A stretch of DNA of 64,000 nucleotides from Eubacteriaceae bacterium. Its GTDB lineage: Bacteria > Bacillota > Clostridia > Lachnospirales > Lachnospiraceae. A program made the position numbers and the translations under genes. The stretch lies in NCBI GenBank assembly GCA_910575665.1, contig CAJTFB010000018.1:1-64000 (forward strand). Direction: 5' to 3'. Position 1 is the stretch's first letter, and every line of letters starts with the position of its first letter. The notes below the pieces were generated by a model. The model was not told the origin of the DNA, searched no databases, and saw only the letters and a program-made list of their open reading frames with translations. Below, in pieces: positions 1 to 64,000 of this stretch.

Positions 1-78
1 AAACAGGAAGAACATCTCTGCTCCTCCTGCATTTGTATCGTCACTTTCACTGCTGTGATTTATTCTGTTTGTATTCAT
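1..78 (-). CDS. Start of a small gene cut by the window edge
   Basis: A reading frame without a stop runs off the left end. An ATG at 76-78 follows an AAGGGG-type ribosome binding site, and an in-frame ATG at 13-15 has a better one (GGAGGA, seven bases before). It lies directly downstream of an AgrC/AgrA-type two-component pair in the same direction. A small peptide or membrane protein of that regulon would be plausible, but nothing visible identifies it. Either start could be the true one. Confidence 0.3.
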   Translation of the reverse strand, partial: MNTNRINHSSESDDTNAGGAEMFFLF

Positions 79-129
79 CTTTCCCCTTCAGACGGGAATC
101 TCGGATTACATTTCACGCGCCGGATTTTG

Positions 130-1497
130 TCACCTCAGCATCAGCATGATGCTGAGAATAAATTTCCCGTTCTTCTGTCGGATATCTATATCGCCATAGT
201 ACTTCTGGGCCACGTTCCGGATACTTATGAGTCCATAACCATGTTCCTGTGCATCTTTTTTTGAGGTGACCGGTAATCCGCCCTCTTCCAGACAGATTTC
301 CCCTGCAAAACTGTTAGTACACTCGATCATATAGGCGTTTTTCTTACGATAGGAAATGAGCTGGATCTGTGGGGCATCACTTCCCTCACACCCCTCTATG
401 GCATTATTTATTGTGTTATTTAAGATAACACTCAGATCAAATGCATCCATGGCAGCAGCACCGGGATAATGAAAATCTGCCATAAAACAAATCCCTCTCT
501 TCTCCGCCCTTCTCCTGCTCTCCTTCAGAATCACATCCACAACCGGATTACCACTGCTCTCCTCCCCAGATACTTCCCATAACTCTTTTTTTAACCGCAC
601 CAGATATCTTTCCGCTTCCTGCGGCTGCTTTTTTAAAACCAGGTTTTCCAGCGTCACCACATGATTCCCCATATCATGTTTCAACCTGCGGATCTCTGCA
701 TATCGTGCTTCCACTTCCGCGATGTGCTCTTTCATATGATCCATCTGCTCAATCAAAACAGCGTCTTCCCTTTCTTTTTTATGTGAGCTCTTGATCTTCT
801 GGTATGTGACAACAGACAAAAGAATTGCCACAAAGGAAACCAGCTGATAGATCACCTTGATCCACCAGAATTCCATATGGACCCTCCATATATACTGATC
901 CGAATCCAACAGATAAATTTTGGAAAAAAACTGAAAGGCACAATACCCCGCCAGAACAGACAATGATGTCGACAGCATAAGGGCAAGCTCTTTTCCTGTC
1001 ATATTTTCCTGCTTATACCCGTATGCGCGATTCACCATATACACAAACAATTTTAGACAAAGAAAGCGGATAAGAACATAACAGGCCGACAAAAACACAT
1101 ACACGGCAAATTGCACCCACTCCTCCTGCTGTTCAACTCGAAAAAAGTTAAAAATACCATATCCCGCATCTCTCAAAAGAATGGCTATTCCGTGTGAGAT
1201 CCAGTCCAGAAGATATATAGTGAAACATAAAAATATTTTTTGCTCCCAGTTTCTTCGGTCCAGAGCGTACATCACGATAAAGGCCGCCAGCACTCCCGCG
1301 GCATGGGCCACCATACCGTTGATTTCTGGTGGAATAAAATACATAATCATCATAGTTGCAAAATGAACTGTTCCCGCGAAAACTGCAGCTCTTTTATTTT
1401 GTAAGAAAGGCTTCACCATCCAATGTAATATATAACTGATCATGGCGATCGACGCACAAGACGTCGTTCCTGCTGCTATATTCCAATATAATTCCAT
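130..1497 (-). CDS. GHKL-type sensor histidine kinase (AgrC-like)
   Basis: The first ~200 residues are strongly hydrophobic, with about six membrane segments. A linker helix follows, then the phosphoacceptor region with the motif RRLKHDMGNH, where the first His is the likely phosphorylation site. The C-terminal ATPase has an N-box (VILNNTINNAIEG) and a glycine box (GYGLISIRNVAQKYYG). This is the layout of AgrC/LytS-like kinases that sense peptides or envelope signals. It starts four bases after the response-regulator stop, so the two form one operon with the regulator first. No agrB or agrD gene is visible, so the signal is unknown. Confidence 0.88.
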   Translation of the reverse strand: MELYWNIAAGTTSCASIAMISYILHWMVKPFLQNKRAAVFAGTVHFATMMIMYFIPPEINGMVAHAAGVLAAFIVMYALDRRNWEQKIFLCFTIYLLDWISHGIAILLRDAGYGIFNFFRVEQQEEWVQFAVYVFLSACYVLIRFLCLKLFVYMVNRAYGYKQENMTGKELALMLSTSLSVLAGYCAFQFFSKIYLLDSDQYIWRVHMEFWWIKVIYQLVSFVAILLSVVTYQKIKSSHKKEREDAVLIEQMDHMKEHIAEVEARYAEIRRLKHDMGNHVVTLENLVLKKQPQEAERYLVRLKKELWEVSGEESSGNPVVDVILKESRRRAEKRGICFMADFHYPGAAAMDAFDLSVILNNTINNAIEGCEGSDAPQIQLISYRKKNAYMIECTNSFAGEICLEEGGLPVTSKKDAQEHGYGLISIRNVAQKYYGDIDIRQKNGKFILSIMLMLR

Positions 1498-1501
1498 CCT
1501 A

Positions 1502-2227
1502 TTACAATTCTCTCTTTCTCTGATTATACCGTAAATACTGTTTTACAAAATCAGAATATCTGGGTTTCGCCATTAGTACCGCCCCTTCCTCCAAAATGAT
1601 CCTGGAGGCGTCGTACTTCACAACATATTTGAAATGAACCAGATACGAACGATGGGGTCGGAAAAAATCTTGTCCCAACTGTTCCTCCAGCGAAGACAGT
1701 TTTCCATAATATTCGATCTCCCCCTTTGTCGTGTGCAGTACAACCTTTCGGTTAAACACCTCGGCATATATAATATCTTTTATATATACTTTAGAACTCA
1801 CCCCTCCAACCTTTATGATCATAGAACGTTCTTTCTCTTTTGTACATTTCCATTGGGATAAGCAGTCCTGTTCCCTGTACTGTTTCACCGCCTTTTGTAA
1901 CACATTATAAAATTTTTCATCTGAAAAAGGCTTTACAAGATAATGAAAAGCCTCTACATCAAATGCTTCAAAAACATATTCCTCCAGTGCTGTCACAAAA
2001 ATAAGGATGGTCGTACGATATCTTTCCCTGAATTCCCTCGCCGTCTCCATCCCATCTTTCCCTGGCAGCTGAATATCCAAAAACAAAATGTCGATCTGGT
2101 CTCTGGCAGCCAGCAGCTCCTTCCCCGTTTGATACAAGACAAGCTCTGCATCCGGGCAGATTGTCCTTACTTTGTGTTTAAGCAGCTCCCTGACGTCTTT
2201 CTCATCATCACATATCGCGATTGTCAT
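1502..2227 (-). CDS. LytTR-family response regulator
   Basis: The N-terminal receiver domain begins IAICDDEKDV, with the acidic pair near residues 7-8, and carries the phosphoacceptor Asp in ILFLDIQLPGKDG (around residue 50) and a conserved Lys in LVKPF. The C-terminal ~100 residues are a LytTR DNA-binding domain (HRSYLVHFKYV). At 241 residues it has the usual size for the AgrA/LytR class. It should be phosphorylated by the adjacent kinase. LytTR proteins bind spaced direct repeats upstream of their targets, and the divergent polysaccharide deacetylase gene is one candidate. A consensus-like promoter precedes it. Confidence 0.9.
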   Translation of the reverse strand: MTIAICDDEKDVRELLKHKVRTICPDAELVLYQTGKELLAARDQIDILFLDIQLPGKDGMETAREFRERYRTTILIFVTALEEYVFEAFDVEAFHYLVKPFSDEKFYNVLQKAVKQYREQDCLSQWKCTKEKERSMIIKVGGVSSKVYIKDIIYAEVFNRKVVLHTTKGEIEYYGKLSSLEEQLGQDFFRPHRSYLVHFKYVVKYDASRIILEEGAVLMAKPRYSDFVKQYLRYNQRKREL

Positions 2228-2256
2228 TTTCCATGAAATCTCCCTTTTTTATACTG

Positions 2257-2285
2257 ATTATAATAAATATAACGGGTAAACACAA
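2257..2285 (-). promoter_or_regulatory. Sigma-A-type promoter for the response regulator/kinase pair
   Basis: Read on the minus strand: TTGTGT at 2285-2280, a 17-base spacer, then TATAAT at 2262-2257, about 30 bases before the response-regulator start. The -10 box is perfect and the -35 partial. Confidence 0.55.
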
Positions 2286-2312
2286 GGAAATGATGTGAAA
2301 CGGCATTTTTTT

Positions 2313-2356
2313 GTTGTATGTCCATAAGAATCATGTTATTCTTATTGTATAACAAC
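2313..2356. promoter_or_regulatory. Nested inverted repeat between divergent genes (possible operator)
   Basis: A perfect inner dyad, ATAAGAAT (2324-2331) and ATTCTTAT (2338-2345), is flanked by a partial outer dyad, GTTGTAT (2313-2319) and ATAACAAC (2349-2356). It lies between the regulator promoter and the deacetylase start, where an operator or a leader hairpin of the deacetylase mRNA would sit. Which protein binds is not visible. It also argues against starting the deacetylase at the ATG at 2318, which lies inside the dyad. Confidence 0.45.
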
Positions 2357-2392
2357 CAGGTAGATCTGGGAGACAGGAAAGGACAACTCGCT

Positions 2393-3544
2393 ATGAAATC
2401 ATCAGGCCGCTATCTTGTAACTTTTTTTACCGCCATTCTTTTTTTATCCATGTTAAGTCTGACATTGCTGCCGGCAGAATCCCAGGCAAAAACCAAACAA
2501 ATCACACTCCATCTCAGTGAGACAAAACAGATCTCCAGAAGAAATGTCATCTCCTACAAAAACATGAATCCTTCTATCGCCACCGTATCCAAAGACGGGA
2601 TCATACACGCTGTAAAAGCAGGAACAGTAAAAATCGTTGCAAAAACCAGAGAGGGAAACCGAAACTATCGAATCGTTGTAAAAAAACAGGGAATGGTATA
2701 CCCTGAATTTTCCATGATGGCAGGAGAACATCTGGATCTGCAGTTCAGCCAAAAGCCAGACAGCAAAATTAAATGGAGATCCACCCATCCTTCTGTCGCG
2801 CAGGTCAGTAAGGAGGGCATTGTCCGCGCCAAAAAAACAGGATCCGCATGGATCCTGGGTAGATCTGGTGACCGCACGTTCCAGTGCTGTCTCCGGGTAA
2901 CTTCCGCAAAGAAAAGTATTATCTATCTCACTTTTGACGATGGTCCCAGCCGTTATTCCACCCCGAAAATTCTGAATATTCTGAAAAAGCAAAAGGTGCA
3001 GGCTACTTTTTTTGAATTGAAGCCGGCAGCGGCGGATTTTGACCTTACCCAGAGGGTTTTAAGGGAAGGGCACTCTCTCGCCCTTCACGGCTATCAGCAT
3101 AAATATGATGTGATTTACCGTTCTCAAAAAATATACAAGGACAATCTGGATAAACTCCGGGATCTGTTCTTCCAGAAATTTGGCGTCTGGTGCAGTGTCA
3201 CCCGGTTCCCTGGCGGCAGTTCCAATCAGGTGAGCCGCTACAACCGCGGGATCATGACGAAACTGACAACCATACTCCATAACTGGGGCTACCACTATTT
3301 TGACTGGAACGTATCTTCTGGTGACGCCGGGGACGTCCATACCTCCGCTGCTGTCTATAAAAATGTGATCAGGGGATTAAAAAAAGGAAGAAGTAATGTC
3401 GTGCTAATGCACGATTTCAGTGGCAATGATAAAACCATAAACGCCCTTGAGAAAATCATAAAATACGGGAAAAAGCACGGTTATACCTTTCTTCCCATCA
3501 CAGCCAGCACGGCCGAGAACCATCATACGGTATTGAATAATTAG
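2393..3544 (+). CDS. Secreted polysaccharide deacetylase with bacterial Ig-like repeats
   Basis: I place the start at the ATG at 2393. It follows a GGAAAGGA ribosome binding site and begins a signal peptide (charged start, hydrophobic core, likely cleavage after AESQA). Two short beta-rich Ig-like (BIG2-type) modules follow, with the phrases PSIATVSKDGI and PSVAQVSKEGI. The C-terminal half is a NodB-type catalytic domain with TFDDGP, HGYQH (metal-binding histidines), RFPGGS, DWNVSSGDA and LMHDF. Such enzymes remove acetyl groups from peptidoglycan or other cell-surface glycans. The Ig-like modules probably tether it to the wall. It is divergent from the two-component system, which may control it. 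Confidence 0.88.
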   Translation: MKSSGRYLVTFFTAILFLSMLSLTLLPAESQAKTKQITLHLSETKQISRRNVISYKNMNPSIATVSKDGIIHAVKAGTVKIVAKTREGNRNYRIVVKKQGMVYPEFSMMAGEHLDLQFSQKPDSKIKWRSTHPSVAQVSKEGIVRAKKTGSAWILGRSGDRTFQCCLRVTSAKKSIIYLTFDDGPSRYSTPKILNILKKQKVQATFFELKPAAADFDLTQRVLREGHSLALHGYQHKYDVIYRSQKIYKDNLDKLRDLFFQKFGVWCSVTRFPGGSSNQVSRYNRGIMTKLTTILHNWGYHYFDWNVSSGDAGDVHTSAAVYKNVIRGLKKGRSNVVLMHDFSGNDKTINALEKIIKYGKKHGYTFLPITASTAENHHTVLNN

Positions 3545-3564
3545 CGGGAACAATGTTTCCGCGA
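3543..3564. terminator. Short hairpin between convergent genes
   Basis: A GC-rich stem (GCGGGAAC with GTTTCCGC) lies in the 29-base gap between the deacetylase and the oppositely oriented specificity gene. There is no clear U-run, so it is only a weak terminator candidate for either strand. Confidence 0.35.
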
Positions 3565-3573
3565 AATTATCTC

Positions 3574-4698
3574 CTAAATATTACAGCTAAATGATCGTGA
3601 TTTTATGTAGTTTTCCATAAAGTTGTAATCCGGTTCATCGTCCGAATTTCTTACAGGCAGCTTAATCATTGTCTGTTTTAATTGTTTTTCAACCGTCCAT
3701 TTTCTTCCGCCATATGAAAACAAATCCGATTCCAGTTTTAGAATTTGAATCAGGAAAAATGCAATATATTTAGTTAGCGGGCGCTGGGTAGTCTCTAACG
3801 ACACGATTTTTTCACTGGCAAAAAACTCTTCTTCCTGATAAAAACATGCCCCTATACTCCCATCATATGCCAATGTAATTAAATTTCCTTTTCTGTTACT
3901 TTCAGATACATACGCCGTTACTCCGTTATTCTCCTTCGAAGTACTCACATAAGGTATGTCTCCCGGCGACATATTCTTTATATAAACAGAAGATCCCCTT
4001 CTTACATCGAAATACTTTTTATCACCAAGACAAAAATACTTCCACTCCCGATCATCTAAGGAAACCACATCAGATCTGACAGCTCCTGCATACTGTTTTT
4101 CAAATTCCTTCTGGTCAATGTGATCCATGTACCAGCACGCTTTATCATACCCCTCTTCCAGAAAATAGTCTGGTATCCCATTAATATCTGCATTTAAAGA
4201 TAAAATGTAATTTTCCATGAATAAAAAATCAGGAATATAACCGTCATCAGAATAAAATTTATGCTCATCAACCATATACTCTCCCTTATTCATACATGCG
4301 GGAAGTTTTATAAGTGTTTTTTTCATTTGCTCCTTATTCCATTTGCGGCCATAGCTAAACCGGTATTTTTCATTTCTAATAATAGTAATAAAAAACATTG
4401 CTAATATCTCATTCATTTCATGCCCACGCAGGAACAAAACATTTACATCATCCGAAGCCCAAAATGGTTCTTTCTGATAAAAAGCTTCTCCCACCCCGCA
4501 CCCATTATAATTTACTGATATACAATTCCCTTGAAAAAGTGGTTCTTCATTAATTTTTTCCCTTACACCATTCATACCCTGTATTGCCCCCAGAAAATTC
4601 AAGTCGCCAGGAGTCATGTTCTCTTTTGTCAGTCGTTTTCCTTTTTTGATATCAAATATTTTTCCCAGATAAAACTCTTTCCAACCCGCAGTATCCAT
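3574..4698 (-). CDS. Specificity subunit of a BcgI-like/type I-like restriction-modification system
   Basis: The protein is an internal duplication. Each half starts with a target-recognition segment (GWKEFYLGKIFDIKKGKR and REWKYFCLGDKKYFDVRRG), contains an MTPGD/MSPGD turn, and ends with FSYGRKW or FSYGGRKW followed by a TLIKLPA/TMIKLPV helix. Two such domains recognise the two halves of a split DNA target. The start at 4698 is preferred over 4728 because GGAGG lies nine bases before it; the methylase stop codon falls between that site and the start, so translation is probably coupled. The partner is the fused nuclease-methylase immediately upstream. It resembles the B subunit of BcgI and also HsdS. 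Confidence 0.85.
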   Translation of the reverse strand: MDTAGWKEFYLGKIFDIKKGKRLTKENMTPGDLNFLGAIQGMNGVREKINEEPLFQGNCISVNYNGCGVGEAFYQKEPFWASDDVNVLFLRGHEMNEILAMFFITIIRNEKYRFSYGRKWNKEQMKKTLIKLPACMNKGEYMVDEHKFYSDDGYIPDFLFMENYILSLNADINGIPDYFLEEGYDKACWYMDHIDQKEFEKQYAGAVRSDVVSLDDREWKYFCLGDKKYFDVRRGSSVYIKNMSPGDIPYVSTSKENNGVTAYVSESNRKGNLITLAYDGSIGACFYQEEEFFASEKIVSLETTQRPLTKYIAFFLIQILKLESDLFSYGGRKWTVEKQLKQTMIKLPVRNSDDEPDYNFMENYIKSRSFSCNI

Positions 4699-4702
4699 AA
4701 GT

Positions 4703-6922
4703 TTATTCCTCCAACATTCCTTGTTCACCCATATACTTATATAATGCGTATTTCTTTAAAGTTCGTTCAAAATCTGCATCGCATAATCTGCTATAATCTG
4801 TCTTTATATAAGCTTCTGCTAATGCTTCGTCAACAGCCTTAATCTTGTGCCTGATATAAACAAAATCATTTGGATCTGCCACTCCATCTATTTGCTCCAT
4901 CCATTGTACCCGAATATTTGCCCAGCCGCCAGCATCTTTTCTTCCATTATGTGGAATCACCTTAAACCCATCATCCTGCCATCTGGCAAAAAATACTGAC
5001 TTTCTTTCATCATGAGGAATATGTGCTTTAAATACCATAATGCAGGTCGCTGTCCCTACATGACTGTCAAAAAACAGGTTGGGGGGCATTGTCATACAAG
5101 CTAATAAGGTATGGAACTTTAAGATATTTTTACGCAGCCCCTTTCCACTATTTCCCGCGCAGGACATTGGAACAATCGCAATTCCTATTCCCCCAGTTTT
5201 TATGTAATGCAGCATGGAAGCTATAAAATCCAGTTCATCCTGACCTTTTTGTATTACAACCTCTTCCGGGGCACTATCCGGATAAGGTCTGATTATTTTA
5301 TTTGCGCTTGTTCCTATTGAATATGGTGGATTTATCATTGCTATATCTATATCCCCAAACGTACTCAACGCTTCAGATAATGGAACTTTTTTTCCATCCT
5401 GCAGATATGTCATTCCGCTGTCATCCATTGGATTATAAGAATCTGACATCAGAGAAGAACAATTAAATAAGTTTGCCTTTCCATCACCATGAAACCGCAT
5501 ATTCGCGTATGCAAGGGCATACATTGACGAATCTCTTTCTACTCCGATCAAACTATTTGTTCTTGCGTATTGATACTTTTCTTCCTTTTGCTTTTCACTT
5601 ATAAATTGACATCGGATATTATCCTTGATTCGTCCAAGTGAGGCTATGAGAAATGCCCCTGTACCGCAACATGTATCTAGAATTTTTGTTTTCTCTGAAA
5701 AAGGCTGCCCACTATAATATTCCGCAATATCACAAAATAGCTCTGTAATATGTTTTGGTGTTAAAACAATCCCTTTTTCCTTTGCATTTCCCTTTGTAAA
5801 ACGCAAAAAGGTCGTATAAAATTCACCCATGATATCAATGCCTTTGTAATGTTCGAGTATTTCGATCAAATTTTCATACAATGAATAAATACAACAGGAT
5901 AAAACCGTTTCACCATCACTAAAATAACTATTCTGCCCTTTGGGTGCTTTCGTCAGTTCATCTTTACATAATAAAACATCGTAAAATTTTTTTAGAGACT
6001 TCCGTTTCCCTTTGGGAATCTCATCAATATCCCAAACACCATCAATATAATCATCTTCGTATTCATCTTTACCATCACCATACAAAGAGGCTTTCAACAT
6101 CTTTACTGCATCTTTGCCAATTAAATCATGAAATAATTTTTTTGCTTTAGAATCCATTTTTCTGTCAATGGCTAATTTGGTTTCTCTATATAATCTTGAA
6201 TCCTTATTTGTTAATCCAAGTACGATAGCTGACACAAATCCAGCTTTAGAATTATCTTCAATTCCATTTGCACGTAAAAAATTCGCACATGATAATGTGT
6301 ATTTCCTGAGTTCTTTCCTAACTTCTTCCTCTGTGGAGGAATATCTGCCCAGTACAATATTAATATCTTTTACATATTGATCGATAGGAACAAGCCCATC
6401 GTCATATCCGCCATCTTCCAACACTTCCAGATCCGATAATTCTCCGCCTTTTGGAAGTACGAATGAAGTAATTCTTAGCTCCGACACGCTTTGACCAGAT
6501 ACCCCGACAGCCACAACATCATATTCCTGATTTAAAAACGTAGCATAATACAATGCTCCATTTATCGCATATTGTTCTGTTTCTGCTGGTGTTCCATAAC
6601 CATATATTTTATATTCTTCTACATTATCAAACATAGAGTGTTTACTATTGGCTCCATGAATTTGAGCTTTGCATTCTACTATAACAATAACATCTGATTT
6701 TTCCTTTGTTATGATAAAATCAGGCGTTCCTCTTCCTGACAATGTTTGTTTCTTAGAAGCTTTTGCAAACACATCTTTCAACCAATTATATGAGGTTCCT
6801 TTATAGCTGTCCTCTTTAAACCAGATTACTCCATTTTTTTCTATATTCTGTTTCGAAGAATAGCCAGAAAACGAACCTAATTTCCCTGATACAATCCCCT
6901 TTGTTAATTCTTCTGAAGCCAT
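4703..6922 (-). CDS. Fused nuclease/N6-adenine methyltransferase, BcgI A-like
   Basis: An N-terminal PD-(D/E)XK-type nuclease is seen in GTPDFIITK followed by VIVIVECKAQ (residues ~65-90). A helical linker precedes an adenine methyltransferase core of the HsdM type, with SAM motif I LDTCCGTGAFL and catalytic motif NPPYS. Cleavage and methylation in one chain, with a separate two-domain specificity subunit, matches the type IIB/BcgI layout. In that family the complex cuts on both sides of its site, though cutting position cannot be read from sequence. At 739 residues it is somewhat longer than BcgI A. The start follows GGAGG by seven bases. A type I HsdM with an extra nuclease domain is the alternative. 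Confidence 0.82.
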   Translation of the reverse strand: MASEELTKGIVSGKLGSFSGYSSKQNIEKNGVIWFKEDSYKGTSYNWLKDVFAKASKKQTLSGRGTPDFIITKEKSDVIVIVECKAQIHGANSKHSMFDNVEEYKIYGYGTPAETEQYAINGALYYATFLNQEYDVVAVGVSGQSVSELRITSFVLPKGGELSDLEVLEDGGYDDGLVPIDQYVKDINIVLGRYSSTEEEVRKELRKYTLSCANFLRANGIEDNSKAGFVSAIVLGLTNKDSRLYRETKLAIDRKMDSKAKKLFHDLIGKDAVKMLKASLYGDGKDEYEDDYIDGVWDIDEIPKGKRKSLKKFYDVLLCKDELTKAPKGQNSYFSDGETVLSCCIYSLYENLIEILEHYKGIDIMGEFYTTFLRFTKGNAKEKGIVLTPKHITELFCDIAEYYSGQPFSEKTKILDTCCGTGAFLIASLGRIKDNIRCQFISEKQKEEKYQYARTNSLIGVERDSSMYALAYANMRFHGDGKANLFNCSSLMSDSYNPMDDSGMTYLQDGKKVPLSEALSTFGDIDIAMINPPYSIGTSANKIIRPYPDSAPEEVVIQKGQDELDFIASMLHYIKTGGIGIAIVPMSCAGNSGKGLRKNILKFHTLLACMTMPPNLFFDSHVGTATCIMVFKAHIPHDERKSVFFARWQDDGFKVIPHNGRKDAGGWANIRVQWMEQIDGVADPNDFVYIRHKIKAVDEALAEAYIKTDYSRLCDADFERTLKKYALYKYMGEQGMLEE

Positions 6923-7009
6923 TTCAATCCCTCCATAATCAGTTTATAGATAGTCTAACATAAACCCACACAGAACACAAGTTCTTTTCATGGAATATTT
7001 TCTAGTGTA

Positions 7010-7158
7010 CTGACCTGTTTATATTTGATAAAACTACGAAGAATATTTACACATCGGCAAGGCGGATGAACGAGTCGTAGCGGCGACTACGTCGAGTAAA
7101 TCCAACGCAGTCCGATGATGTAAATAGACAAGTAGTTTTGCTAATTATAACAGGTCAG
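7010..7158. repeat. Long imperfect palindrome (MITE-like element)
   Basis: The left end CTGACCTGTTTATA is mirrored by TATAACAGGTCAG at the right, and the symmetry continues inward through AAAACTAC/GTAGTTTT and ATTTACACATCGG/CCGATGATGTAAAT to the centre near 7080. The whole ~149 bases can fold as one hairpin. It encodes no protein. The right arm supplies the last codons and stop of the adjacent radical SAM gene, so the element seems to have inserted at, or to cap, that gene's 3' end. It may also act as a terminator. Confidence 0.7.
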
Positions 7159-8014
7159 GGATACGAAATGCCGGATACGGGCCGAAAGACGCCAGTTCCT
7201 CCAGATCATCCCGGTTGCAGTATGAGATATAGCAGTCACATTCCCTTCTGTCACATATGCGGGCATTTTCTGAAATGTGCCACAATGTTTCCTCCGGATC
7301 TCCATACAAATTAGCTGATTTGCGGCGGCAGCGGTTACAGGCATACATTTCCCCCTTTGCATTGCAAAATAAAGCACTCCCACAGTGGGCTGCATCCGCC
7401 TTATAATGGCGCAGTTCCAGTGGAAAATAGGGGTCCAGCCCAGAGAACGCCTGGATCTCCTCCCGGCTGTATTTCCTGCCCAGCCCGTCCATCTTATTGA
7501 TCCAGAAATACACCGCCGGATCTAGATTTTCTCTGATCCTCAGCAGCAGTGATACGTTCTCTGGTACCCCGACAGCGCCGGCACAGAACAGGACTCCAGC
7601 TTCTTTTAACTCATGACATACCCTCAAAAAATCCTGCTCCGATACCATATCCGGATGGAAGGTTCCCCAAAGCCGGAGCTTCTCCCTCTCTCCCCCTGCT
7701 TTTTCAAATTCTCCCAGCATTTGCTCCACGGAAAAACTGAAATTACTCTGGGCGCCCACTGCCTCGATCTGTGACAGGCGACTGAGTTTCGCCAGCGCCC
7801 TCCAGTAATACCGATGGATCAGCGCCTCCCCATAAGGAACGATCTGAATGGCGCCCGCAAACTTCTTTTGTCCGATCTCCTCCACAAACTGAAACAGCTC
7901 CCTCTCATCCTCTTCCAGCTGCCGCTGGCTCTTTTTTTCTTTGGAAAATGGACAATAGCCACAGGAATAGTTGCAAAATCTCAGACTTCCCCGGTAATAG
8001 ATCTGACGGACCAT
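7145..8014 (-). CDS. STM4011-family radical SAM protein
   Basis: The N-terminus has the radical SAM cluster motif CNYSCGYCPF (CxxxCxxC, near residues 13-20). The C-terminal third holds further cysteines (CGSALFCNAKGEMYACNRC) that look like an auxiliary metal or Fe-S site of the SPASM/twitch type. Such enzymes generate a 5'-deoxyadenosyl radical; the substrate here is unknown. The ATG directly abuts the upstream stop (TGAATG), so the two radical SAM proteins are translationally coupled. Its last five codons come from the adjoining palindrome, and the original C-terminus may have been slightly different. Family name given from recognition of the cassette order. Confidence 0.8.
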   Translation of the reverse strand: MVRQIYYRGSLRFCNYSCGYCPFSKEKKSQRQLEEDERELFQFVEEIGQKKFAGAIQIVPYGEALIHRYYWRALAKLSRLSQIEAVGAQSNFSFSVEQMLGEFEKAGGEREKLRLWGTFHPDMVSEQDFLRVCHELKEAGVLFCAGAVGVPENVSLLLRIRENLDPAVYFWINKMDGLGRKYSREEIQAFSGLDPYFPLELRHYKADAAHCGSALFCNAKGEMYACNRCRRKSANLYGDPEETLWHISENARICDRRECDCYISYCNRDDLEELASFGPYPAFRIPDLL

Positions 8015-9307
8015 TCACGCTCTCCCCCATTCCGTTGTCCTAGCCGCTTTTTCCATTTTTTTCCTGACCTCTTCTGACATCAATGCCGGTCCAAGAAAAT
8101 CGGACAGAGAGATCCCTCTCTCAGTTAGATAAATCTTCGCAGAATCTGCTACCGCCATACCGCTCCGGCTCCACTCTGTCAGCAACGGATAATCCCCTTC
8201 CGGCTCGCTGCCAAACCGGCTTCGGTACTCATCTTTATCGATGCCGCAGCAGAATAAAATATTCTTTATGACATAGCGCCTTCGCATCTCTTCTTCTGAG
8301 AGAAGGTATCCGTGAGTGACCTCCAGAAAATCTTTCTTCTCCATATACTGCTGTAAAATGTCCACACACCCCCTCTGTCCCACGGCAAAGGGAGTGGAAA
8401 AATGCAGATCCTCGATGTAACTGCGTCCGCCGCAGCCGATGGATATGGTGTTCTCAAATCCACAGCTACCCCGATTCAAACTATTTGGATCTTTCACAAA
8501 CCGGCGCATGGAAAGCTGCTTATAGCCTCTCGCTTTCAGAAAATCCCTCAGCTCCTGGTACATCTCATAAACGGCCTCAGGATTGAGTGTCACCTTCTGC
8601 GCCAGAAATGTACCTTTTTTTATATACAGCGGGTAGACAAACATTTCTTCTGGCTCGTATGCTGCCGCCTGCCTAGCGGAATCTAGCAGGCTTTCCACCG
8701 TCTGTCCTGGTATGCCGTAGATGAGATCCAGATTGATACAGGGGAATTTATTCTTTTTCAAGATGCGGGCTGCCCGGTGAACCTGCTCTGGCCTATGACA
8801 CCGGTTCAACGCCCGCAATTCCGCATCATCAAAACTCTGCACTCCCATACTCACCCGGATGACACCATTTTCCTTCAAAAGTGCCGCCTTCTCTTCCGTC
8901 GTCTGAGCCGGGGAGGTCTCCACAATGATCGTCTCTCCCTCAAATCCCATCCGGTCTCTGGCTATAGAAAAAACCCGCTGAAGCTGTTTTTCTGAGAGCA
9001 GCAGCGGCGTCCCGCCGCCCAGTGTCAGATCCGAAAAATCTGCCCCCTCTGGAATAATAGTCCTCAGCTGCTCCGCCTGCCTCTCCATGGCGTCCACATA
9101 GGCAGACATAAACTCATCGGACTGCCCTGTCACGGAGAACAGGTTGCAGTAGCCGCATTTGCTCTGACAAAAAGGAATATGAAAATAAAGGCTGTTCTGA
9201 GCTCCTACCAGCCTTTGTATGTAATCTTCCAGACGAATCCCCGACAGCGGACCATATGCCGTCTTATGGGGATAACTGTACATGTATTGAACATATGGAT
9301 TATCCAT
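8015..9307 (-). CDS. STM4012-family radical SAM protein (HemN-like)
   Basis: This resembles oxygen-independent coproporphyrinogen III oxidase: YFHIPFCQSKCGYCNLF carries the CxxxCxxC cluster motif, and GGGTPLLLSEKQL and VSMGVQSFDDAELRALNR are typical HemN-family blocks. A C-terminal HemN_C-like segment follows. In the cassette it is not expected to make haem; the HemN fold suggests radical chemistry or methyl transfer on an unknown substrate. I place the start at 9307, where AGGAG precedes ATG by seven bases. A longer frame to 9364 would read into a dispersed repeat and is unlikely. The next gene follows without a gap. Confidence 0.82.
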   Translation of the reverse strand: MDNPYVQYMYSYPHKTAYGPLSGIRLEDYIQRLVGAQNSLYFHIPFCQSKCGYCNLFSVTGQSDEFMSAYVDAMERQAEQLRTIIPEGADFSDLTLGGGTPLLLSEKQLQRVFSIARDRMGFEGETIIVETSPAQTTEEKAALLKENGVIRVSMGVQSFDDAELRALNRCHRPEQVHRAARILKKNKFPCINLDLIYGIPGQTVESLLDSARQAAAYEPEEMFVYPLYIKKGTFLAQKVTLNPEAVYEMYQELRDFLKARGYKQLSMRRFVKDPNSLNRGSCGFENTISIGCGGRSYIEDLHFSTPFAVGQRGCVDILQQYMEKKDFLEVTHGYLLSEEEMRRRYVIKNILFCCGIDKDEYRSRFGSEPEGDYPLLTEWSRSGMAVADSAKIYLTERGISLSDFLGPALMSEEVRKKMEKAARTTEWGRA

Positions 9308-9335
9308 GTATTTTCTCCTAGCTTTCTCATATTTG

Positions 9336-9403
9336 GCGGGTCCCAAGTTCAAATGCCTTTCCATGCAAGCATGAGCAACATTTTGACCCTGGTATCACAA
9401 AAT
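9336..9403. repeat. Dispersed palindromic repeat, copy A
   Basis: This shares its ends (GCGGGTC and GACCCTGGTATCACAAAAT) and its apical hairpin (CCATGCAAGCATG) with a second copy at 45961-46031. It fills the gap between the STM4013- and STM4012-type genes and supplies the stop codon of the former. Both copies lie in transcribed spacers, in the same orientation relative to transcription. An mRNA processing or stabilising hairpin is possible. Confidence 0.7.
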
Positions 9404-10189
9404 AAAATGTTTATAGGGAACCGTGTTGACGATGGGATGGTTAAAACCATGATACAGATATCCATCCTCACCATAGCAGGTTCCATGATCCGAGCAGCAG
9501 ATCACAAAGGTATCCCCCTTTTTATGGAAAGCGTGAAACAGCCGTTCCAGCTGTGCATCCACATAGCGCAGCGCCGCTCCATGGCTTTCCACGCTGTCCT
9601 TTTTGGCGCCCTCGACATAAAAATTATTGGGATAATGGATGGCTGAAATATTGATATACATCATCAGCAGCTGTTCCTCTGGCACCCCGCTTATCTTTTT
9701 TACAGCGAGATTGATCTGGTTTTTTGTAGATTCTTTTACCTTCGGTCCAAAGGAGGGATTCCAGTAGCTGTGCATAAAATAGGAGGGCATCACCTTTCCA
9801 ATATCCGTCCGCTGGTCAAAAAAACTCAAACCACCGATGCAAAAAGTCTCATAGCCTTCCTTTTCCAGTCCCTCCACAAAGGTAGCTCCACGAAAACAAA
9901 ACGCCCCCTCCGGCGCCTTTCTCCCCATCCCGATATCCTCGGAAAAAAACAGTTTTTCCCTCTGTTTCATATTTTTAATTCCAACATCCATCGGAAGAAA
10001 TCCGGCAAACATGGCCTGATGGGAGGGATAGGTAAAATTTCCCGGCGCCTCGCATCGGCGCCATTTGCCATACCGATTCAGAACCGGAGTCCCTCCCCGG
10101 TTCTGTTCTTTTTCTGCCACATCATAGCGCAGGGAGTCAATACAGACAAATAAAATATTGTATGCTCCCACGATCTTATTCATATTCAT
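9395..10189 (-). CDS. STM4013/SEN3800-family sulfatase-like hydrolase
   Basis: This is an alkaline-phosphatase-superfamily fold. The N-terminal strand NILFVCIDSLRYD carries a metal-binding Asp, NFTYPSHQAM holds the likely Thr/Ser nucleophile, and VICCSDHGTCYGEDG near the C-terminus gives the DHG metal site. At 264 residues it is compact compared with secreted sulfatases and has no signal peptide, so it should act in the cytoplasm on a phosphate or sulfate ester made by, or fed to, its radical SAM neighbours. It ends inside the dispersed repeat. Its own ribosome binding site is weak, and its usual upstream neighbour is separated from it by about 1 kb of gene remnants. Confidence 0.8.
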   Translation of the reverse strand: MNMNKIVGAYNILFVCIDSLRYDVAEKEQNRGGTPVLNRYGKWRRCEAPGNFTYPSHQAMFAGFLPMDVGIKNMKQREKLFFSEDIGMGRKAPEGAFCFRGATFVEGLEKEGYETFCIGGLSFFDQRTDIGKVMPSYFMHSYWNPSFGPKVKESTKNQINLAVKKISGVPEEQLLMMYINISAIHYPNNFYVEGAKKDSVESHGAALRYVDAQLERLFHAFHKKGDTFVICCSDHGTCYGEDGYLYHGFNHPIVNTVPYKHFIL

Positions 10190-10246
10190 AACTCGTTTTA
10201 TCTATATGATTTGAAAATATAATTCTTTGGGTTTCGTCAACAAATA

Positions 10247-10789
10247 TTATACTGGTTGAAATTCTCTTTTTAGTTCAAGCACCTGCTCCAAAGTAAGTCC
10301 AGAATACAGCGCAATCTCCTCTGAGGACAACTTCCCTGCTCCTATCATCCTCAATGTAGATTGTCTTTTTTCCTGTTCTACACCCTGCTCATATTTTTCC
10401 TGATAATTCATCTGCAAAGTCATATATTCCAACCTCCATTTTTCATTCTTTCTGACAGACTGCACTGCCTCATCTAACTCTCTGGTAAATTCATCTTCTG
10501 GTTCCTTCCCATCAATAAAATCAAGCAGCTTTTTCATTTCCGGGGTGACATCATCCATTATGCCCTCTAAACTAACATTTCCTCCTTCCACTTTTGTAAT
10601 GATATTAAGAGTTCTATATAATTCATCCACTTGACTAGGTGTTGAAATCATAGATTTAACTTTGGTCTTTTTTTCAAACTCATCACTTAATTCTTTTGTC
10701 GAATTTACTACGCTATCAAATAACGTAGCTAATGATTCTTTTAAAGTTAAATTTTCTGACAGCTTATTATGATAAACCGTATTTTGCAA
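10247..10789 (-). pseudogene. C-terminal remnant of an Rpn/PD-(D/E)XK transposase-like nuclease
   Basis: This highly charged helical protein has a coiled middle part and ends in a typical tail (LSSEEIALYSGLTLEQVLEL), as seen in Rpn-family recombination-promoting nucleases. The N-terminal nuclease half is missing. The frame opens only a few bases after a truncated ATPase gene ends, and in the same frame it extends upstream without an ATG (a TTG is the first start-like codon). I read it as the surviving 3' part of a gene joined by deletion to an unrelated 5' fragment. It splits the STM4011-4015 cassette. Confidence 0.55.
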
Positions 10790-10800
10790 TTGCTGAAGTA

Positions 10801-11040
10801 TTAAGTCAAAAATATGATAGTCTCTTTTCTTACCTCATTTAAACGTTGCAAATTATAATTTTCTTTAAATAAATAATCACCATTTTCAACTATGCAATTA
10901 TTAAAGAATAAATTGAGTGCCTTTAACACATTTGACTTACCAACATCATTTTTCCCCGTAAAAACATTAAGTTCTTGTACGCTTGATATCGTTTCCCTGT
11001 ATACAGAACGGAAATATTGTATTTCTATTTTACTTATCAT
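10801..11040 (-). pseudogene. N-terminal fragment of an OLD/RecF-like AAA ATPase
   Basis: The 79 residues start ISKIEIQYFRSV and contain a Walker A motif (FTGKNDVGKSN). This is the beginning of the large ATPases of OLD-type or DUF2813-type nucleases, often found in phage-defence genes. All other ATPase motifs (Walker B, signature) and any nuclease domain are absent, because the frame stops after KETIIFLT. It lies back to back with the Rpn-like remnant, so together they mark an insertion that has decayed or been trimmed. It is very unlikely to be functional. Confidence 0.6.
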
Positions 11041-11145
11041 CAGTTCCTATCCTTCCACAAAAACTCCTATTTCATTTTTTCATGATTACTGATTTTTTCC
11101 CTCCCTATATATCCCATATATAACATAACAGGAAATTTCAGTTTC

Positions 11146-11241
11146 CTAAAAAATTTCCTTTCTCCAACGTTCCATAACCTCTTCCGCAATAATAATCGGC
11201 ACTTTTCTAATGCTTTCCCCATTTCTTTGAACTCTTCTCAC
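11146..11241 (-). CDS. Possible 31-residue peptide overlapping the ATP-grasp gene's stop
   Basis: A GTG at 11239-11241 overlaps the preceding TGA (GTGA) and opens a frame of 31 codons rich in Arg and Ile, ending MERWRKEIF. The overlap is typical of translational coupling. There is no good ribosome binding site of its own and I recognise no family. It could equally be the 3' scrap of the inserted, decayed genes next door. Confidence 0.25.
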   Translation of the reverse strand: MRRVQRNGESIRKVPIIIAEEVMERWRKEIF

Positions 11242-12239
11242 CTGTCTCTGCCAGCTGCTCTTTGTGCCATCCATTCCACCTGTCGCCGGTAGATCCGGTT
11301 CTCATGAAAAATATCCTGATACATTAGATCCCCCTGACCATTCATCTCGATAATCTTTGGTTTCAGGGACCCCCGTTCCAGAAGTACATCGATCCCAGCC
11401 ATCCTCAGCTCCGGGAAACACGACATCGCTTTTTCGCAAACTGAATTGATCTCACAGATCACTTTTTCTGAAAGCCCCAGATCCGAAAATGCCAGTGGAG
11501 AATTATTCAGATGAAGGTTTGTCACCGGACCAGAAGAACGCCTTGCCACCACAAATTCACACCTTCCAAACTGCCAGACCACCCGGAGATCATAACTTTT
11601 TCCTCCAAAAGATGCTTTGGGGTGCCAGCGCTCCACCACCGCTCCCAAAGACAGCACCGCCTCCAGCAGCCGGCAGATCTCCTGAGTGTTCTCCAAACGC
11701 CGGAGCTTCTTCGTATTCACCAGCTCCCCCCTTTGGAGAACGCAGGAAGTATATGCCATCATCCTGCCCTGTCCCGGTGCCAGACGAAAAGCGGTAACCC
11801 CGGCAGCACCAGAACTGTAAACAGGCTTAATAAACACAGAAAAACTTCTATGACGCTTCATCGTCTCCATAAGCTGTTCTGCGTTTTCAACCTTCTCTTC
11901 CAACATCTCCGTCACCGGAACCTCTTTTTCCATCAATATTTCTTTACAATGTCTTTTGTCCAGAAGACGAAGAATCTCAGAGGGAGGGTTCAAATAAATG
12001 CCCCCTGTCATCTCTAACTGTTTCATTTGGCGATGAAATGAAGCCAGATGATCATTCATTTCATAGAGATCGCTGCTCTTATAAGAGGGAGGATCTAGTT
12101 TCACCACATCCTCATGAAACTCCATCCCCCCTGCCTGCTGCCAGTCCACAAACCGGACCGACTTATGTAGCTCCCTAGCGGCCCGGAGAAAATACTCCGT
12201 CCGTCTTGTCTCCGGTTCTCCGACCAATACGATGCCCAT
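11238..12239 (-). CDS. STM4014-family ATP-grasp-like protein
   Basis: The ATP-grasp fold is suggested by FIKPVYSSGAAGV (nucleotide-binding loop), SYDLRVVWQ, AGIDVLLE and IIEMNGQGD (metal-binding Asn/Glu). ATP-grasp enzymes join a carboxylate to an amine or thiol through an acyl-phosphate, so a ligase step in a small-molecule or peptide pathway is likely; the substrate is unknown. I place the start at the ATG at 12239, after GGTGG. The longer frame begins with TTG. It follows the STM4015-type gene closely and would normally be followed directly by the sulfatase-like gene, now about 1 kb away. Confidence 0.75.
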   Translation of the reverse strand: MGIVLVGEPETRRTEYFLRAARELHKSVRFVDWQQAGGMEFHEDVVKLDPPSYKSSDLYEMNDHLASFHRQMKQLEMTGGIYLNPPSEILRLLDKRHCKEILMEKEVPVTEMLEEKVENAEQLMETMKRHRSFSVFIKPVYSSGAAGVTAFRLAPGQGRMMAYTSCVLQRGELVNTKKLRRLENTQEICRLLEAVLSLGAVVERWHPKASFGGKSYDLRVVWQFGRCEFVVARRSSGPVTNLHLNNSPLAFSDLGLSEKVICEINSVCEKAMSCFPELRMAGIDVLLERGSLKPKIIEMNGQGDLMYQDIFHENRIYRRQVEWMAQRAAGRDR

Positions 12240-12253
12240 AGATTCCACCAAAT

Positions 12254-13117
12254 TTATTCGGTGAGCATCGGATAGCGGTAGATCTCTCCGTCGTACTCAT
12301 CGTCCTCCTGCGGATCGCTTACATCCACCTTGGCAGACAACCGTTCCAGCTTCTTCATCATATCTTCCGACATATAGTGATATTCCAGATTCACCTCTTT
12401 GATATTTTCATAGTCAGGCAGCGTCTTTAACAGGATCTCACCGCCCTGATCCGTCAATGTCCCCTTGGAAAGATCCAAGGTGTCAATCTGTTTCATGTAC
12501 TTGCTGTCACAAACCACCTCTGCCACCTCATCCTGAATCTCACTGTCCATAATGCCAAGAGCATGAAGTTTTGGAAAATTTGACTTTTCCAACATGTTTT
12601 TTACATCCTCCACTCCGCCGTCAAAGCCATAGTCATCCACACCAAGATACAGCGCTAGCTCTTCCAGTTCCGGCAATTCTGCCTCTGCGATGCTGGCAAG
12701 CACCTCTTTGGGGAGACCGCCACAGATGATCTCTAGACGCTTTAACTTCGGATGACAGATCTTTCCAAGGCTCAGATTCGTTCCTCCCTTGATCGTCAAA
12801 ATTTCCAATCCTGGAAGTGCCTCCCATAGAGCGGAATAATCTGCCTGCTCGATCCATGATACCTCGCACTCTTCATAATCCATATCCCCCACAAACAGAC
12901 TCTTGATCCCTGTGAATTTTTCCTTATTTGCCACAATGCTGTCGATGATCGACTGGGCACTGTTTTCCCAGGATTCTCCCCAACATCCAATGATGATCTC
13001 TTCCAGTTCCGGCAGCTGCGGATCTGTCAGGATCTCTTCCGCCATAGTCTTTGCATTCTTTTTGCCATCTTCATAATCTTCCCACTCATATACATACTTT
13101 TTACTCTTTTCTGCCAT
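12254..13117 (-). CDS. STM4015-family leucine-rich-repeat-like protein
   Basis: The sequence is acidic and built from irregular repeats of the form LPELEELALYLG, FPKLHALGIMDSEI and MKQIDTLDLSKGTLTDQGGEIL, which read as a leucine-rich-repeat-like solenoid. There is no signal peptide, membrane segment or catalytic motif. It probably serves as a scaffold or binding protein for the other cassette members. It is the first gene of the cassette and has a GGAGG site ten bases before its ATG. I recognise it mainly by the order 4015-4014-4013-4012-4011, as in Salmonella. Confidence 0.75.
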   Translation of the reverse strand: MAEKSKKYVYEWEDYEDGKKNAKTMAEEILTDPQLPELEEIIIGCWGESWENSAQSIIDSIVANKEKFTGIKSLFVGDMDYEECEVSWIEQADYSALWEALPGLEILTIKGGTNLSLGKICHPKLKRLEIICGGLPKEVLASIAEAELPELEELALYLGVDDYGFDGGVEDVKNMLEKSNFPKLHALGIMDSEIQDEVAEVVCDSKYMKQIDTLDLSKGTLTDQGGEILLKTLPDYENIKEVNLEYHYMSEDMMKKLERLSAKVDVSDPQEDDEYDGEIYRYPMLTE

Positions 13118-13204
13118 AAAAATAAGACCTCCATTTCTCTTATCCCCCAGTTCCTAACACGGAGCTATCCGCCTTTCACCAGGTTGTCATTCTACGGTTT
13201 TATT

Positions 13205-15349
13205 TTAGCACAAACCGTCAGCTCTGTCATCTATTACCTTTTCCATAAACTTATCTCTCCAGTTCATATCAAAACTAACTTTGTCTACTTCAAACAGGTC
13301 GTGAACCCTGGTAATCATCCCATCATATTCCCTGTGCCTATCCATCAAAGAACATAATTCTTCACTGCGGACCGGCATAATGACAACGTTATCTGTAAAT
13401 TTATCCTTCTCAACAGTGGACTGCAGTGGAACTGCCGCAATGGCCTTCCAGATATTAATCGTATTATAGTCAAAGCGATCTGCAATAAAAAATGATGTGA
13501 CTTCCCTACCTGTTTTTGCCGTCTCTTCCTCTACCTTCAAATTAATGGAATGCCTCAGAACAGGTTCCCATTCCCCGCGTTTCTGACTATTTGCATTCAT
13601 AAGAGTTGCCTCAAGCATCACAACCTTATCTTTTTCATAAATGACGATGTCCCCCTGCCCGCCGCCGGCATGGACTAATGGTTCAAAATCCGCCGACAAG
13701 GTCAAATTGTAGCTCCCAAGTAAATCGATCCTTTTTCCGGAAAAATAGTACCAGGCGATTCCTACAATATACTCATAAATTGTAGGTACAGTGGCATCTT
13801 GACATACCATCTCTTTAATCTGCTTATCATTGGTCCGGTCCGCAAACAACCGAAGGATCTCCTTGACCTTCTCTGCCGGATAGGATCTCTCCAGGAATAG
13901 TGCAAATTCCCTTTTTCGCTTGTCTGCCAGAATGAAAGGTATTTCCTCCAAGGATCTACCTGGAAATTCCCTCCGAATATGATACTCGACTTGTGCAATT
14001 TCCTTATTCTTATACTTTAAGATTTCAGATAAAGAGACCACTTCACAATAATAGCTATATAAACCACCTTCATACTCTCTATGATTGCGATAGCCGGAAT
14101 GAGTCTCTTTTGATAAATTTCCTGCGAGACAGCTTCGGATAAACTCTAGATCAAAAATACAAGAACACAATTCCCGGTATGCCAATTCAACGAAGCCGTT
14201 ATGAAAACTAATAATACCAGCAGCCTTAAATATTCTCCTGGTTGTATCCGAATATTCCCTGATCTGATCCAGAATCTTAGATAATGAAAACTGGGTAAAT
14301 AAATATTCATTGGTATGACCGGTGAGGATTTCCGGATGCTGCTCATCGAACACCGTAAAAGATGGTCTATCTCCTGTTTTCAGCCAAAAAATGTTTTGTC
14401 CCCTGCCAAAGGCCTTATTCAACATAGCCCTGTTATCTTCATAAAAAGTCAATAAATCATCCAATTTTTCAGAGTTTTTTTCTTCATGAACATAATTCCA
14501 CAACCGACCATAAAATTCCCAATAGACATCCACAGCCGTTTTACTTTTTCTGTTCTTATAGAATTTGCGGAACACCGTCTCCGATATTTTTTCCTGAGTT
14601 CTTAATTCTTCAGGTATATCAATTTGTATATCCGATACAATATCGCCCTCTCGGTAATTCACCACATAGTCTTCTATGTTGGTAAAATCAGAATAGGGAT
14701 TTAATCCCTGAACCAGCTCCGAAAACTCATTTTCAGACAATCGTTTTCTTTTTAATAACGCAAATATCGCCAGATTGAAGGGAGAATAAAATCTCTCCCC
14801 GTCAGAATCAAACAGCCGGAGCTTTAGCAGCTGGCGTAAATAGACGATATTAACACCGTCGACAGGGAGCAGCATTTCAAGTCCATCTTTCTTTATTTTT
14901 TGAGGATCAAGTAGCAGCTTGCCCACAGGAGTAATATCCCGGTCCTCATCTGCAAAGCCCAATTTGACCAGATTGCTGGTATAATGTCTTGCCCGGTCCT
15001 CAACGCCCAGATCAAACTGATGAATCAAATCCAGATATGACATATAATTGCGCTGGATCCAACCCAGATCCAGCGTCTCGACAGCCTCATTAAAATCTGG
15101 AAATTTCTTTATCTTTTCCATAAGCTTATCGTACGGACCATGTTTAACAAATACCTCTGGAGAACGTTCGATCGCCTGACGATAAAATTCGTACTGCGCG
15201 AAACTGTCCGGCATGGAAGCCCAACGCATTTTTTTAGCGTTCTGAATGTCGTCAAGAATTGTTAAGTATCCCTGAAGTGCATGTATCACATCATTTCTTC
15301 GACCATTTGTATCCATCAGATTAAAAATCTGTCCTTCTTTGATTCTCAC
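13205..15349 (-). CDS. AlwI-family type II restriction endonuclease
   Basis: The 714-residue protein matches the AlwI family in overall look. A long DNA-recognition part comes first. Near the C-terminus a compact catalytic core reads GGGQGDIVIYEKDKVVMLEATL, here spanning about residues 556-577, with a D...E.T arrangement instead of the usual D...E.K. Family members recognise GGATC-like asymmetric sites and cut outside them. The start is GTG after GGAGGA. It follows two adenine methyltransferase genes with gaps of 10 and 2 bases, so the three genes form one M-M-R operon. The exact target cannot be read from sequence. Confidence 0.82.
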   Translation of the reverse strand: MRIKEGQIFNLMDTNGRRNDVIHALQGYLTILDDIQNAKKMRWASMPDSFAQYEFYRQAIERSPEVFVKHGPYDKLMEKIKKFPDFNEAVETLDLGWIQRNYMSYLDLIHQFDLGVEDRARHYTSNLVKLGFADEDRDITPVGKLLLDPQKIKKDGLEMLLPVDGVNIVYLRQLLKLRLFDSDGERFYSPFNLAIFALLKRKRLSENEFSELVQGLNPYSDFTNIEDYVVNYREGDIVSDIQIDIPEELRTQEKISETVFRKFYKNRKSKTAVDVYWEFYGRLWNYVHEEKNSEKLDDLLTFYEDNRAMLNKAFGRGQNIFWLKTGDRPSFTVFDEQHPEILTGHTNEYLFTQFSLSKILDQIREYSDTTRRIFKAAGIISFHNGFVELAYRELCSCIFDLEFIRSCLAGNLSKETHSGYRNHREYEGGLYSYYCEVVSLSEILKYKNKEIAQVEYHIRREFPGRSLEEIPFILADKRKREFALFLERSYPAEKVKEILRLFADRTNDKQIKEMVCQDATVPTIYEYIVGIAWYYFSGKRIDLLGSYNLTLSADFEPLVHAGGGQGDIVIYEKDKVVMLEATLMNANSQKRGEWEPVLRHSINLKVEEETAKTGREVTSFFIADRFDYNTINIWKAIAAVPLQSTVEKDKFTDNVVIMPVRSEELCSLMDRHREYDGMITRVHDLFEVDKVSFDMNWRDKFMEKVIDDRADGLC

Positions 15350-15359
15350 CAGGTTCCTC

Positions 15360-16280
15360 CTAATAGTTTACAATTAAAACCTCTCGTGTTGCTGATTTTC
15401 TATTTTTCCTATGATAGTTAGCGTTATGATATGTATAATTGAGATCAATCTGTCTGTAATCCGGCCTGTCGATCACCCATTTTTCCAATATATCGTTTCT
15501 TCTCCCTTTGGATTCGATGACATTGGACAACGCAAATCGTATTTCTCGCCGGGATAGCGAATCAAGCAGGTCCAGCAGATCCCTTTCATCTTCTTCCGTC
15601 CATCCTCGCTTCTCATTATAGGCGGCACAGGTAATAAGATAGGGAGGATCTGCATAAACAAAATCCCCAGGCACAAGCTGATCGAAATCAAATTCGTTAA
15701 AATTTTTATTCGAAAATACTGCTTTCTGTGTATGGAGAAGACCGAGAAAGTCAGATAACTTATTATACATGTTCTGATTAAAGTCTCTCTTCCCCGGCGG
15801 CAGATTAAAATCGCCCTTCCGGTTAAACCGGATCTGATTGTTAAAGGCATAGATGATCAGTGTATATAATTTTATGTAATATTCTTCATCCTGAACCTCT
15901 GCTTGGTTGACATCTCTGCGCAAATTCATAAAAGGTTCCCGATTATAGGCGCTCAACCCGTCACTGCTGTTGCAACCATAAAAATTGTATCCCTTTGTCT
16001 TTACGTCGGACAAACCATAACGATGGATGACATTTTCAAGCCGCTTTATAAATTCCTGGCTGTCAAGTCTCTGCATAACAGAGTACAGATTTATCAATGG
16101 AGTACAGCTATCATTGTAAATGTGCGTCTTTGCCACTACGTTGATCCCAACATTACATCCTCCGCAAAACAGATCTACAAAAGTTCCTATTTGCTCTGGA
16201 AACAATGGTAATATCTGAGATAAAAGCCTATACTTTCCCCCGGTGTAATTTAATGGTGACTGTATCATAGTTTCCCTCAT
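15360..16280 (-). CDS. Dam/D12-class DNA adenine methyltransferase (first of a pair)
   Basis: The N-terminal SPLNYTGGKYRLL and TFVDLFCGGCNVG are the D12-class SAM-binding motifs, and VYADPPYL is the catalytic DPPY motif. It protects DNA by methylating N6 of adenine. With its neighbour it should methylate the two different strands of the asymmetric site cut by the AlwI-like enzyme. Its 306 residues are normal for Dam-type enzymes. It lies between the second methylase (2-base gap) and the endonuclease (10-base gap). Confidence 0.88.
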   Translation of the reverse strand: MRETMIQSPLNYTGGKYRLLSQILPLFPEQIGTFVDLFCGGCNVGINVVAKTHIYNDSCTPLINLYSVMQRLDSQEFIKRLENVIHRYGLSDVKTKGYNFYGCNSSDGLSAYNREPFMNLRRDVNQAEVQDEEYYIKLYTLIIYAFNNQIRFNRKGDFNLPPGKRDFNQNMYNKLSDFLGLLHTQKAVFSNKNFNEFDFDQLVPGDFVYADPPYLITCAAYNEKRGWTEEDERDLLDLLDSLSRREIRFALSNVIESKGRRNDILEKWVIDRPDYRQIDLNYTYHNANYHRKNRKSATREVLIVNY

Positions 16281-16282
16281 TC

Positions 16283-17305
16283 TTATTTCCCTTGATCACA
16301 AGTACAAAGAAATAACCGCTCTTGATTGTCGGCTATATCTGACTTACCCGTTGTAAAAGCTTTATAATTTTCCGAAAATACTTTTACTTCCCCTTTGTCT
16401 TTTAATATTCTATAAATGTCATCATCTGAAATTTTTGCATTGGAACGATCATCTCCCTTTGTCGCCATATTGTTATAAGAAAGCAAAATATAGCGACAGT
16501 CAAGGTTTTTAATCAGATCCTCAAATGCCTCCGCTGCACTTTTGGTACAATATCGGCTCTTTAATTGGCTTCGATCCATCTTCTTGGCAACACCAAATAC
16601 TTCCGGTTTTTCCCACCGCGCCACATTTTCCAGCAAATGATATGCATCACAGTATTGTCTGGAATTATACGGCGGATCTATGTAAACTAGGTCTGCTGCT
16701 ATGTCCCTGGCCAGCTCATTCGAATCCACATTAAAGCATTGATTATTCGGATTATTCACTTCGCTTATCTCCGGCAAATGCAGTTCAAGATGTGCATCGA
16801 ATTCAACACCTCGCCGATAGGCGTCATAATGTCCACAGGTTTTGGCTATTTTATCCATGGCATAAAGTAAAGAAGTTATCAAAATCGCCCGTTCCCTAAA
16901 ATTAATTCTGCCCTGCTCATATTTGTCCTCTATGTCTTCTCTTATAAAACCTATTTTTGCACAATCCTCCAAACTAAAATAGGTATTAGCAAAATTTTGA
17001 GTCATATAGTTTTCTTCCGTTCCCTGCCCAGCATTGTAAACATCGATCATATTTTCCAACAGATCTTTATGATAGGGCTCAGCAGAAAACCAGGCATAAT
17101 TGGAAATATAATTACTATACAAAATATCGTTTGTTATCAACTGTTTCTCTTGAAATGCAGATGCAACCACTCCTGTTCCTGCAAAAATATCCACAATTGT
17201 ATTTACATCTTCACACTCGTCTTCTACCACTTTCTGGATGAATGGAAGCAAACGATATTTATTTCCAAGATACCGTCTATTGTTAATTTTAGTGGTTTTA
17301 GCCAT
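16283..17305 (-). CDS. D12-class DNA adenine methyltransferase (second of a pair)
   Basis: NNRRYLGNKYRLLPFI and TIVDIFAGTGVVA form the SAM-binding region, and LVYIDPPYNSRQYCDAYH holds the DPPY catalytic motif. This FokI/DpnA-like subfamily differs clearly from its neighbour, as expected if each enzyme modifies one strand of a non-palindromic site. It is the first gene of the operon, so methylation would begin before the endonuclease appears. Start and stop spacing fit co-translation with the second methylase. Confidence 0.87.
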   Translation of the reverse strand: MAKTTKINNRRYLGNKYRLLPFIQKVVEDECEDVNTIVDIFAGTGVVASAFQEKQLITNDILYSNYISNYAWFSAEPYHKDLLENMIDVYNAGQGTEENYMTQNFANTYFSLEDCAKIGFIREDIEDKYEQGRINFRERAILITSLLYAMDKIAKTCGHYDAYRRGVEFDAHLELHLPEISEVNNPNNQCFNVDSNELARDIAADLVYIDPPYNSRQYCDAYHLLENVARWEKPEVFGVAKKMDRSQLKSRYCTKSAAEAFEDLIKNLDCRYILLSYNNMATKGDDRSNAKISDDDIYRILKDKGEVKVFSENYKAFTTGKSDIADNQERLFLCTCDQGK

Positions 17306-17400
17306 TTGTATTACCTCTTACTATGTTCTTTTCTTACAATAAAGTATATCACATCTGTCCTCTGTTCTCAATTATTGTTTCCCGCCTCATCTTTTCGGAT

Positions 17401-17429
17401 TTGATTCCCGAAGGTTTTTCTGTTATACT
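17401..17429 (+). promoter_or_regulatory. Promoter of thiW-thiM
   Basis: TTGATT (17401-17406), a 17-base spacer and TATACT (17424-17429) precede thiW. The ~80-base leader has one small hairpin (around 17438-17458) but none of the conserved thiamine-pyrophosphate riboswitch sequences. Confidence 0.6.
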
Positions 17430-17508
17430 TAGCACGACAGTGCGAGTTCGCGCCGTCAAGCTAGTCAAATGACACAAAACAAGAACTGAGCAGAACGGAG
17501 AATAACCA

Positions 17509-18000
17509 ATGAATCTAAAAAAATCATGCTTTACCGCATTTATGTCATGTATCAGCTTTATCTTGTCAACCTTCGTATCTTTTCCTTTTGTCGTACCCTT
17601 TCAGCACTGCTGTAATGTAATCTGCGCGGTGATCCTCGGTCCGATTTATGGATTCGTCTCCGCACTGATCACCGGGTGTATAAGGATGCTTCTGACTGGC
17701 AGGCCTGTTACTGCCATCATTGGAGCTGTCATAGGCGCTCTGTTATCAGGACTGTTTTATATCATTTCTAAAAAAATGATTCTGGCGGTAGCTGGGGAGA
17801 TCATCGGCACCGGATTGATCAGCGCCCTTTTGAGCTATTATGTCATGAAATATGGTTTTGGCGTAAGCCTCTCCACCCCTCTCTACTATATTCCACTGTT
17901 TATGCCCGCCTGCATCACAGGGGCATTTCTGGGATATACCATATTGATCCTTCTAAAAAGATCTGGCTCATTAACGAAAATACGGGAGATGTTAAAATGA
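17509..18000 (+). CDS. thiW: ThiW-type ECF transporter S component
   Basis: This 163-residue, very hydrophobic protein has about five or six membrane segments and the pattern VICAVILGPIYGFVSALITG typical of ECF substrate-binding (S) subunits. ThiW proteins bind the thiazole precursor of thiamine. The gene overlaps thiM by four bases (ATGA), and ThiM phosphorylates that thiazole. No ATPase or T subunit is encoded here; the ecfA1-ecfA2-ecfT set at 32.8-35.4 kb probably powers it, as in group II ECF transporters. Confidence 0.82.
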   Translation: MNLKKSCFTAFMSCISFILSTFVSFPFVVPFQHCCNVICAVILGPIYGFVSALITGCIRMLLTGRPVTAIIGAVIGALLSGLFYIISKKMILAVAGEIIGTGLISALLSYYVMKYGFGVSLSTPLYYIPLFMPACITGAFLGYTILILLKRSGSLTKIREMLK

Positions 18001-18818
18001 CTGAGGAAGATTTGATCATCAAAAATATAAATAAAATGGAACCAATGATTCACTCCATAACCAATACCATCACCATCAATGACTGTGCCAATATCCTCCT
18101 GGCAGCTGGAGGACACGCCACGATGGCATCCGATCCGGCAGAAGCTGCTGAGATGACCTCACACAGCGATGGTCTTGTATTAAATCTGGGAGCAGTTTCC
18201 TCTTTGGAATCGATGCTGGCAGCGGGGAAGGAGGCCAACCGTCTGGGACATCCTGTCGTCCTGGATCCGGTGGCTGCCGGCGCCACTTCCCTCCGAAAAA
18301 ATGCCTGTCAGCGTCTTTTATCAGAGCTGCGCTTTTCCGCCATCCGGGGCAACGCCTCAGAGATCAGCACTCTTTCTGATCTCCTCACGAATTCGGCAGA
18401 CACTGCAAAATCTTTTGTGGATGCCCCGGAAGCAGAGATCATGCAGGAGAAAAATCTGGAGACCTGTCGTGAGAAAGCCAGCTGTCTATCCCGGTATACA
18501 GATGCCTTTATCGTGGTCTCTGGAAAAGAGGATCTGGTGGTACACCAAGGCCAATGCGAGATGATTCGGGGAGGCTCTCCTCTCTCCGCCCAGATCACCG
18601 GCAGCGGCTGTATGCTCACCGAACTGATCTGCCTATGTATGGCCGCAAATCCCGAAGATCATTGGAGTGCGGTCTACACTGCAGTTCATCAGATGAACCT
18701 TGCCGCCGAAAAAGCAGCCCGGAAAACCCAGGCTGCCGATGGGGGAACCATGTCCTTCCGAATGTATCTCATAGATGAGATCAGCAAACAGTTTACAGGT
18801 GGAGTACCCTGTCTCTGA
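17997..18818 (+). CDS. thiM: Hydroxyethylthiazole kinase
   Basis: The enzyme phosphorylates 4-methyl-5-(2-hydroxyethyl)thiazole for thiamine salvage. IHSITNTITINDCANILLAAG near the N-terminus (residues ~17-37) and the late motif ITGSGCMLTEL, with the catalytic Cys region, are characteristic; the size (273 residues) is normal. It is co-translated with thiW. Its last 26 bases overlap the 3' end of nrdD on the other strand, so the two transcripts are complementary at their tails. Thiamine phosphate synthase is not in the window. Confidence 0.92.
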   Translation: MTEEDLIIKNINKMEPMIHSITNTITINDCANILLAAGGHATMASDPAEAAEMTSHSDGLVLNLGAVSSLESMLAAGKEANRLGHPVVLDPVAAGATSLRKNACQRLLSELRFSAIRGNASEISTLSDLLTNSADTAKSFVDAPEAEIMQEKNLETCREKASCLSRYTDAFIVVSGKEDLVVHQGQCEMIRGGSPLSAQITGSGCMLTELICLCMAANPEDHWSAVYTAVHQMNLAAEKAARKTQAADGGTMSFRMYLIDEISKQFTGGVPCL

Positions 18819-20970
18819 TCTCCTGAGTGCGACCCTGGTTCCAGAACTGAGTTCCAATATAACCACAAGTTCGCCTCGCCACAAAAAGTTTGGTCTGATC
18901 ATGGCAGCCACAGTTCGGGCACTGCCACATTAGCTTGCCAGAGTCATCTTCTTTGACCACCACTTCGCCAGAATAGCCACATTCCTCACAGAAATCACTC
19001 TTTGTATTCAACTCCGCATACATGATATTTTCATAAATATGGCGCATAACAGAGAGGACGGCCGGAATATTATCCTGCATATTCGGCACCTCTACATAGC
19101 TGATCGCCCCTCCCGGTGACAGCTTCTGGAACTCAGATTCAAAACTAAGCTTACTAAACGCATCGATTTCTTCTGTCACATGGATATGATAGCTGTTGGT
19201 GATATAATTTTTATCCGTCACACCCTGAATCACACCGAAACGTTTCTGCAGGCACTTGGCAAACTTATAGGTGGTAGATTCCATCGGTGTTCCATATACA
19301 GAATAGCTGATATGCTCTTGTACCTTCCACTCTCTGCATTTGTCATTCAGACGCTTCATCACCGCCAGGGCAAACTCCCTCGCTTCCTGATCCGTGTGGG
19401 ATTTTCCCGTCATCCGCACACACATTTCATACAGTCCCGCATAGCCGAGAGAGATGGTGGAATAACCATCATACAGCAGTTTATCGATTTTTTCTCCCTT
19501 CCCCAGCCTCGCCAGTGCTCCGTGCTGCCATAAGATTGGCGCCACATCCGATACCGTTCCCTTTAACCTTTCATGACGACAGCGCAGCGCCCGGTGGCAC
19601 AGCTCCAGCCTCTCATCTAATATTTTCCAGAACTTATCCATATTACCATAGGAAGAACACGCCACATCCACGAGATTTATCGTCACAACTCCCTGATTAA
19701 ACCGGCCATAATATTTATGACTTCCATCCGGATTTCTCTGCCCGTCCTCCACCGTGAGGAATGAGCGACAGCCCATGCAAGTATACACATCTCCCTGCTT
19801 TAGCTGACGCATCACTTTGGCAGATATATAATCTGGCACCATTCGTTTTGCCGTACACTTCGCAGCCAGTTGTGTCAGATACCAGAACTCAGAATCCTCT
19901 TTTATATTATCCTCATCCAGTACATAGATCAGCTTGGGAAATGCCGGTGTGATCCACACCCCTTTTTCATTTTTTACTCCCTGGATACGCTGACTCAATA
20001 CTTCTTCGATCAACAGCGCCAGATCGTGGCGTGTCTGTCCCTCCACCTCGTCCAGATACATAAACATCGTGACAAAAGGCGCTTGTCCGTTACAGGTCAT
20101 CAACGTAATCAACTGATACTGGATCGTCTGAATCCCTCGCTTAATCTCATCGGCAAGTCTCTTCTTTACAATTTCTTCCAGTTTCGTGTCATTGGAGGAA
20201 AGACCAAGGGACTCAAATTCCTCCTGCACTTCCTTTCTCAGCTTCTTTCGGCTGATGTCCACAAAAGGAGCCAGATGGGCTAGGGAAAAAGATTGTCCAC
20301 CATACTGGTTGCTCGCCACTTGCGCCACGATCTGGGTGGTCACATTACATGCTGTATAAAAGGAATGCGGTTTTTCGATCAAAGTATCGCTGATCACCGT
20401 ACCATTCTGAAGCATATCCTCTAGATTGATCAGATCACAGTTATGCTCTTTCTGAGCATAATAATCCGAGTCATGAAAATGGATGATACCCTCCTTATGG
20501 GCATCCACAATCTCCTTCGGCAGCAGAAGACGCATCGTCAGATCTTTACTGACCTGCCCCGCCATATAATCGCGCTGAGTAGAGTTGATGCTGGCATCTT
20601 TATTGGAATTTTCCTGATTGACCTCTTCGTTGTTGCACTCAATGAGAGACAGGATCTCACTGTCCGTCGTATTGGCTTTTCTGGCGATCTCACGCTGGTA
20701 ACGGTAACGCACATACTTCTGTGCGATCTCATAACCGCCTTCCTTCATGATTCCGACCTCTACCATATCCTGTATACTTTCCACATTGACAGCATGGGAA
20801 GCGCTTTCAATTTGATCCGATACCTGGTTCGTCACATCTGCAATCTGAAGCAGCGACAGGCTTTTGTGTTCCTCCACCTCTTTATTCGCTTTCTGAATTG
20901 CATTACTGATCTTCTCTGGATTAAACTCTACTTCTTCTCCGTTTCGCTTGATAACCCTTGTCCTACTCAT
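18793..20970 (-). CDS. nrdD: Anaerobic ribonucleoside-triphosphate reductase
   Basis: This oxygen-sensitive class III enzyme makes deoxynucleotides from NTPs. It begins with an ATP-cone regulatory domain (VIKRNGEEVEFNPEKI, residues ~1-90), followed by the large glycyl-radical barrel. Near the C-terminus are a zinc site (ECGYSG and CPNCG) and the radical region RRTCGYIGTQFWNQGRTQEI. The start at 20970 fits conservation of the ATP-cone; an upstream TTG start is unlikely. GGAG lies 11 bases before, a slightly long gap. The activase gene nrdG, often next door, is absent here. An NrdR box overlaps its transcription start. Confidence 0.93.
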   Translation of the reverse strand: MSRTRVIKRNGEEVEFNPEKISNAIQKANKEVEEHKSLSLLQIADVTNQVSDQIESASHAVNVESIQDMVEVGIMKEGGYEIAQKYVRYRYQREIARKANTTDSEILSLIECNNEEVNQENSNKDASINSTQRDYMAGQVSKDLTMRLLLPKEIVDAHKEGIIHFHDSDYYAQKEHNCDLINLEDMLQNGTVISDTLIEKPHSFYTACNVTTQIVAQVASNQYGGQSFSLAHLAPFVDISRKKLRKEVQEEFESLGLSSNDTKLEEIVKKRLADEIKRGIQTIQYQLITLMTCNGQAPFVTMFMYLDEVEGQTRHDLALLIEEVLSQRIQGVKNEKGVWITPAFPKLIYVLDEDNIKEDSEFWYLTQLAAKCTAKRMVPDYISAKVMRQLKQGDVYTCMGCRSFLTVEDGQRNPDGSHKYYGRFNQGVVTINLVDVACSSYGNMDKFWKILDERLELCHRALRCRHERLKGTVSDVAPILWQHGALARLGKGEKIDKLLYDGYSTISLGYAGLYEMCVRMTGKSHTDQEAREFALAVMKRLNDKCREWKVQEHISYSVYGTPMESTTYKFAKCLQKRFGVIQGVTDKNYITNSYHIHVTEEIDAFSKLSFESEFQKLSPGGAISYVEVPNMQDNIPAVLSVMRHIYENIMYAELNTKSDFCEECGYSGEVVVKEDDSGKLMWQCPNCGCHDQTKLFVARRTCGYIGTQFWNQGRTQEIRDRVLHL

Positions 20971-21028
20971 GATTACAATTTCTCCAATCCTACTAAACAA
21001 CTGAATATAGTATTTTTTTATCTTTCAA

Positions 21029-21044
21029 ACACAAGATGTTGTGT
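21029..21044 (-). promoter_or_regulatory. NrdR box in the nrdD promoter
   Basis: The 16-base palindrome ACACAAGATGTTGTGT fits the NrdR operator consensus at 14 positions by eye. It lies just downstream of the -10 box, where a bound repressor would block transcription. I did not find the second box usually seen about three helical turns away. Confidence 0.65.
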
Positions 21045-21047
21045 TCT

Positions 21048-21076
21048 ATCATATCACTCCACGGTATAGATGTAAA
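21048..21076 (-). promoter_or_regulatory. nrdD promoter
   Basis: On the minus strand: TTTACA at 21076-21071, a 17-base spacer, and TATGAT at 21053-21048. Transcription would start near 21041, inside the NrdR box. Confidence 0.6.
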
Positions 21077-21112
21077 GAGGATTTCGGAAAAAAATTAGAT
21101 TCCATTATCTTC

Positions 21113-22885
21113 CTACAAAATCCCTACCTTTTTTAGTAAAAATTCTCCATTTGTTGTCTTGGCCACCCCTTCTTGAAGTGTATAGTTAAAATACATCTCA
21201 TCATCAAGATATTCTTCACAGAAACTGTAATTTTTTATTCCCTCGGCTCCCTTTTGCTGTTCACAGATCTCAAGGTCATGGGTCGTAATTATGCCGCAAC
21301 ACCCCTGCTGGCAAAGCTTTTGTATGACGCCCTCGGCTCCCTTTCTGCGATCCACGGAATTTGTCCCACGAAAGATTTCATCAATCAGAAAATATACCAG
21401 TTCCGCTTCACCCGCCACATCGATAATCTGTCGAATCCGAAGCAGTTCAGAATAAAATGTAGAGATTCCCTCTGTGGTGCGGTCCACGATCCGCATAGAA
21501 GTCATGATCCGGGGACAACCACAGCTCATAGCTTTCGCACACACATAGCTCCCCGCCCTCGCCAGAACCATATTGATACCGACGGTGCGCATAAACGTAC
21601 TCTTCCCAGACATATTAGAGCCGGAAAGGATCACAATGCCATCCTCCATCTCAAAATCATTGCATACCCGATCCTTATTGGACAATAACGGATGTCCCAG
21701 TTGCACCCCGCGAAAACCTTTGTTTTCCTCTGTCACTTTCGGCGCGCACATCTGGTCGCAGCTGCGCAGCAGATTGGCAAAACTTAGATAGCACTCCATC
21801 TCTCCCAGTGCTCCAAACCAATCCTCCACTTTTTCTCCATAAACTTTTTTCCAGTTCTGCAGATCATAGGCATTTTTATAACTCCATAAAAAAGTGATAT
21901 TCAGCAGAAGATCCGAGAGCAGATTGTAACACCAGCCCACATTCCGGGAAATATGCGCCAATTCATCCATTCCCTTCTGGGCTTCCGTCAATATCTCTTG
22001 CAGTTCCTTTCCCCTCACCACAGTGAATTTCCTGGATAGTACTTCCCTGACTGCCAGGTTATAGGGCATGATCTTCCGTGACGCTTTGCGCAGCTGTTCC
22101 AGATAACGCCGGGTTCTATATTCTCCCAGTCTCCACAAACAGAATTGGATAAAAAGAAGAGTCCCCAGCAAGGCAAATCCCGTATTTGTGCGAAAGCATA
22201 CTAGATAACCGCAGGCAACTATCGTCAGTCCCCGCATGACATTCAGTAATACAGAAAACCACCTGCTGCCGGAAAAGGGCTCCTGGTCCTTCAACTGCTC
22301 CAAAAGCCCAGCTGTCTCCTCTCCAGTATCAATCTGAGAAAAGACATATTCCATATGAGCTGCCCCTTCATAATCCTCACCGATTTCATAGATCATCTGC
22401 TGTCTTTTTTTTATCTCCTCTATCGAATACTCCGGTGAGAGAAGATCTTCTGCCAATTTCTTGCGCCCATGAAAGGTGTGAGTACAATTTATATATTGAA
22501 ACAGAGAGCGTTTCCCGATGATATCCAGATCCTGTGCATAAGGATGTTCTTCTCCTGCCAGATCTCCCCCATCATCTTCCCCCTCCTGCCACTCTCCTAG
22601 CAACCGTTTCCTGTCCCTGCGCGCTATGTTGCAGATAACCTTCTTCTGCTGAATCTCGTCCAGGACCCGATTGTGCCATATCAGGGAAAAGAAAAACAGC
22701 ACCAGCTGTGCCGCCGCCACAATGCCCCAGCCCAAATAGTTAGAAGTGAAGCATAACTTGACGCCGGTAAAAACCAGTGCTGCAAATAATACTAATTTTA
22801 CAATTCCCAAAAAATTACTTTTTAGACTCCTTTTTTCTATCTCATTTTCAAAATCTCGGATGATCTTATTCAGTCTCTGTTCCAT
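21113..22885 (-). CDS. Membrane-anchored MutS-family ATPase
   Basis: The C-terminal half is a MutS-type ABC ATPase: Walker A LSGSNMSGKSTFMRT, the conserved TEGISTFYSEL block, and Walker B LIDEIFRGTNS. The N-terminus lacks the mismatch-recognition domain. Instead it has two membrane segments (about residues 25-70), with further hydrophobic stretches around 210-255. Such short MutS relatives are found in Firmicutes and Bacteroidetes, and their role is unclear; the anchor argues against ordinary mismatch repair. ATG at 22885 follows GGGAGG closely. It sits between nrdD and an alpha-galactosidase gene, with no obvious functional link. Confidence 0.82.
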   Translation of the reverse strand: MEQRLNKIIRDFENEIEKRSLKSNFLGIVKLVLFAALVFTGVKLCFTSNYLGWGIVAAAQLVLFFFSLIWHNRVLDEIQQKKVICNIARRDRKRLLGEWQEGEDDGGDLAGEEHPYAQDLDIIGKRSLFQYINCTHTFHGRKKLAEDLLSPEYSIEEIKKRQQMIYEIGEDYEGAAHMEYVFSQIDTGEETAGLLEQLKDQEPFSGSRWFSVLLNVMRGLTIVACGYLVCFRTNTGFALLGTLLFIQFCLWRLGEYRTRRYLEQLRKASRKIMPYNLAVREVLSRKFTVVRGKELQEILTEAQKGMDELAHISRNVGWCYNLLSDLLLNITFLWSYKNAYDLQNWKKVYGEKVEDWFGALGEMECYLSFANLLRSCDQMCAPKVTEENKGFRGVQLGHPLLSNKDRVCNDFEMEDGIVILSGSNMSGKSTFMRTVGINMVLARAGSYVCAKAMSCGCPRIMTSMRIVDRTTEGISTFYSELLRIRQIIDVAGEAELVYFLIDEIFRGTNSVDRRKGAEGVIQKLCQQGCCGIITTHDLEICEQQKGAEGIKNYSFCEEYLDDEMYFNYTLQEGVAKTTNGEFLLKKVGIL

Positions 22886-22936
22886 GTATCCTCCCTGCCA
22901 CAGCAGCACAAAAAATTTTATGACTCTGCTCGCTGT

Positions 22937-24193
22937 TTAGTCACACTTTAATAAGAGACAGCCATGGGCTGGAATCTCTTTCTTCTCATTTAGAGAAAGC
23001 GCCTCTCCCTCCCAGAGATCCTCTGCCCTTCCAGATGCATGACTGAGATATTCCTCCGGCACCACAGCCACCTTGTCCTCACTTATATTAAATACCGCAA
23101 GATAATGGGAAGAATCCTCTGTGCTCTCTGACTGCCATAGGATCACCTGCTCATCTCGGAAAATCTCCCTCGCCCCTTTCGATCCTTCCAGCAGTCCCAG
23201 CACCTCGTCATTGTTCAACAGAGATAATGTCCAGTCATCCAGCTTGGGAAGCTCTGCTCCCAGCATAAGCGGTGAACGGAACATACACCAGAGCGTCATC
23301 ATCGTCCTCTGCTCCGTCTTGGAGAAATTGGTCTGCCTCTCATCCTCAAAACCTTTTCCTAACCAACCCAAAGGCAGCATATCGCAGTCTGGGTACCCCC
23401 CGTCTTTCACCTGTTCTTGCCAATTTCTACAGCGGTCGAACATATCCCTGAGAGAGTCCCAATGATCCCAGAAATCATCGGTAATCCGCCACATATTGGC
23501 ATTTTTATGATAATGCTCCGCCCATTCTAACAATGCTGGTCCCGGCGACAAACTGAGAACGATATCCCTGCCACAATTTTCAATGGCTTTATGGAGCATC
23601 GCGATCTCCTCTTTGGCAGATTCCGCATCGCCACGACAGATGTCGTCACATTTTACAAAATCCACTCCCCATTGAGCATACAGCGCCATGAGGGAATCGT
23701 AATATTCCTGTGCCCCTTCTTCTCCTGGAATCACCCCATACATATCTGGATTCCACGGGCAGATGGAATAGGGACTGGCGATCTCATTTGCCCTGCGCTC
23801 TGTCCCAAGAATCTTGGAATGGTTATGGGCTGCGATACGGGGAATTCCCCGCATGATATGAATACCAAACTTAAGTCCCAATCCATGTACATATTCTGCC
23901 AGGGGGGCAAATCCCCGCCCTCCGACAGAAGACGGAAAACGCTGGGGACAGGGAAGGAGTCTGGAATACTCATCCATCTCCACCTCCCAAAATGGGATAT
24001 ACTGGTGTTTATCCCGCTGGCTTCCGGCATCATAGGAATACCATTCGATATCTACCACCACATATTCCCAGCCATGGGATTTGAGATGTTCTGCCATATA
24101 ATCTGCATTTGCTTTTACCTGGTCTTCTGTCACCGTTGTATCATAATAATCGTAACTGTTCCAGCCCATCGGCGGTTTTTTTAACTCCAACAT
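22937..24193 (-). CDS. GH27 alpha-galactosidase
   Basis: The start KPPMGWNSYDYYD is the GH27 signature. DFVKCDDIC carries the catalytic nucleophile Asp and WRITDDFWD the acid/base Asp of the family. There is no signal peptide, so it acts inside the cell, probably on imported alpha-galactosides such as those from plant oligosaccharides; no transporter for them is nearby. Length (418 residues) is typical for a bacterial GH27 with a C-terminal beta domain. A closely related isomaltodextranase or alpha-N-acetylgalactosaminidase activity is possible. Confidence 0.85.
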   Translation of the reverse strand: MLELKKPPMGWNSYDYYDTTVTEDQVKANADYMAEHLKSHGWEYVVVDIEWYSYDAGSQRDKHQYIPFWEVEMDEYSRLLPCPQRFPSSVGGRGFAPLAEYVHGLGLKFGIHIMRGIPRIAAHNHSKILGTERRANEIASPYSICPWNPDMYGVIPGEEGAQEYYDSLMALYAQWGVDFVKCDDICRGDAESAKEEIAMLHKAIENCGRDIVLSLSPGPALLEWAEHYHKNANMWRITDDFWDHWDSLRDMFDRCRNWQEQVKDGGYPDCDMLPLGWLGKGFEDERQTNFSKTEQRTMMTLWCMFRSPLMLGAELPKLDDWTLSLLNNDEVLGLLEGSKGAREIFRDEQVILWQSESTEDSSHYLAVFNISEDKVAVVPEEYLSHASGRAEDLWEGEALSLNEKKEIPAHGCLLLKCD

Positions 24194-24211
24194 TGTTCTC
24201 TTTTCCTTTCC

Positions 24212-25624
24212 TTATGCATGCCGGATTTCAGTGTATTCTGAAATTTCTCGGCTCACCGTCACCAAATCTTCCACACTCAGGTCATGCACCGAAGCATGCC
24301 CAGTGATCCTAGCAAATGTTTTCAATTCCTCCAGAGATACATTAAGAAAATTCGCCACTCTCTGTGCAGACGTTTCCACCTTCACCCGTTCCCTAAGTTT
24401 GGGATCCTGGGTCGCGATGCCCACCGGGCAGTTTCCCGATCCACAAATACGGTACTGCTGGCAGGCTGCCGCGATAAGACCCGCACTGGCTATCGCCACG
24501 GCATCCGCTCCCATGGCAAGCGCCTTGGCAAAATCTGCCGACACCCTCAATCCCCCGGTGATCACCAGGGAAATATCTGAGTGCACAGAATCCAAATATT
24601 TTCTGGCACGGTGCAGCGCGTAGATCGTCGGAACACTCGTTGCCTCCCGGAGGAAAAACGGGCTGGACCCGGTAGCTCCTCCTCTTCCGTCAATCGTTAT
24701 AAAATCCGGCTGTGCATATACACAGTACTCCAGATCCCGCTCAATGCGTCCTGCCGAAATCTTTATGCCTATAGGACGGCCATCGGAACGATTTCTGAGC
24801 ATATCCACCATCTCTTTCAGATCTTCCTTTGTGTTCAGCTCCGGAAACTTACTTGGGCTCTGAACATCTTCTCCCTGCTTTTTCCCCCGGAGTTCAGCTA
24901 TCTCAGCTGTCACTTTTTCTCCGGGGAGATGTCCCCCCATTCCCGGTTTGGTTCCCTGGCCAATCTTGATCTCAATCGCATCGGAAGTCCTGAGATTCTC
25001 ATCTGTCACACTATATTTGTTTGGAACATATTCAAATATGTATTTATAGGCAGCTTTCTTTTCTTCAGGAAGGATCCCTCCCTCTCCACTGCACATCGCC
25101 GTCCTGGCTAGGGCAGAGCCTTTTGCCAGAGCTACCTTGATCTCCCTGGACATCGCCCCAAAAGACATGTGGGAAATATAGACAGGATTCTCAAGGATCA
25201 TCGGGCGTTTGGCATGCTTTCCAATGATGGTCATAGTAGTCACCGGAGCATCCTCATCCAGTGGCGGCGGATTCAACTGAGCGCCGAGAATAAGAATATC
25301 ATCCCAGTTTGGCATCTTCATCCTTGTCGCCATGGAGCTGCTCACTGACCTGCCGCTCACTGCCATCTGATGAATCTCTTCCATATATCGATTGGATTCG
25401 TCCACCCGGTAAAATTGTGGATCATAATCCAGATTAACATTGAAAACATCTTCTTTTTTCTGTTCAGCTGTTTGAACGGATTTGTTCTCCCGCTGCTTCT
25501 TATGCTCTAAAGATGCTGACTCCTCACGAAATTTAGATGAGGGCTGATGACATACCGGACACTCCTCCGGTGGGTTTTCTCCTTCGTGCACATAACCGCA
25601 CACAGTACATACGAATTTCTTCAC
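24212..25624 (-). CDS. Rubredoxin-like domain fused to glutamate-synthase-type FMN domain
   Basis: The first ~30 residues are a rubredoxin-like iron site (FVCTVCGYVHEG, then CPVCHQ). After a charged linker comes the FMN-binding domain of glutamate synthase (GltB): GEGGILPEEKKAAYKY, KIGQGTKPGMGGHLPG, IDGRGGATGSSP, and GSGNCPVGIATQDP, whose cysteine may be part of an Fe-S site. The glutaminase domain of true GltB is missing, so ammonia or another amine donor, or a different reaction, is likely. The built-in rubredoxin suggests electrons come from a ferredoxin/rubredoxin-type carrier. The gene lies alone between the alpha-galactosidase and a transporter. Confidence 0.85.
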   Translation of the reverse strand: MKKFVCTVCGYVHEGENPPEECPVCHQPSSKFREESASLEHKKQRENKSVQTAEQKKEDVFNVNLDYDPQFYRVDESNRYMEEIHQMAVSGRSVSSSMATRMKMPNWDDILILGAQLNPPPLDEDAPVTTMTIIGKHAKRPMILENPVYISHMSFGAMSREIKVALAKGSALARTAMCSGEGGILPEEKKAAYKYIFEYVPNKYSVTDENLRTSDAIEIKIGQGTKPGMGGHLPGEKVTAEIAELRGKKQGEDVQSPSKFPELNTKEDLKEMVDMLRNRSDGRPIGIKISAGRIERDLEYCVYAQPDFITIDGRGGATGSSPFFLREATSVPTIYALHRARKYLDSVHSDISLVITGGLRVSADFAKALAMGADAVAIASAGLIAAACQQYRICGSGNCPVGIATQDPKLRERVKVETSAQRVANFLNVSLEELKTFARITGHASVHDLSVEDLVTVSREISEYTEIRHA

Positions 25625-25713
25625 TACCTTCTCCTTTTTATTGAATATATAAATTAGTCAAATTTTCTGCTGCCTGCAAAATGTTTGCTGGTGTATCTCC
25701 CAGCTGTGTATTA

Positions 25714-27120
25714 TTATATCACAGTCAATACACCCAGGGATTTCAGCAAAAGTATAATAAGCAGCAGCGGCGCGATCACCTTTATCATAACAATGTACAG
25801 CGTCTTTCTTCCAAATCTCGCTCCACCCTTTTCCACCTCGTCGATGATCGTCTTAGGCTTAATGATCCAGCCCACCAGAATACATGTTCCGATTGCCACC
25901 ACCGGCATCAGACAGTTATTGCTGATGTAATCCATCACATCCAGGATCTGCGCTCTTGCTCCATTGGGAAGTCCAATATCAAAATATAATTTATTGTATC
26001 CCAGGCATACGATAACTCCCGCTGCAAGGGCAATGGCTGTCTCGATCACCACGGCCTTTTTCCGGCTCATATGAAACTGATCCATAATACTTGCCACCAC
26101 AGCCTCCATTACGGAAACCGCGCTGGTCAGTGCCGCAAACAAAACCATGGCAAAAAACAGGGCGCCGATGAAATTCCCTATCTTTCCCATCGCCGCAAAT
26201 ACTTTGGGAAGAGACACGAACATCAGACTCGGTCCCGAAGCTTTCATTCCTTCCGCTCCCATAAAAGTAAACACTGCTGGTATGATCATCACACCTGCCA
26301 GGAAAGCTACCACTGTATCGAATATCTCGATCTGATTAATGGACTTAACAAGGTTGGAATCATCCTTTACATAAGAACCATAGGCCACCATGATTCCCAT
26401 GGCCACGCTGAGACTGAAAAACAGCTGTCCCATGGCATCCACCAGCACCGTAAAAAATCCTTTGACGGTAAGATTTTCAAAATTTGGAATAACATATACA
26501 AGAAATCCCTGCATTCCAGTACGGGTGGTTCCATCTTCCCCAGTACTCTGGATCGTCATGGAAAACACTGCAATAAACACAACAAGCAGAAGCAAAAGGG
26601 GCATGATCACTTTGGAAAAGGATTCAATTCCCTTATTCACCCCTCGGAAAACCACAACTGCTACCAACAGCAAAAACAAAACCATAAGAATGATCGGCTG
26701 TGCTGTACTAGTGATATATCCAGTAAAATATCCATCCTCTGCCGCTACCATCCCATCGCCTGTCACAAAAGCAAGAAAATACTTGAGCACCCAGCCGCCG
26801 ATCACACAGTAATAGGGCATAATGATAACCGGAACAAGGCTCGCCGCAACTCCCAATGGCTTCCATTTCTTACTCAGCTTCCCATAAGCGGTAAGCGGAC
26901 TCTGTTTGGTCTTTCTGCCAATAGCGATCTCCGTCGTCAGCAGTGCAAATCCAAAGGTTACTGCCAAAACAAGATAAATCACCAGAAACAAACCACCGCC
27001 ATCCTTCGCCGCCAGATATGGAAACCTCCATATATTTCCTAATCCTACGGCACTTCCCGCCGCTGCCAGCACAAAACCAAGTGATCCTGAAAAGGAATTT
27101 CTCTTTGCTGTTTTTTTCAT
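25714..27120 (-). CDS. Sodium-dependent neurotransmitter:sodium symporter family transporter
   Basis: The signature GSAVGLGNIWRFPYLAAKDGG in the first membrane helix (residues ~21-41) is that of the NSS family (LeuT/SNF). About 11-12 membrane segments follow. These proteins import amino acids or related amines with sodium. The start at 27120 has an AAGGGG site eight bases before; a longer frame begins with TTG. Substrate cannot be told from sequence. It appears to be transcribed alone. Confidence 0.9.
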   Translation of the reverse strand: MKKTAKRNSFSGSLGFVLAAAGSAVGLGNIWRFPYLAAKDGGGLFLVIYLVLAVTFGFALLTTEIAIGRKTKQSPLTAYGKLSKKWKPLGVAASLVPVIIMPYYCVIGGWVLKYFLAFVTGDGMVAAEDGYFTGYITSTAQPIILMVLFLLLVAVVVFRGVNKGIESFSKVIMPLLLLLVVFIAVFSMTIQSTGEDGTTRTGMQGFLVYVIPNFENLTVKGFFTVLVDAMGQLFFSLSVAMGIMVAYGSYVKDDSNLVKSINQIEIFDTVVAFLAGVMIIPAVFTFMGAEGMKASGPSLMFVSLPKVFAAMGKIGNFIGALFFAMVLFAALTSAVSVMEAVVASIMDQFHMSRKKAVVIETAIALAAGVIVCLGYNKLYFDIGLPNGARAQILDVMDYISNNCLMPVVAIGTCILVGWIIKPKTIIDEVEKGGARFGRKTLYIVMIKVIAPLLLIILLLKSLGVLTVI

Positions 27121-27259
27121 CTCTTTGTCCCCTTTAAAGTTTTTCCATATTATATCATCTTTCTTTCGCTGGGACAACTATAAAAAAATCTTTTACCGGA
27201 TAGGAAAAGAAAAAAATTTTGTTGTTAATTCATTTCCTTGCATTGCAATCCATTATTTT

Positions 27260-29443
27260 CTACCTCACAGCCTCATTATGTTCCTGCACATACGCCAGCC
27301 TTTTTTCCTGTAAGGTCTCTATCTCTCCTTCTACCGCTGCCCACGCATATATTCGAATCGATTTCCAGCCGGTAACTTTGCAGCCCCATTGGTTCAGCGT
27401 CATTTTTTCATTTTTGTATCGTACGTATTTTGCATCCAGCAATGTAGCCAACGAATCTTCCTGATCAACCGAACTTAATGTGATATATAGCCGGTCACCT
27501 GGTTTCACCATGTTAAACTCAATCAACTTGTCCATCTTAGGCAGCGACAAATCCATTTTCTTTCGACTTACTTTTTGGATACGAGTTAAATCTACCCCGG
27601 GCTGCGGTAAACATATGTCGAATAATTTATCTGCTAAATCATCACTTCTTCTTTGTATATCCCTATATGAATTGAAGAAAGAATACTCTCTTAACGAAAT
27701 GGCAGTATTTTGTCTTACTGAATTTTTGTCTCTATAATAAATCCGCAGATTTCCTATCCGATTTAATATGTTTTGTGTAAATGTATCATAATCCATCCCA
27801 TCAATAACAATAATCTCTGGAAAATCATGACCCTCTTTTAACACTAAAGCATCTTTATCTTCATTTTTGTAGTATTTATACTGAGTTGAATCGGCGCCTG
27901 GGGTCTGTGGCAACAAATGATCCAGACTAAATGAATCCGTGAAAGAAGCTAATAAAGTATAGGCTTGATCATATGAAATGATCTCTTTGCCTTTATTAAC
28001 AGAAGTCGACTCATATAACGCCAACAAGGTGATGGTAATCTTTCTGTTTTGTTCATACGCATCGAGCGAATTTATATCTGCTTTCAATTTTTCTGTCGTA
28101 ATCCCCTGCTTTAAATATTCTGCAGCAATAGCATTCACAACGGTATCTTTCACTACTTTATTTTTAGCATATATTTCTGCCATAATACCAGAAAACATGG
28201 TAATAGCATCTTTACTATCTCTGCTGCTGATCGTCAGAAACTTGATCATAAAACTTATTGTTTCAGATACAATCTCTATGACATCTTCCTTTGAAAGTTT
28301 TCCTTCCTTATATTCAATTAATGTTCTAAGAAAAAGTGCTTTCGGGTGTTTGTATGATACATCTGCAAACACCTTAAAGAAAAATCTAAATTTATTATTT
28401 TTCACAAGAGAATATGCTGTCTCAGTAGAGGAAAGCATATTATAGAACTCCACTTTTTCATACATATCATCAAGCAGCCTCTTAAACGCCTCATTCTCGG
28501 AATTGACCTTATAATATGGAAGCAAATCTCTTATACTAATCGTTTTAAAATTTTCAATCGTTATACTTTGTCTGTAAAAACACAAAAAGGCCTTTATAAA
28601 ATTGTATAGATAATCGTAAAGATAATCATTTGTTTTCGTGATTAATTGTCCCCATTTATCTAAATATGTAGCATAAGATGCCTCGTCCAGTTTTGAAAAA
28701 ATATACGTTTTTATCAAGTCGATCTGTTCAAGTTTTTTACCCTTACTATTGATTGATTCAAACATCGAAAATACTTTATTCTCCTTACAGTTCGCTTCAA
28801 TTGCTATAAACTGAACATACTGAAGAATAAAATCGGCATAATCCAGTATCTCTGTTTTATTTGTACCGGTTACCTTCTCCCTGAGGCTCTGACAGATAAA
28901 AACAAAATTATTGATAATTCGTTTATCAAATTTTGAAGCACATTGATATTTGCTGCAATAATCCAATAGATTGTGAGGATTATCAAAGCCTGCATTAAGT
29001 AAGTCGGAAAAACATTTCTTTTCGATACTATTTAAGCTAATAACACATAAGTCCTTCTTATATTCTCTATTCACGACTTTCCACAACGAACTCTTTACTG
29101 CATTCACAGTCAAATCCGTTTCTGGAATGCCATCACTTATTGCTAAAGAATATACAGCAAGCAAAATCATGGAAAATGTCGTGATCCTCTGCTGTCCATC
29201 AATAATATCATATTTTAAAATCGTTCCATTTACCTTATTATCTTTTTCATATATTATAATATTCCCTGTGTAATATCCTTCTTCCTTTTCATCGGACTTA
29301 TATGCCTCATGAATATCTTTTAACAAAACTTCTACCTGCTCCTTGTCCCATGAATATGGTCTTTGGTACACAGGAACCTGATAAATCGCTTTAAACAAAT
29401 TTTCTAAATTCCACATATGGGGTTCAAGTGTTTTTCTTGACAT
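27260..29443 (-). CDS. GmrSD-like DUF262/HNH restriction protein with a RAMA-like C-terminus
   Basis: The DUF262 nucleotide-binding domain shows VYQRPYSWDKEQV and DGQQRITT (residues ~82-89). The DUF1524-type HNH nuclease domain has LDHLLPQTP and NRIGNLRIYYRD. After it, about 85 residues (DRLYITLSSVDQED... LNQWGCKVTGWKSIRIYAWA) resemble the RAMA-type module found with DNA-modification enzymes. GmrSD proteins cut glucosylated or otherwise modified phage DNA using NTPs. ATG at 29443 follows GGAGG by six bases. It is a single-gene fusion, with accessory-type flanks: a toxin module lies immediately upstream. Confidence 0.82.
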   Translation of the reverse strand: MSRKTLEPHMWNLENLFKAIYQVPVYQRPYSWDKEQVEVLLKDIHEAYKSDEKEEGYYTGNIIIYEKDNKVNGTILKYDIIDGQQRITTFSMILLAVYSLAISDGIPETDLTVNAVKSSLWKVVNREYKKDLCVISLNSIEKKCFSDLLNAGFDNPHNLLDYCSKYQCASKFDKRIINNFVFICQSLREKVTGTNKTEILDYADFILQYVQFIAIEANCKENKVFSMFESINSKGKKLEQIDLIKTYIFSKLDEASYATYLDKWGQLITKTNDYLYDYLYNFIKAFLCFYRQSITIENFKTISIRDLLPYYKVNSENEAFKRLLDDMYEKVEFYNMLSSTETAYSLVKNNKFRFFFKVFADVSYKHPKALFLRTLIEYKEGKLSKEDVIEIVSETISFMIKFLTISSRDSKDAITMFSGIMAEIYAKNKVVKDTVVNAIAAEYLKQGITTEKLKADINSLDAYEQNRKITITLLALYESTSVNKGKEIISYDQAYTLLASFTDSFSLDHLLPQTPGADSTQYKYYKNEDKDALVLKEGHDFPEIIVIDGMDYDTFTQNILNRIGNLRIYYRDKNSVRQNTAISLREYSFFNSYRDIQRRSDDLADKLFDICLPQPGVDLTRIQKVSRKKMDLSLPKMDKLIEFNMVKPGDRLYITLSSVDQEDSLATLLDAKYVRYKNEKMTLNQWGCKVTGWKSIRIYAWAAVEGEIETLQEKRLAYVQEHNEAVR

Positions 29444-29608
29444 TCTTTTCCTCCATTTTGCTGTCAAACTATTTAGCATTATACTCAAAATGTTTCTTAC
29501 GCAGCAGACTATTTACTAATTCTGCAAACTCTCTTAAATCTACTATCATTCCAATTATTACACCAGCATAAAAATATCTTTTGATACTGTACAGAATCAA
29601 AAATTAAA

Positions 29609-29637
29609 TTGTCATAAAAGAAAGAGTATGATAGAAT
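29609..29637 (+). promoter_or_regulatory. Promoter of the holin-like toxin mRNA
   Basis: TTGTCA (29609-29614), a 17-base spacer and TAGAAT (29632-29637) lie about 70 bases before the toxin ATG, giving an untranslated leader of roughly 60 bases. Confidence 0.6.
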
Positions 29638-29674
29638 AGCAAAGAGGAACAATCGTGTTGCAGGGTGGCGTTGA

Positions 29675-29698
29675 CCTCTATTCTATATAGAATGGGGG
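29675..29698 (+). promoter_or_regulatory. Hairpin that can hide the toxin ribosome binding site
   Basis: A perfect palindrome ATTCTATATAGAAT (29680-29693) is extended by CCTCT pairing with GGGGG, so the purine-rich ribosome binding site (29694-29701) is partly locked in the stem. Shine-Dalgarno masking is a known safety device of type I toxins. Confidence 0.55.
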
Positions 29699-29705
29699 TG
29701 ATGCT

Positions 29706-29801
29706 ATGAAAAATCAGAATAACTTTGATTTTAAGGATTTATTGACTTTCGGTATATTCCTTTTAGCATTGCTTACATTCGTTTTCACGTTTTGTAAGTA
29801 G
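29706..29801 (+). CDS. Small holin-like type I toxin (31 residues)
   Basis: The peptide has a short polar start (MKNQNNFDFKD), one hydrophobic membrane segment (LLTFGIFLLALLTFVFTF) and a Cys-Lys end. This is the pattern of the putative holin-like toxins (TxpA/BsrG-like, Hol_Tox) of Firmicutes, which damage the membrane when overproduced. GGGGGTGAT provides the ribosome binding site. A convergent promoter downstream drives an antisense RNA over its 3' untranslated region, as in type I toxin-antitoxin pairs. It lies between a restriction gene and ribosomal protein genes. Confidence 0.75.
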   Translation: MKNQNNFDFKDLLTFGIFLLALLTFVFTFCK

Positions 29802-29811
29802 CTATACATAG

Positions 29812-29904
29812 AAAAACCACCCCAAAACTTTGACCGAGTGGCAGGGTGGAATTTCTACTTTACTATTAGGTCAACCCACCTTGTGGGCGGTTGTTCCTTC
29901 TTGT
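29812..29904 (-). ncRNA. Antisense antitoxin RNA
   Basis: On the minus strand a strong promoter (TTGAAA at 29939-29934, 17-base spacer, TATATT at 29916-29911) would start an RNA near 29904. It ends at a stem of CCACCC/GGGTGG (29817-29849) followed by a T-run. The ~93-base RNA is fully complementary to the 3' untranslated part of the toxin mRNA, beginning 10 bases after its stop codon. The toxin mRNA has its own hairpin at 29872-29893. Confidence 0.65.
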
Positions 29905-29910
29905 AACTCT

Positions 29911-29939
29911 AATATAGCACATCTAAATTACCTTTTCAA
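29911..29939 (-). promoter_or_regulatory. Promoter of the antitoxin RNA
   Basis: TTGAAA, 17 bases, TATATT on the minus strand. It is closer to consensus than the toxin promoter, as expected when antitoxin must be in excess. The ~150 bases from 29940 to 30090 hold nothing else I can recognise. Confidence 0.6.
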
Positions 29940-30090
29940 GTGTAAATTAGCATTGCAATAAAACATAAAGTAACTGTACCGTCCGCAAGGTCATTACACA
30001 CAAGCATATAAAAAAATTCGTTTACGCCTGCACCTTTCCGAACATATACCATCTGCACTTTTTACCACAATTTCAGAAACTCAAACATAA

Positions 30091-30127
30091 AGAAACCCTT
30101 GAAAATACTGGACTTTCAAGGGTTCTA
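30091..30127 (-). terminator. Terminator of rplM-rpsI
   Basis: The stem AACCCTTGAAA/TTTTCAAGGGTT with a T-rich tail lies 25-60 bases after the rpsI stop. Confidence 0.8.
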
Positions 30128-30151
30128 TAAAATCTCTTATTCTGCTTGTAA

Positions 30152-30544
30152 TTATCGCTTACTAAACTGTGGAGCTCTACGTGCCTTCTTGAGACCGTAT
30201 TTCTTACGCTCTTTCATACGAGGATCACGAGTGAGGTAACCAGCTTTTTTCAAAGTAGGTCTCAGGTCAAGATCGTATCTGTTCAATGCTCTTGCGATGC
30301 CGTGACGGATCGCACCAGCCTGACCTGTGAAACCACCGCCCTTAACATTTACAAGTACATCGAACTTATCTGCCATGTTTGTAGCTTCCAGTGGCTGACG
30401 AACGATGATCTTCAATGTCTCAAGGCCAAAATAATCGTCCATATCCTTTTTATTGATCGTAACTTTGCCGCTTCCTGGCATCAGGTAAACGCGGGCAACA
30501 CTTGATTTTCTTCTTCCTGTTCCGTAATATCTTTCACTAGCCAA
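30152..30544 (-). CDS. rpsI: 30S ribosomal protein S9
   Basis: The 130-residue protein starts [16 protein letters not shown] and ends [12 protein letters not shown], both diagnostic of S9; the basic C-terminal tail reaches the ribosomal P site. It follows rplM by 22 bases in the conserved L13-S9 order and ends at a strong terminator. Start and length are standard. Confidence 0.97.
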
Positions 30545-30566
30545 TGTTATTTCCTCCTTTCAACCA

Positions 30567-30995
30567 TTAAATATCCAGTGCTTCTGGCTTCTGTGCAGCA
30601 TGCTTGTGCTCTGGTCCTGCATAGACAAACAGCTTCTTGAGCATCTGTCTTCCCAAAGGTCCCTTTGGCAACATTCCTTTTACTGCATGAGTCATAACAT
30701 ACTCTGGCTTCTTAATTAACATATCTTTTAAAGCAGTCTCTTTCATTCCGCCCACATAATCGGAGTGATGATAGTAGATCTTCTGATTCAGCTTCTTTCC
30801 GGTTGTAACAACCTTCTCAGCATTTACCACGATCACATAATCACCGGTATCGATGTGCGGTGTATAAATAGGCTTTTTCTTGCCTCTTAAAATATTTGCA
30901 ATCTCAGATGCGAGACGGCCCAGGGTCTTTCCCTCTGCGTCTACGACATACCATTTTCTTTCCACATCGGATGGACTTGCCATATAACTTTTCAT
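30567..30995 (-). CDS. rplM: 50S ribosomal protein L13
   Basis: The 142-residue protein has [16 protein letters not shown] and the [12 protein letters not shown] block typical of L13. It is the first gene of the rplM-rpsI operon and has AGGAGG eight bases before its ATG. A structured leader of about 180 bases and a near-perfect promoter precede it, consistent with autoregulation as described for L13 in Firmicutes. Confidence 0.97.
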
Positions 30996-31175
30996 CCTGG
31001 AAACCTCCTAAATATTCATTTACTCTCTTTGTATCAAATAAACTGTTAAAAATGTGTTTTCTTATGAAGATCCCTCTGCAATGTCCGGAACAGACGATCT
31101 CACTGAAAAATACCCATTCACGCTATATGCCGGGGCAGGCACACGGAGAAGGCTTATGTATTTTTCATGTCACAG
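30996..31175 (-). promoter_or_regulatory. Structured 5' leader of rplM-rpsI (possible L13 leader)
   Basis: The transcript would begin near 31175 and run about 180 bases before rplM. A ten-pair stem (31158-31167 with 31104-31113, TGAAAAATAC/GTATTTTTCA) encloses a C-rich loop. An L13-leader element is known upstream of this operon in Firmicutes; I cannot verify the match by eye beyond position and folding. Confidence 0.45.
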
Positions 31176-31181
31176 TATCAT

Positions 31182-31210
31182 ATTATATTATAATTTCAGA
31201 CCAATGTCAA
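31182..31210 (-). promoter_or_regulatory. Strong promoter of rplM-rpsI
   Basis: TTGACA at 31210-31205, 17 bases, TATAAT at 31187-31182: a full consensus sigma-A promoter. Its -35 region lies inside the end of the upstream amidohydrolase gene. Confidence 0.8.
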
Positions 31211-32038
31211 CAGTTTTCTGGCATTCTCTCCCAGGATCTGCGTCTTTTCTTCGGGGTTCAGGCTGCATTTCTGAATCCATTCCAGATTTTCCTTCTGACT
31301 GCTCCAGGGCGTATCAGATCCAAACAAAACCCGATCAACTCCGTGTAGACGCACCAATTCTGTAAACTGGTTGTCATCCAGCATCTTTCCATAGACGCCG
31401 CGGTTCTCTACACTCACAGTACCAGTTAGGGAAAATGCGGTATCCATAAATACCGGAGCACCGCAGATATATCTTTTTACCTCCGTCCACATCTGCCAGC
31501 CCCCCATATGGGCAAGGATCAGATGGCTGCACTCCATCTCTTCCAGCACATGCAAGATCCTCTTCACATCACAGTGTATATGATCAGGATAAACTTCATC
31601 CATCCCAGCATGTACCAGCACTAAAAGCCCCTCCTCTGCCGCCGCATCCAGAATCCTCAGATAGCGGATATCGTCAAAATAGGTTTCTTGATAGTCTGGA
31701 TGAATCTTAATTCCCCTGAGACCACTATTGCAGATTCCCCGCATCACCATTTTAAGTTCCGCGGTATCTGGATGAACCGCTGCGAAAGAAACCAATCCTC
31801 GGCTTCCATATTCCTCCATCCAGCGGATCGCCTGGGCATTGAGTTTTCCCACTTGACCAGGATTGGTGGCCACCGGAAGAAAAACAGAATGGTCCACTCC
31901 GTTTTTTTCCATCTCCTCCACCAGGGCTTCCGGAGTTCCCAGGTTTTCCACCTGACTCCCCGATACACTCTCCATCCGTTCCTTCACCTTTTTTGCAATC
32001 CTCTCTGGATATGCGTGCGCATGAATATCAATTATCAT
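31196..32038 (-). CDS. Amidohydrolase-family metal-dependent hydrolase
   Basis: The start IIDIHAHAYPERIAK holds the HxH metal motif, LVLVHAGM and LILAHMGGW give further metal-binding histidines, and RVLFGSDTPWS carries the final Asp. This is the TIM-barrel amidohydrolase_2 set (ACMSD/uronate isomerase-like). The substrate is unknown. ATG at 32038 has GGAG seven bases before and overlaps the end of truA by 11 bases, so it is co-translated with truA as the last gene of the ecf-truA operon. Length (280 residues) is typical. Confidence 0.85.
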   Translation of the reverse strand: MIIDIHAHAYPERIAKKVKERMESVSGSQVENLGTPEALVEEMEKNGVDHSVFLPVATNPGQVGKLNAQAIRWMEEYGSRGLVSFAAVHPDTAELKMVMRGICNSGLRGIKIHPDYQETYFDDIRYLRILDAAAEEGLLVLVHAGMDEVYPDHIHCDVKRILHVLEEMECSHLILAHMGGWQMWTEVKRYICGAPVFMDTAFSLTGTVSVENRGVYGKMLDDNQFTELVRLHGVDRVLFGSDTPWSSQKENLEWIQKCSLNPEEKTQILGENARKLLTLV

Positions 32039-32792
32039 CCCTATACTCCTGTCTGTTCTCCTCATATTCGATCTGTATCAGCCTCAATCCACGTGCCGGC
32101 GCCGTCGGCCCTGCCTGGCTCCGGTCTGCCTGTCTGAGCGCCTGGCAGACAGTTTCCGGCTCCCTTCTTCCCATCCCTATTTCGATCAGCGTCCCAGCGA
32201 TGATCCGCACCATGTTATATAAAAAGCCGTTTCCTGTAATGCGGATGCAGATGTCTTCATCCTCCTGAACGATCTGGAGATCATAAATCGTTCTCACTGT
32301 AGTCCTGACCTGGCTGCCAGCGGAACAGAACCCAGCAAAATCATGTTCACCACAAAAATATTTAGCTGTCTCTTTCATCCTTTCCACATTTAAGGGAATG
32401 TATACAAAATGAGAATACAGCCTTTTGACAGGCTGCTGTATTTCTGCATTGGTGATCCGATATTCATAGGTTTTCCGGCTGGCACAATACCGTGGATGGA
32501 AGGATTGAGGTACCTCCTCCGAACGCATAACCCGGATATCCTCAGGAAGGCGCTGGTTGACCGCTATGGCAATCTTTTCCGCGGGAATTCTGGTATTTGT
32601 GTCAAACACCGCTACATTTCCCAGGGCATGTACTCCCGCATCTGTCCTGCTGGCTCCTGTCAATTCTGTCTCTTCTCCCAAAAGTTCACGAAGGGCCTTC
32701 GTAAGCACCTCTTCTACAGAAAGTGCATTGTTTTGAATCTGCCACCCATGATAGTTGGTTCCATCATAGGCCACGGTCAATTTTACTCTCAT
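32028..32792 (-). CDS. truA: tRNA pseudouridine(38-40) synthase
   Basis: RVKLTVAYDGTNYHGWQ at the start and GASRTDAGVHALGN, with the catalytic Asp, define TruA, which isomerises uridines 38-40 in the tRNA anticodon arm. ATG at 32792 follows GGAGG by five bases; an upstream extension would run into ecfT. It sits in the common Firmicutes order ecfA1-ecfA2-ecfT-truA, 17 bases after ecfT. Confidence 0.95.
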   Translation of the reverse strand: MRVKLTVAYDGTNYHGWQIQNNALSVEEVLTKALRELLGEETELTGASRTDAGVHALGNVAVFDTNTRIPAEKIAIAVNQRLPEDIRVMRSEEVPQSFHPRYCASRKTYEYRITNAEIQQPVKRLYSHFVYIPLNVERMKETAKYFCGEHDFAGFCSAGSQVRTTVRTIYDLQIVQEDEDICIRITGNGFLYNMVRIIAGTLIEIGMGRREPETVCQALRQADRSQAGPTAPARGLRLIQIEYEENRQEYRDDN

Positions 32793-32809
32793 ACCTTCCT
32801 CCATTCGGA

Positions 32810-33616
32810 TCAAAATGGCACAAAATGATCTACCGTAAGCAAAACTGCCACGTATAGAACACAGAGCGCATAGGTCATAACATCCCTGCGCCGGTACGCC
32901 AGCGGCTTCATTTTCGTCCTTCCCTCCCCGCCACGATAACATCTTGCCTCCATGGCCAGCGCCAGATCATAGGCGCGCCTTGTAGATGAAACCAGCAGGG
33001 GCACGAGAATCGACACCATCGCCCGGAGTCTCTGAAATAATGTTCCCTCTTCAAAATCCGCCCCCCTGGCACTCTGTGCCCGGATGATCCGGTTTGCCTC
33101 TTCCAAAAGGATCGGTATAAAGCGCAGGGCAAGAGACATCATCATCGCCAGATCGTGCACTGGCACTCCCAGTCTCCCCAGTGGCTTTAAAAGACTCTCG
33201 ATGCCATCCGTCAGTTTATTGGGTGTGGTGGTATAGGTCAGCAACGACGAGCCGACAACAAGATACATAAGCCGGAGTACCATAAAAGCGCCCTTTCTCA
33301 GTCCTTGCCAGGAAATCGAGATAAATTTCCATTCAAAGAAAACCTCACCGGGTGTAAAAAACACATTAAAAAATGCAGTAAAGCAGATCAGGAACATGAC
33401 CGGTTTCAGTCCTTTCATCATAAATGAGAAGGGTACCCTGCTCATAACCACTGCTGCCACGATAAACACGGTCACCACAAGATAGCCGGCAAAGCCGCGA
33501 AATAAAAATAAAGAAATGAGATAAATAAAAACAGCCACGATCTTTACCCGTGGATCCAGTGTATGTATTTTTGACTCAACCGGATAATATTGTCCGATGG
33601 TAATATCTCTCAGCAT
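32810..33616 (-). CDS. ecfT: ECF transporter transmembrane (T) subunit
   Basis: This hydrophobic protein has about five or six membrane segments. The C-terminal coupling region carries two Ala-Arg-Gly/Ala-Arg-Cys type motifs (AQSARGADFEEG and AMEARCYRGGEGRT) that dock onto the two ATPases. It couples ATP hydrolysis to several exchangeable S components such as ThiW. It is ten bases downstream of ecfA2. Confidence 0.93.
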   Translation of the reverse strand: MLRDITIGQYYPVESKIHTLDPRVKIVAVFIYLISLFLFRGFAGYLVVTVFIVAAVVMSRVPFSFMMKGLKPVMFLICFTAFFNVFFTPGEVFFEWKFISISWQGLRKGAFMVLRLMYLVVGSSLLTYTTTPNKLTDGIESLLKPLGRLGVPVHDLAMMMSLALRFIPILLEEANRIIRAQSARGADFEEGTLFQRLRAMVSILVPLLVSSTRRAYDLALAMEARCYRGGEGRTKMKPLAYRRRDVMTYALCVLYVAVLLTVDHFVPF

Positions 33617-33625
33617 AATCTCAGA

Positions 33626-34489
33626 TTAATTCCTTTCTTTTCTACTTCTGTAGGCTCTGTGCAATGCATCTACTGCCTGCTCCACATTTATGGCATTATG
33701 GGGAAGGCTTATTCCCCTTGCCGCCAGCCCCTCCATCACATAGGTTACCTGGGGCGCCTGTAACCCGATGCGCTCCAGATCTTTGTAATGGGAAAAGACC
33801 TCCTCTGGAGTTCCGTCATATGCCACCGTTCCGCCGTTCATCACCACCAGCCGTTTTGCATATTTTCCCATATCCTCCATGCTGTGGGACACGACAATTA
33901 CCGTGATCTTCCGTTCCTCATGCAGCCTCTGGATCAGTTCCAGTATTTCATCCCTCCCCTTCGGGTCCAGCCCCGCCGTGGGTTCATCCAGGATCAGTAC
34001 TTCCGGCTGCATGGCCAGTACCCCGGCAATAGCCACTCTCCGCTTTTGTCCGCCAGACAGCTCCAGTGGTGACACATCCAGAAGTTCATCTGGTATCCCT
34101 ACCTGCTTTAATGCCTCAAAGGCATTCATGTCCACTTCCAATGATTCCATACCGATATTTTTCGGCCCAAAACGAACATCTTCTATCACAGAACTTTCAA
34201 ACAACTGCTGCTCCGGATACTGAAATACGATAGATACCTTGGAGCGCAGCTTCTTTTTTGAAAAATCCTTATCGTTGATATCTTGTCCATTATAATATAC
34301 CCCGCCAGAGACAGGTTTTAAGAGACCATTCATATGTTGGATGAGGGTAGATTTGCCGGACCCTGTATGTCCAATGAGTCCAATAAATTCTCCGTCTTCG
34401 ATCTTCAAAGTGACATTGTATAAGGCCACTTTCTCAAATGCTGTCCCTTTTCCATAGATGTATTCTACCTCATTTAGTAAAATAGACAT
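33626..34489 (-). CDS. ecfA2: ECF transporter ATPase EcfA2
   Basis: An ABC ATPase with Walker A GHTGSGKST, Q-loop FQYPEQQLFE, signature LSGGQKRRVAIA and Walker B LILDEPTAGLDP. The ATG at 34489 follows GAGGA; the longer frame to 34555 would overlap ecfA1 and is rejected. It forms the heterodimeric motor with EcfA1. The gap to ecfA1 is 13 bases. Confidence 0.94.
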   Translation of the reverse strand: MSILLNEVEYIYGKGTAFEKVALYNVTLKIEDGEFIGLIGHTGSGKSTLIQHMNGLLKPVSGGVYYNGQDINDKDFSKKKLRSKVSIVFQYPEQQLFESSVIEDVRFGPKNIGMESLEVDMNAFEALKQVGIPDELLDVSPLELSGGQKRRVAIAGVLAMQPEVLILDEPTAGLDPKGRDEILELIQRLHEERKITVIVVSHSMEDMGKYAKRLVVMNGGTVAYDGTPEEVFSHYKDLERIGLQAPQVTYVMEGLAARGISLPHNAINVEQAVDALHRAYRSRKERN

Positions 34490-34502
34490 AATTTCCTCAT
34501 TT

Positions 34503-35360
34503 CTATTCCGCGCCCACGAAACACCTCGCTGCCGCTTCCACAAATTCTTCGACATTGATCACATCCGCTGGTATATTCATCCCCCGCTTCCTCAGTTCCG
34601 ACGCCAGTTCTGTCACCTGGGGCACATCCAGATGCCAGCTTTTGAGCTGGTCCGCCTGAGCAAATACCTCCCTGGGAGTTCCCTCCATTACCAGCTTCCC
34701 CTCATTCATCACGAGAATACGGTCTGCCTGGGCCGCCTCGTCCATATAATGGGTGATCCATAGGATCGTAATCCCCTCTTTCTCATTTAATTCCCGGACC
34801 GCCCTTAATACCTCCCTGCGTCCCACCGGATCTAACATCGCTGTAGACTCATCGAACACGATACACTTTGGCCTCATAGCAAGCACACCGGCGATGGCCA
34901 CCTTCTGTTTTTGGCCGCCAGACAGATTATTGGGAGACTCTTTGCGGCATTTTAACATTCCTACCTTTTTCAGAGAATCTTCTACCCGTTCCCAGATCTC
35001 CTCTGTGGGCACTCCAAGATTCTCTGGTCCAAAACCAACATCCTCTTCTACTACATTGTGCACGATCTGATTGTCTGGATTCTGGAAAACCATCCCTGCC
35101 CGCTGTCTGATCTCCCACATCATATTCTTGTCGGAGGTGTCGATACCATCCACATAAACTGTTCCCTCCCCGGGAAGAAGAATGGCATTGATATGCTTAG
35201 CCAGTGTGGATTTGCCAGAACCATTGTGCCCCAGAACCGCCACAAATTCCCCTTTCTTCACCTGGAAGGACAGATGATCCACCGCCAGTTCTACACCGAT
35301 GACCTCGTCCTTTTCATCCCTGCGTATATATTCAAATACAAGATCCTTCACTTTTATCAA
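34503..35360 (-). CDS. ecfA1: ECF transporter ATPase EcfA1
   Basis: An ABC ATPase with Walker [11 protein letters not shown]-loop [10 protein letters not shown], signature [12 protein letters not shown] and Walker [13 protein letters not shown]. The Ser in DEST, in place of Pro, is typical of EcfA1. It is the first gene of the ecfA1-ecfA2-ecfT-truA-amidohydrolase operon and has its own promoter. In many relatives the upstream neighbour is rplQ; here it is not. Confidence 0.94.
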
Positions 35361-35428
35361 AACGGCACCATCCTAACTGTTTCCTTATAATTTCTGTGCT
35401 TGCTTTCTGCCCAAAATAAGATACGGCT

Positions 35429-35457
35429 ATTATATCATTTATTGGGACAGGATACAA
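35429..35457 (-). promoter_or_regulatory. Promoter of the ecf-truA operon
   Basis: TTGTAT at 35457-35452, 17 bases, TATAAT at 35434-35429, about 65 bases before ecfA1. Confidence 0.65.
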
Positions 35458-35478
35458 GAACACCTGAAAGGCTTTATT

Positions 35479-35507
35479 AAAAAGCGCCAAATAAATTGGC
35501 GCTTTTT
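35479..35507 (-). terminator. Terminator after lysC
   Basis: A strong symmetric stem AAAAGCGCCAA/TTGGCGCTTTTT that can work on either strand. It separates lysC from the ecf operon. Confidence 0.85.
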
Positions 35508-35539
35508 ACAGACATATATTATCATAAATTCTCAAAGAA

Positions 35540-36745
35540 TTAAAAATCAAATTCTTTATGGACTGCATTCATCGCTTTGTTGGTATCCTCTTCGTCGATT
35601 AACACCGTGACGCGGATCTCAGACGTTGAGATCTGCTGAATGTTGACATTGGCATCGTAAAGCGCCTCGAACATCTGGGCGGCAACGCCAGGGTTGGTCT
35701 GCATTCCTGCACCTACGATAGATACTTTGGATACATTTTTATTTACCTTTACATCCTGGCATTTGAGACTGCCGCTGCGGTGTCTCTCAACGGTCTCCAC
35801 CGCCACATCCGCCATATCTTCCGTTACGGTAAAGCTGATATCCTTTGTATTGTCGCGTCCGATGGACTGCAGGATCATATCTACATTTACATTGTGGTTG
35901 GCAAGATGGCGGAACAGCTTAAATGCCACTCCTGGCTGGTCCTCCAGACCTACAACTGCTATTCTGGCTACATTTTTATCACTTGCCACACCGCTGATAA
36001 GCATTTTTTCCATTTTTACTTCCTCCTTCACTATAGTACCTTCTGTTGTATTCAGACTTGAACGAACCACCAGCTGTACACCATACTTTTTCGCCATTTC
36101 CACAGAACGGTTGTGAAGAACCCCTGCTCCAAAGCTGGCGAGCTCAAGCATTTCATCATAGGTAATCTGGTCAAGTTTTTTAGCATCCTCTACAATACGC
36201 GGATCTGCGGTGTAGACACCATCTACATCTGTGTAGATCTCACAGGCATCGGCGTGAAGTGTTGCCGCCAGAGCCACCGCTGTCGTGTCGGAACCGCCGC
36301 GTCCCAATGTCGTATAATCGTCGTATTTGCAGATCCCTTGGAATCCTGTCACAATTACTATTTTTCTCTGTTCCAGTTCATGACGGATACGATCCTTATC
36401 GATCTTGATCAGCTTCGCATTTCCCGCCACAGATGTCGTGTGCATCGCCACCTGAAAAGCATTCAAAGAGATAGACGGCACACCCAGGGCATGCATCGCC
36501 ATCGCCATAAGTGCCACGGAGGTCTGTTCTCCTGTGGTAAGCAGCATATCCAGCTCACGCTTCGGCGCGTTGGGATTGATATCATTCGCCATTTCCAGCA
36601 GCACATCCGTCTGCTTTCCCATAGCAGAAAGGACTACAACTACGTCATGTCCTTTTTTATAATCCTCTATACAACGGTTTGCCACATTAAAAATCCTCTC
36701 TTTATCAGCAACCGAAGTACCACCAAATTTCTTTACGATCAACAT
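35540..36745 (-). CDS. lysC: Aspartate kinase
   Basis: KKFGGTSVAD at the start and VTGFQG and GRGGSDTTAVALAA in the kinase domain identify aspartokinase; two C-terminal ACT domains (VGLEDQPGVAFKLF and GAGMQTNPGVAAQMF) give feedback control by lysine or threonine. It phosphorylates aspartate for Lys/Thr/Met synthesis. ATG at 36745 follows AGGAG by eight bases. It is the third gene of a hom-apgM-lysC operon, 17 bases after apgM. Confidence 0.95.
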   Translation of the reverse strand: MLIVKKFGGTSVADKERIFNVANRCIEDYKKGHDVVVVLSAMGKQTDVLLEMANDINPNAPKRELDMLLTTGEQTSVALMAMAMHALGVPSISLNAFQVAMHTTSVAGNAKLIKIDKDRIRHELEQRKIVIVTGFQGICKYDDYTTLGRGGSDTTAVALAATLHADACEIYTDVDGVYTADPRIVEDAKKLDQITYDEMLELASFGAGVLHNRSVEMAKKYGVQLVVRSSLNTTEGTIVKEEVKMEKMLISGVASDKNVARIAVVGLEDQPGVAFKLFRHLANHNVNVDMILQSIGRDNTKDISFTVTEDMADVAVETVERHRSGSLKCQDVKVNKNVSKVSIVGAGMQTNPGVAAQMFEALYDANVNIQQISTSEIRVTVLIDEEDTNKAMNAVHKEFDF

Positions 36746-36762
36746 GTTCTTTTCTCCTCCTG

Positions 36763-37974
36763 TCATTTTGAAACAGATCCTAATAATTCTTTCATAAGCT
36801 GATACCCGTTTTCCTGGTAATTTCCACTCTTCTCAGCCTCTTTTTCACTATAATTCCACATGTGCTCCTCTTCTGAAGTACTGTCATACAGAAGATAAGG
36901 AACTGGATCACTGGAATGAGTGCGGGTACAGATCGGGGTTGGATGATCCGGCATGATCAGCATACGGAAATCTTCTCCCAGCTCCTTCATTCTATTGTAC
37001 ACAGGACCAATAATTCTTTTATCTAGATACTCAATGGCTTTGATCTTTTTCTCCACACTTCCCTGGTGTCCCATCTCATCCGGCGCCTCCACATGGATGT
37101 AGACAAAATCATTGCCATCCTCTGTCACTGCCTTTACTGCAGCCTCCGCTTTCCCTTCATAATTGGTCTCCAGGGTTCCATCCGCCCCTTTTACCTCTAT
37201 ATTATTCATACCGGCGCCCACCGCGATTCCTTTCAAAAGATCTACCGCTGAGATCATGGCGCCCTTTTTTCCAAATTTTTCTTCAAAATTATCTAGTTCC
37301 GGCTTTGTGCCTGCTCCCCAGAACCAGATAGAATTTGCTTTGTTCAGCCCCTTCTTCGCTCTCTCCACATTCAGAGGATGCTGGTTCAGTATATCATAAC
37401 TCTTTTTCATCATCCCACGAAGTTTGTCATTTGCTGGAAGATATTCTCCGATCTTTTTTCCGAGAATATCATGAGGCGGGGTAAGCTCGGATACCTGTCC
37501 ATGTTTCCAGATCGTACAGTGACGATAGCTGGTTCCCGTGTAAAACTGGTAGATATCATCCTCCATCTCCGTTTTCAGAGCCTCTAAGAGCACATTGGCA
37601 TCTTCTGTGGATATCTCACTACTGCTGTGATCAAGGATTGTCTTCTCCTCATAAGGAAGGTCATCTTCCGAAAGCGTCACAATATTACAGCGGATGGCGA
37701 TATCTCCTTCTTCCATATCTACACCGATACTCAGCGCTTCCAGCGGAGAACGCCCGGTATAGTACTGTTTGGGGTTATATCCTAAAACGGCAAGATTGGC
37801 TGTGTCACTCCCCGGCTTCATTCCATCGGGAATAGTTTTAGACAAACCAAGTCTGGCTTTTTTTGAAATCATATCCATATTAGGTGTCTTGGCATATTCC
37901 AACGGTGTTCTGCCATCCAGCTCTTCTAAAGGCTGGTCTGCCATTCCGTCACCCAGAACAACAATATATTTCAT
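36763..37974 (-). CDS. apgM: ApgM-type cofactor-independent phosphoglycerate mutase, possibly a homoserine kinase substitute
   Basis: The alkaline-phosphatase-superfamily layout shows VVLGDGMADQP, PGSDTANLAVLGYNP, YIHVEAPDEMGHQG and MPDHPTP, the metal and active-site blocks of archaeal-type mutases. The annotated reaction is 3-phosphoglycerate to 2-phosphoglycerate. Its place between hom and lysC, with no thrB in sight, fits the proposal from comparative genomics that some of these proteins serve threonine synthesis by phosphorylating homoserine. That role is inference; the sequence alone supports only the family. Confidence 0.85.
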   Translation of the reverse strand: MKYIVVLGDGMADQPLEELDGRTPLEYAKTPNMDMISKKARLGLSKTIPDGMKPGSDTANLAVLGYNPKQYYTGRSPLEALSIGVDMEEGDIAIRCNIVTLSEDDLPYEEKTILDHSSSEISTEDANVLLEALKTEMEDDIYQFYTGTSYRHCTIWKHGQVSELTPPHDILGKKIGEYLPANDKLRGMMKKSYDILNQHPLNVERAKKGLNKANSIWFWGAGTKPELDNFEEKFGKKGAMISAVDLLKGIAVGAGMNNIEVKGADGTLETNYEGKAEAAVKAVTEDGNDFVYIHVEAPDEMGHQGSVEKKIKAIEYLDKRIIGPVYNRMKELGEDFRMLIMPDHPTPICTRTHSSDPVPYLLYDSTSEEEHMWNYSEKEAEKSGNYQENGYQLMKELLGSVSK

Positions 37975-38027
37975 TGTCTTTCCGTCCTTTCTTCTATCAA
38001 TCTTAAACCCAAATCTATTATTTCAAC

Positions 38028-39230
38028 TTATGCAGACACCCGAATACGTGTGATGAGTGTAGCAAAGCTCTCTGCCTTTGCTGCAAATTCCTTTTCCTTC
38101 AAAGGCCCAGTGATAAATCCACATTCTCCCGCAATTCCGGCTTCGATCATCTGAACTTCGCCAAACACTTCAGAAATCTTCTCCTTCTCAGATTCACCTA
38201 CCCGGACAAAGAACCGGTTCTCCATCTCATCCACCGGCGTGATCTCAAGTTTTTGTGCGCTCCAGGTAATGGAAACATTTTCTCCCTGATGCTTCACCGC
38301 TGCGACCACATCAGCCACCACCGCACTTGCGGTAGGAAGCTTTCCAGCTCCGGCGCCATAAAACATCACATCCCCTAGCATATTTCCTGTAACTGATATG
38401 CCGTTGAACACGTCATTTACACTGTAAAGCGGATGTGTACTGTCTATCATCTGCGGCGCCACCATCGCATACACCTGGTCACCCACCTTTTTGCTTGTAC
38501 CAAAAATCTTAATCGCCGAATTTATCTTCTTCGCATATTTAAAGTCCTCTGCTGTAATTTTCGTGATGCCTTCGGTATAAATATCCTCATAATCCACCTG
38601 TTTTCCATAAGCAAGAGAGGTGAGAATCGCAATCTTGCGACAGGCATCGTAGCCTTCCACATCTGCTGTGGGATCTTTTTCCGCATAACCCAGTTCCTGC
38701 GCCTTTTTTAACACCTCGTCAAAATCAGCGCCCTCATCTGCCATCTTCGTCAGAATAAAGTTTGTCGTACCATTCAGAATTCCATTGATTTCCTGAATCT
38801 CATCTGCAGTAATACACTGGTTGAGCGGGCGAATAATTGGAATTCCTCCACCCACACTCGCCTCAAAGAAAAAGTTTACTTTTTTATCCCTGGCGATCTG
38901 AATCAATTCAGCTCCGTGGGCTGCCACCAGTTCTTTGTTGGAAGAGCAAACACTTTTTCCATTTAGAAGAGCCGTCTTCACAAAATCATAGGCAGGTTTT
39001 GTACCACCCATGGTCTCCACGATCACTCTCACTTCTTCGTCCTCTGCAATTACATTGTAATCATGAACAAGAATTTCCTGCACCGGATCCTCTGGGAAAT
39101 CCCTAAGATCCAGAACATATTTCACCTCAACCTCTTCCCCCGCACGTTTTGCGATACTTTTTGCATTGGTGCGGATCACCTCAACAACTCCGGAACCAAT
39201 CGTTCCATAACCTAATACTGCGATTTTCAT
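38028..39230 (-). CDS. hom: Homoserine dehydrogenase
   Basis: The NAD(P)-binding start IAVLGYGTIGSGVVEVI, the catalytic region NGILNGTTNFILTKM and DPTADVEGYDACRK are those of Hom. A short C-terminal ACT domain gives feedback by threonine. It reduces aspartate semialdehyde to homoserine. First gene of hom-apgM-lysC; the 50 bases to apgM hold no terminator. Length 400 residues is usual for the ACT-bearing form. Confidence 0.95.
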   Translation of the reverse strand: MKIAVLGYGTIGSGVVEVIRTNAKSIAKRAGEEVEVKYVLDLRDFPEDPVQEILVHDYNVIAEDEEVRVIVETMGGTKPAYDFVKTALLNGKSVCSSNKELVAAHGAELIQIARDKKVNFFFEASVGGGIPIIRPLNQCITADEIQEINGILNGTTNFILTKMADEGADFDEVLKKAQELGYAEKDPTADVEGYDACRKIAILTSLAYGKQVDYEDIYTEGITKITAEDFKYAKKINSAIKIFGTSKKVGDQVYAMVAPQMIDSTHPLYSVNDVFNGISVTGNMLGDVMFYGAGAGKLPTASAVVADVVAAVKHQGENVSITWSAQKLEITPVDEMENRFFVRVGESEKEKISEVFGEVQMIEAGIAGECGFITGPLKEKEFAAKAESFATLITRIRVSA

Positions 39231-39281
39231 TGTCTCCTCTTCCTTTCTATATGTAAATATCTCAGCGATGCGCAGGCAAAA

Positions 39282-39752
39282 TTACTCCTGCTTCTCTTCC
39301 TGAGACAGATCTAGCTCATTCATTATATCGAAATCCTCTTCTGACATCAAAGCGTCGGGATTTATCACCACGATCAATTCGCCGTCTCTTCTGGCGATAA
39401 AATCAATATAATCGGTCCCCTCCGTCCGCGCCTCTTTCGGGAAAGTCTGAATATTATCTCCCTCTGCCTGAAACACCTTATCCACGCTGTCCACCATACA
39501 GGCAATGCCTCTCTTACTTGTCCGGAGAAGCAGTATCTTGGTATCTTTTGTCATCTCAGCAGCAGGAAGATTTAACTTTGCTCGTAAATCATAGACCGGA
39601 TACACCTCATCCCGAACCACGATCGTTCCCAGAATACAGTCTGGTGCTTCCGACAATGGATGGATCTCCTGATAACTTTCTAGACTCTGCATTCCACTGA
39701 TCTCAATCCCATACTCTCTGCCACTGATAAAAAATGTAATAATTTCTTTCAT
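39282..39752 (-). CDS. cheW: CheW-like chemotaxis adaptor
   Basis: A single CheW domain: EIITFFISGREYGIEI, ILGTIVVRDEVYPVYDLRAKL and GIACMVDSVDKVF. It links chemoreceptors to the kinase CheA. ATG at 39752 has GGAGGGG six bases before. It stands alone between hom and prfB; no CheA, CheY or flagellar gene is here, though a chemoreceptor gene lies at 58.8 kb. The acidic tail is unusual but harmless. Confidence 0.85.
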   Translation of the reverse strand: MKEIITFFISGREYGIEISGMQSLESYQEIHPLSEAPDCILGTIVVRDEVYPVYDLRAKLNLPAAEMTKDTKILLLRTSKRGIACMVDSVDKVFQAEGDNIQTFPKEARTEGTDYIDFIARRDGELIVVINPDALMSEEDFDIMNELDLSQEEKQE

Positions 39753-39821
39753 AAGCCCCTCCATTCTGGGCAGTACTTCCCTGGCTCTGCCTCTTATCTT
39801 CTACGTCGTAACTTTCGAAAA

Positions 39822-40925
39822 TTAACTATTAATCCATTTTAAATACCCATTGATAAATGCATCCAGATCACCATCCATGACAGCCCCGACATTGCCGGAT
39901 TCCACATTGGTTCTGTGATCCTTTACCATGGTATACGGCTGCATTACGTAAGACCGAATCTGGTTGCCCCAACCGATTTCTTTCTGTTCTCCGCGGATAT
40001 CTGACTCTTTTTCCAGATTCTCCTGCTGTTTCAGCATATACAGCTTTGCCTTCAGCATCTGCATCGCCTTGTCTTTATTCATATGCTGGGAGCGCTCGTT
40101 CTGACACTGTACCACAATTCCTGTCGGGAAATGGGTGATACGAATCGCTGAGGAAGTCTTATTGATATGCTGGCCGCCGGCACCACTGGAACGGTAGGTG
40201 TCGATACGGATATCATCGTCTGCGATCTCAATATCAAGATCCTGTTCGATGTCCGGCATCACATCACAGGAAACAAAAGACGTCTGACGTTTACCCGCCG
40301 CATTAAAGGGAGAAATACGCACCAGACGATGTACACCATGTTCACTTTTCAGATAGCCATAGGCATTGATCCCGTTGATCTGCAAGGTAACAGACTTGAG
40401 CCCCGCCTCGTCACCATCCAGAAAATCCAGCATCTCTACAGAATATCCTTTTTTTTCTGCCCATCTCTGATACATCCGGCACAACATACTCGCCCAGTCA
40501 CAGCTCTCTGTTCCCCCGGCTCCCGCGTGCAGGGTGAGAATGGCATTGCTCTCGTCATACTCGCCTTTCAGCATTGTGGTGATACGAAGATCTTCAAAAT
40601 CTTTCACAAACTCTTCCAGTTCCTCTTTGATCTCCACTGCCAGTTCTTCGTCCTCTTCTTCATACGCCATCTCGATCAGCGTCATAATATCTTCATACTT
40701 TCCGCTGAGACCGTCGGCGCGGCTTACAATATCTTTGAGTTCCTTTACCTCTTTCATGGACTGGCTCGCCTTCTCTGCATCCTCCCAGAAATCCGGAGCC
40801 TCCATATTCTTCTCCAGCTCCTCGATACGAAACTGCTTCTCGCCAAGATTCAAAGAATCCCTGACCTCAGCGAGAGGCTTCTCATAAGAGGAGAGTTCGA
40901 CTTTATAATTATCTAACTCGACCAT
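39822..40925 (-). CDS. prfB: Peptide chain release factor 2, without programmed frameshift
   Basis: The catalytic GGQ loop (SSGAGGQHINKTSSAIR) and the SPF-type stop-recognition region (VRISPFNAAGKRQTS) identify RF2, which reads UGA and UAA. The reading frame is open from the ATG at 40925; at the place of the usual in-frame UGA the codons are TCT-TTG-AAT, so no +1 shift is needed. Downstream of secA by 21 bases, the conserved secA-prfB order. Confidence 0.95.
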   Translation of the reverse strand: MVELDNYKVELSSYEKPLAEVRDSLNLGEKQFRIEELEKNMEAPDFWEDAEKASQSMKEVKELKDIVSRADGLSGKYEDIMTLIEMAYEEEDEELAVEIKEELEEFVKDFEDLRITTMLKGEYDESNAILTLHAGAGGTESCDWASMLCRMYQRWAEKKGYSVEMLDFLDGDEAGLKSVTLQINGINAYGYLKSEHGVHRLVRISPFNAAGKRQTSFVSCDVMPDIEQDLDIEIADDDIRIDTYRSSGAGGQHINKTSSAIRITHFPTGIVVQCQNERSQHMNKDKAMQMLKAKLYMLKQQENLEKESDIRGEQKEIGWGNQIRSYVMQPYTMVKDHRTNVESGNVGAVMDGDLDAFINGYLKWINS

Positions 40926-40946
40926 TTTTCAACCCTCTGATTCACC

Positions 40947-43508
40947 TTATCTGCCGCAGCAGTATTTATATTTCTTTCCGGACCCGCATGGGCACGGAGC
41001 ATTACGGCTGACCTTATCTGATTTTCTCGTGACCGGGGCATTGGCAGAATCATCCTTGTTGGTTCCTGTCTCCTTCGCCACCTGCTCACGCTCTACCTTT
41101 TGCTCGATACGGACATGCATCAATGCCTTCACCGTCTCCTCACGGATGGACTCTGTCATCTCCGCAAACATATCATAACTCTGGAAACGGTACTCTGTCA
41201 CTGGATCTCTCTGTCCATATGCCTGCAGTCCGATTCCCTGACGCAGCTGATCCATATCGTCAATATGGTTCATCCAATGCTGGTCAGTGACCTTCAGAAG
41301 AATGACACGCTCGATCTCCCGGATCTGCTCTGATTCCGGAAACTCTGCTTCCTTCATCTCATAGAGGTGAAGCGCCTCTTCTTTTAACCTCTGGATCAGT
41401 TCATTTTTATTGATGCTCTTATCCCTCTCCGCATCAAAGGTAATCGGCTCAACGGGAATGATAGGCAGCAGATTCATATTCAACTCACCAAGATCCCACT
41501 CTTCCGGAATCTGATCGTCTCCAATGGTCCTGCCCACATACTTTTCAATTACTTCATCCATCATACCATAAATGGTATCGCGCATGCTCTCCCCATCCAG
41601 AACTTTACGTCTCTCTGCATAGATGAGCTCTCTCTGCTGGTTGTTGATGATATCATACTCCAGCAGATTCTTACGGATTCCGTAGTTGTTGCCCTCGATC
41701 TTCATCTGGGCGCGCTCGATGGCTTTGTTCAGCATTCGGTGCTGAATCTGTTCGCCCTCCGGCATTCCAAGGGAATTAAATATATTCATTAGGTTCTGGG
41801 AACCAAACAGACGCATCAGGTCATCCTCAAGAGAAATATAAAACTTAGATTCACCGGGATCTCCCTGACGTCCGGAACGTCCCCGCAGCTGATTATCGAT
41901 ACGTCTGGACTCGTGCCGCTCCGTGCCGATGATCCTTAATCCTCCCAGGTCCTGGACTCCTTCTCCCAGCTTGATATCCGTACCACGACCTGCCATGTTG
42001 GTAGCGATGGTCACCGCTCCAGCCAAACCGGCATCGGCAACAATCTCTGCCTCCATCTCATGGTATTTAGCGTTCAGTACTTTATGCTTAATGCCCCGTC
42101 TCCGAAGCAGATCACTGAGCTCCTCCGATGCTTCAATGGTGATCGTACCCACTAACACCGGCTGCTTCCTCTCATAGCAGTCTGCAATATCCTCTACGAT
42201 GGCATTCAATTTTTCTTTTTTCGTCTTGTACACGGAATCGTTGTGATCGATACGCGCCACCGGTTTATTGGTAGGAACCTCCACAACATCCATGCCGTAG
42301 ATCTCACGAAATTCTTTTTCTTCGGTCAGTGCGGTACCGGTCATACCACATTTTTTCGCATATTTATTAAAGAAGTTCTGGAAAGTGATCGTCGCCAGTG
42401 TCTTGCTCTCACGCTTAACCTTCACATGCTCCTTTGCCTCGATGGCCTGATGGAGACCGTCGGAATAACGGCGCCCTGGCATGATACGTCCCGTAAATTC
42501 ATCGACGATCAGCACCTCATCATCTTTTACCACATAATCCTTGTCTAAAAACATGAGATTGTGAGCCCGCAGGGCAAGGTTGATACAGTGCTGGATCTCC
42601 AAATGCTCCGGATCTGCCAGATTCTCGATATGGAAAAAGCGCTCCACCTTTGCCACACCCTGGGCAGTAAGGTTCACGGTCTTTTCCTTTTCATCCACAA
42701 CAAAATCACCGGTCTCATTGTCATCTTCTTTCATGATGATATCCATCTTAGATAGCTCCTTCGCGGTACCGCGCTTAAGCTGCTTAGCCAGATTATCACA
42801 TGCCTCATAGATCTTCGTTGATTTCCCACTACTACCAGAGATGATCAGCGGTGTTCTCGCCTCGTCGATAAGTACCGAGTCCACCTCGTCCACAATGGCA
42901 TAGTGAAGCTCTCTCTGTACCAACTGCTCTTTATAAATAACCATGTTATCACGGAGATAGTCAAATCCAAGCTCGTTATTCGTAGCGTAGGTAATATCAC
43001 AGCCATAAGCTTCTCTTCTCTCATCATTGTCCATGCTGTTCAGGATACAGCCCACTGTCAACCCAAGAAACTCATGGATCTGTCCCATCCACTCCGCATC
43101 ACGCTTCGCCAGATAGTCATTGACCGTAACGATATGGACGCCCTTACCCTCTAAGGCATTCAGATATGCCGGCAGCGTGGACACCAGCGTCTTACCTTCA
43201 CCTGTACGCATCTCTGTGATACGTCCCTGATGCAGGATCACACCACCGATCAGCTGCACCCGGTAATGGCGCATGCCAATGGTCCGCTTAGATGCCTCTC
43301 TGACAACGGCATATGCCTCCGGAAGAATGTCATCCAGAGATTCCCCTTCTGACAACCTGTTTTTAAATTCTCTTGTTTTATCTTTCAACTGCTCATCTGA
43401 CAATTTCTCATAATCAGGTTCCAGTTTCTCAATCTTGTCCACGATGGGGAGTACTCTCTTTACTTCCCTCTCACTGTGGGTTCCGACTACCTTACTAAAT
43501 AATCCCAT
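40947..43508 (-). CDS. secA: Preprotein translocase ATPase SecA
   Basis: The motor drives secretion through SecYEG. Walker [23 protein letters not shown] (DEAD-box) and GRGTDIKLG, then [13 protein letters not shown], are all present. The C-terminus ends with the zinc-binding SEC-C tail ([15 protein letters not shown]). I start it at the ATG at 43508 ([10 protein letters not shown]), with GGAG nine bases before; the longer frame lacks the conserved start. Confidence 0.97.
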
Positions 43509-43614
43509 ACGTTCACTCTCCATAACAATCAAAGTTTTATCCCAGATTATTTTATCACTAGATCTACTGTCTTTCAATGATTTTTTTGATTTTGGCTCGT
43601 TTTTTACAAACCGT

Positions 43615-44385
43615 TCACATTCTTTTAACTTCTTCTACATTACAGAAAAACCATGCGTGAATATTGATCTCCACCACTGGACTTCCACAGTACTCACATA
43701 CTTTAGCGCCCAAGGCAGAGAGCGGTGCACCGCAGTTAGGACAGTTGATCCCCAACGCCTGGGTTCTCTGATCTTCTACTAATTCCCTGTCCTGTATGTA
43801 GATCAGATCCGTATTGTACTTGGTCTGATACTTTGTGTCTTTTGCACCTCTCTGCAAATTTCCCTCACGGTCGGTCACATAATGAAAACACTCCAATGCC
43901 GACTGGAAGGTAATGATACAGCGTCCTTCACTCTTCCGATATTGACTAATCTCGGTTCGGTGAATATGAATCTGCTCAAAATGTTCCCTTTGTCCGGCTT
44001 CTTCCAACATCGCGATATAGTCTGCCAGTTCTTCTTTTAACTCTGTACTTCCATCCTTCGGCATCTCCTTCCCACCAGTACCGATCGCCCTCAGATAATC
44101 CACCAATATATTATCCGCTCTCTCCTTCATTTCATCGTACTCAAAATCCGGAAAGTCCTGAACGATCTTTGGCAAAAGGAGTTTTGTCATGGCAGAGACC
44201 GACTTTGGCGTCGAGGCCAGTTCCTCCCGCATCATCTCCGCCCCCTGCCTGAGATCACTGGTTCCAAAAAGTTCTCTTGAAACCTGTCTTGCTTTTCTTT
44301 TTAATGTGGCAACTCCGATATAGATCGCCATGACGATGATCAAAATCAATACCAAAACAATGATCAAGCCTGTATAATTCCCCAT
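43615..44385 (-). CDS. Membrane-anchored Tim44-like protein with a zinc ribbon
   Basis: One N-terminal membrane helix ([20 protein letters not shown]), a charged helical section and an alpha/beta domain resembling Tim44-like/TIM44-related modules ([29 protein letters not shown]) are followed by a zinc ribbon (CPNCG, then CEYCGSP) near the C-terminus. No enzyme motif is seen. ATG at 44385 has AGGAG eight bases before. It neighbours an SPFH/zinc-ribbon protein, and the two may act together at the membrane. The Tim44 assignment is moderate. Confidence 0.65.
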
Positions 44386-44525
44386 ATTTTTCACTCCTTA
44401 GAGCTACGATGATTCCAGTCAAGATAATGGCGCCAATTATATAAACTTCTAATCGGCGCCATCAAACTGAATATGCAGCTTTTTTCCAGCTCAATGGCGC
44501 AAACTAGTACCACTAAGCTATTCTT

Positions 44526-45899
44526 TTACTCAATATCGTTTTCGTCAAAAACATCTCCACATTCTGGGCAGAATTTCGGCGGATGATGTGGATCTTCCGG
44601 CCTCCAGCCGCACTTGTCACAGCGGTACAACGGGGCTCCTTCCGGTTTCTTTGTGCCACATTCCATGCAGAATTTCCCCTGATTTATAGCTCCACAGCTG
44701 CAAGTCCATCCCCCCTGGTGGGCTGGCTTAGCTTTTCCACATTCTACACAGAATTTTCCGGTATTGCTGGTTCCACAACTACAAGTCCAGGACTCTGCCT
44801 GATTCGCGGCGTTTCCTCCACGGTCTGCATTGGCTGCATTTCCTGCCGGATTTCCAGAAGCCGGCGCTCCGTTCTGAGCTCCGCTCTGCCGGTCCATGGT
44901 AAACAGGGCATTGGCATCCATTCCCCCTGCCTGGGACGCCATATTCATCCCGGCAAAAGCCATCATCGGTCCTGTAGAAGTATTTGCCGCCGCCGATTTC
45001 ATCGCCTGGGCCTGGGCCTCTGTCAGCGTTGCCGCCGCCATACCCGGATTGCGGAGCACCGCTGTCTTCTGCAGTTCTTTGATCATCGCCTCATCATCTT
45101 CCGAAGCCTTGATTGCATTTACGCCAAAAGATACGATCCGAATCCCTCTCAAACCACTCCATTTTTCAGACAATTCAGCATTCAAGGCCTCTGCCACTTC
45201 CATGGTATGAGCCGGCACCGCACTATAGCGGATCCCCATGGCCGATATTCTTGCAAACGCCGGCTGCAGCGCTGTCATCAGTTCCGTTTTCAGCTGGCTG
45301 TCAATGGTGTTACGACGGTATTCATCCACCACGTTACCGCATACATTCGTATAAAAGAGCAAAGGGTCAAAGATCTGGTAAGAATACTCTCCATTACAAC
45401 GGACGGAGATGTCCACATCCAGTCCAATATTGGTATCCACAACACGGAACGGAACCGGTGTGGCGGTCCCATATTTATTTCCCATAATTTCTTTTGTGTT
45501 AAAGAAATAAACTCTCTGATCCTTACCAGTATCTCCTCCAAAAGTAAAACGCCTTCCCACTGCCGCAAAGGTTTTCTTGATGTTTTCACCCAGATCTCCA
45601 TAAAGCAAACTGGGCTCTGTGGAAGTATCATACAAAAATTCTCCTGCCTCCGCGCAGAATTCCACAACTTTTCCCTGGTCAACAATGATCATACATTGTC
45701 CTTCATTTACAGCCACAACAGAACCATTCGTAATTAGATTCTCATTGCCATTGTTTCTGCTACCAAACCTACTGCTGGTTCGCTTTTGCCCCTTGGTCAC
45801 AAGAACATCCGATTCCAGTGCATCACAATAAAAATACTCTTTCCACTGGTCTGCCATCTCGCCGCGGATCGCCCCGCCGATCGCTTTGATTAATCCCAT
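44526..45899 (-). CDS. SPFH-domain protein with C-terminal zinc ribbons
   Basis: An SPFH (band-7/stomatin-like) domain fills about residues 30-290 (FCAEAGEFLYDTSTEPSL, IGLDVDISVRCNGEYSYQI). A Gln/Ala/Asn-rich linker is followed by three CxxC pairs of zinc ribbons (CSCGTSNTGKFCVECG, CSCGAINQGKFCMECG, CDKCGWRPEDPHHPPKFCPECG). This matches the YdjI/virion-core-protein-like family, whose members form membrane-associated assemblies linked to stress. ATG at 45899 has GGAGG six bases before. No TM helix is obvious. Confidence 0.85.
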   Translation of the reverse strand: MGLIKAIGGAIRGEMADQWKEYFYCDALESDVLVTKGQKRTSSRFGSRNNGNENLITNGSVVAVNEGQCMIIVDQGKVVEFCAEAGEFLYDTSTEPSLLYGDLGENIKKTFAAVGRRFTFGGDTGKDQRVYFFNTKEIMGNKYGTATPVPFRVVDTNIGLDVDISVRCNGEYSYQIFDPLLFYTNVCGNVVDEYRRNTIDSQLKTELMTALQPAFARISAMGIRYSAVPAHTMEVAEALNAELSEKWSGLRGIRIVSFGVNAIKASEDDEAMIKELQKTAVLRNPGMAAATLTEAQAQAMKSAAANTSTGPMMAFAGMNMASQAGGMDANALFTMDRQSGAQNGAPASGNPAGNAANADRGGNAANQAESWTCSCGTSNTGKFCVECGKAKPAHQGGWTCSCGAINQGKFCMECGTKKPEGAPLYRCDKCGWRPEDPHHPPKFCPECGDVFDENDIE

Positions 45900-45960
45900 T
45901 TTATCCTCCATTCTGAAACATTATGTTTCTTTGTAATAATACACGGATTGCTCGTGTTTT

Positions 45961-46031
45961 GCGGGTCATAAAGTCATGCTTTTCCATGCAAGCATGGAAC
46001 ACATGACCTTTTGACCCTGGTATCACAAAAT
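45961..46031. repeat. Dispersed palindromic repeat, copy B
   Basis: An outer 17-base stem (GGGTCATAAAGTCATG with CATGACCTTTTGACCC) surrounds the inner hairpin CCATGCAAGCATGG. The sequence is the better-preserved relative of the repeat at 9336-9403. It lies between the hpf terminator and the SPFH gene. Confidence 0.75.
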
Positions 46032-46073
46032 GTCCTTCTGGACCAAACCAGAATGGTTCCATCCAGGAGGACA
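46031..46073 (-). terminator. Terminator of hpf
   Basis: A stem TGTCCTCCTGGA/TCCAGAAGGACA followed by TTTTG, about 60 bases after the hpf stop and next to the dispersed repeat. Confidence 0.65.
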
Positions 46074-46132
46074 CATCTTTTTCTGCATTCTATATTTTTT
46101 CTAAATTTTCTCGATAGATCGCCTATATATTC

Positions 46133-46660
46133 TTAATACTCCGGCTCAATCAGCCCATATGTATTTCCTTTTCTCTTGTAAACAACATTTACCTCTTCTG
46201 TCTCAGAATTCCGGAATACAAAGAAGTTATGCCCCAGAAGCTCCATCTGCACACATGCTTCTTCTGGATCCATCGGTTTCATCGCAAATTTCTTGGAACG
46301 GATAATGTTGATTTCTTCTTCATCCTCCATATCTTCATCAATAAATTCCTGGTTTAAATGAGCCGCATTCTGTGCTTTATCGATTAATTTATTTTTATAT
46401 TTCCGCAGTTGTCTCTCGATCACTTCTTCTACCAGATCAATAGAAACATACATATCAGAACTTACTTCCTCTGCACGAATGATACTTCCTTTCATTGGAA
46501 TGGTAATCTCAATCTTCTGTCTGTTCTTCTCGGTGCTCAACGTCACGTGAACCTCGGTACTGTCATTGAAATATCTCTCCAGTTTAGCAATCTTTTCTTC
46601 AATCGCCGAACGTAATCCCTCCGTTATATCTAAATTTTTGCCGCTAATTACTAAGTTCAT
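46133..46660 (-). CDS. hpf: Ribosome hibernation promoting factor (long form)
   Basis: The N-terminal S30AE domain (MNLVISGKNLDITEGL, then VHVTLSTEKNRQKIEI) and the C-terminal dimerisation domain (NIIRSKKFAMKPMDPEEAC) make up the long HPF of Firmicutes, which pairs idle ribosomes into 100S dimers. I start it at the ATG at 46660, with AAGGAG nine bases before; the longer frame has no conserved residues. A strong promoter and a GGGAC/GTCCC hairpin in its leader precede it. Four DnaA boxes lie farther upstream. Confidence 0.93.
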   Translation of the reverse strand: MNLVISGKNLDITEGLRSAIEEKIAKLERYFNDSTEVHVTLSTEKNRQKIEITIPMKGSIIRAEEVSSDMYVSIDLVEEVIERQLRKYKNKLIDKAQNAAHLNQEFIDEDMEDEEEINIIRSKKFAMKPMDPEEACVQMELLGHNFFVFRNSETEEVNVVYKRKGNTYGLIEPEY

Positions 46661-46743
46661 AATGATCAGCTCCTTTGCCCATAATATTCGGGACGGAAAC
46701 CTGTCTGCCAACGATATCAAACAGAACCTGTCCCGTATGTTTA

Positions 46744-46772
46744 TTATATACCAAAACCATATAATGAGCAAC
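46744..46772 (-). promoter_or_regulatory. Promoter of hpf
   Basis: TTGCTC at 46772-46767, 17 bases, TATAAT at 46749-46744. The ~75-base leader can fold with CGGGAC (46690-46695) pairing to GTCCCG (46730-46735). Confidence 0.65.
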
Positions 46773-46878
46773 ACATATTTTGGATTTATGTAGCTGTTTT
46801 TTGCTTTCCAGCCAAATTGTCACACAACTCTGTTAGTTGTCAAATCGGTGTATTTTTGCTACAAAAGTCTACATTTGT

Positions 46879-46958
46879 TGTGGATATTTGTGGATAATGT
46901 GGATAACTTTGTGTACAACTAATAAATATCGCAAAGACGTCGCTTTATTTGTGGATAA
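46879..46958 (+). promoter_or_regulatory. Cluster of four DnaA-box-like 9-mers
   Basis: TGTGGATAT (46879-46887), TGTGGATAA (46889-46897), TGTGGATAA (46898-46906) and TGTGGATAA (46950-46958) all point the same way. Three match the perfect DnaA box TTATCCACA on the minus strand, and the first has one change. The surrounding 370-base gap (46661-47028) is AT-rich and otherwise holds only the hpf promoter. No dnaA or dnaN gene is near. Confidence 0.7.
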
Positions 46959-47028
46959 CTTTGTTGGTTTCTCATACTACATTTGTCTGCGTACCTTTGT
47001 TCTAAAACAAGTTGTCACACACCTTTCA

Positions 47029-47892
47029 TTATGCTCTTTCATACCTTCCACTGGCGCCACAGGGAAGGATAAGGCCATTCGAACTCACTGGAAGACCAAT
47101 CTCATCCGCGGCCACTATTCCTCCAAATTTTTTCCGGATCGTCAATTCCATCATATAGGACAACACCGCCGGCTGCAGACCTGTGGTATAGGAATTCACT
47201 AGGAAGAACAAAGGCTCTTTGGATAACACTTTTGTACACAAGCTGAGCAGAGGAAATATCTTTTCTTCGATCTTCCAAACCTCTCCTTTTGGTCCCCTCC
47301 CATAAGATGGCGGATCCATAATAATGCCATCGTAATGATTTCCCCGACGGACCTCGCGCTCAACAAACTTGACACAGTCATCCACCAGATATCGGATCGG
47401 CGCATCGGCAAGCCCGGAAGCAACGGCATTTTCCTTCGCCCAAGATACCATACCCTTGGAGGCATCTACATGTGTCACCGCCGCTCCTGCCTTGGCACAC
47501 GCCACCGTAGCGCCTCCCGTATAGGCAAAAAGATTCAATACCTTGATCTGTCGTCCAGCATTTTGGATCAATCCCGATGCCCAGTCCCAGTTCACTGCCT
47601 GCTCCGGGAACAAACCTGTATGCTTAAAACTGAATGGTTTCAGATGAAAGGTCAGATCCCGGTAAAAGATCTTCCACTGCTGGGGAAGATTGACAAATTC
47701 CCACTGTCCTCCTCCCTTGCTGCTTCTGTGATAGTGAGCATTTTTTTGCTTCCACTGAGGCGCCTCATGAGGTGTATCCCAAATCACCTGGGGATCCGGC
47801 CGCACAAGAATATATTCTCCCCACCGTTCGAGCTTTTCTCCCGTTGAAGTGTCAATCACTTCATAATCTTTCCAGCCATCTGCCAGCCACAT
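47029..47892 (-). CDS. RlmK/RlmI-like class I RNA methyltransferase
   Basis: The SAM fold shows motif I LNLFAYTGGATVACAKAG and motif IV IIMDPPSYGRGPKGEVW, with FKHTGLFPEQAVNWDW before it. This is the SAM-dependent methyltransferase_10 type related to 23S rRNA methylases RlmI/RlmK, but without the N-terminal PUA domain. Target unknown. It ends close to the DnaA-box region and has no close partner upstream except the TPM gene 40 bases away. Confidence 0.8.
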   Translation of the reverse strand: MWLADGWKDYEVIDTSTGEKLERWGEYILVRPDPQVIWDTPHEAPQWKQKNAHYHRSSKGGGQWEFVNLPQQWKIFYRDLTFHLKPFSFKHTGLFPEQAVNWDWASGLIQNAGRQIKVLNLFAYTGGATVACAKAGAAVTHVDASKGMVSWAKENAVASGLADAPIRYLVDDCVKFVEREVRRGNHYDGIIMDPPSYGRGPKGEVWKIEEKIFPLLSLCTKVLSKEPLFFLVNSYTTGLQPAVLSYMMELTIRKKFGGIVAADEIGLPVSSNGLILPCGASGRYERA

Positions 47893-47932
47893 ATTCGTAA
47901 TTCCTTTCTATTTTCATTATTTCTTCTTTTGA

Positions 47933-48757
47933 TCAGAACCTTCCACCACCACTGGAGTGACTGCGTCCGCCTCTGCTGCCACTACTGCTGCTGGATTTCT
48001 TTGTTCTCACATAGGTCGTATGGGTATAAATATCCCGGCGGCCAATCAGTTCGGAAAAACTCTTATTCATATAAGTCTTTCCGTTTGTCGTCATCTTTCC
48101 GCCAGAATTTCTTACCAATATCAGTACCACAATCGTTCCTACCAGAAGCCCCAGTCCAAGATGGAACCACCATGTCAGAAAGAAGTAGGGAGTACGCATC
48201 TCTTGGTCACTCTGGCTGATAAATTCATCCATCATCTGTGTATATTGGGACTGAGCATCCCCCGCCCCACTCTGAGCTGCTTTCACATACCCCTGCAGAT
48301 CTTTTGCCAGACGATCTGCCTCACCATCTGTAATCTTATGTTCTGCCGAACCATACCCCAGTATATAGAGTGAACGGTTATTCTGACAAATGTTCAACCA
48401 GAGAACAACGGTACTTTTATGAGAATCCAGATTCAAAAAATATTCACTCGCTCTTTCCGGCGCCGATCGTTGGCTGCTGTTCCACTCATTGTTATCAATC
48501 ACGAACGCCACCATATTACAATCGTATTCTTCCCGCATCTTCCTCATCTTTCCCTCAAAAGCAGCAATCTGATCCTGGGTATAAATACCGGCATAATCGT
48601 TCACAGCACTCTCCCGCTTGAGACTATTCCCATTCCCTTCCAAATAATAGTTTTCCAGCGTTTGCGCAGAAACAATCTGCCAGGATAAGCCAAGTCCCAC
48701 TGTTAAAACCAGCAACAGCGCAGCAAATAATATGTAAAAACCCTTATTCTTCATCAT
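47933..48757 (-). CDS. TPM-domain membrane protein
   Basis: A signal/anchor helix (FYILFAALLLVLTVGLGL), an extracellular TPM domain (VNDYAGIYTQDQIAAFEGKM, VLWLNICQNNRSLYILGYG) and a second membrane helix (WWFHLGLGLLVGTIVVLILV) are followed by a Ser/Gly/Arg-rich tail ending SSGGGRF. TPM domains occur in proteins thought to help photosystem or membrane-protein repair and stress; function here is unknown. ATG at 48757 overlaps the upstream stop (ATGATGA), so it is coupled to the zinc-ribbon gene. Confidence 0.82.
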   Translation of the reverse strand: MMKNKGFYILFAALLLVLTVGLGLSWQIVSAQTLENYYLEGNGNSLKRESAVNDYAGIYTQDQIAAFEGKMRKMREEYDCNMVAFVIDNNEWNSSQRSAPERASEYFLNLDSHKSTVVLWLNICQNNRSLYILGYGSAEHKITDGEADRLAKDLQGYVKAAQSGAGDAQSQYTQMMDEFISQSDQEMRTPYFFLTWWFHLGLGLLVGTIVVLILVRNSGGKMTTNGKTYMNKSFSELIGRRDIYTHTTYVRTKKSSSSSGSRGGRSHSSGGGRF

Positions 48758-49860
48758 CCGATACCACCTCCCAGCAAAAATATGGTGATCAGGCGCAGAA
48801 TAAGAAATAATCCTCCACCAATTCCCAGAAGCCACGCCAATACCTTAGCTTTACTGATGGGCGGTTTCCCTACGATCTTTCCCGTATCTCCATTCATGGC
48901 AAATACGTATTGCCCATCTCGATAATCATAGTTGATCATCCACACAGGAAGCAACGCATAATCCGCTTTCTTCTTTAAAATGTTGTAATCCCGATTCGTA
49001 ATATGAACCGAAGCATAATTGTTCATCGTCCCTCTTACATATTCATCCATAAATTTCTCCACCCGTTTCTGCACCCTGGATATCAGGTCTTCATCGGTAT
49101 AATTGTATCCTTCTGCCACATACCCAGGTAGATACATGGAAGAATAATCCTTTATATCCTCATAGTAAAAAGGCTCCAGTTTATCCATCAGATCATCCCG
49201 CATTCGCTCAGATGCGTCCACCGGAATACAATCATAATCCAGATCTACTTTTCTCCACACCTTGTAATGTTTCGTTGCTGTAACATTATAATTTCCACTG
49301 GAATAATGTGACACGCGGGTACAATCTGCGTGAATCTCCCCCTGCCCGGCCATGTCATATAGCCAAAAAGGCACATAAATTCCCACGATATCATCGATAC
49401 GTTCTGGTGTCATAAAATCCTTTGGCGTGATCAACCCCTTTTTGCACCATTTTTTAAATGCGGTAATGGCATCTTCTTTACTCACTCGGAACGGTATGAC
49501 TTTTACTGGTGCTCTCTTGCCCTGCATTCGGTCAGACAATATCATCGGCGATCCGCAAAAACTACACTTCGTCGCTGTCGTATCCTCCGTCACCACCAGT
49601 TCTGCACCACAATTATCACAGCAGTAACTCACAACGGATTCATCAAAGAAATTATCTGACTTTTCCTCATGCACCTCACGGAAATCCCCAGTTTCCTCAT
49701 CCACATTTTCTTCGGCAGCATCTGCTTCATATTCACCGCCATTTTCCTTTGCAAATTCCTGGATATTCAGACTGTGTCCACAGAATTCACAGCTGAGCCG
49801 TCCAGATTTTGCATCAAACTCCATATTTGCTGCACATTTCGGGCATTTATACTGTATCAT
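48754..49860 (-). CDS. Zinc-ribbon membrane protein (TFIIB-type zinc ribbons)
   Basis: Two zinc ribbons open the protein (YKCPKCAANMEF...CEFCGHSL and CCDNCGAEL...CSFCGSPMI). A large domain with aromatic-rich blocks (VGIYVPFWLYDMAGQGEIHAD, LLPVWMINYDYRDGQYVFAMNG) follows, and one membrane helix ends it (LAWLLGIGGGLFLILRLITIF). The pattern is common in Lachnospiraceae next to TPM proteins. No function is assigned. It shares an operon with the TPM gene and resembles the zinc-ribbon proteins at 43.6-45.9 kb in style. Confidence 0.8.
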   Translation of the reverse strand: MIQYKCPKCAANMEFDAKSGRLSCEFCGHSLNIQEFAKENGGEYEADAAEENVDEETGDFREVHEEKSDNFFDESVVSYCCDNCGAELVVTEDTTATKCSFCGSPMILSDRMQGKRAPVKVIPFRVSKEDAITAFKKWCKKGLITPKDFMTPERIDDIVGIYVPFWLYDMAGQGEIHADCTRVSHYSSGNYNVTATKHYKVWRKVDLDYDCIPVDASERMRDDLMDKLEPFYYEDIKDYSSMYLPGYVAEGYNYTDEDLISRVQKRVEKFMDEYVRGTMNNYASVHITNRDYNILKKKADYALLPVWMINYDYRDGQYVFAMNGDTGKIVGKPPISKAKVLAWLLGIGGGLFLILRLITIFLLGGGIG

Positions 49861-49934
49861 TTCGTTTCATCCTCCTCCATTCGTGTGTCTTTAGTATATC
49901 CTAAGTCAAGCCTGATGTGCAATTATTTTTTAAC

Positions 49935-49978
49935 AAAAAAACTGCCAAACAAAGTCCAAGACTTTATTTAGCAGTTTT
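49935..49978 (-). terminator. Terminator after tRNA-Arg
   Basis: A long stem AAAACTGC...GCAGTTTT with inner AAAGTC/GACTTT pairing lies directly after the tRNA 3' end, with T-rich ends on both strands. Confidence 0.8.
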
Positions 49979-49982
49979 CACC

Positions 49983-50055
49983 GTGGGTTAGAGGATTCGA
50001 ACCCCCGACCTTTTGGTCCGTAGCCAAACGCTCTATCCAGCTGAGCTAAACCCAC
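49983..50055 (-). tRNA. tRNA-Arg (anticodon ACG)
   Basis: A 73-base cloverleaf: acceptor GTGGGTT/AACCCAC, D-arm TAGCTCAGCTGGATAGAGC, anticodon stem TTTGG/CCAAA around the loop CTACGGA (anticodon ACG), T-arm with GTTCGAATC. ACG is usually modified to ICG and reads CGU/CGC/CGA. The CCA end is not encoded. It sits downstream of the spoIIA operon in the same direction. Confidence 0.95.
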
Positions 50056-50150
50056 ATCTAGGCATGTACTTGTCAACACGCAAAATATATGCTATCACAA
50101 ACAAATATATTTGTCAATAGTTTTTTCCATTTTTATCATTTTTACTCGGT

Positions 50151-50891
50151 TCAAATTGGCGCCGCCGGGCTATGCGCCTTATTCATATGGTTTCTCAGAT
50201 TCTTCAGGATCTTTTTCTCCAGACGACTTACCTGAACCTGACTGATCCCAAGGCATTCTGCCACCTCTCGCTGAGGCTTATCGTCGTAATAACGCATTTG
50301 AATCAGTTTTTTCTCTTTGTCGTTTAGAAGCAACATCAGCTGGTCTACCAGCATTCGATTTAGGAGCTGCTCATTCCAATCACTTTTTTCTGGTATTTTA
50401 TCCTCCAGGGAAACCTCTTTTCCATCGGCAAAAGAAACCGGTTTGTGGATGGATTCCACCTCCAGATTTGCCTCCAGCGCCAGGACGATATCTTCTACAG
50501 CGATCTCCGTCGCCGCTGCCAGCTCTTCGATCGAAGGTTCTCTGTCCAGCTGCTGGGAAAGAGTATCTGCCGCTTTGCGGATCTTCCAGCCATTTTCTTT
50601 GATGCTTCGGCTCACCTTGACCATTCCGTCATCCCGGAGAAATCTTTTGATCTCACCGCTGATCATCGGCACGGCATAGGTAGAGAATTTTACGTCAAAG
50701 CTCATATCAAATTTGTCCACGGCTTTGATCAAACCAATGGCTCCGATCTGACTGAGTTCCTCCGTATCATATCCCCTCCCCGCATATCGGCTCACGATGC
50801 TGTATACCAGCCCCATATTCTTTTGTATCACCTGGTCTCGTGCCATTTTATCCCCAGAACGTGCTAATTTTATCAGTTCTATGGTTTCCAT
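50151..50891 (-). CDS. sigF: Sporulation sigma factor SigF
   Basis: Sigma-70 regions are clear: region 2 EELSQIGAIGLIKAVDKFD and FSTYAVPMISGEIKRFLRD, region 3 VSRSIKENGWKIRK, region 4 REVAECLGISQVQVSRLEKKI. It is the forespore-specific sigma, held by SpoIIAB until release by SpoIIAA. It is the third gene of spoIIAA-spoIIAB-sigF, 14 bases after spoIIAB. Size (246 residues) is typical. Confidence 0.95.
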   Translation of the reverse strand: METIELIKLARSGDKMARDQVIQKNMGLVYSIVSRYAGRGYDTEELSQIGAIGLIKAVDKFDMSFDVKFSTYAVPMISGEIKRFLRDDGMVKVSRSIKENGWKIRKAADTLSQQLDREPSIEELAAATEIAVEDIVLALEANLEVESIHKPVSFADGKEVSLEDKIPEKSDWNEQLLNRMLVDQLMLLLNDKEKKLIQMRYYDDKPQREVAECLGISQVQVSRLEKKILKNLRNHMNKAHSPAAPI

Positions 50892-50905
50892 TGACCAGTC
50901 CCTCT

Positions 50906-51346
50906 CTATGAAAGATTCATTGCGCTATATATCACTTTTTTCATCTTGATAACCGTTCCCTTTCCCGGCTCTGACTCCACATGAAGCTCGTCCATAAATG
51001 CCTCCATAAATGCAAAGCCCATACCAGACCTGTCCAATTCTGGTTTGGATGTATAGAGCGGTTCCATTGCCTTAGATATATCACGGATTCCTTCCCCCTC
51101 ATCAGAAATCTCCAGACAGATCGTATTTCCCTCGATCTTTCCATATATGGTTACCTTCCCAGGATTTTTTTCGTATCCATGGATGATCGCGTTGGTCACT
51201 GCCTCTGAAACGGCAGTCTTTATATCTGCCAGCTCTTCCAGTGTGGGGTCCATTCTGGCAATAAAGGCACTTACCACGGTACGGGCAAAACTTTCATTTT
51301 CCGAATAGCTACTAAATTCTAATTTCATTTCATTATATGTATTCAT
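50906..51346 (-). CDS. spoIIAB: Anti-sigma F factor and serine kinase
   Basis: A GHKL ATPase: N-box [16 protein letters not shown]1 box [10 protein letters not shown] and G2 [12 protein letters not shown]. SpoIIAB binds SigF and phosphorylates SpoIIAA. ATG at 51346 has GGAGG five bases before. The 72 bases between spoIIAA and spoIIAB hold no obvious terminator, so the genes are co-transcribed. Confidence 0.95.
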
Positions 51347-51418
51347 CTTATCCTCCAATTCTGCACTGTTTTTTATTCCATCATGCTCCTGCCTACCACA
51401 TGCAATGCTTTGAATTTC

Positions 51419-51727
51419 TTAAACCCTTTGAATGATCTTATAAAGTCCAGACATGGAAAATATTCGATCAATGCCGGCGCCTACCCCGGTCACATAAACA
51501 TTTCCACCAAAATACTGTATCTTCCGGTATCTTCCCATGACCATACCGATTCCGGAACTATCCATAAATGTCATTCCCTCAAAATCAAATACTATATTTT
51601 TTACATTTCCCTTCTCAATTAGAACATCAATAGTCTTGCTGATCTGAGCCGCTGTATGGTGATCCAGGTCCTCGCTGATGTGCAGGATCAGGTTAGCACC
51701 ATTCCTTTCCAGTGAAAAATTATCCAT
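51419..51727 (-). CDS. spoIIAA: Anti-sigma F factor antagonist
   Basis: A 102-residue STAS domain with the phosphorylation motif FMDSSGIGMVMGRY; unphosphorylated it releases SigF from SpoIIAB. ATG follows GGGAGG by six bases. It is the first gene of the spoIIA operon; its promoter must lie in, or just after, the terminator hairpin upstream, because only about 40 bases separate that T-run from the ATG. Confidence 0.94.
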   Translation of the reverse strand: MDNFSLERNGANLILHISEDLDHHTAAQISKTIDVLIEKGNVKNIVFDFEGMTFMDSSGIGMVMGRYRKIQYFGGNVYVTGVGAGIDRIFSMSGLYKIIQRV

Positions 51728-51766
51728 TTTCTTCCTCCCATTTTTATTTATTTCTTTTATACCATT

Positions 51767-51830
51767 AAAAAAGAACTACAGAACAATTCGGACGGCTTGT
51801 CCGATATTTTCTCCGTAGTCCTTTTTCTTT
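51767..51830. terminator. Bidirectional terminator between the TPR gene and spoIIAA
   Basis: An outer stem GAACTAC/GTAGTCC and inner TCGGAC/GTCCGA (51788-51793 with 51799-51804), with T-runs on both strands. It should stop transcription from the TPR gene. The spoIIA promoter may overlap it. Confidence 0.75.
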
Positions 51831-51895
51831 TTTTCTCATGTAAATTGTTCGCTGTGAAAAATTTTTATTCCGGAAGGAACTGACTGTGCATAAAG

Positions 51896-53293
51896 TCAGC
51901 TCACCCCTAGCTGTCTCAAACGGCTTCTCGCCTCAGCTGCCCGGCTGGAAGCCTCATCGATCTCAATAACCTTCTCATAGTATTCTATGGCCTTTTTCTT
52001 TTTCCCTCGCTGATGGTAAACCCGGCCCATAAAATACAACGCATCTAGATTCTCCGCGTCAACAGAAAGCACCTGTTTCAACAATTTTTCCGCATCGTCA
52101 TACTTTCCTCTGTTAAACTCAGCTCTTCCCTGTTCAAAGAGATTTTTCACATCCGCCTGGGTGATTTTCTTGGAAACCATCTTGAACAGTTCCTTCATCT
52201 CTTCTTTCTCAAAATCCGATTCTTTGTATTGGCTCACTGTACTGGCAGCCAGAAGCTTGTCACCATCATTATAATACTTAACAGCCAGAAGAAGATTGTT
52301 GCTCAATTCCAGCTTTGCCGTATTGGCGTCTTCTCCCTCGTCCAGTTTTTTCTGCAGTTTCGCCACATCTTGCTCCAGTTTTTCTTTCTGTTTCTGCACG
52401 GAAGACAACTGAGCCTCTTTCACAGACAACTGCTGATTGTTTTCAGCAATGCTGTCGGAATTATTTCCCAGGTTGTTTCCCAAAAGGGTGGGACGAATCA
52501 GCACAAAACTGACAACAAGACCGATAATCACTCCGATGATCACATTAATCACTGGCATCCAGTGCCGCTTCTCTTCCTTGTAAGCACCTACTGGTTGCAC
52601 ATTTGCCAAAGGATCCTTTTTGGGCTGTTGGCGATATGCCCTAGCGGAATTCTCCCGGCTCTTGCCTTCATTTTCACTAAATTTATCACCGATCTCCTGC
52701 ATGTAACGCAGAGTGGTCGTATTGTTATAGTCAATCCGCCTCGCCCGTTTGAGGCATTTGGCAGCTTTGGAATACTCTTTAGACTTCATATACAACAGTG
52801 CCAGAAGTTGTAAGGCGCGGACAAATTTAGGATTCAGACTGACCACCTTTTTCAGTTGGATCACCGCCAGATCTTCATTGCCCCCCTTCGCCGCATTCAG
52901 CGCGGAGTTGTATTTTTTTATCGTTTGATTCACCGCATCCAGTGCTGTCTGGTTTTTCTGAATGACGTTGATATAATATTGTGCTCGGTTATTTTCCGGC
53001 TGAAGATATCGGCTAAGCACCCACTCACTCAATGCCGCTACAGTCTCCCCCATCTCGTTATACACAAGCCCCAGAAGATTGCGGGCATTGGTATTGTATT
53101 TATCAAACTGCAGACTTTTTTTCAATACCATGATTGCCCCAGAGAGATCACGCACCTGAGCTTTCTCCAGTCCCATGTTGTAGTACGCATTTGAAATTCT
53201 TCTTACATGATATATGATCGACAGATCCTGTCCACAAAATCTGCAAATTTCCATCTCATCGTTTATGTTTGCATCACATCTTGGACATCTCAT
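51896..53293 (-). CDS. Zinc-ribbon TPR membrane protein
   Basis: An N-terminal zinc ribbon (RCPRCDANIND, then CRFCGQDL) is followed by tetratricopeptide repeats (residues ~30-210), a membrane helix (VINVIIGVIIGLVVSFVLI, ~248-266), a coiled coil (QLSVKEAQLSSVQKQKEKLE) and further TPRs at the C-terminus (ALYFMGRVYHQRGKKKKAIE). Cytoplasmic and extracytoplasmic TPR arms on one anchor suggest a scaffold across the membrane. It lies just upstream of spoIIA, in a common Lachnospiraceae order. It forms an operon with a 47-residue gene 28 bases before. Confidence 0.8.
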   Translation of the reverse strand: MRCPRCDANINDEMEICRFCGQDLSIIYHVRRISNAYYNMGLEKAQVRDLSGAIMVLKKSLQFDKYNTNARNLLGLVYNEMGETVAALSEWVLSRYLQPENNRAQYYINVIQKNQTALDAVNQTIKKYNSALNAAKGGNEDLAVIQLKKVVSLNPKFVRALQLLALLYMKSKEYSKAAKCLKRARRIDYNNTTTLRYMQEIGDKFSENEGKSRENSARAYRQQPKKDPLANVQPVGAYKEEKRHWMPVINVIIGVIIGLVVSFVLIRPTLLGNNLGNNSDSIAENNQQLSVKEAQLSSVQKQKEKLEQDVAKLQKKLDEGEDANTAKLELSNNLLLAVKYYNDGDKLLAASTVSQYKESDFEKEEMKELFKMVSKKITQADVKNLFEQGRAEFNRGKYDDAEKLLKQVLSVDAENLDALYFMGRVYHQRGKKKKAIEYYEKVIEIDEASSRAAEARSRLRQLGVS

Positions 53294-53321
53294 TGGAATC
53301 CTCCTAATTCTTTGTCGTACA

Positions 53322-53465
53322 TCACACCGTTGACCTAGTTTCTGAAATCAACTCTCTCACAATATCTGTCACATCCGTAAGATTATTATTATTTACTGCA
53401 TTTTCCACCTGTTCTACATCCAGGCTTGGCTCATATTTTTCTAGTTCTTCCTCAAAATTTATCAT
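53322..53465 (-). CDS. Conserved-looking 47-residue acidic protein
   Basis: An ATG seven bases after GGGAGG opens a frame of 47 codons beginning MINFEEELEKYEPSLDVEQ and continuing with a Leu-Thr-Asp-Val-Thr-Asp helix; it ends 28 bases before the TPR gene. The consensus promoter lies about 70 bases upstream of it. The peptide is acidic and helical with no membrane segment. I believe similar small proteins occur next to this TPR gene in relatives, but cannot check. Confidence 0.7.
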   Translation of the reverse strand: MINFEEELEKYEPSLDVEQVENAVNNNNLTDVTDIVRELISETRSTV

Positions 53466-53533
53466 CTTCTGACCTCCCTTTTAGCATAATGGCCATCGTC
53501 AATCATCATCACTAGGCAATTGCCCTATGAAAC

Positions 53534-53562
53534 ATAATACCTATTTTTATAGAAAAAAGCAA
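53534..53562 (-). promoter_or_regulatory. Promoter of the small-protein/TPR operon
   Basis: TTGCTT at 53562-53557, 17 bases, TATTAT at 53539-53534. Confidence 0.6.
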
Positions 53563-53621
53563 GGGGAAAAACGTGTTTTTTGACAAAAGCTATCGCAATT
53601 TTTGACAAATCCAAAACAACA

Positions 53622-54524
53622 TTATTTTAGCTCTCTCAGTTTCCGGTAAAATGTGGATCGGGACACAATTCCCAGGCGCTGCATCGCCTCCGCCTCGGAT
53701 ATCTTTTTGGCATGAAACAGATCGGATATTTTTTGAATCTTTTCAGGTTCGATCTGCATCGGCCGGCGTCCGCGATAAGCCCCTCTGCTTTTTGCCCCTT
53801 CTACTCCCCGGCGGTGTTTTAGCATCTGTAAACTTTTTCCCGCATAATATTGTCTCTGAAGGATCGATAATACTGCACTTCTTACCGTTTTGTCTATAAC
53901 AATTTTCTCCTTTTTAAACCTTATCACTGCTCCCGTAGCTACCATACGAAGCAGATGTTCTGTGTAGACCGACGGGTTATTGGAAACCACGCTCTGATTG
54001 CTGATAAGAACCTGATCCCCATACTGTAGCTGACATAACACAGTATTCAGGTCGTTATAAGCAAACTCTCTGGTCCCCTCCCGGTATGGTTCCAGGATCA
54101 AAGGATCACCGCCGCCATACTGCGACATTCGTATCAGCCATTCTAACCGGTTATAAGAATCCATACCCACTTCTTCCAATAGTTCCGCCAGATCTTCCCT
54201 GTCTTTAGACGGGCTTCTCATTGAAATAAACACTGGCTGTCTGTTGGCACGGTAGTAATGTTTTCGCCGAAGTTCCATGGCGATTCCCGGAATCCCCTGA
54301 AATCCCTCCTCCCCCAAACCATCCACCACATCCCAGTAGGGAGAGATCACATACTGATAACCTGCTTCCGAAAATAATTGATATTCTATTTTTCCCACAC
54401 TGTACTTTTCTCCATAACGCCCCACCGCTTTGATTACCCCCACACTGGTGCTGACTATTTCACCGGACAACGGCGCTGTGTGCTTATTTATTGGCTGGTT
54501 GTTTCTGAGCATATTTTTATACAC
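53622..54524 (-). CDS. Resolvase-like DNA-binding protein with an unknown N-terminal domain
   Basis: The C-terminal ~50 residues are a resolvase-type helix-turn-helix (GRRPMQIEPEKIQKISDLF, AEAMQRLGIVSRSTFYRKL). Before it, NDLNTVLCQLQYGDQVLISN and YTEHLLRMVATGAVIRF look like the middle of a serine recombinase catalytic domain, but the catalytic serine region (YxRVS) is absent. The first ~140 residues (GKIEYQLFSEAGYQYVISPY, IPGIAMELRRKHYYRANRQP) match nothing I know. It probably binds DNA without recombining it. It follows the HipA-like gene by 18 bases, so they act as a pair. Confidence 0.55.
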   Translation of the reverse strand: MYKNMLRNNQPINKHTAPLSGEIVSTSVGVIKAVGRYGEKYSVGKIEYQLFSEAGYQYVISPYWDVVDGLGEEGFQGIPGIAMELRRKHYYRANRQPVFISMRSPSKDREDLAELLEEVGMDSYNRLEWLIRMSQYGGGDPLILEPYREGTREFAYNDLNTVLCQLQYGDQVLISNQSVVSNNPSVYTEHLLRMVATGAVIRFKKEKIVIDKTVRSAVLSILQRQYYAGKSLQMLKHRRGVEGAKSRGAYRGRRPMQIEPEKIQKISDLFHAKKISEAEAMQRLGIVSRSTFYRKLRELK

Positions 54525-54542
54525 TCCCCTTTCCCAATCCTT

Positions 54543-55391
54543 TTACATCCGCTTCTCAAAGGGCCTCAACAAAAGGTTTTTATATCGTTCTTCCAGAATT
54601 GTTATTAGAAATTTCTTACGAATGCTGCTGGTAAACGCCACACTCTCCACGAGATAATTTACTGCTGCAAAATCTATTTTTTGAATCATTCTCCACAAAG
54701 CCCTGTCACATTCCCTGAAATGATGGCCGGAAATGATATCAAAATAAGAACGTGCTCTTCCTTTATGTTGGATCTTTGGTATCGGTATGTCAAATATCCT
54801 GCGCTGCATTTCTTCCTTTGAAGCCAGGATCTCACGACACTGTTCGTCCGTAACAACGTCTGGAAAAAGGCAGGAATCACTTCCCAGAACAGGGGCAGGA
54901 GAATACCAGTCTCCCTTTTTCAAAATCCCCCAGCTGCTACCGTCCCGTTCTCCATTTGCCACAAAAGCATCGATGATAACCATATCCCAAAAAGTATTGA
55001 TTATTACTTTTGCTGCTGACAGGCCAAGAAACATAGTCAGAGCCTCTATGATCTGCTCATATTCGTATTGTACTGGCTTGCCTGTAATATCCATAAAATA
55101 TTCCCCCAGCTGGTCAAATGAGATAAAGGTCTCCTCTTTAGAAGTAAAGTCTTTGCACAGAACCACTTCCTCCCCCTGGCACGTTCCCAGCCAGGTATCC
55201 TGGGTCATGACTCCCAGCATGTCAAAGATATGGCTTCCCAAATATTCAGACACATGATCACAAACCACCCTACCTGATAAATTCCTTCGGTATTTTATGA
55301 CATAATTTTCACCATTGATAAGGAGGCCGTCCTTCTTTCTCCTCCCGGCATAAAAGCGTCCATTTTTCCGATATCTGGATAATTCTCGCAT
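54543..55391 (-). CDS. HipA/CtkA-like kinase-fold protein with altered catalytic residues
   Basis: The fold is suggested by YVIKYRR (ATP-binding Lys ~33), FWDMVIIDAFVANGERDG (catalytic loop region, ~134-151) and APVLGSDSCLF (~166-176). In active HipA/CtkA kinases the loop reads NxDRHxxN and the metal site has an Asp in the second block; here these are NGERDGSS and LGSDS, so the catalytic Asp, the Asn and the metal Asp are replaced. It may be a pseudokinase or use other chemistry. There is no HipB-type antitoxin; the next gene is resolvase-like. It lies between valS and a TPR operon. Confidence 0.6.
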   Translation of the reverse strand: MRELSRYRKNGRFYAGRRKKDGLLINGENYVIKYRRNLSGRVVCDHVSEYLGSHIFDMLGVMTQDTWLGTCQGEEVVLCKDFTSKEETFISFDQLGEYFMDITGKPVQYEYEQIIEALTMFLGLSAAKVIINTFWDMVIIDAFVANGERDGSSWGILKKGDWYSPAPVLGSDSCLFPDVVTDEQCREILASKEEMQRRIFDIPIPKIQHKGRARSYFDIISGHHFRECDRALWRMIQKIDFAAVNYLVESVAFTSSIRKKFLITILEERYKNLLLRPFEKRM

Positions 55392-55414
55392 ATTTCATAT
55401 CCCCTGCTCAATAA

Positions 55415-55446
55415 AATGCCAGAATCCAACAATGAATTCTGGCATT
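55415..55446 (-). terminator. Terminator of valS
   Basis: AATGCCAGAAT/ATTCTGGCATT stem with a TT-rich tail, about 65 bases after the valS stop. It would separate valS from the HipA-like gene. Confidence 0.8.
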
Positions 55447-55508
55447 CTTCGATTCAATTCAGTCCCTAGCCTGACGATGCCGTCGAGCTAAAAGGATGGA
55501 CCATGGTT

Positions 55509-58160
55509 TTACAATAACTGGGCTAGACGTTCCTTCACCTGAGCCATCATACTCTGGTATTTTTCCAGTTTGGCCCTCTCCTCTTCTATCTTTTTGGCTG
55601 GCGCCTTATTTACAAAGTTTGGGTTGCCCAGCATTCCCTCAGAACGTTTGAGTTCTCCCATCAATTTTTTCTCTTCCTTCTGAAGACGCTCGATCTCTTT
55701 CGCCACATCCACAAGCTCTGCAAAAGGCATGTAAATCGTTCCCTTGTCGATCACTACGGATACGGCATCCTGTTCGATACCCGATTTGTCACTCTGGATC
55801 ACCACCTCGCTGGCAAAGCCCAGAGTGGCAAAAAATACCTTATTGGTCTCAAATATTTCTTGTACCGCTGCATCCTCTGTCACAACGATCACTTTTGCCT
55901 TTTTGCTCGGCGGAACATTCATCTCACCGCGGACATTACGGATTCCTTTTACGGCTTCTTTGATGCGCTCTACCGCTTCCATATCTGCTTTGAAGGCAGC
56001 CGTCACTTCCGAATATACTGGCCAATCAGAAACCATGATAGAAACCTCTTCATTCTCCATAAGGGTACAATAAATCTCCTCCGTAATAAACGGCATATAC
56101 GGATGAAGAAGTTTCAGCGCGTCAATCAGCACATTCTTTAGGGTATACAAAGCCGCTGCCTTGGTCTCGTCCTCTTCATTGTATAGACGTGGTTTTACCA
56201 TCTCGATATACCAGTCACAGAACTCTTCCCAGATAAAGTCATACATCTTCTGCACGGCAATTCCCAGATCAAAGGTCTCCATCAGAGCGGTGACATCTCT
56301 CACCAACTGGTTACATTTGGCAAGAATCCATTTATCCGCCTGGGTAAACTGGGAGGGATCCACTTCTTTGTCCGCCAGCCCCTCATTCTGGGCAAAATTC
56401 ATCATAATAAAGCGCGACGCATTCCACACTTTGTTGGCAAAGTTACGGCTTGCTTCCACCCGCTCCCAGTAAAAACGCATATCATTTCCCGGCGCGTTCC
56501 CCGTCACCAGGGTCAGACGCAGGGCATCCGCACCATATTTGTCAATGACCTCAAGAGGATCGATGCCGTTGCCAAGAGATTTACTCATCTTGCGCCCCTG
56601 GGAATCCCTCACCAGACCATGGATCAGCACAGTGTCAAAGGGCACCTGTCCCGTCTGCTCGATGCCGCTGAACATCATGCGCATAACCCAGAACGGAATG
56701 ATATCATATCCGGTCACAAGAGTATTGGTGGGATAAAAATATTTCATCTCTTCTGTTTCATCTGGCCATCCCAGCGTGGAAAATGGCCACAGTGCAGAAC
56801 TGAACCAGGTATCCAGAGTATCAGGATCCTGTCGCATTTTCTTGCCGCATTTTGGACAGTGCGCCTCATTTTCCTTGGTAACGACCAGTTCGCCGCAGTC
56901 GTCACAGTAAAATGCAGGGATCTGATGCCCCCACCAGAGCTGCCGGGATATACACCAGTCGCGGATGTTCTCTAGCCAGTGAAAATAGGTTTTGTTAAAA
57001 TGGTCTGGAACAAAACGGGTCTCTCCCTTTTTTACAGCCTCGATCGCCGGTCCTGCCAAAGGTTTCATTTTTACAAACCACTGTTTGCTCACCTTGGGCT
57101 CTACCGTAGTTCCGCAGCGGTAGCAGGTTCCTACATTGTGGTCGTGATCCTCCACTTTCACCAGGGCTCCCTCTGCCTCCAGGTCTTTCACGATCTCTTT
57201 TCTCGCCTCATAACGGTCCATGCCTGCATATTTTTCATACTTATCCACGATCTTCGCATCGTCTGTCATCACATGGATCACAGGAAGATCGTGACGCAGA
57301 CCAACCTCAAAGTCATTCGGATCGTGGGCTGGCGTGATCTTTACCACTCCAGTACCAAATTCCATATCCACATAATCATCTGCAATCAGCGGAATTTCAC
57401 GATGTACGATGGGAAGCACCAGCTTTTTACCCACCATATCTTTATACCGGTCATCTTTTGGATTTACCGCCACAGCAGTATCTCCCAGCAGTGTCTCCGG
57501 CCTGGTGGTCGCCAGATTGATATATCCGCTGCCATCGGCAAAAGGATAGCGCAGATGCCAGAAATGACCTTTCTGGTCTTCGTACTCTACCTCTGCATCC
57601 GAGATGGACGTCAGACAGTGGGGACACCAGTTAATGATACGTTCTCCCCGGTAAATCAGCCCTTTATCATACAGTTTTACAAAGACTTCCCTCACCGCCT
57701 TGTTGCAGCCCTCATCCATGGTAAACCGTTCTCTGTCCCAGTCACAGGATGAGCCCATCTTTTTCAGCTGGGATACGATCCGGCCGCCGTACTGTTTTTT
57801 CCAGTCCCAGGCTCTCTCTAAAAATTTCTCCCTTCCGATATCTTCCTTGGAAATGCCCTCTTCTCTCATTGATTCCACGATTTTTGCCTCGGTGGCAATG
57901 GAGGCGTGGTCCGTCCCCGGAAGCCACAGTGCTTCAAAGCCCTGCATTCTCTTAAACCGGATGATGATGTCCTGCAGCGTATTGTCCAGGGCATGTCCCA
58001 TGTGAAGCTGCCCTGTGATGTTCGGCGGCGGAATCACAATCGTGTATGGCTTTTTATCCGGATTTACCTCTGCGTGAAAATACTTTTTGTTCACCCATTT
58101 GGTATAGAGACGGTCTTCGATGTCTTTTGGGTTGTAGTTCTTTTCCAGTTCTTTTTTCAT
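55509..58160 (-). CDS. valS: Valyl-tRNA synthetase
   Basis: A class I synthetase: the HIGH motif is in PPNITGQLHMGHAL and the KMSKS motif in GRKMSKSLGNG; the editing domain and the C-terminal coiled coil (EIERLQKEEKKLMGELKRSE) are present, giving the usual 883 residues. A zinc site (CDDCGELVVT...CPKCGKKM) is inserted. It charges tRNA-Val and is controlled by a T-box leader. Confidence 0.97.
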   Translation of the reverse strand: MKKELEKNYNPKDIEDRLYTKWVNKKYFHAEVNPDKKPYTIVIPPPNITGQLHMGHALDNTLQDIIIRFKRMQGFEALWLPGTDHASIATEAKIVESMREEGISKEDIGREKFLERAWDWKKQYGGRIVSQLKKMGSSCDWDRERFTMDEGCNKAVREVFVKLYDKGLIYRGERIINWCPHCLTSISDAEVEYEDQKGHFWHLRYPFADGSGYINLATTRPETLLGDTAVAVNPKDDRYKDMVGKKLVLPIVHREIPLIADDYVDMEFGTGVVKITPAHDPNDFEVGLRHDLPVIHVMTDDAKIVDKYEKYAGMDRYEARKEIVKDLEAEGALVKVEDHDHNVGTCYRCGTTVEPKVSKQWFVKMKPLAGPAIEAVKKGETRFVPDHFNKTYFHWLENIRDWCISRQLWWGHQIPAFYCDDCGELVVTKENEAHCPKCGKKMRQDPDTLDTWFSSALWPFSTLGWPDETEEMKYFYPTNTLVTGYDIIPFWVMRMMFSGIEQTGQVPFDTVLIHGLVRDSQGRKMSKSLGNGIDPLEVIDKYGADALRLTLVTGNAPGNDMRFYWERVEASRNFANKVWNASRFIMMNFAQNEGLADKEVDPSQFTQADKWILAKCNQLVRDVTALMETFDLGIAVQKMYDFIWEEFCDWYIEMVKPRLYNEEDETKAAALYTLKNVLIDALKLLHPYMPFITEEIYCTLMENEEVSIMVSDWPVYSEVTAAFKADMEAVERIKEAVKGIRNVRGEMNVPPSKKAKVIVVTEDAAVQEIFETNKVFFATLGFASEVVIQSDKSGIEQDAVSVVIDKGTIYMPFAELVDVAKEIERLQKEEKKLMGELKRSEGMLGNPNFVNKAPAKKIEEERAKLEKYQSMMAQVKERLAQLL

Positions 58161-58196
58161 TTTTACCTTTCCTTTCTCACTTTACCACAAGCGTGG

Positions 58197-58360
58197 GCTC
58201 ATCGTTGAGGCTGGCGCCTTCTTTAACTTCGCATCTCGAAACTACGCCGCGCACACTCTTCGCCTGCTTTGCAGGCTCATCGTTGAGGCTGGCGCCTCAT
58301 AGTTCCAGAAAGGCAGACACATTTTCGTGCAAGCACGAATGTGCCTGCCTTTCTGGAACT
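58197..58360. repeat. Direct repeats and a long palindrome between the T-box and valS
   Basis: GCTCATCGTTGAGGCTGGCGCC occurs twice as a direct repeat, at 58197-58218 and 58275-58296, separated by 78 bases. Between and after them are GCCTGCTTTGCAGGC and a near-perfect 60-base palindrome (58301-58360) with arms AGTTCCAGAAAGGCAG and the apical loop GTGCAAGCAC. The apical sequence resembles the inner hairpin of the other dispersed repeats. This is an extra ~200-base block not needed for a T-box. Confidence 0.65.
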
Positions 58361-58377
58361 GCGCGGCTTGTAGCGGA

Positions 58378-58707
58378 CAAAAATAGCTTCGGGCTGGTAT
58401 CAGCCCGAAGCTATAAGATCTTCCGGTTTATCTGGTACCATCCCATTTATAAGGGCGAGCTGGTTCAGTCTCGCGGTACCACCTTATTTCAAATAAAGAG
58501 TTCACTTTATTCCTCATTCTGCTGATAACGGGGCAAACCGTCACTTTCTACTGAGCGCAGCGCCAGAGGCCACGCCGTTCAAAAATCCTGCTCAGAAGCT
58601 ACCTTCCATCATAAGGCTGCCCGAATGTCTTTCAGCCGGTGAACATTCTCTCTTTGGGGACCTATATGACGTACTCCTCTTCGTCAAAGCATTTTTTAAT
58701 ATCTATA
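58378..58707 (-). ncRNA. T-box riboswitch leader of valS
   Basis: The minus-strand leader has the conserved T-box sequence AAGGTGGTACCGCG (58485-58472), an AGTA-containing specifier loop near its 5' end, and a terminator hairpin TAGCTTCGGGCTG/CAGCCCGAAGCTA (58384-58413) followed by a T-run. A GTA valine codon in the context GGTAGC is the likely specifier; the assignment of that loop is by eye. Uncharged tRNA-Val would favour the antiterminator (ATAAGG/CCTTAT with GCGAG/CTCGC). Confidence 0.9.
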
Positions 58708-58713
58708 TCCTTT

Positions 58714-58742
58714 ATAATAAATAATATTCTAATACCTGTCAA
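58714..58742 (-). promoter_or_regulatory. Promoter of the T-box-valS transcript
   Basis: TTGACA at 58742-58737, 17 bases, TATTAT at 58719-58714. Confidence 0.75.
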
Positions 58743-58795
58743 GTCAAAACTGAAAGTCACCAGCCTGGCCCATCGGTGCTAATTTTAACCTCGAT

Positions 58796-60874
58796 CTAAT
58801 AAGTAAATTCACTTAAAAGCTGTTCCAGTTTGGCAATCTTCTCCCCACTCTGGTCCACAAGTTCCTGAGCATGAGCGGCAGCGCCCGCCAGGTGATTTGT
58901 CTTTTCTGCGATTTCTGAAACGCCTCCCGCTGACTCTCCTACCGTCTGGCCGATACGGTCCAAAGAGTGGACGATCTCTTCCATCGCCCTGGCCAGATCT
59001 TCTACCAGGCTATGAACCGATGCCATAAATTCTTCAAAAGTAGCGGCATCCGAATGGTACGCAGCCCCCACCTCACGAAACTGCTGATAATCTCCCACAA
59101 CATTTTTTTCCAGGAATTCCGTGGATGTACTGATGCAGGAACCCATATTTTTTACAGCGCTTTCCACCTCATAAACCATTTTCTTGATATCATCTGCTGA
59201 CACCTGGGTCTGTCCTGCCAGACTTCCGATCTCCGACGCCACCACGGCAAATCCCTTGCCTGCCTCTCCGGCTCTGGCTGCCTCGATGGAAGCATTTAGC
59301 GCCAGAAGATTGGTCTGGGAGGAAATGTCGCTTATGGCCTGGATCAATTCATGGATCTTATCCACAGCTTTCGCCTGTTGAAGTGCCGACTCCGTATTTA
59401 CCTTTAATTCTTCATAAACCTCTCTTGTTCGCTCATTGGCAGTCTTAGTATGGTTTTCCAACTCTTCCGCCCGCTGTTTGACTTCTCTGGATATATCACG
59501 TCCCCGGAGGGATACCTCGTTGATCTCCTGTACATTTCCATTTACATTTTCCACATTCCTCAATATGATATCCATCGTCGAAGCAGATTCCTCCATGCCG
59601 GCAGACATCTCTTCCATCGTAGCGGAATTTTCCTGGCAGAGATCATTTGTGGTCTTCATGACCTCATCCAGAGAAATGACGCCTTCTTTTACCACTGTAC
59701 AAGAGTCGCTGATCTCTGATGTCATGCTTCCAAATTCATCCTGCATCAATTCCACCGCTCTGGACATCTGACCGATCTCATCTCTCCGTCGAGAAAGAGT
59801 TTGAATGCTAGGATCTTTCTTCAAATTCAGTTTAGCGATCTGATCCACCAGCTCCGTGATCCGGCAGATCGGCTTAGAAATCCTTCCGCTGATAAACCAC
59901 CCGCAAATACAGGAGCAGAGCAGGCCGCACAGGAGGAACAACGCCATGATTTTCAATAGTGATACGGACTTTGCCTGTATATCCGATTCGGGCGCTGTCA
60001 ATATGTATTTCATACCGTTTGCCAGTGTCAGATATGCCATCAATTTATTCTGCCCCTTATATTGATAGAAATTAACCTGATCCTCTTTCCCTGTATCGGC
60101 TATGATCTTTTCGGCTTCCGGGGCCATATCCTTTAGGCTGTCCCCCAGCTGATACTCTTTATGGGCTACGATATTATGGTTTGTATCCACCAGACAGGAA
60201 TAACCATTTTCGTAAATGGAGGCTTCCGATATCATGTTCTCGATGGTCTCCAGGCTGATATCCATCCCAATGATCCCCACAGATTCATTTTCCATATAAA
60301 CGGGTACTACATAAGAGATCATACTTACATTGATATTCTGATTCAGATAGGGATTCATCCAGGTCGGCTTTTTATTCTCCACAGGTATGTAATACCACCC
60401 CACATGCTCCAAATCATCTTTTTCAAATGTACTAAAATCCGTAGGTTCGATACTTTCAAACCCATCTTTCGTAGAATTTCTGGTGAGGAACAGTCCGGAA
60501 GTAGGCTCTGTAAAATCAGGATTGTATCGGATATACGCCGTAAGTGCTCCATCCGTCTTTTCGGCAAAATGGCGCAGTGTATCTTCCAGTCCCTCGGTGT
60601 ACGCCTCCACATACTTCGGATCCGTCTTAAATTTTTCAAAATCTGTCAAATTACCCACAGAAATATCCGTCAAAGTGTCTACCGACTGCTGGATCTTTGT
60701 GAGAATCCCGTCAAACTGCGTTTTCCTCTCCTCTGCCCTTGCCAGCATATAATCCTTAGAGTCACTGTCTGCCATATCGCTAGAAAACAGGTAGCTGAGT
60801 ACTCCCAGACTCAGTCCCATAATTAGTGAACACACCACAGCGATCGTCGCTATCTTTCTTCTGATTGTATACAT
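58796..60874 (-). CDS. Methyl-accepting chemotaxis protein with a Cache sensor domain
   Basis: Two membrane helices ([18 protein letters not shown] near the start, [18 protein letters not shown] about residue 310) flank an extracellular Cache-type ligand domain ([36 protein letters not shown]). HAMP and the conserved signalling hairpin ([20 protein letters not shown]) follow. It should sense a small molecule and signal through CheW/CheA. The start is probably the third ATG (60874), nine bases after GGGG. A metzincin-type protease gene precedes it. Confidence 0.9.
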
Positions 60875-60922
60875 TTTCATCATCCCCTTTGATCTATTTT
60901 AGTAACATGTTATTCCTGTTTC

Positions 60923-61831
60923 TCAAAAAGAAGTCCATTCATAAAAACAGCCCTTTTCCTTAAGTTTTGGCAGTGCATATTTTTTGACCTCCGGCACACT
61001 GGCCTTCCAGCCCAGAAAATATGCAGTAATCCGGCTGATGTCATTCGTGATCTTGTACTTTAACATACGCCCTTTCTGGTCATAGGTAGAGTACATGATC
61101 TCTTTTGGAAACTTCTTTTCAATATGCCGAACCAAAGAAGCCGTGATCCCATCTGTCAGCGACCTCTCATACAGATCTCTGGCGCCAAAGAGATGAAGGA
61201 TCTCATGAGCATAGGTGGACGCTCCTTCCGCCTGTTTCCCATATTTTGAAAATAAGGTGGCGCTCTCGTAAAAAAATTCGGTACCCTCTTCTGCATAATG
61301 GACCAGTGTGGAACTGGTTCCCGATTTATTCAAATGAATGAGAAAACCGATGCTGTCTGTCTTATACTGGGAACGGAGCCCGTTAATATCAATGTTCTTT
61401 TCCGCAAATTTCACAACTTTCCGATATAGTTTATCCTGGCTTCGGATGCTGTCGCTGACTTTATTATTGACCCGGAAAGAATAACTGATATCCTTATATT
61501 TTTCTATATTTGCCACAAAGGAAACCGTCTTTCCATATTTTTTTGCCTGTTTGCGAATATAGGCTGTGGCAGAACGGACTTTTCTATTTGCTTCTTTTTT
61601 AGCTTTTTTCGTCCATTTGCTTCCTTTGTCGTTCACAAAAATACTGATCAGCACCGACCGTCCCTCCAGTACCCCAGCGCTCCCCGTGGGCAGCTTTTTC
61701 CACTCACTTTCTGATATTCTCTCCGGCATCACCTCTGCCTGGGCGCCCCCTAACCTGACAGGTAAAAAAACAGCGAGCAGAGCGAACACCAGACACAGAG
61801 CTGTCAGTCTCTTTCTATTCCATAACCTCAT
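60923..61831 (-). CDS. Secreted metzincin-type zinc protease
   Basis: A signal peptide (LTALCLVFALLAVFLPVRLGG, cleavage near GGAQA) is followed by a basic, lysine-rich region and the zinc-binding motif HEILHLFGARD (His209, His213 and Asp219), which fits HExxHxxGxxD of metzincins such as snapalysin. The Met-turn may be EIMYS near residue 246. It has 302 residues in all. The protein is probably exported and cuts extracellular proteins. I know no close match; a general zinc peptidase of unassigned family is the alternative. It is 48 bases upstream of the chemoreceptor gene. Confidence 0.7.
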   Translation of the reverse strand: MRLWNRKRLTALCLVFALLAVFLPVRLGGAQAEVMPERISESEWKKLPTGSAGVLEGRSVLISIFVNDKGSKWTKKAKKEANRKVRSATAYIRKQAKKYGKTVSFVANIEKYKDISYSFRVNNKVSDSIRSQDKLYRKVVKFAEKNIDINGLRSQYKTDSIGFLIHLNKSGTSSTLVHYAEEGTEFFYESATLFSKYGKQAEGASTYAHEILHLFGARDLYERSLTDGITASLVRHIEKKFPKEIMYSTYDQKGRMLKYKITNDISRITAYFLGWKASVPEVKKYALPKLKEKGCFYEWTSF

Positions 61832-61944
61832 TACGCTTCATCCCTTCTTTTTGCCAGCTACCACCAGCAATTTAACATTCCCCTTTATTTTACCTTTTTT
61901 TCTACAAAGAGACAACTGTAAACTTTTGAAAATTGAAAAAAACC

Positions 61945-61973
61945 TTGAAAATATGAAATAATCTGTATATAAT
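61945..61973 (+). promoter_or_regulatory. Promoter of the aminotransferase gene
   Basis: TTGAAA (61945-61950), 17 bases, TATAAT (61968-61973). AGGAGG lies six bases before the ATG at 62025. Confidence 0.75.
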
Positions 61974-62024
61974 AGTGAAGTTGAAAAGAGTTTTTTGCAT
62001 ATACTTACACTTAGGAGGTTCACC

Positions 62025-63314
62025 ATGGAATATTACAGTCAGCAGAGCAAGGAAGATCTGCTTGCTCTGAAATCAGAATTGGAAGCTAAATTTGAGGAAA
62101 AAAAGGCATGCGGTCTTCAGTTGGATATGTCAAGAGGAAAACCAAGTACTTCCCAGCTGGATATCTCACTGGGACTCCTGGATGTCCTCACCTCAAAATC
62201 TGGTTTTCTGGCAAGTGACGGCATTGACTGTCGAAACTACGGTGGTCTTGACGGCATTCCGGAAGCAAAGCAGCTTATGGCAGAGATGATGGGAACGGCA
62301 CCAGAACATGTCATTGTATTTGGAAACGCCAGTTTATCTATTATGTATGATTCGATTTCGAGATCCTATACCCACGGTGTTCTCGACAACACTCCCTGGT
62401 GTAAATTAGATAAAATTAAATTCCTGTGTCCAGTCCCCGGCTACGACAGGCACTTTGCCATCACCGAACGCTTTGGCATCGAGATGATCAATATTCCGAT
62501 GACACAGGACGGTCCCGATATGGATCTGGTGGAAGATCTTGTAAACCACGACGAGACTGTGAAAGGGATCTGGTGTGTTCCCAAATACTCCAATCCCCAG
62601 GGCATCAACTACAGCGATGACACCGTCAGACGTTTTGCCAATCTGAAACCAGCAGCGAAAGATTTTCGTATCTACTGGGACAACGCCTATGTAATTCATC
62701 ATCTCTATGAGGACCACCAGGCAGAACTATTAGATATCATCAGTGAATGTGAAAAGGCGGGCAATCCAGATATCGTATATGAGTTTGCCTCCACTTCTAA
62801 AGTAAGCTTTTCTGGCGCCGGCATCGCAGCTCTTGCCGCCTCAAAAGCAAATCTGGACGACATAAAAAAACAGCTGACGATTCAGACCATCGGCTACGAC
62901 AAAATAAACCAGCTTAGGCATGTAACTTATTTTAAAAACTTAGAAGGTCTCAAACAGCATATGAAAAAACATGCCAACGAGATGAGACCAAAATTTGAGG
63001 CTGTTTTGGATGTTCTTGAAAAAGAACTGGCAGACACAGGCATCGCCAGCTGGGAAAAGCCCTATGGCGGCTATTTTATCTCTTTTGAAGCCATGGAAGG
63101 CTGTGCGAAAAAGATCGTTGCCAAATGCAAAGAGGCAGGGGTTACATTGACTGGCGCCGGCGCTACGTATCCTTATGGCAAAGATCCAAAAGACAGCAAT
63201 ATTCGTATCGCCCCTTCCTTCCCAAATTTGGAAGAGCTGGCTCAGGCAACAGACCTGTTTGTACTCTGTGTAAAGCTGGTAAGTATTGAAAAAATATTGG
63301 AAAATAAACGATGA
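62025..63314 (+). CDS. Class I/II aminotransferase (aspartate-aminotransferase-like)
   Basis: The PLP-dependent fold is shown by LDMSRGKPS, CRNYGGLDGIPEAKQLMAEM, WCVPKYSNPQGINYSDD and the PLP-lysine region FASTSKVSFSGAG. This is the large subfamily of aspartate-type aminotransferases with about 430 residues, found in Firmicutes and described with PatB-like or DUF-type names. It moves the amino group between aspartate or another amino acid and 2-oxoglutarate. Single gene, on the plus strand, with its own promoter and terminator. Confidence 0.87.
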   Translation: MEYYSQQSKEDLLALKSELEAKFEEKKACGLQLDMSRGKPSTSQLDISLGLLDVLTSKSGFLASDGIDCRNYGGLDGIPEAKQLMAEMMGTAPEHVIVFGNASLSIMYDSISRSYTHGVLDNTPWCKLDKIKFLCPVPGYDRHFAITERFGIEMINIPMTQDGPDMDLVEDLVNHDETVKGIWCVPKYSNPQGINYSDDTVRRFANLKPAAKDFRIYWDNAYVIHHLYEDHQAELLDIISECEKAGNPDIVYEFASTSKVSFSGAGIAALAASKANLDDIKKQLTIQTIGYDKINQLRHVTYFKNLEGLKQHMKKHANEMRPKFEAVLDVLEKELADTGIASWEKPYGGYFISFEAMEGCAKKIVAKCKEAGVTLTGAGATYPYGKDPKDSNIRIAPSFPNLEELAQATDLFVLCVKLVSIEKILENKR

Positions 63315-63346
63315 GAAACTCGCTTTTCGATAACTTTCCTATCAAA

Positions 63347-63387
63347 TAAAAACAGGGATCTGGTACATCCACCAGATCCCTGTTTTT
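63347..63387. terminator. Bidirectional terminator between the aminotransferase and pta
   Basis: A perfect stem AAAACAGGGATCTGGT/ACCAGATCCCTGTTTT with a T-run serving the aminotransferase on the plus strand and pta on the minus strand. Confidence 0.9.
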
Positions 63388-63434
63388 ATGTCTTCCTATT
63401 TATTTCAAGGCATAATTTTGCCCCTGTCATCCCT

Positions 63435-64000
63435 TTATGCCAAAGCAGCAGTAATGATCGCCATGGAATATACCTCACTGGCATTGCAGCCTCTGGAGAG
63501 GTCATTAATCGGTGCATTTAATCCAAGAAGGATCGGACCATATGCCTCAAAGTTTCCAAGCCTCTGAGCGATCTTATAACCGATATTACCGGCACTGATA
63601 TCTGGGAAGATAAAGGTATTGGCATGTCCCGCCACCTCTGACTCCGGACATTTGGTACGGGCAACTCGCGGGGAAACCGCCGCATCAAACTGAAGCTCGC
63701 CCGCGATCGGCAGATTTGGCGCCGCTTTCCTTGTCTTCTCCGCTGCATTCCGCATCTTATCCACATCCTCGCCTGCGCCGGAACCCAGGGTAGAATAGCT
63801 CAGGAATGCCAACTGCGGATCAATGCCGAATATTCTGGCACACTCTGCGGACTCCAGGGCGATCTCTACCAATTCATCCTCTGTCGGCTTAATGTTAATG
63901 GCACAGTCACTCATAGCGAGCACTTCGTTCTCACCGGTCGCCGATGGACGCACCAGAATAAAACAAGATGACACGATGGAATTTTGAGGTTTGGTCTTGA
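63435..64000 (-). CDS. pta: Phosphate acetyltransferase (C-terminal part, cut by the window edge)
   Basis: The C-terminal ~188 residues carry FLSYSTLGSGAGEDVDKM, GELQFDAAVSPRVARTKCP and FIFPDISAGNIGYKIAQRL, the conserved Pta blocks. It converts acetyl-CoA and phosphate to acetyl phosphate, the step before acetate kinase and ATP. The N-terminal part lies beyond 64000; the frame is open there. The stop is at 63435, followed by the bidirectional terminator. Confidence 0.93.
   Translation of the reverse strand, partial: KTKPQNSIVSSCFILVRPSATGENEVLAMSDCAINIKPTEDELVEIALESAECARIFGIDPQLAFLSYSTLGSGAGEDVDKMRNAAEKTRKAAPNLPIAGELQFDAAVSPRVARTKCPESEVAGHANTFIFPDISAGNIGYKIAQRLGNFEAYGPILLGLNAPINDLSRGCNASEVYSMAIITAALA

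Follow-up and report, generated by a model that had tools for sequence, protein, structure and literature searches.

A near-obligatory terminal glutamate in STM4015 suggests a protein-tethered pathway for the STM4011-STM4015 cassette

The STM4011-STM4015 cassette probably encodes a carrier-protein pathway, in which the ATP-grasp protein STM4014 would load the terminal glutamate of the leucine-rich-repeat (LRR) protein STM4015, and radical and hydrolase steps would take place on the tethered cargo. The terminal glutamate, the multiplication of STM4015 and the resemblance of STM4014 to ArgX, LysX and RimK were considered together, and STM4015 is therefore most likely the carrier or substrate. 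A preliminary description of this DNA treated the repeat protein simply as one of five members; its presence was confirmed, and the data now point to this more specific role. The same description held that no product or substrate has been shown for the cassette, and in the literature searched we likewise found no function for it and no paper on the function of the STM4011-STM4015 genes. Its broader proposal, a product that is a modified small molecule or peptide or a cofactor, is possible.

The cassette in the window

The window, the whole stretch of 64,000 nucleotides that was analyzed, contains the complete cassette as five open reading frames (ORFs), all on the minus strand and in the order 4015-4014-4013-4012-4011. 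The features are as follows.

12254..13117, minus strand: STM4015 family leucine-rich-repeat protein, 287 aa, proposed carrier/substrate (NF038076; solved homologue 2ra8)
12257..12316, minus strand: acidic linker and tail of STM4015, ..DDEYDGEIYRYPMLTE (conservation of the terminal Glu)
12257-12259, minus strand: Glu287 codon of STM4015, the last codon, proposed attachment site
11238..12251, minus strand: STM4014 family ATP-grasp ligase, LysX/ArgX/RimK-like, likely ATG at 12239
10197..11229, no strand assigned: foreign insert in the 4014/4013 gap, absent in L026 and L027
9395..10189, minus strand: STM4013/SEN3800 family hydrolase, sulfatase/alkaline-phosphatase superfamily, Thr as putative nucleophile (NF038075)
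8015..9364, minus strand: STM4012 family HemN-like radical SAM enzyme, CxxxCxYC (NF006067; HemN/NocN profile matches)
7145..8014, minus strand: STM4011 family radical SAM enzyme, SPASM/twitch-like Cys cluster, without HAD domain (NF038073)

All five proteins scored above their NCBIfam cut-offs (STM4011, 290 bits vs. 200; STM4012, 513.5 vs. 380; STM4013, 374 vs. 250; STM4014, 321 vs. 175; STM4015, 338.8 vs. 275), which bears out the family membership proposed earlier. The five genes were also correctly described as present in this order and apparently intact, with coding frames that proved uninterrupted, and the reported TGAATG at the 4012/4011 junction can be read in the sequence. STM4015 is present in one copy in this genome.

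Genes 4014 and 4013 are not adjacent: decayed foreign DNA of about 1.03 kb (about 10197-11229), which the preliminary description does not mention, lies between them. This insert is bounded by the 5-base repeat GAGTT, is a single copy in the genome, and the coding sequences are open on either side of it. It is absent from L026 and L027, two relatives with 86-91% identity to the DNA of the cassette, and is not part of the cassette elsewhere. It carries an N-terminal piece of an AAA_15 ATPase (about 10807-11040, minus strand, 48 bits) and a 180-aa ORF, Rpn-like by eye, which had no match in NCBIfam, Pfam or PADLOC.

STM4015 and its terminal glutamate

The terminal Glu was found in 117 of 121 STM4015 copies, against a baseline of 53 among 643 neighbouring ORFs; these tail counts are raw and ignore tree shape, and ORFs below 150 bits to the 4015 profile were dropped, including L182 (79 bits, ending in Asp) and L184 (33 bits, ending in Gly). 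All 14 copies fetched later, for which 60 bits was used, end in Glu as well. In the alignment of 99 non-redundant sequences it is present in 96 (E287 in the window protein), a count from which one of the four non-Glu copies, that of L096 (3259-4389), is missing because of its length. The working alignments used 44 of 60 relatives (A2), 46 of 75 (A3), 34 of 40 (A4), 29 of 53 (A5) and 24 of 57 (A6); the "invariant" Glu of A3 is not independent evidence because two non-Glu sequences among the 75 were left out, whereas the 96/99 count is. The residue is the best-conserved polar residue of the family, exceeding all other polar positions, and when the 4013 tree (51 rows, quick method) is split at its midpoint, both halves contain it. 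Four extra cyanobacterial paralogues lack it, an observation that speaks against the carrier pathway.

The Glu follows an acidic C-terminal extension (net 5.3 vs. 1.7 per 22 residues). Leu, Val or Ile stands two residues before it in 91 of the 99 sequences, and the rest of the tail is variable, with RYPSLTE, MNAMLTE, RYCSVAE and RYVAVGE types. The idea that LRR proteins in general carry such a tail was rejected: of 24 control ORFs, 4 have a terminal Glu and none shows the R/M-Y/N tail. One control ORF, in L126 (..RPRLGE), resembles the STM4015 tail in its last three residues. Outside 4015, the tail pattern matched no more than five frames (34 to 104 aa), which were taken for spurious.

LRR proteins are usually binding proteins, so the terminal Glu could also be a docking tag that brings STM4015, as a scaffold or regulator, to an enzyme with no covalent chemistry on Glu. 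In a docking peptide, conservation should extend beyond a single residue, whereas here the terminal Glu tops every other polar position, and the partner ligase STM4014 has the predicted fold of terminal-Glu ligases; this explanation is therefore regarded as highly improbable.

Eleven loci carry from 2 to 6 copies of STM4015 but single copies of the enzymes; this count leaves out a second, lower-scoring 4012-like ORF of L076 and the L104 fragments of 4014 and 4013 (<100 bits). Cyanobacterial paralogues within one locus mostly share 36-49% identity, whereas their counterparts in other loci mostly share 55-91% and retain the tail type, which would fit recognition of a separate partner by each paralogue. 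This pattern favours a permanent modification of STM4015, in which the enzymes would build a protein-bound C-terminal group and the finished LRR protein would be the functional product. The solved homologue 2ra8, a B. fragilis protein in which about 78 residues precede the STM4015 part, is counted on the same side.

STM4014 as a candidate glutamate ligase

ArgX, LysX and RimK are ligases of protein C-terminal glutamate. The best structural match of the predicted STM4014 structure in VIA-align was ArgX with LysW, and LysX and RimK were also matched; VIA-align re-scored the 999 chains ranked highest by Foldseek, and families missing from that list are not thereby excluded. Together with the conserved Glu, the model provides good inferential support for the view that STM4014 would load the terminal Glu of STM4015. 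Two observations count against the carrier pathway here, namely the weak sequence similarity between STM4014 and LysX (E 0.003), and the closeness in Z of other ATP-grasp enzymes (DcsG 22.4, glutathione synthetase 21.4, DdlB 20.9).

RimK structures (22.8) scored almost as high as ArgX and LysX, and 37 of 45 STM4014 members match the RimK family model. STM4014, as modelled, and RimK are alike in fold, Mg ligands and, as predicted for STM4014, action on a protein C terminus. It was thus considered whether STM4014 merely adds glutamates to STM4015 as a regulatory tag, like RimK on ribosomal protein S6, with the radical enzymes acting on an unrelated target. The two differ in that the proposed target of STM4014 is an LRR protein whose gene shares an operon with those of radical SAM enzymes. 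Against simple tagging, which is held to be improbable, the five genes are kept together or at least within one genome, and this links the radical enzymes to STM4015.

Radical SAM enzymes STM4012 and STM4011

Profile searches revealed that STM4012 is homologous to HemN (1olt, 1.8e-58) along most of the protein and to NocN (9p2u, 5.9e-34) along part of it, and thus resembles HemN and the NosN/NocN class C radical SAM methylases, but it forms its own family. In STM4011, the conserved residues are C14, C18 and C21, C211-x9-G221-x4-C226, C254, C259 and C261. The SPASM radical SAM pattern consists of CxxxCxxC and a Cys-rich C-terminal domain with C-x9-15-G-x4-C; the Pfam SPASM model matched only 2 of 30 STM4011 proteins.

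SPASM-like radical SAM enzymes often act on peptides, and the sole solved-structure match of STM4011 was SkfB (E 0.009). Both points would fit RiPP-like chemistry, in which residues of the STM4015 tail itself would be the target of the radical SAM enzymes and STM4014 would have another substrate, such as a free metabolite. The tail, however, keeps only its last Glu and the aliphatic residue two positions before, and therefore offers little fixed core for modification besides Glu, so that this explanation is considered unlikely. NosN installs a side ring attached to a peptide glutamyl residue (PMC12871812).

STM4013 and the HAD phosphatase

On sequence grounds, STM4013 is a member of the sulfatase/alkaline-phosphatase superfamily: Pfam Sulfatase matched 35 of 35 proteins and Phosphodiest 25 of 35, and the conserved D16, T51, H183, D232, H233 and H249 correspond to the metal-binding Asp/His set. 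The label "sulfatase-like" given earlier is correct for the superfamily but not for the nucleophile position. The best solved match was an arylsulfatase, and an invariant Thr (51/51), as in nucleotide pyrophosphatases, is aligned to the Cys of 6hhm. Formylglycine sulfatases have Cys or Ser at this position, the Cys being converted to formylglycine, and STM4013 does not fit this pattern. Orphan 4013 relatives in L094, L097, L188 and L190 have no other cassette genes nearby. A HAD phosphatase, absent from the window, is often fused to 4011 as a sixth activity.

Distribution and genomic neighbourhood

The cassette is sporadic and was found in seven phyla, in hosts that include gut Lachnospiraceae, Paenibacillus, Streptomyces, Nostocales and Salmonella; each phylum survey counts its centre genome, a carrier known beforehand. 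In line with the expectation that the genes travel as a unit, the exact order was found in 74 of 104 loci and all five genes in 84, with loci cut by contig ends counted. The named loci are the best 80 of at least 508 confirmed, mostly from Lachnospiraceae; L024 duplicates L084 and L177 duplicates L105, and the later loci are partly dependent, as L193 sits on the plasmid of L189. A Salmonella-type cassette was not found in E. coli in a near search (about 85% identity) of 20,395 records.

Incomplete sets were also observed. Genomes G402 and G406 miss 4014. Isolated 4015 genes away from the enzymes (in S. cadmiisoli, in G567 and on a Calothrix plasmid), the cassette of G232 split across three contigs, and a B. 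finegoldii plasmid with only 4015, 4014, 4011 and a 4013 fragment, without 4012, speak against the carrier pathway.

No peptidase or deacylase recurring across lineages was seen beside the cassette among 13 neighbour clusters (at least five loci each, some unnamed by Pfam), and an M3 oligopeptidase-like gene lies downstream in only five sister Paenibacillus loci. This speaks against the carrier pathway, as the LysW and pearlin systems use a releasing peptidase, and in favour of permanent modification of STM4015. On the other hand, the phosphatase-like STM4013 and HAD fit a small molecule more easily, and seven clostridial loci have a gene for a MatE exporter no more than 4.5 kb from the cassette (immediately upstream of 4015 on the same strand in four), while in B. 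finegoldii such a gene adjoins 4011; permanent modification is thus held to be rather unlikely.

The genes that flank the cassette in the window are restriction-modification genes, of which the AlwI-like and D12 methylase genes are common to the window and its two closest relatives; an N6-methylase/specificity pair is present in L027 and missing in L026. A defence function was rejected: PADLOC gave a weak match to 4012 alone (PDC-M51A, 31 bits) and none for the other four proteins, and a restriction gene was seen in none of the 13 clusters, some of them unnamed by Pfam.

Proposed pathway and related systems

In the proposed carrier pathway, STM4015 would consist of a folded LRR body and an acidic, probably flexible arm ending in the Glu. 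STM4014 would phosphorylate a carboxylate of this Glu and join the amino group of a small molecule to it, in the manner of LysX acting on LysW. The two radical SAM enzymes, STM4012 (HemN/class-C-like) and STM4011 (SPASM/twitch-like), would alter the tethered small molecule, or Glu itself. STM4013, with its threonine nucleophile, would act on a phospho or sulfo group, either removing or transferring it, as would the HAD phosphatase fused to STM4011 in many lineages. The order of these steps is provisional.

The LysW/LysX/ArgX system shares with the cassette a carrier that ends in Glu after an acidic extension, and the ligase fold as modelled for STM4014. LysW is a small protein with a Zn finger, whereas the cassette carrier would be an LRR protein of roughly 290 aa homologous to 2ra8, and its partners would include a pair of radical SAM enzymes as well as phosphatase-like hydrolases. 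In the pearlin pathways, which use peptide aminoacyl-tRNA ligases, a ribosomal carrier receives a building block at its C terminus, where the block is then modified, and a radical SAM enzyme may participate (PMC9303977). The C-terminal building block and the radical SAM participation would be alike, but the pearlin ligase is tRNA-dependent and the cassette ligase is of the ATP-grasp type. The Salmonella region has the same five genes in the same order; it differs in its adjacent HAD hydrolase and in its flanks, which are sulfoquinovose, porin and glnA genes.

Significance

The STM4011-STM4015 families have NCBIfam names that come only from Salmonella locus tags. With the likely substrate protein, residue and loading enzyme named, this old unknown pathway becomes accessible to a mass-spectrometry test. 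The chances appear about evenly balanced that the cassette represents a new class of carrier biosynthesis. In such a class, folded LRR proteins, in some clusters more than one, would offer their C-terminal Glu to a ligase of the LysX type and to the pair of radical SAM enzymes, and the outcome would be a small molecule or protein-bound group that is made by radical chemistry and differs from all known ones. If true, the short list of protein-tethered pathways would extend to repeat proteins and this radical SAM pair, and a terminal Glu behind an acidic arm would serve as a handle for finding other carriers.

The cassette in the window

A search against curated NCBIfam models, as proposed in the preliminary description, placed all five proteins above the cut-offs of the STM4011-STM4015 families (hereafter 4011 to 4015). 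The genes and the elements around them are arranged as follows.

12254-13117, minus strand: 4015, leucine-rich-repeat (LRR) protein
11238-12251, minus strand: 4014, ATP-grasp protein
10197-11229: foreign, decayed insert of ~1.03 kb between 4014 and 4013, with the 5-base GAGTT on both flanks
9395-10189, minus strand: 4013, sulfatase/alkaline-phosphatase superfamily hydrolase
8015-9364, minus strand: 4012, HemN-like radical SAM protein
7145-8014, minus strand: 4011, SPASM/twitch-like radical SAM protein
3574-6922 and 13205-17305, on the cassette's two sides: restriction-modification genes, comprising a type IIG-like N6 methylase paired with a specificity protein, and an AlwI-type endonuclease together with two D12 methylases

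The preliminary description had located the five genes correctly, including the TGAATG at which the 4012 stop abuts the 4011 start, but it overlooked the insert. Its view that the genes are intact was borne out, as the reading frames of 4014 and 4013 are open on either side of the insert. In two close relatives, L026 and L027, whose cassette DNA is 86-91% identical to that of the window, 4014 is followed by 4013 with no insert. The insert, present as a single copy in the window's genome, contains the N-terminal piece of an AAA_15 ATPase together with a 180-aa ORF, Rpn-like by eye. The AlwI-type endonuclease and the two D12 methylases are common to L026 and L027, and the N6 methylase/specificity pair is found in L027 and not in L026.

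Terminal glutamate and copy number of 4015

The last residue is glutamate in 117 of 121 STM4015 ORFs, and in 107/111, 74/78 and 22/25 after redundancy reduction at 90%, 70% and 50%, respectively; all 14 examined in loci fetched afterwards also end in Glu. As controls, terminal Glu was found in 53 of 643 neighbouring ORFs (150 aa or longer) and in 4 of 24 generic LRR ORFs. The four STM4015 ORFs that end otherwise are additional copies from cyanobacterial loci with several copies (two in L096, one each in L104 and L179), where Glu-ended copies are also present. In an alignment of 99 sequences, the terminal Glu (96/99) is the top-conserved polar column, and the columns that equal or exceed it hold Leu, Pro and Gly. 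Its codon is GAA (65) or GAG (31), and the tails that it closes depend on lineage (RYPSLTE, MNAMLTE, RYCSVAE, RYVAVGE). The position two residues ahead of it is Leu, Val or Ile in 91/99, and an acidic stretch (net charge ~ -5) lies ahead of the tail. The solved structure 2ra8 of Bacteroides fragilis is a 4015 homologue (2.6e-72), and its alignment reaches PMITE, residue 354 of 362; the residues thereafter are assumed to be a tag.

Five surveyed genomes with a Glu-ended 4015 (G232, G399, G405, G1361, G567) all contain 4014 and 4011, and G1287, with an LRR lookalike ending in Asp, contains neither. In G232 the set is spread over three contigs (4015; 4014; 4013-4012-4011-HAD), and part of the genome-level splits of the cassette genes may be contig breaks.

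Eleven loci contain 2 to 6 copies of 4015, and the enzymes found there are single (at least 100 bits); among these loci, the short contigs L086 and L081 are without one and two enzymes, respectively. Within one cyanobacterial locus, identity between copies is mostly 36-49%; between loci, it is mostly 55-91% for counterparts, which have a common tail type, with exceptions both ways. The copies are old lineages, separately maintained. The copy pattern is the behaviour of substrates or carriers, not of subunits.

The enzymes

4012 was aligned with HemN over most of its length (1.8e-58) and, over part of it, with NocN, a class C methylase (5.9e-34). The conserved cysteines of 4011 (CxxxCxxC, C211-x9-G-x4-C226, C254, C259 and C261) resemble those of SPASM or twitch enzymes, and its one match among solved structures, SkfB, is weak (0.009). 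The superfamily's metal residues are present in 4013, and Thr51 is found in 51/51; this residue is aligned with the Cys of the best solved match, an arylsulfatase, and also with a Thr in a nucleotide pyrophosphatase. In 43 of 106 loci, one being a duplicate, the C terminus of 4011 is fused to a HAD domain (Hydrolase_3 by Pfam for the single example tested); many of these loci are clostridial (L024/L084, L031-L083); the Salmonella HAD is a separate gene adjoining 4011, and the window and L026-L030 have no such fusion.

Distribution and gene order

In the phylum surveys, each including its centre genome (the starting genome, known beforehand to have the cassette), STM4015 exceeded its cut-off in 8/398 genomes of the window's phylum, 6/296 of that of Rhodococcus, 4/146 of that of Nostoc, 1/149 of that of a planctomycete, together with one strong case below the cut-off, and 0/398 of that of Thiothrix, where the centre genome lies just below the cut-off. 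At least 508 relatives of 4013 were confirmed in named genomes, and loci were fetched for the best 80 of the 508. Tabulation of gene order, which the preliminary description had called for, gave the full set in 84 and the exact order in 74 of 104 distinct loci, those interrupted by contig ends included.

The cassette is found on plasmid-collection records of Salmonella, Methylobacterium, Deinococcus, Streptomyces, Paenibacillus and Bacteroides; the Bacteroides finegoldii plasmid has 4015, 4014, 4011 and a 4013 fragment, without 4012. In the Salmonella record labelled plasmid (L185), typA, glnA and glnLG, expected to be chromosome genes, adjoin the cassette. The 4013 tree (quick method) groups the Salmonella sequence with three clostridial ones (fork support 84), which suggests transfer.

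Orphan relatives of STM4013 occur on Streptomyces and Kitasatospora plasmids (L188, 8756-10919; L190, 8824-9786), and the neighbours of the S. albidoflavus one include a NUDIX hydrolase, a protein of 81 aa and another whose annotation reads lasso peptide B2. In Anaerolineae (L094, L097), from genomes without 4014, the 4013 relative adjoins an ORF that is aminotransferase-like by eye.

Neighbouring genes and the putative product

The neighbour survey covered 758 ORFs within 4.5 kb from 102 loci and gave 13 clusters in at least 5 loci, with examples named, including two-component kinases (12 loci), an ABC-type ATPase (9) and a LysR regulator (6). A MatE exporter was found in 7 clostridial loci, in four of them directly upstream of 4015 on its strand; MatE-type exporters near the cassette are in L039, L040, L046 and L053, and also in L033, L035, L071 and L192. 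A MATE gene follows 4011 in B. finegoldii, and the exporter recurs across lineages to a limited degree. Together with the phosphatase-like enzymes, it speaks for a small-molecule product. A product that stays protein-bound is favoured by the absence of a common peptidase: no peptidase recurring across lineages was among the named clusters, and an M3 oligopeptidase gene is present in 5 sister Paenibacillus loci.

In each of the seven named Paenibacillus loci (L088-L093, L095), the gene immediately after 4011 encodes an APS (adenylylsulfate) kinase, a hint that the product there may incorporate sulfate. A sulfite-exporter-like gene follows 4011 in Streptomyces cadmiisoli (L189), and the two observations point to a possible connection between product and sulfate. 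Some actinobacterial, Deinococcus and Methylobacterium cassettes (L186, L187, L189, L194, L196, L199) adjoin a gene for a DUF6745 protein, in which leucine-rich repeats are visible by eye in the first two loci, and a partner of ~100 aa recurs with it.

A full-text search for the STM4011-4015 locus names returned two papers, in each a single table row on a single gene, and one combining radical SAM, ATP-grasp and leucine-rich repeat returned no paper within a scope mostly outside subscription journals. A term search of the text of PMC4431377, on ATP-grasp enzymes, matched neither leucine-rich repeats nor STM401x loci. 4015 is the centre of the cassette: 4014 probably loads its terminal Glu, and the radical enzymes would then, with somewhat less confidence, work on the loaded 4015 arm.
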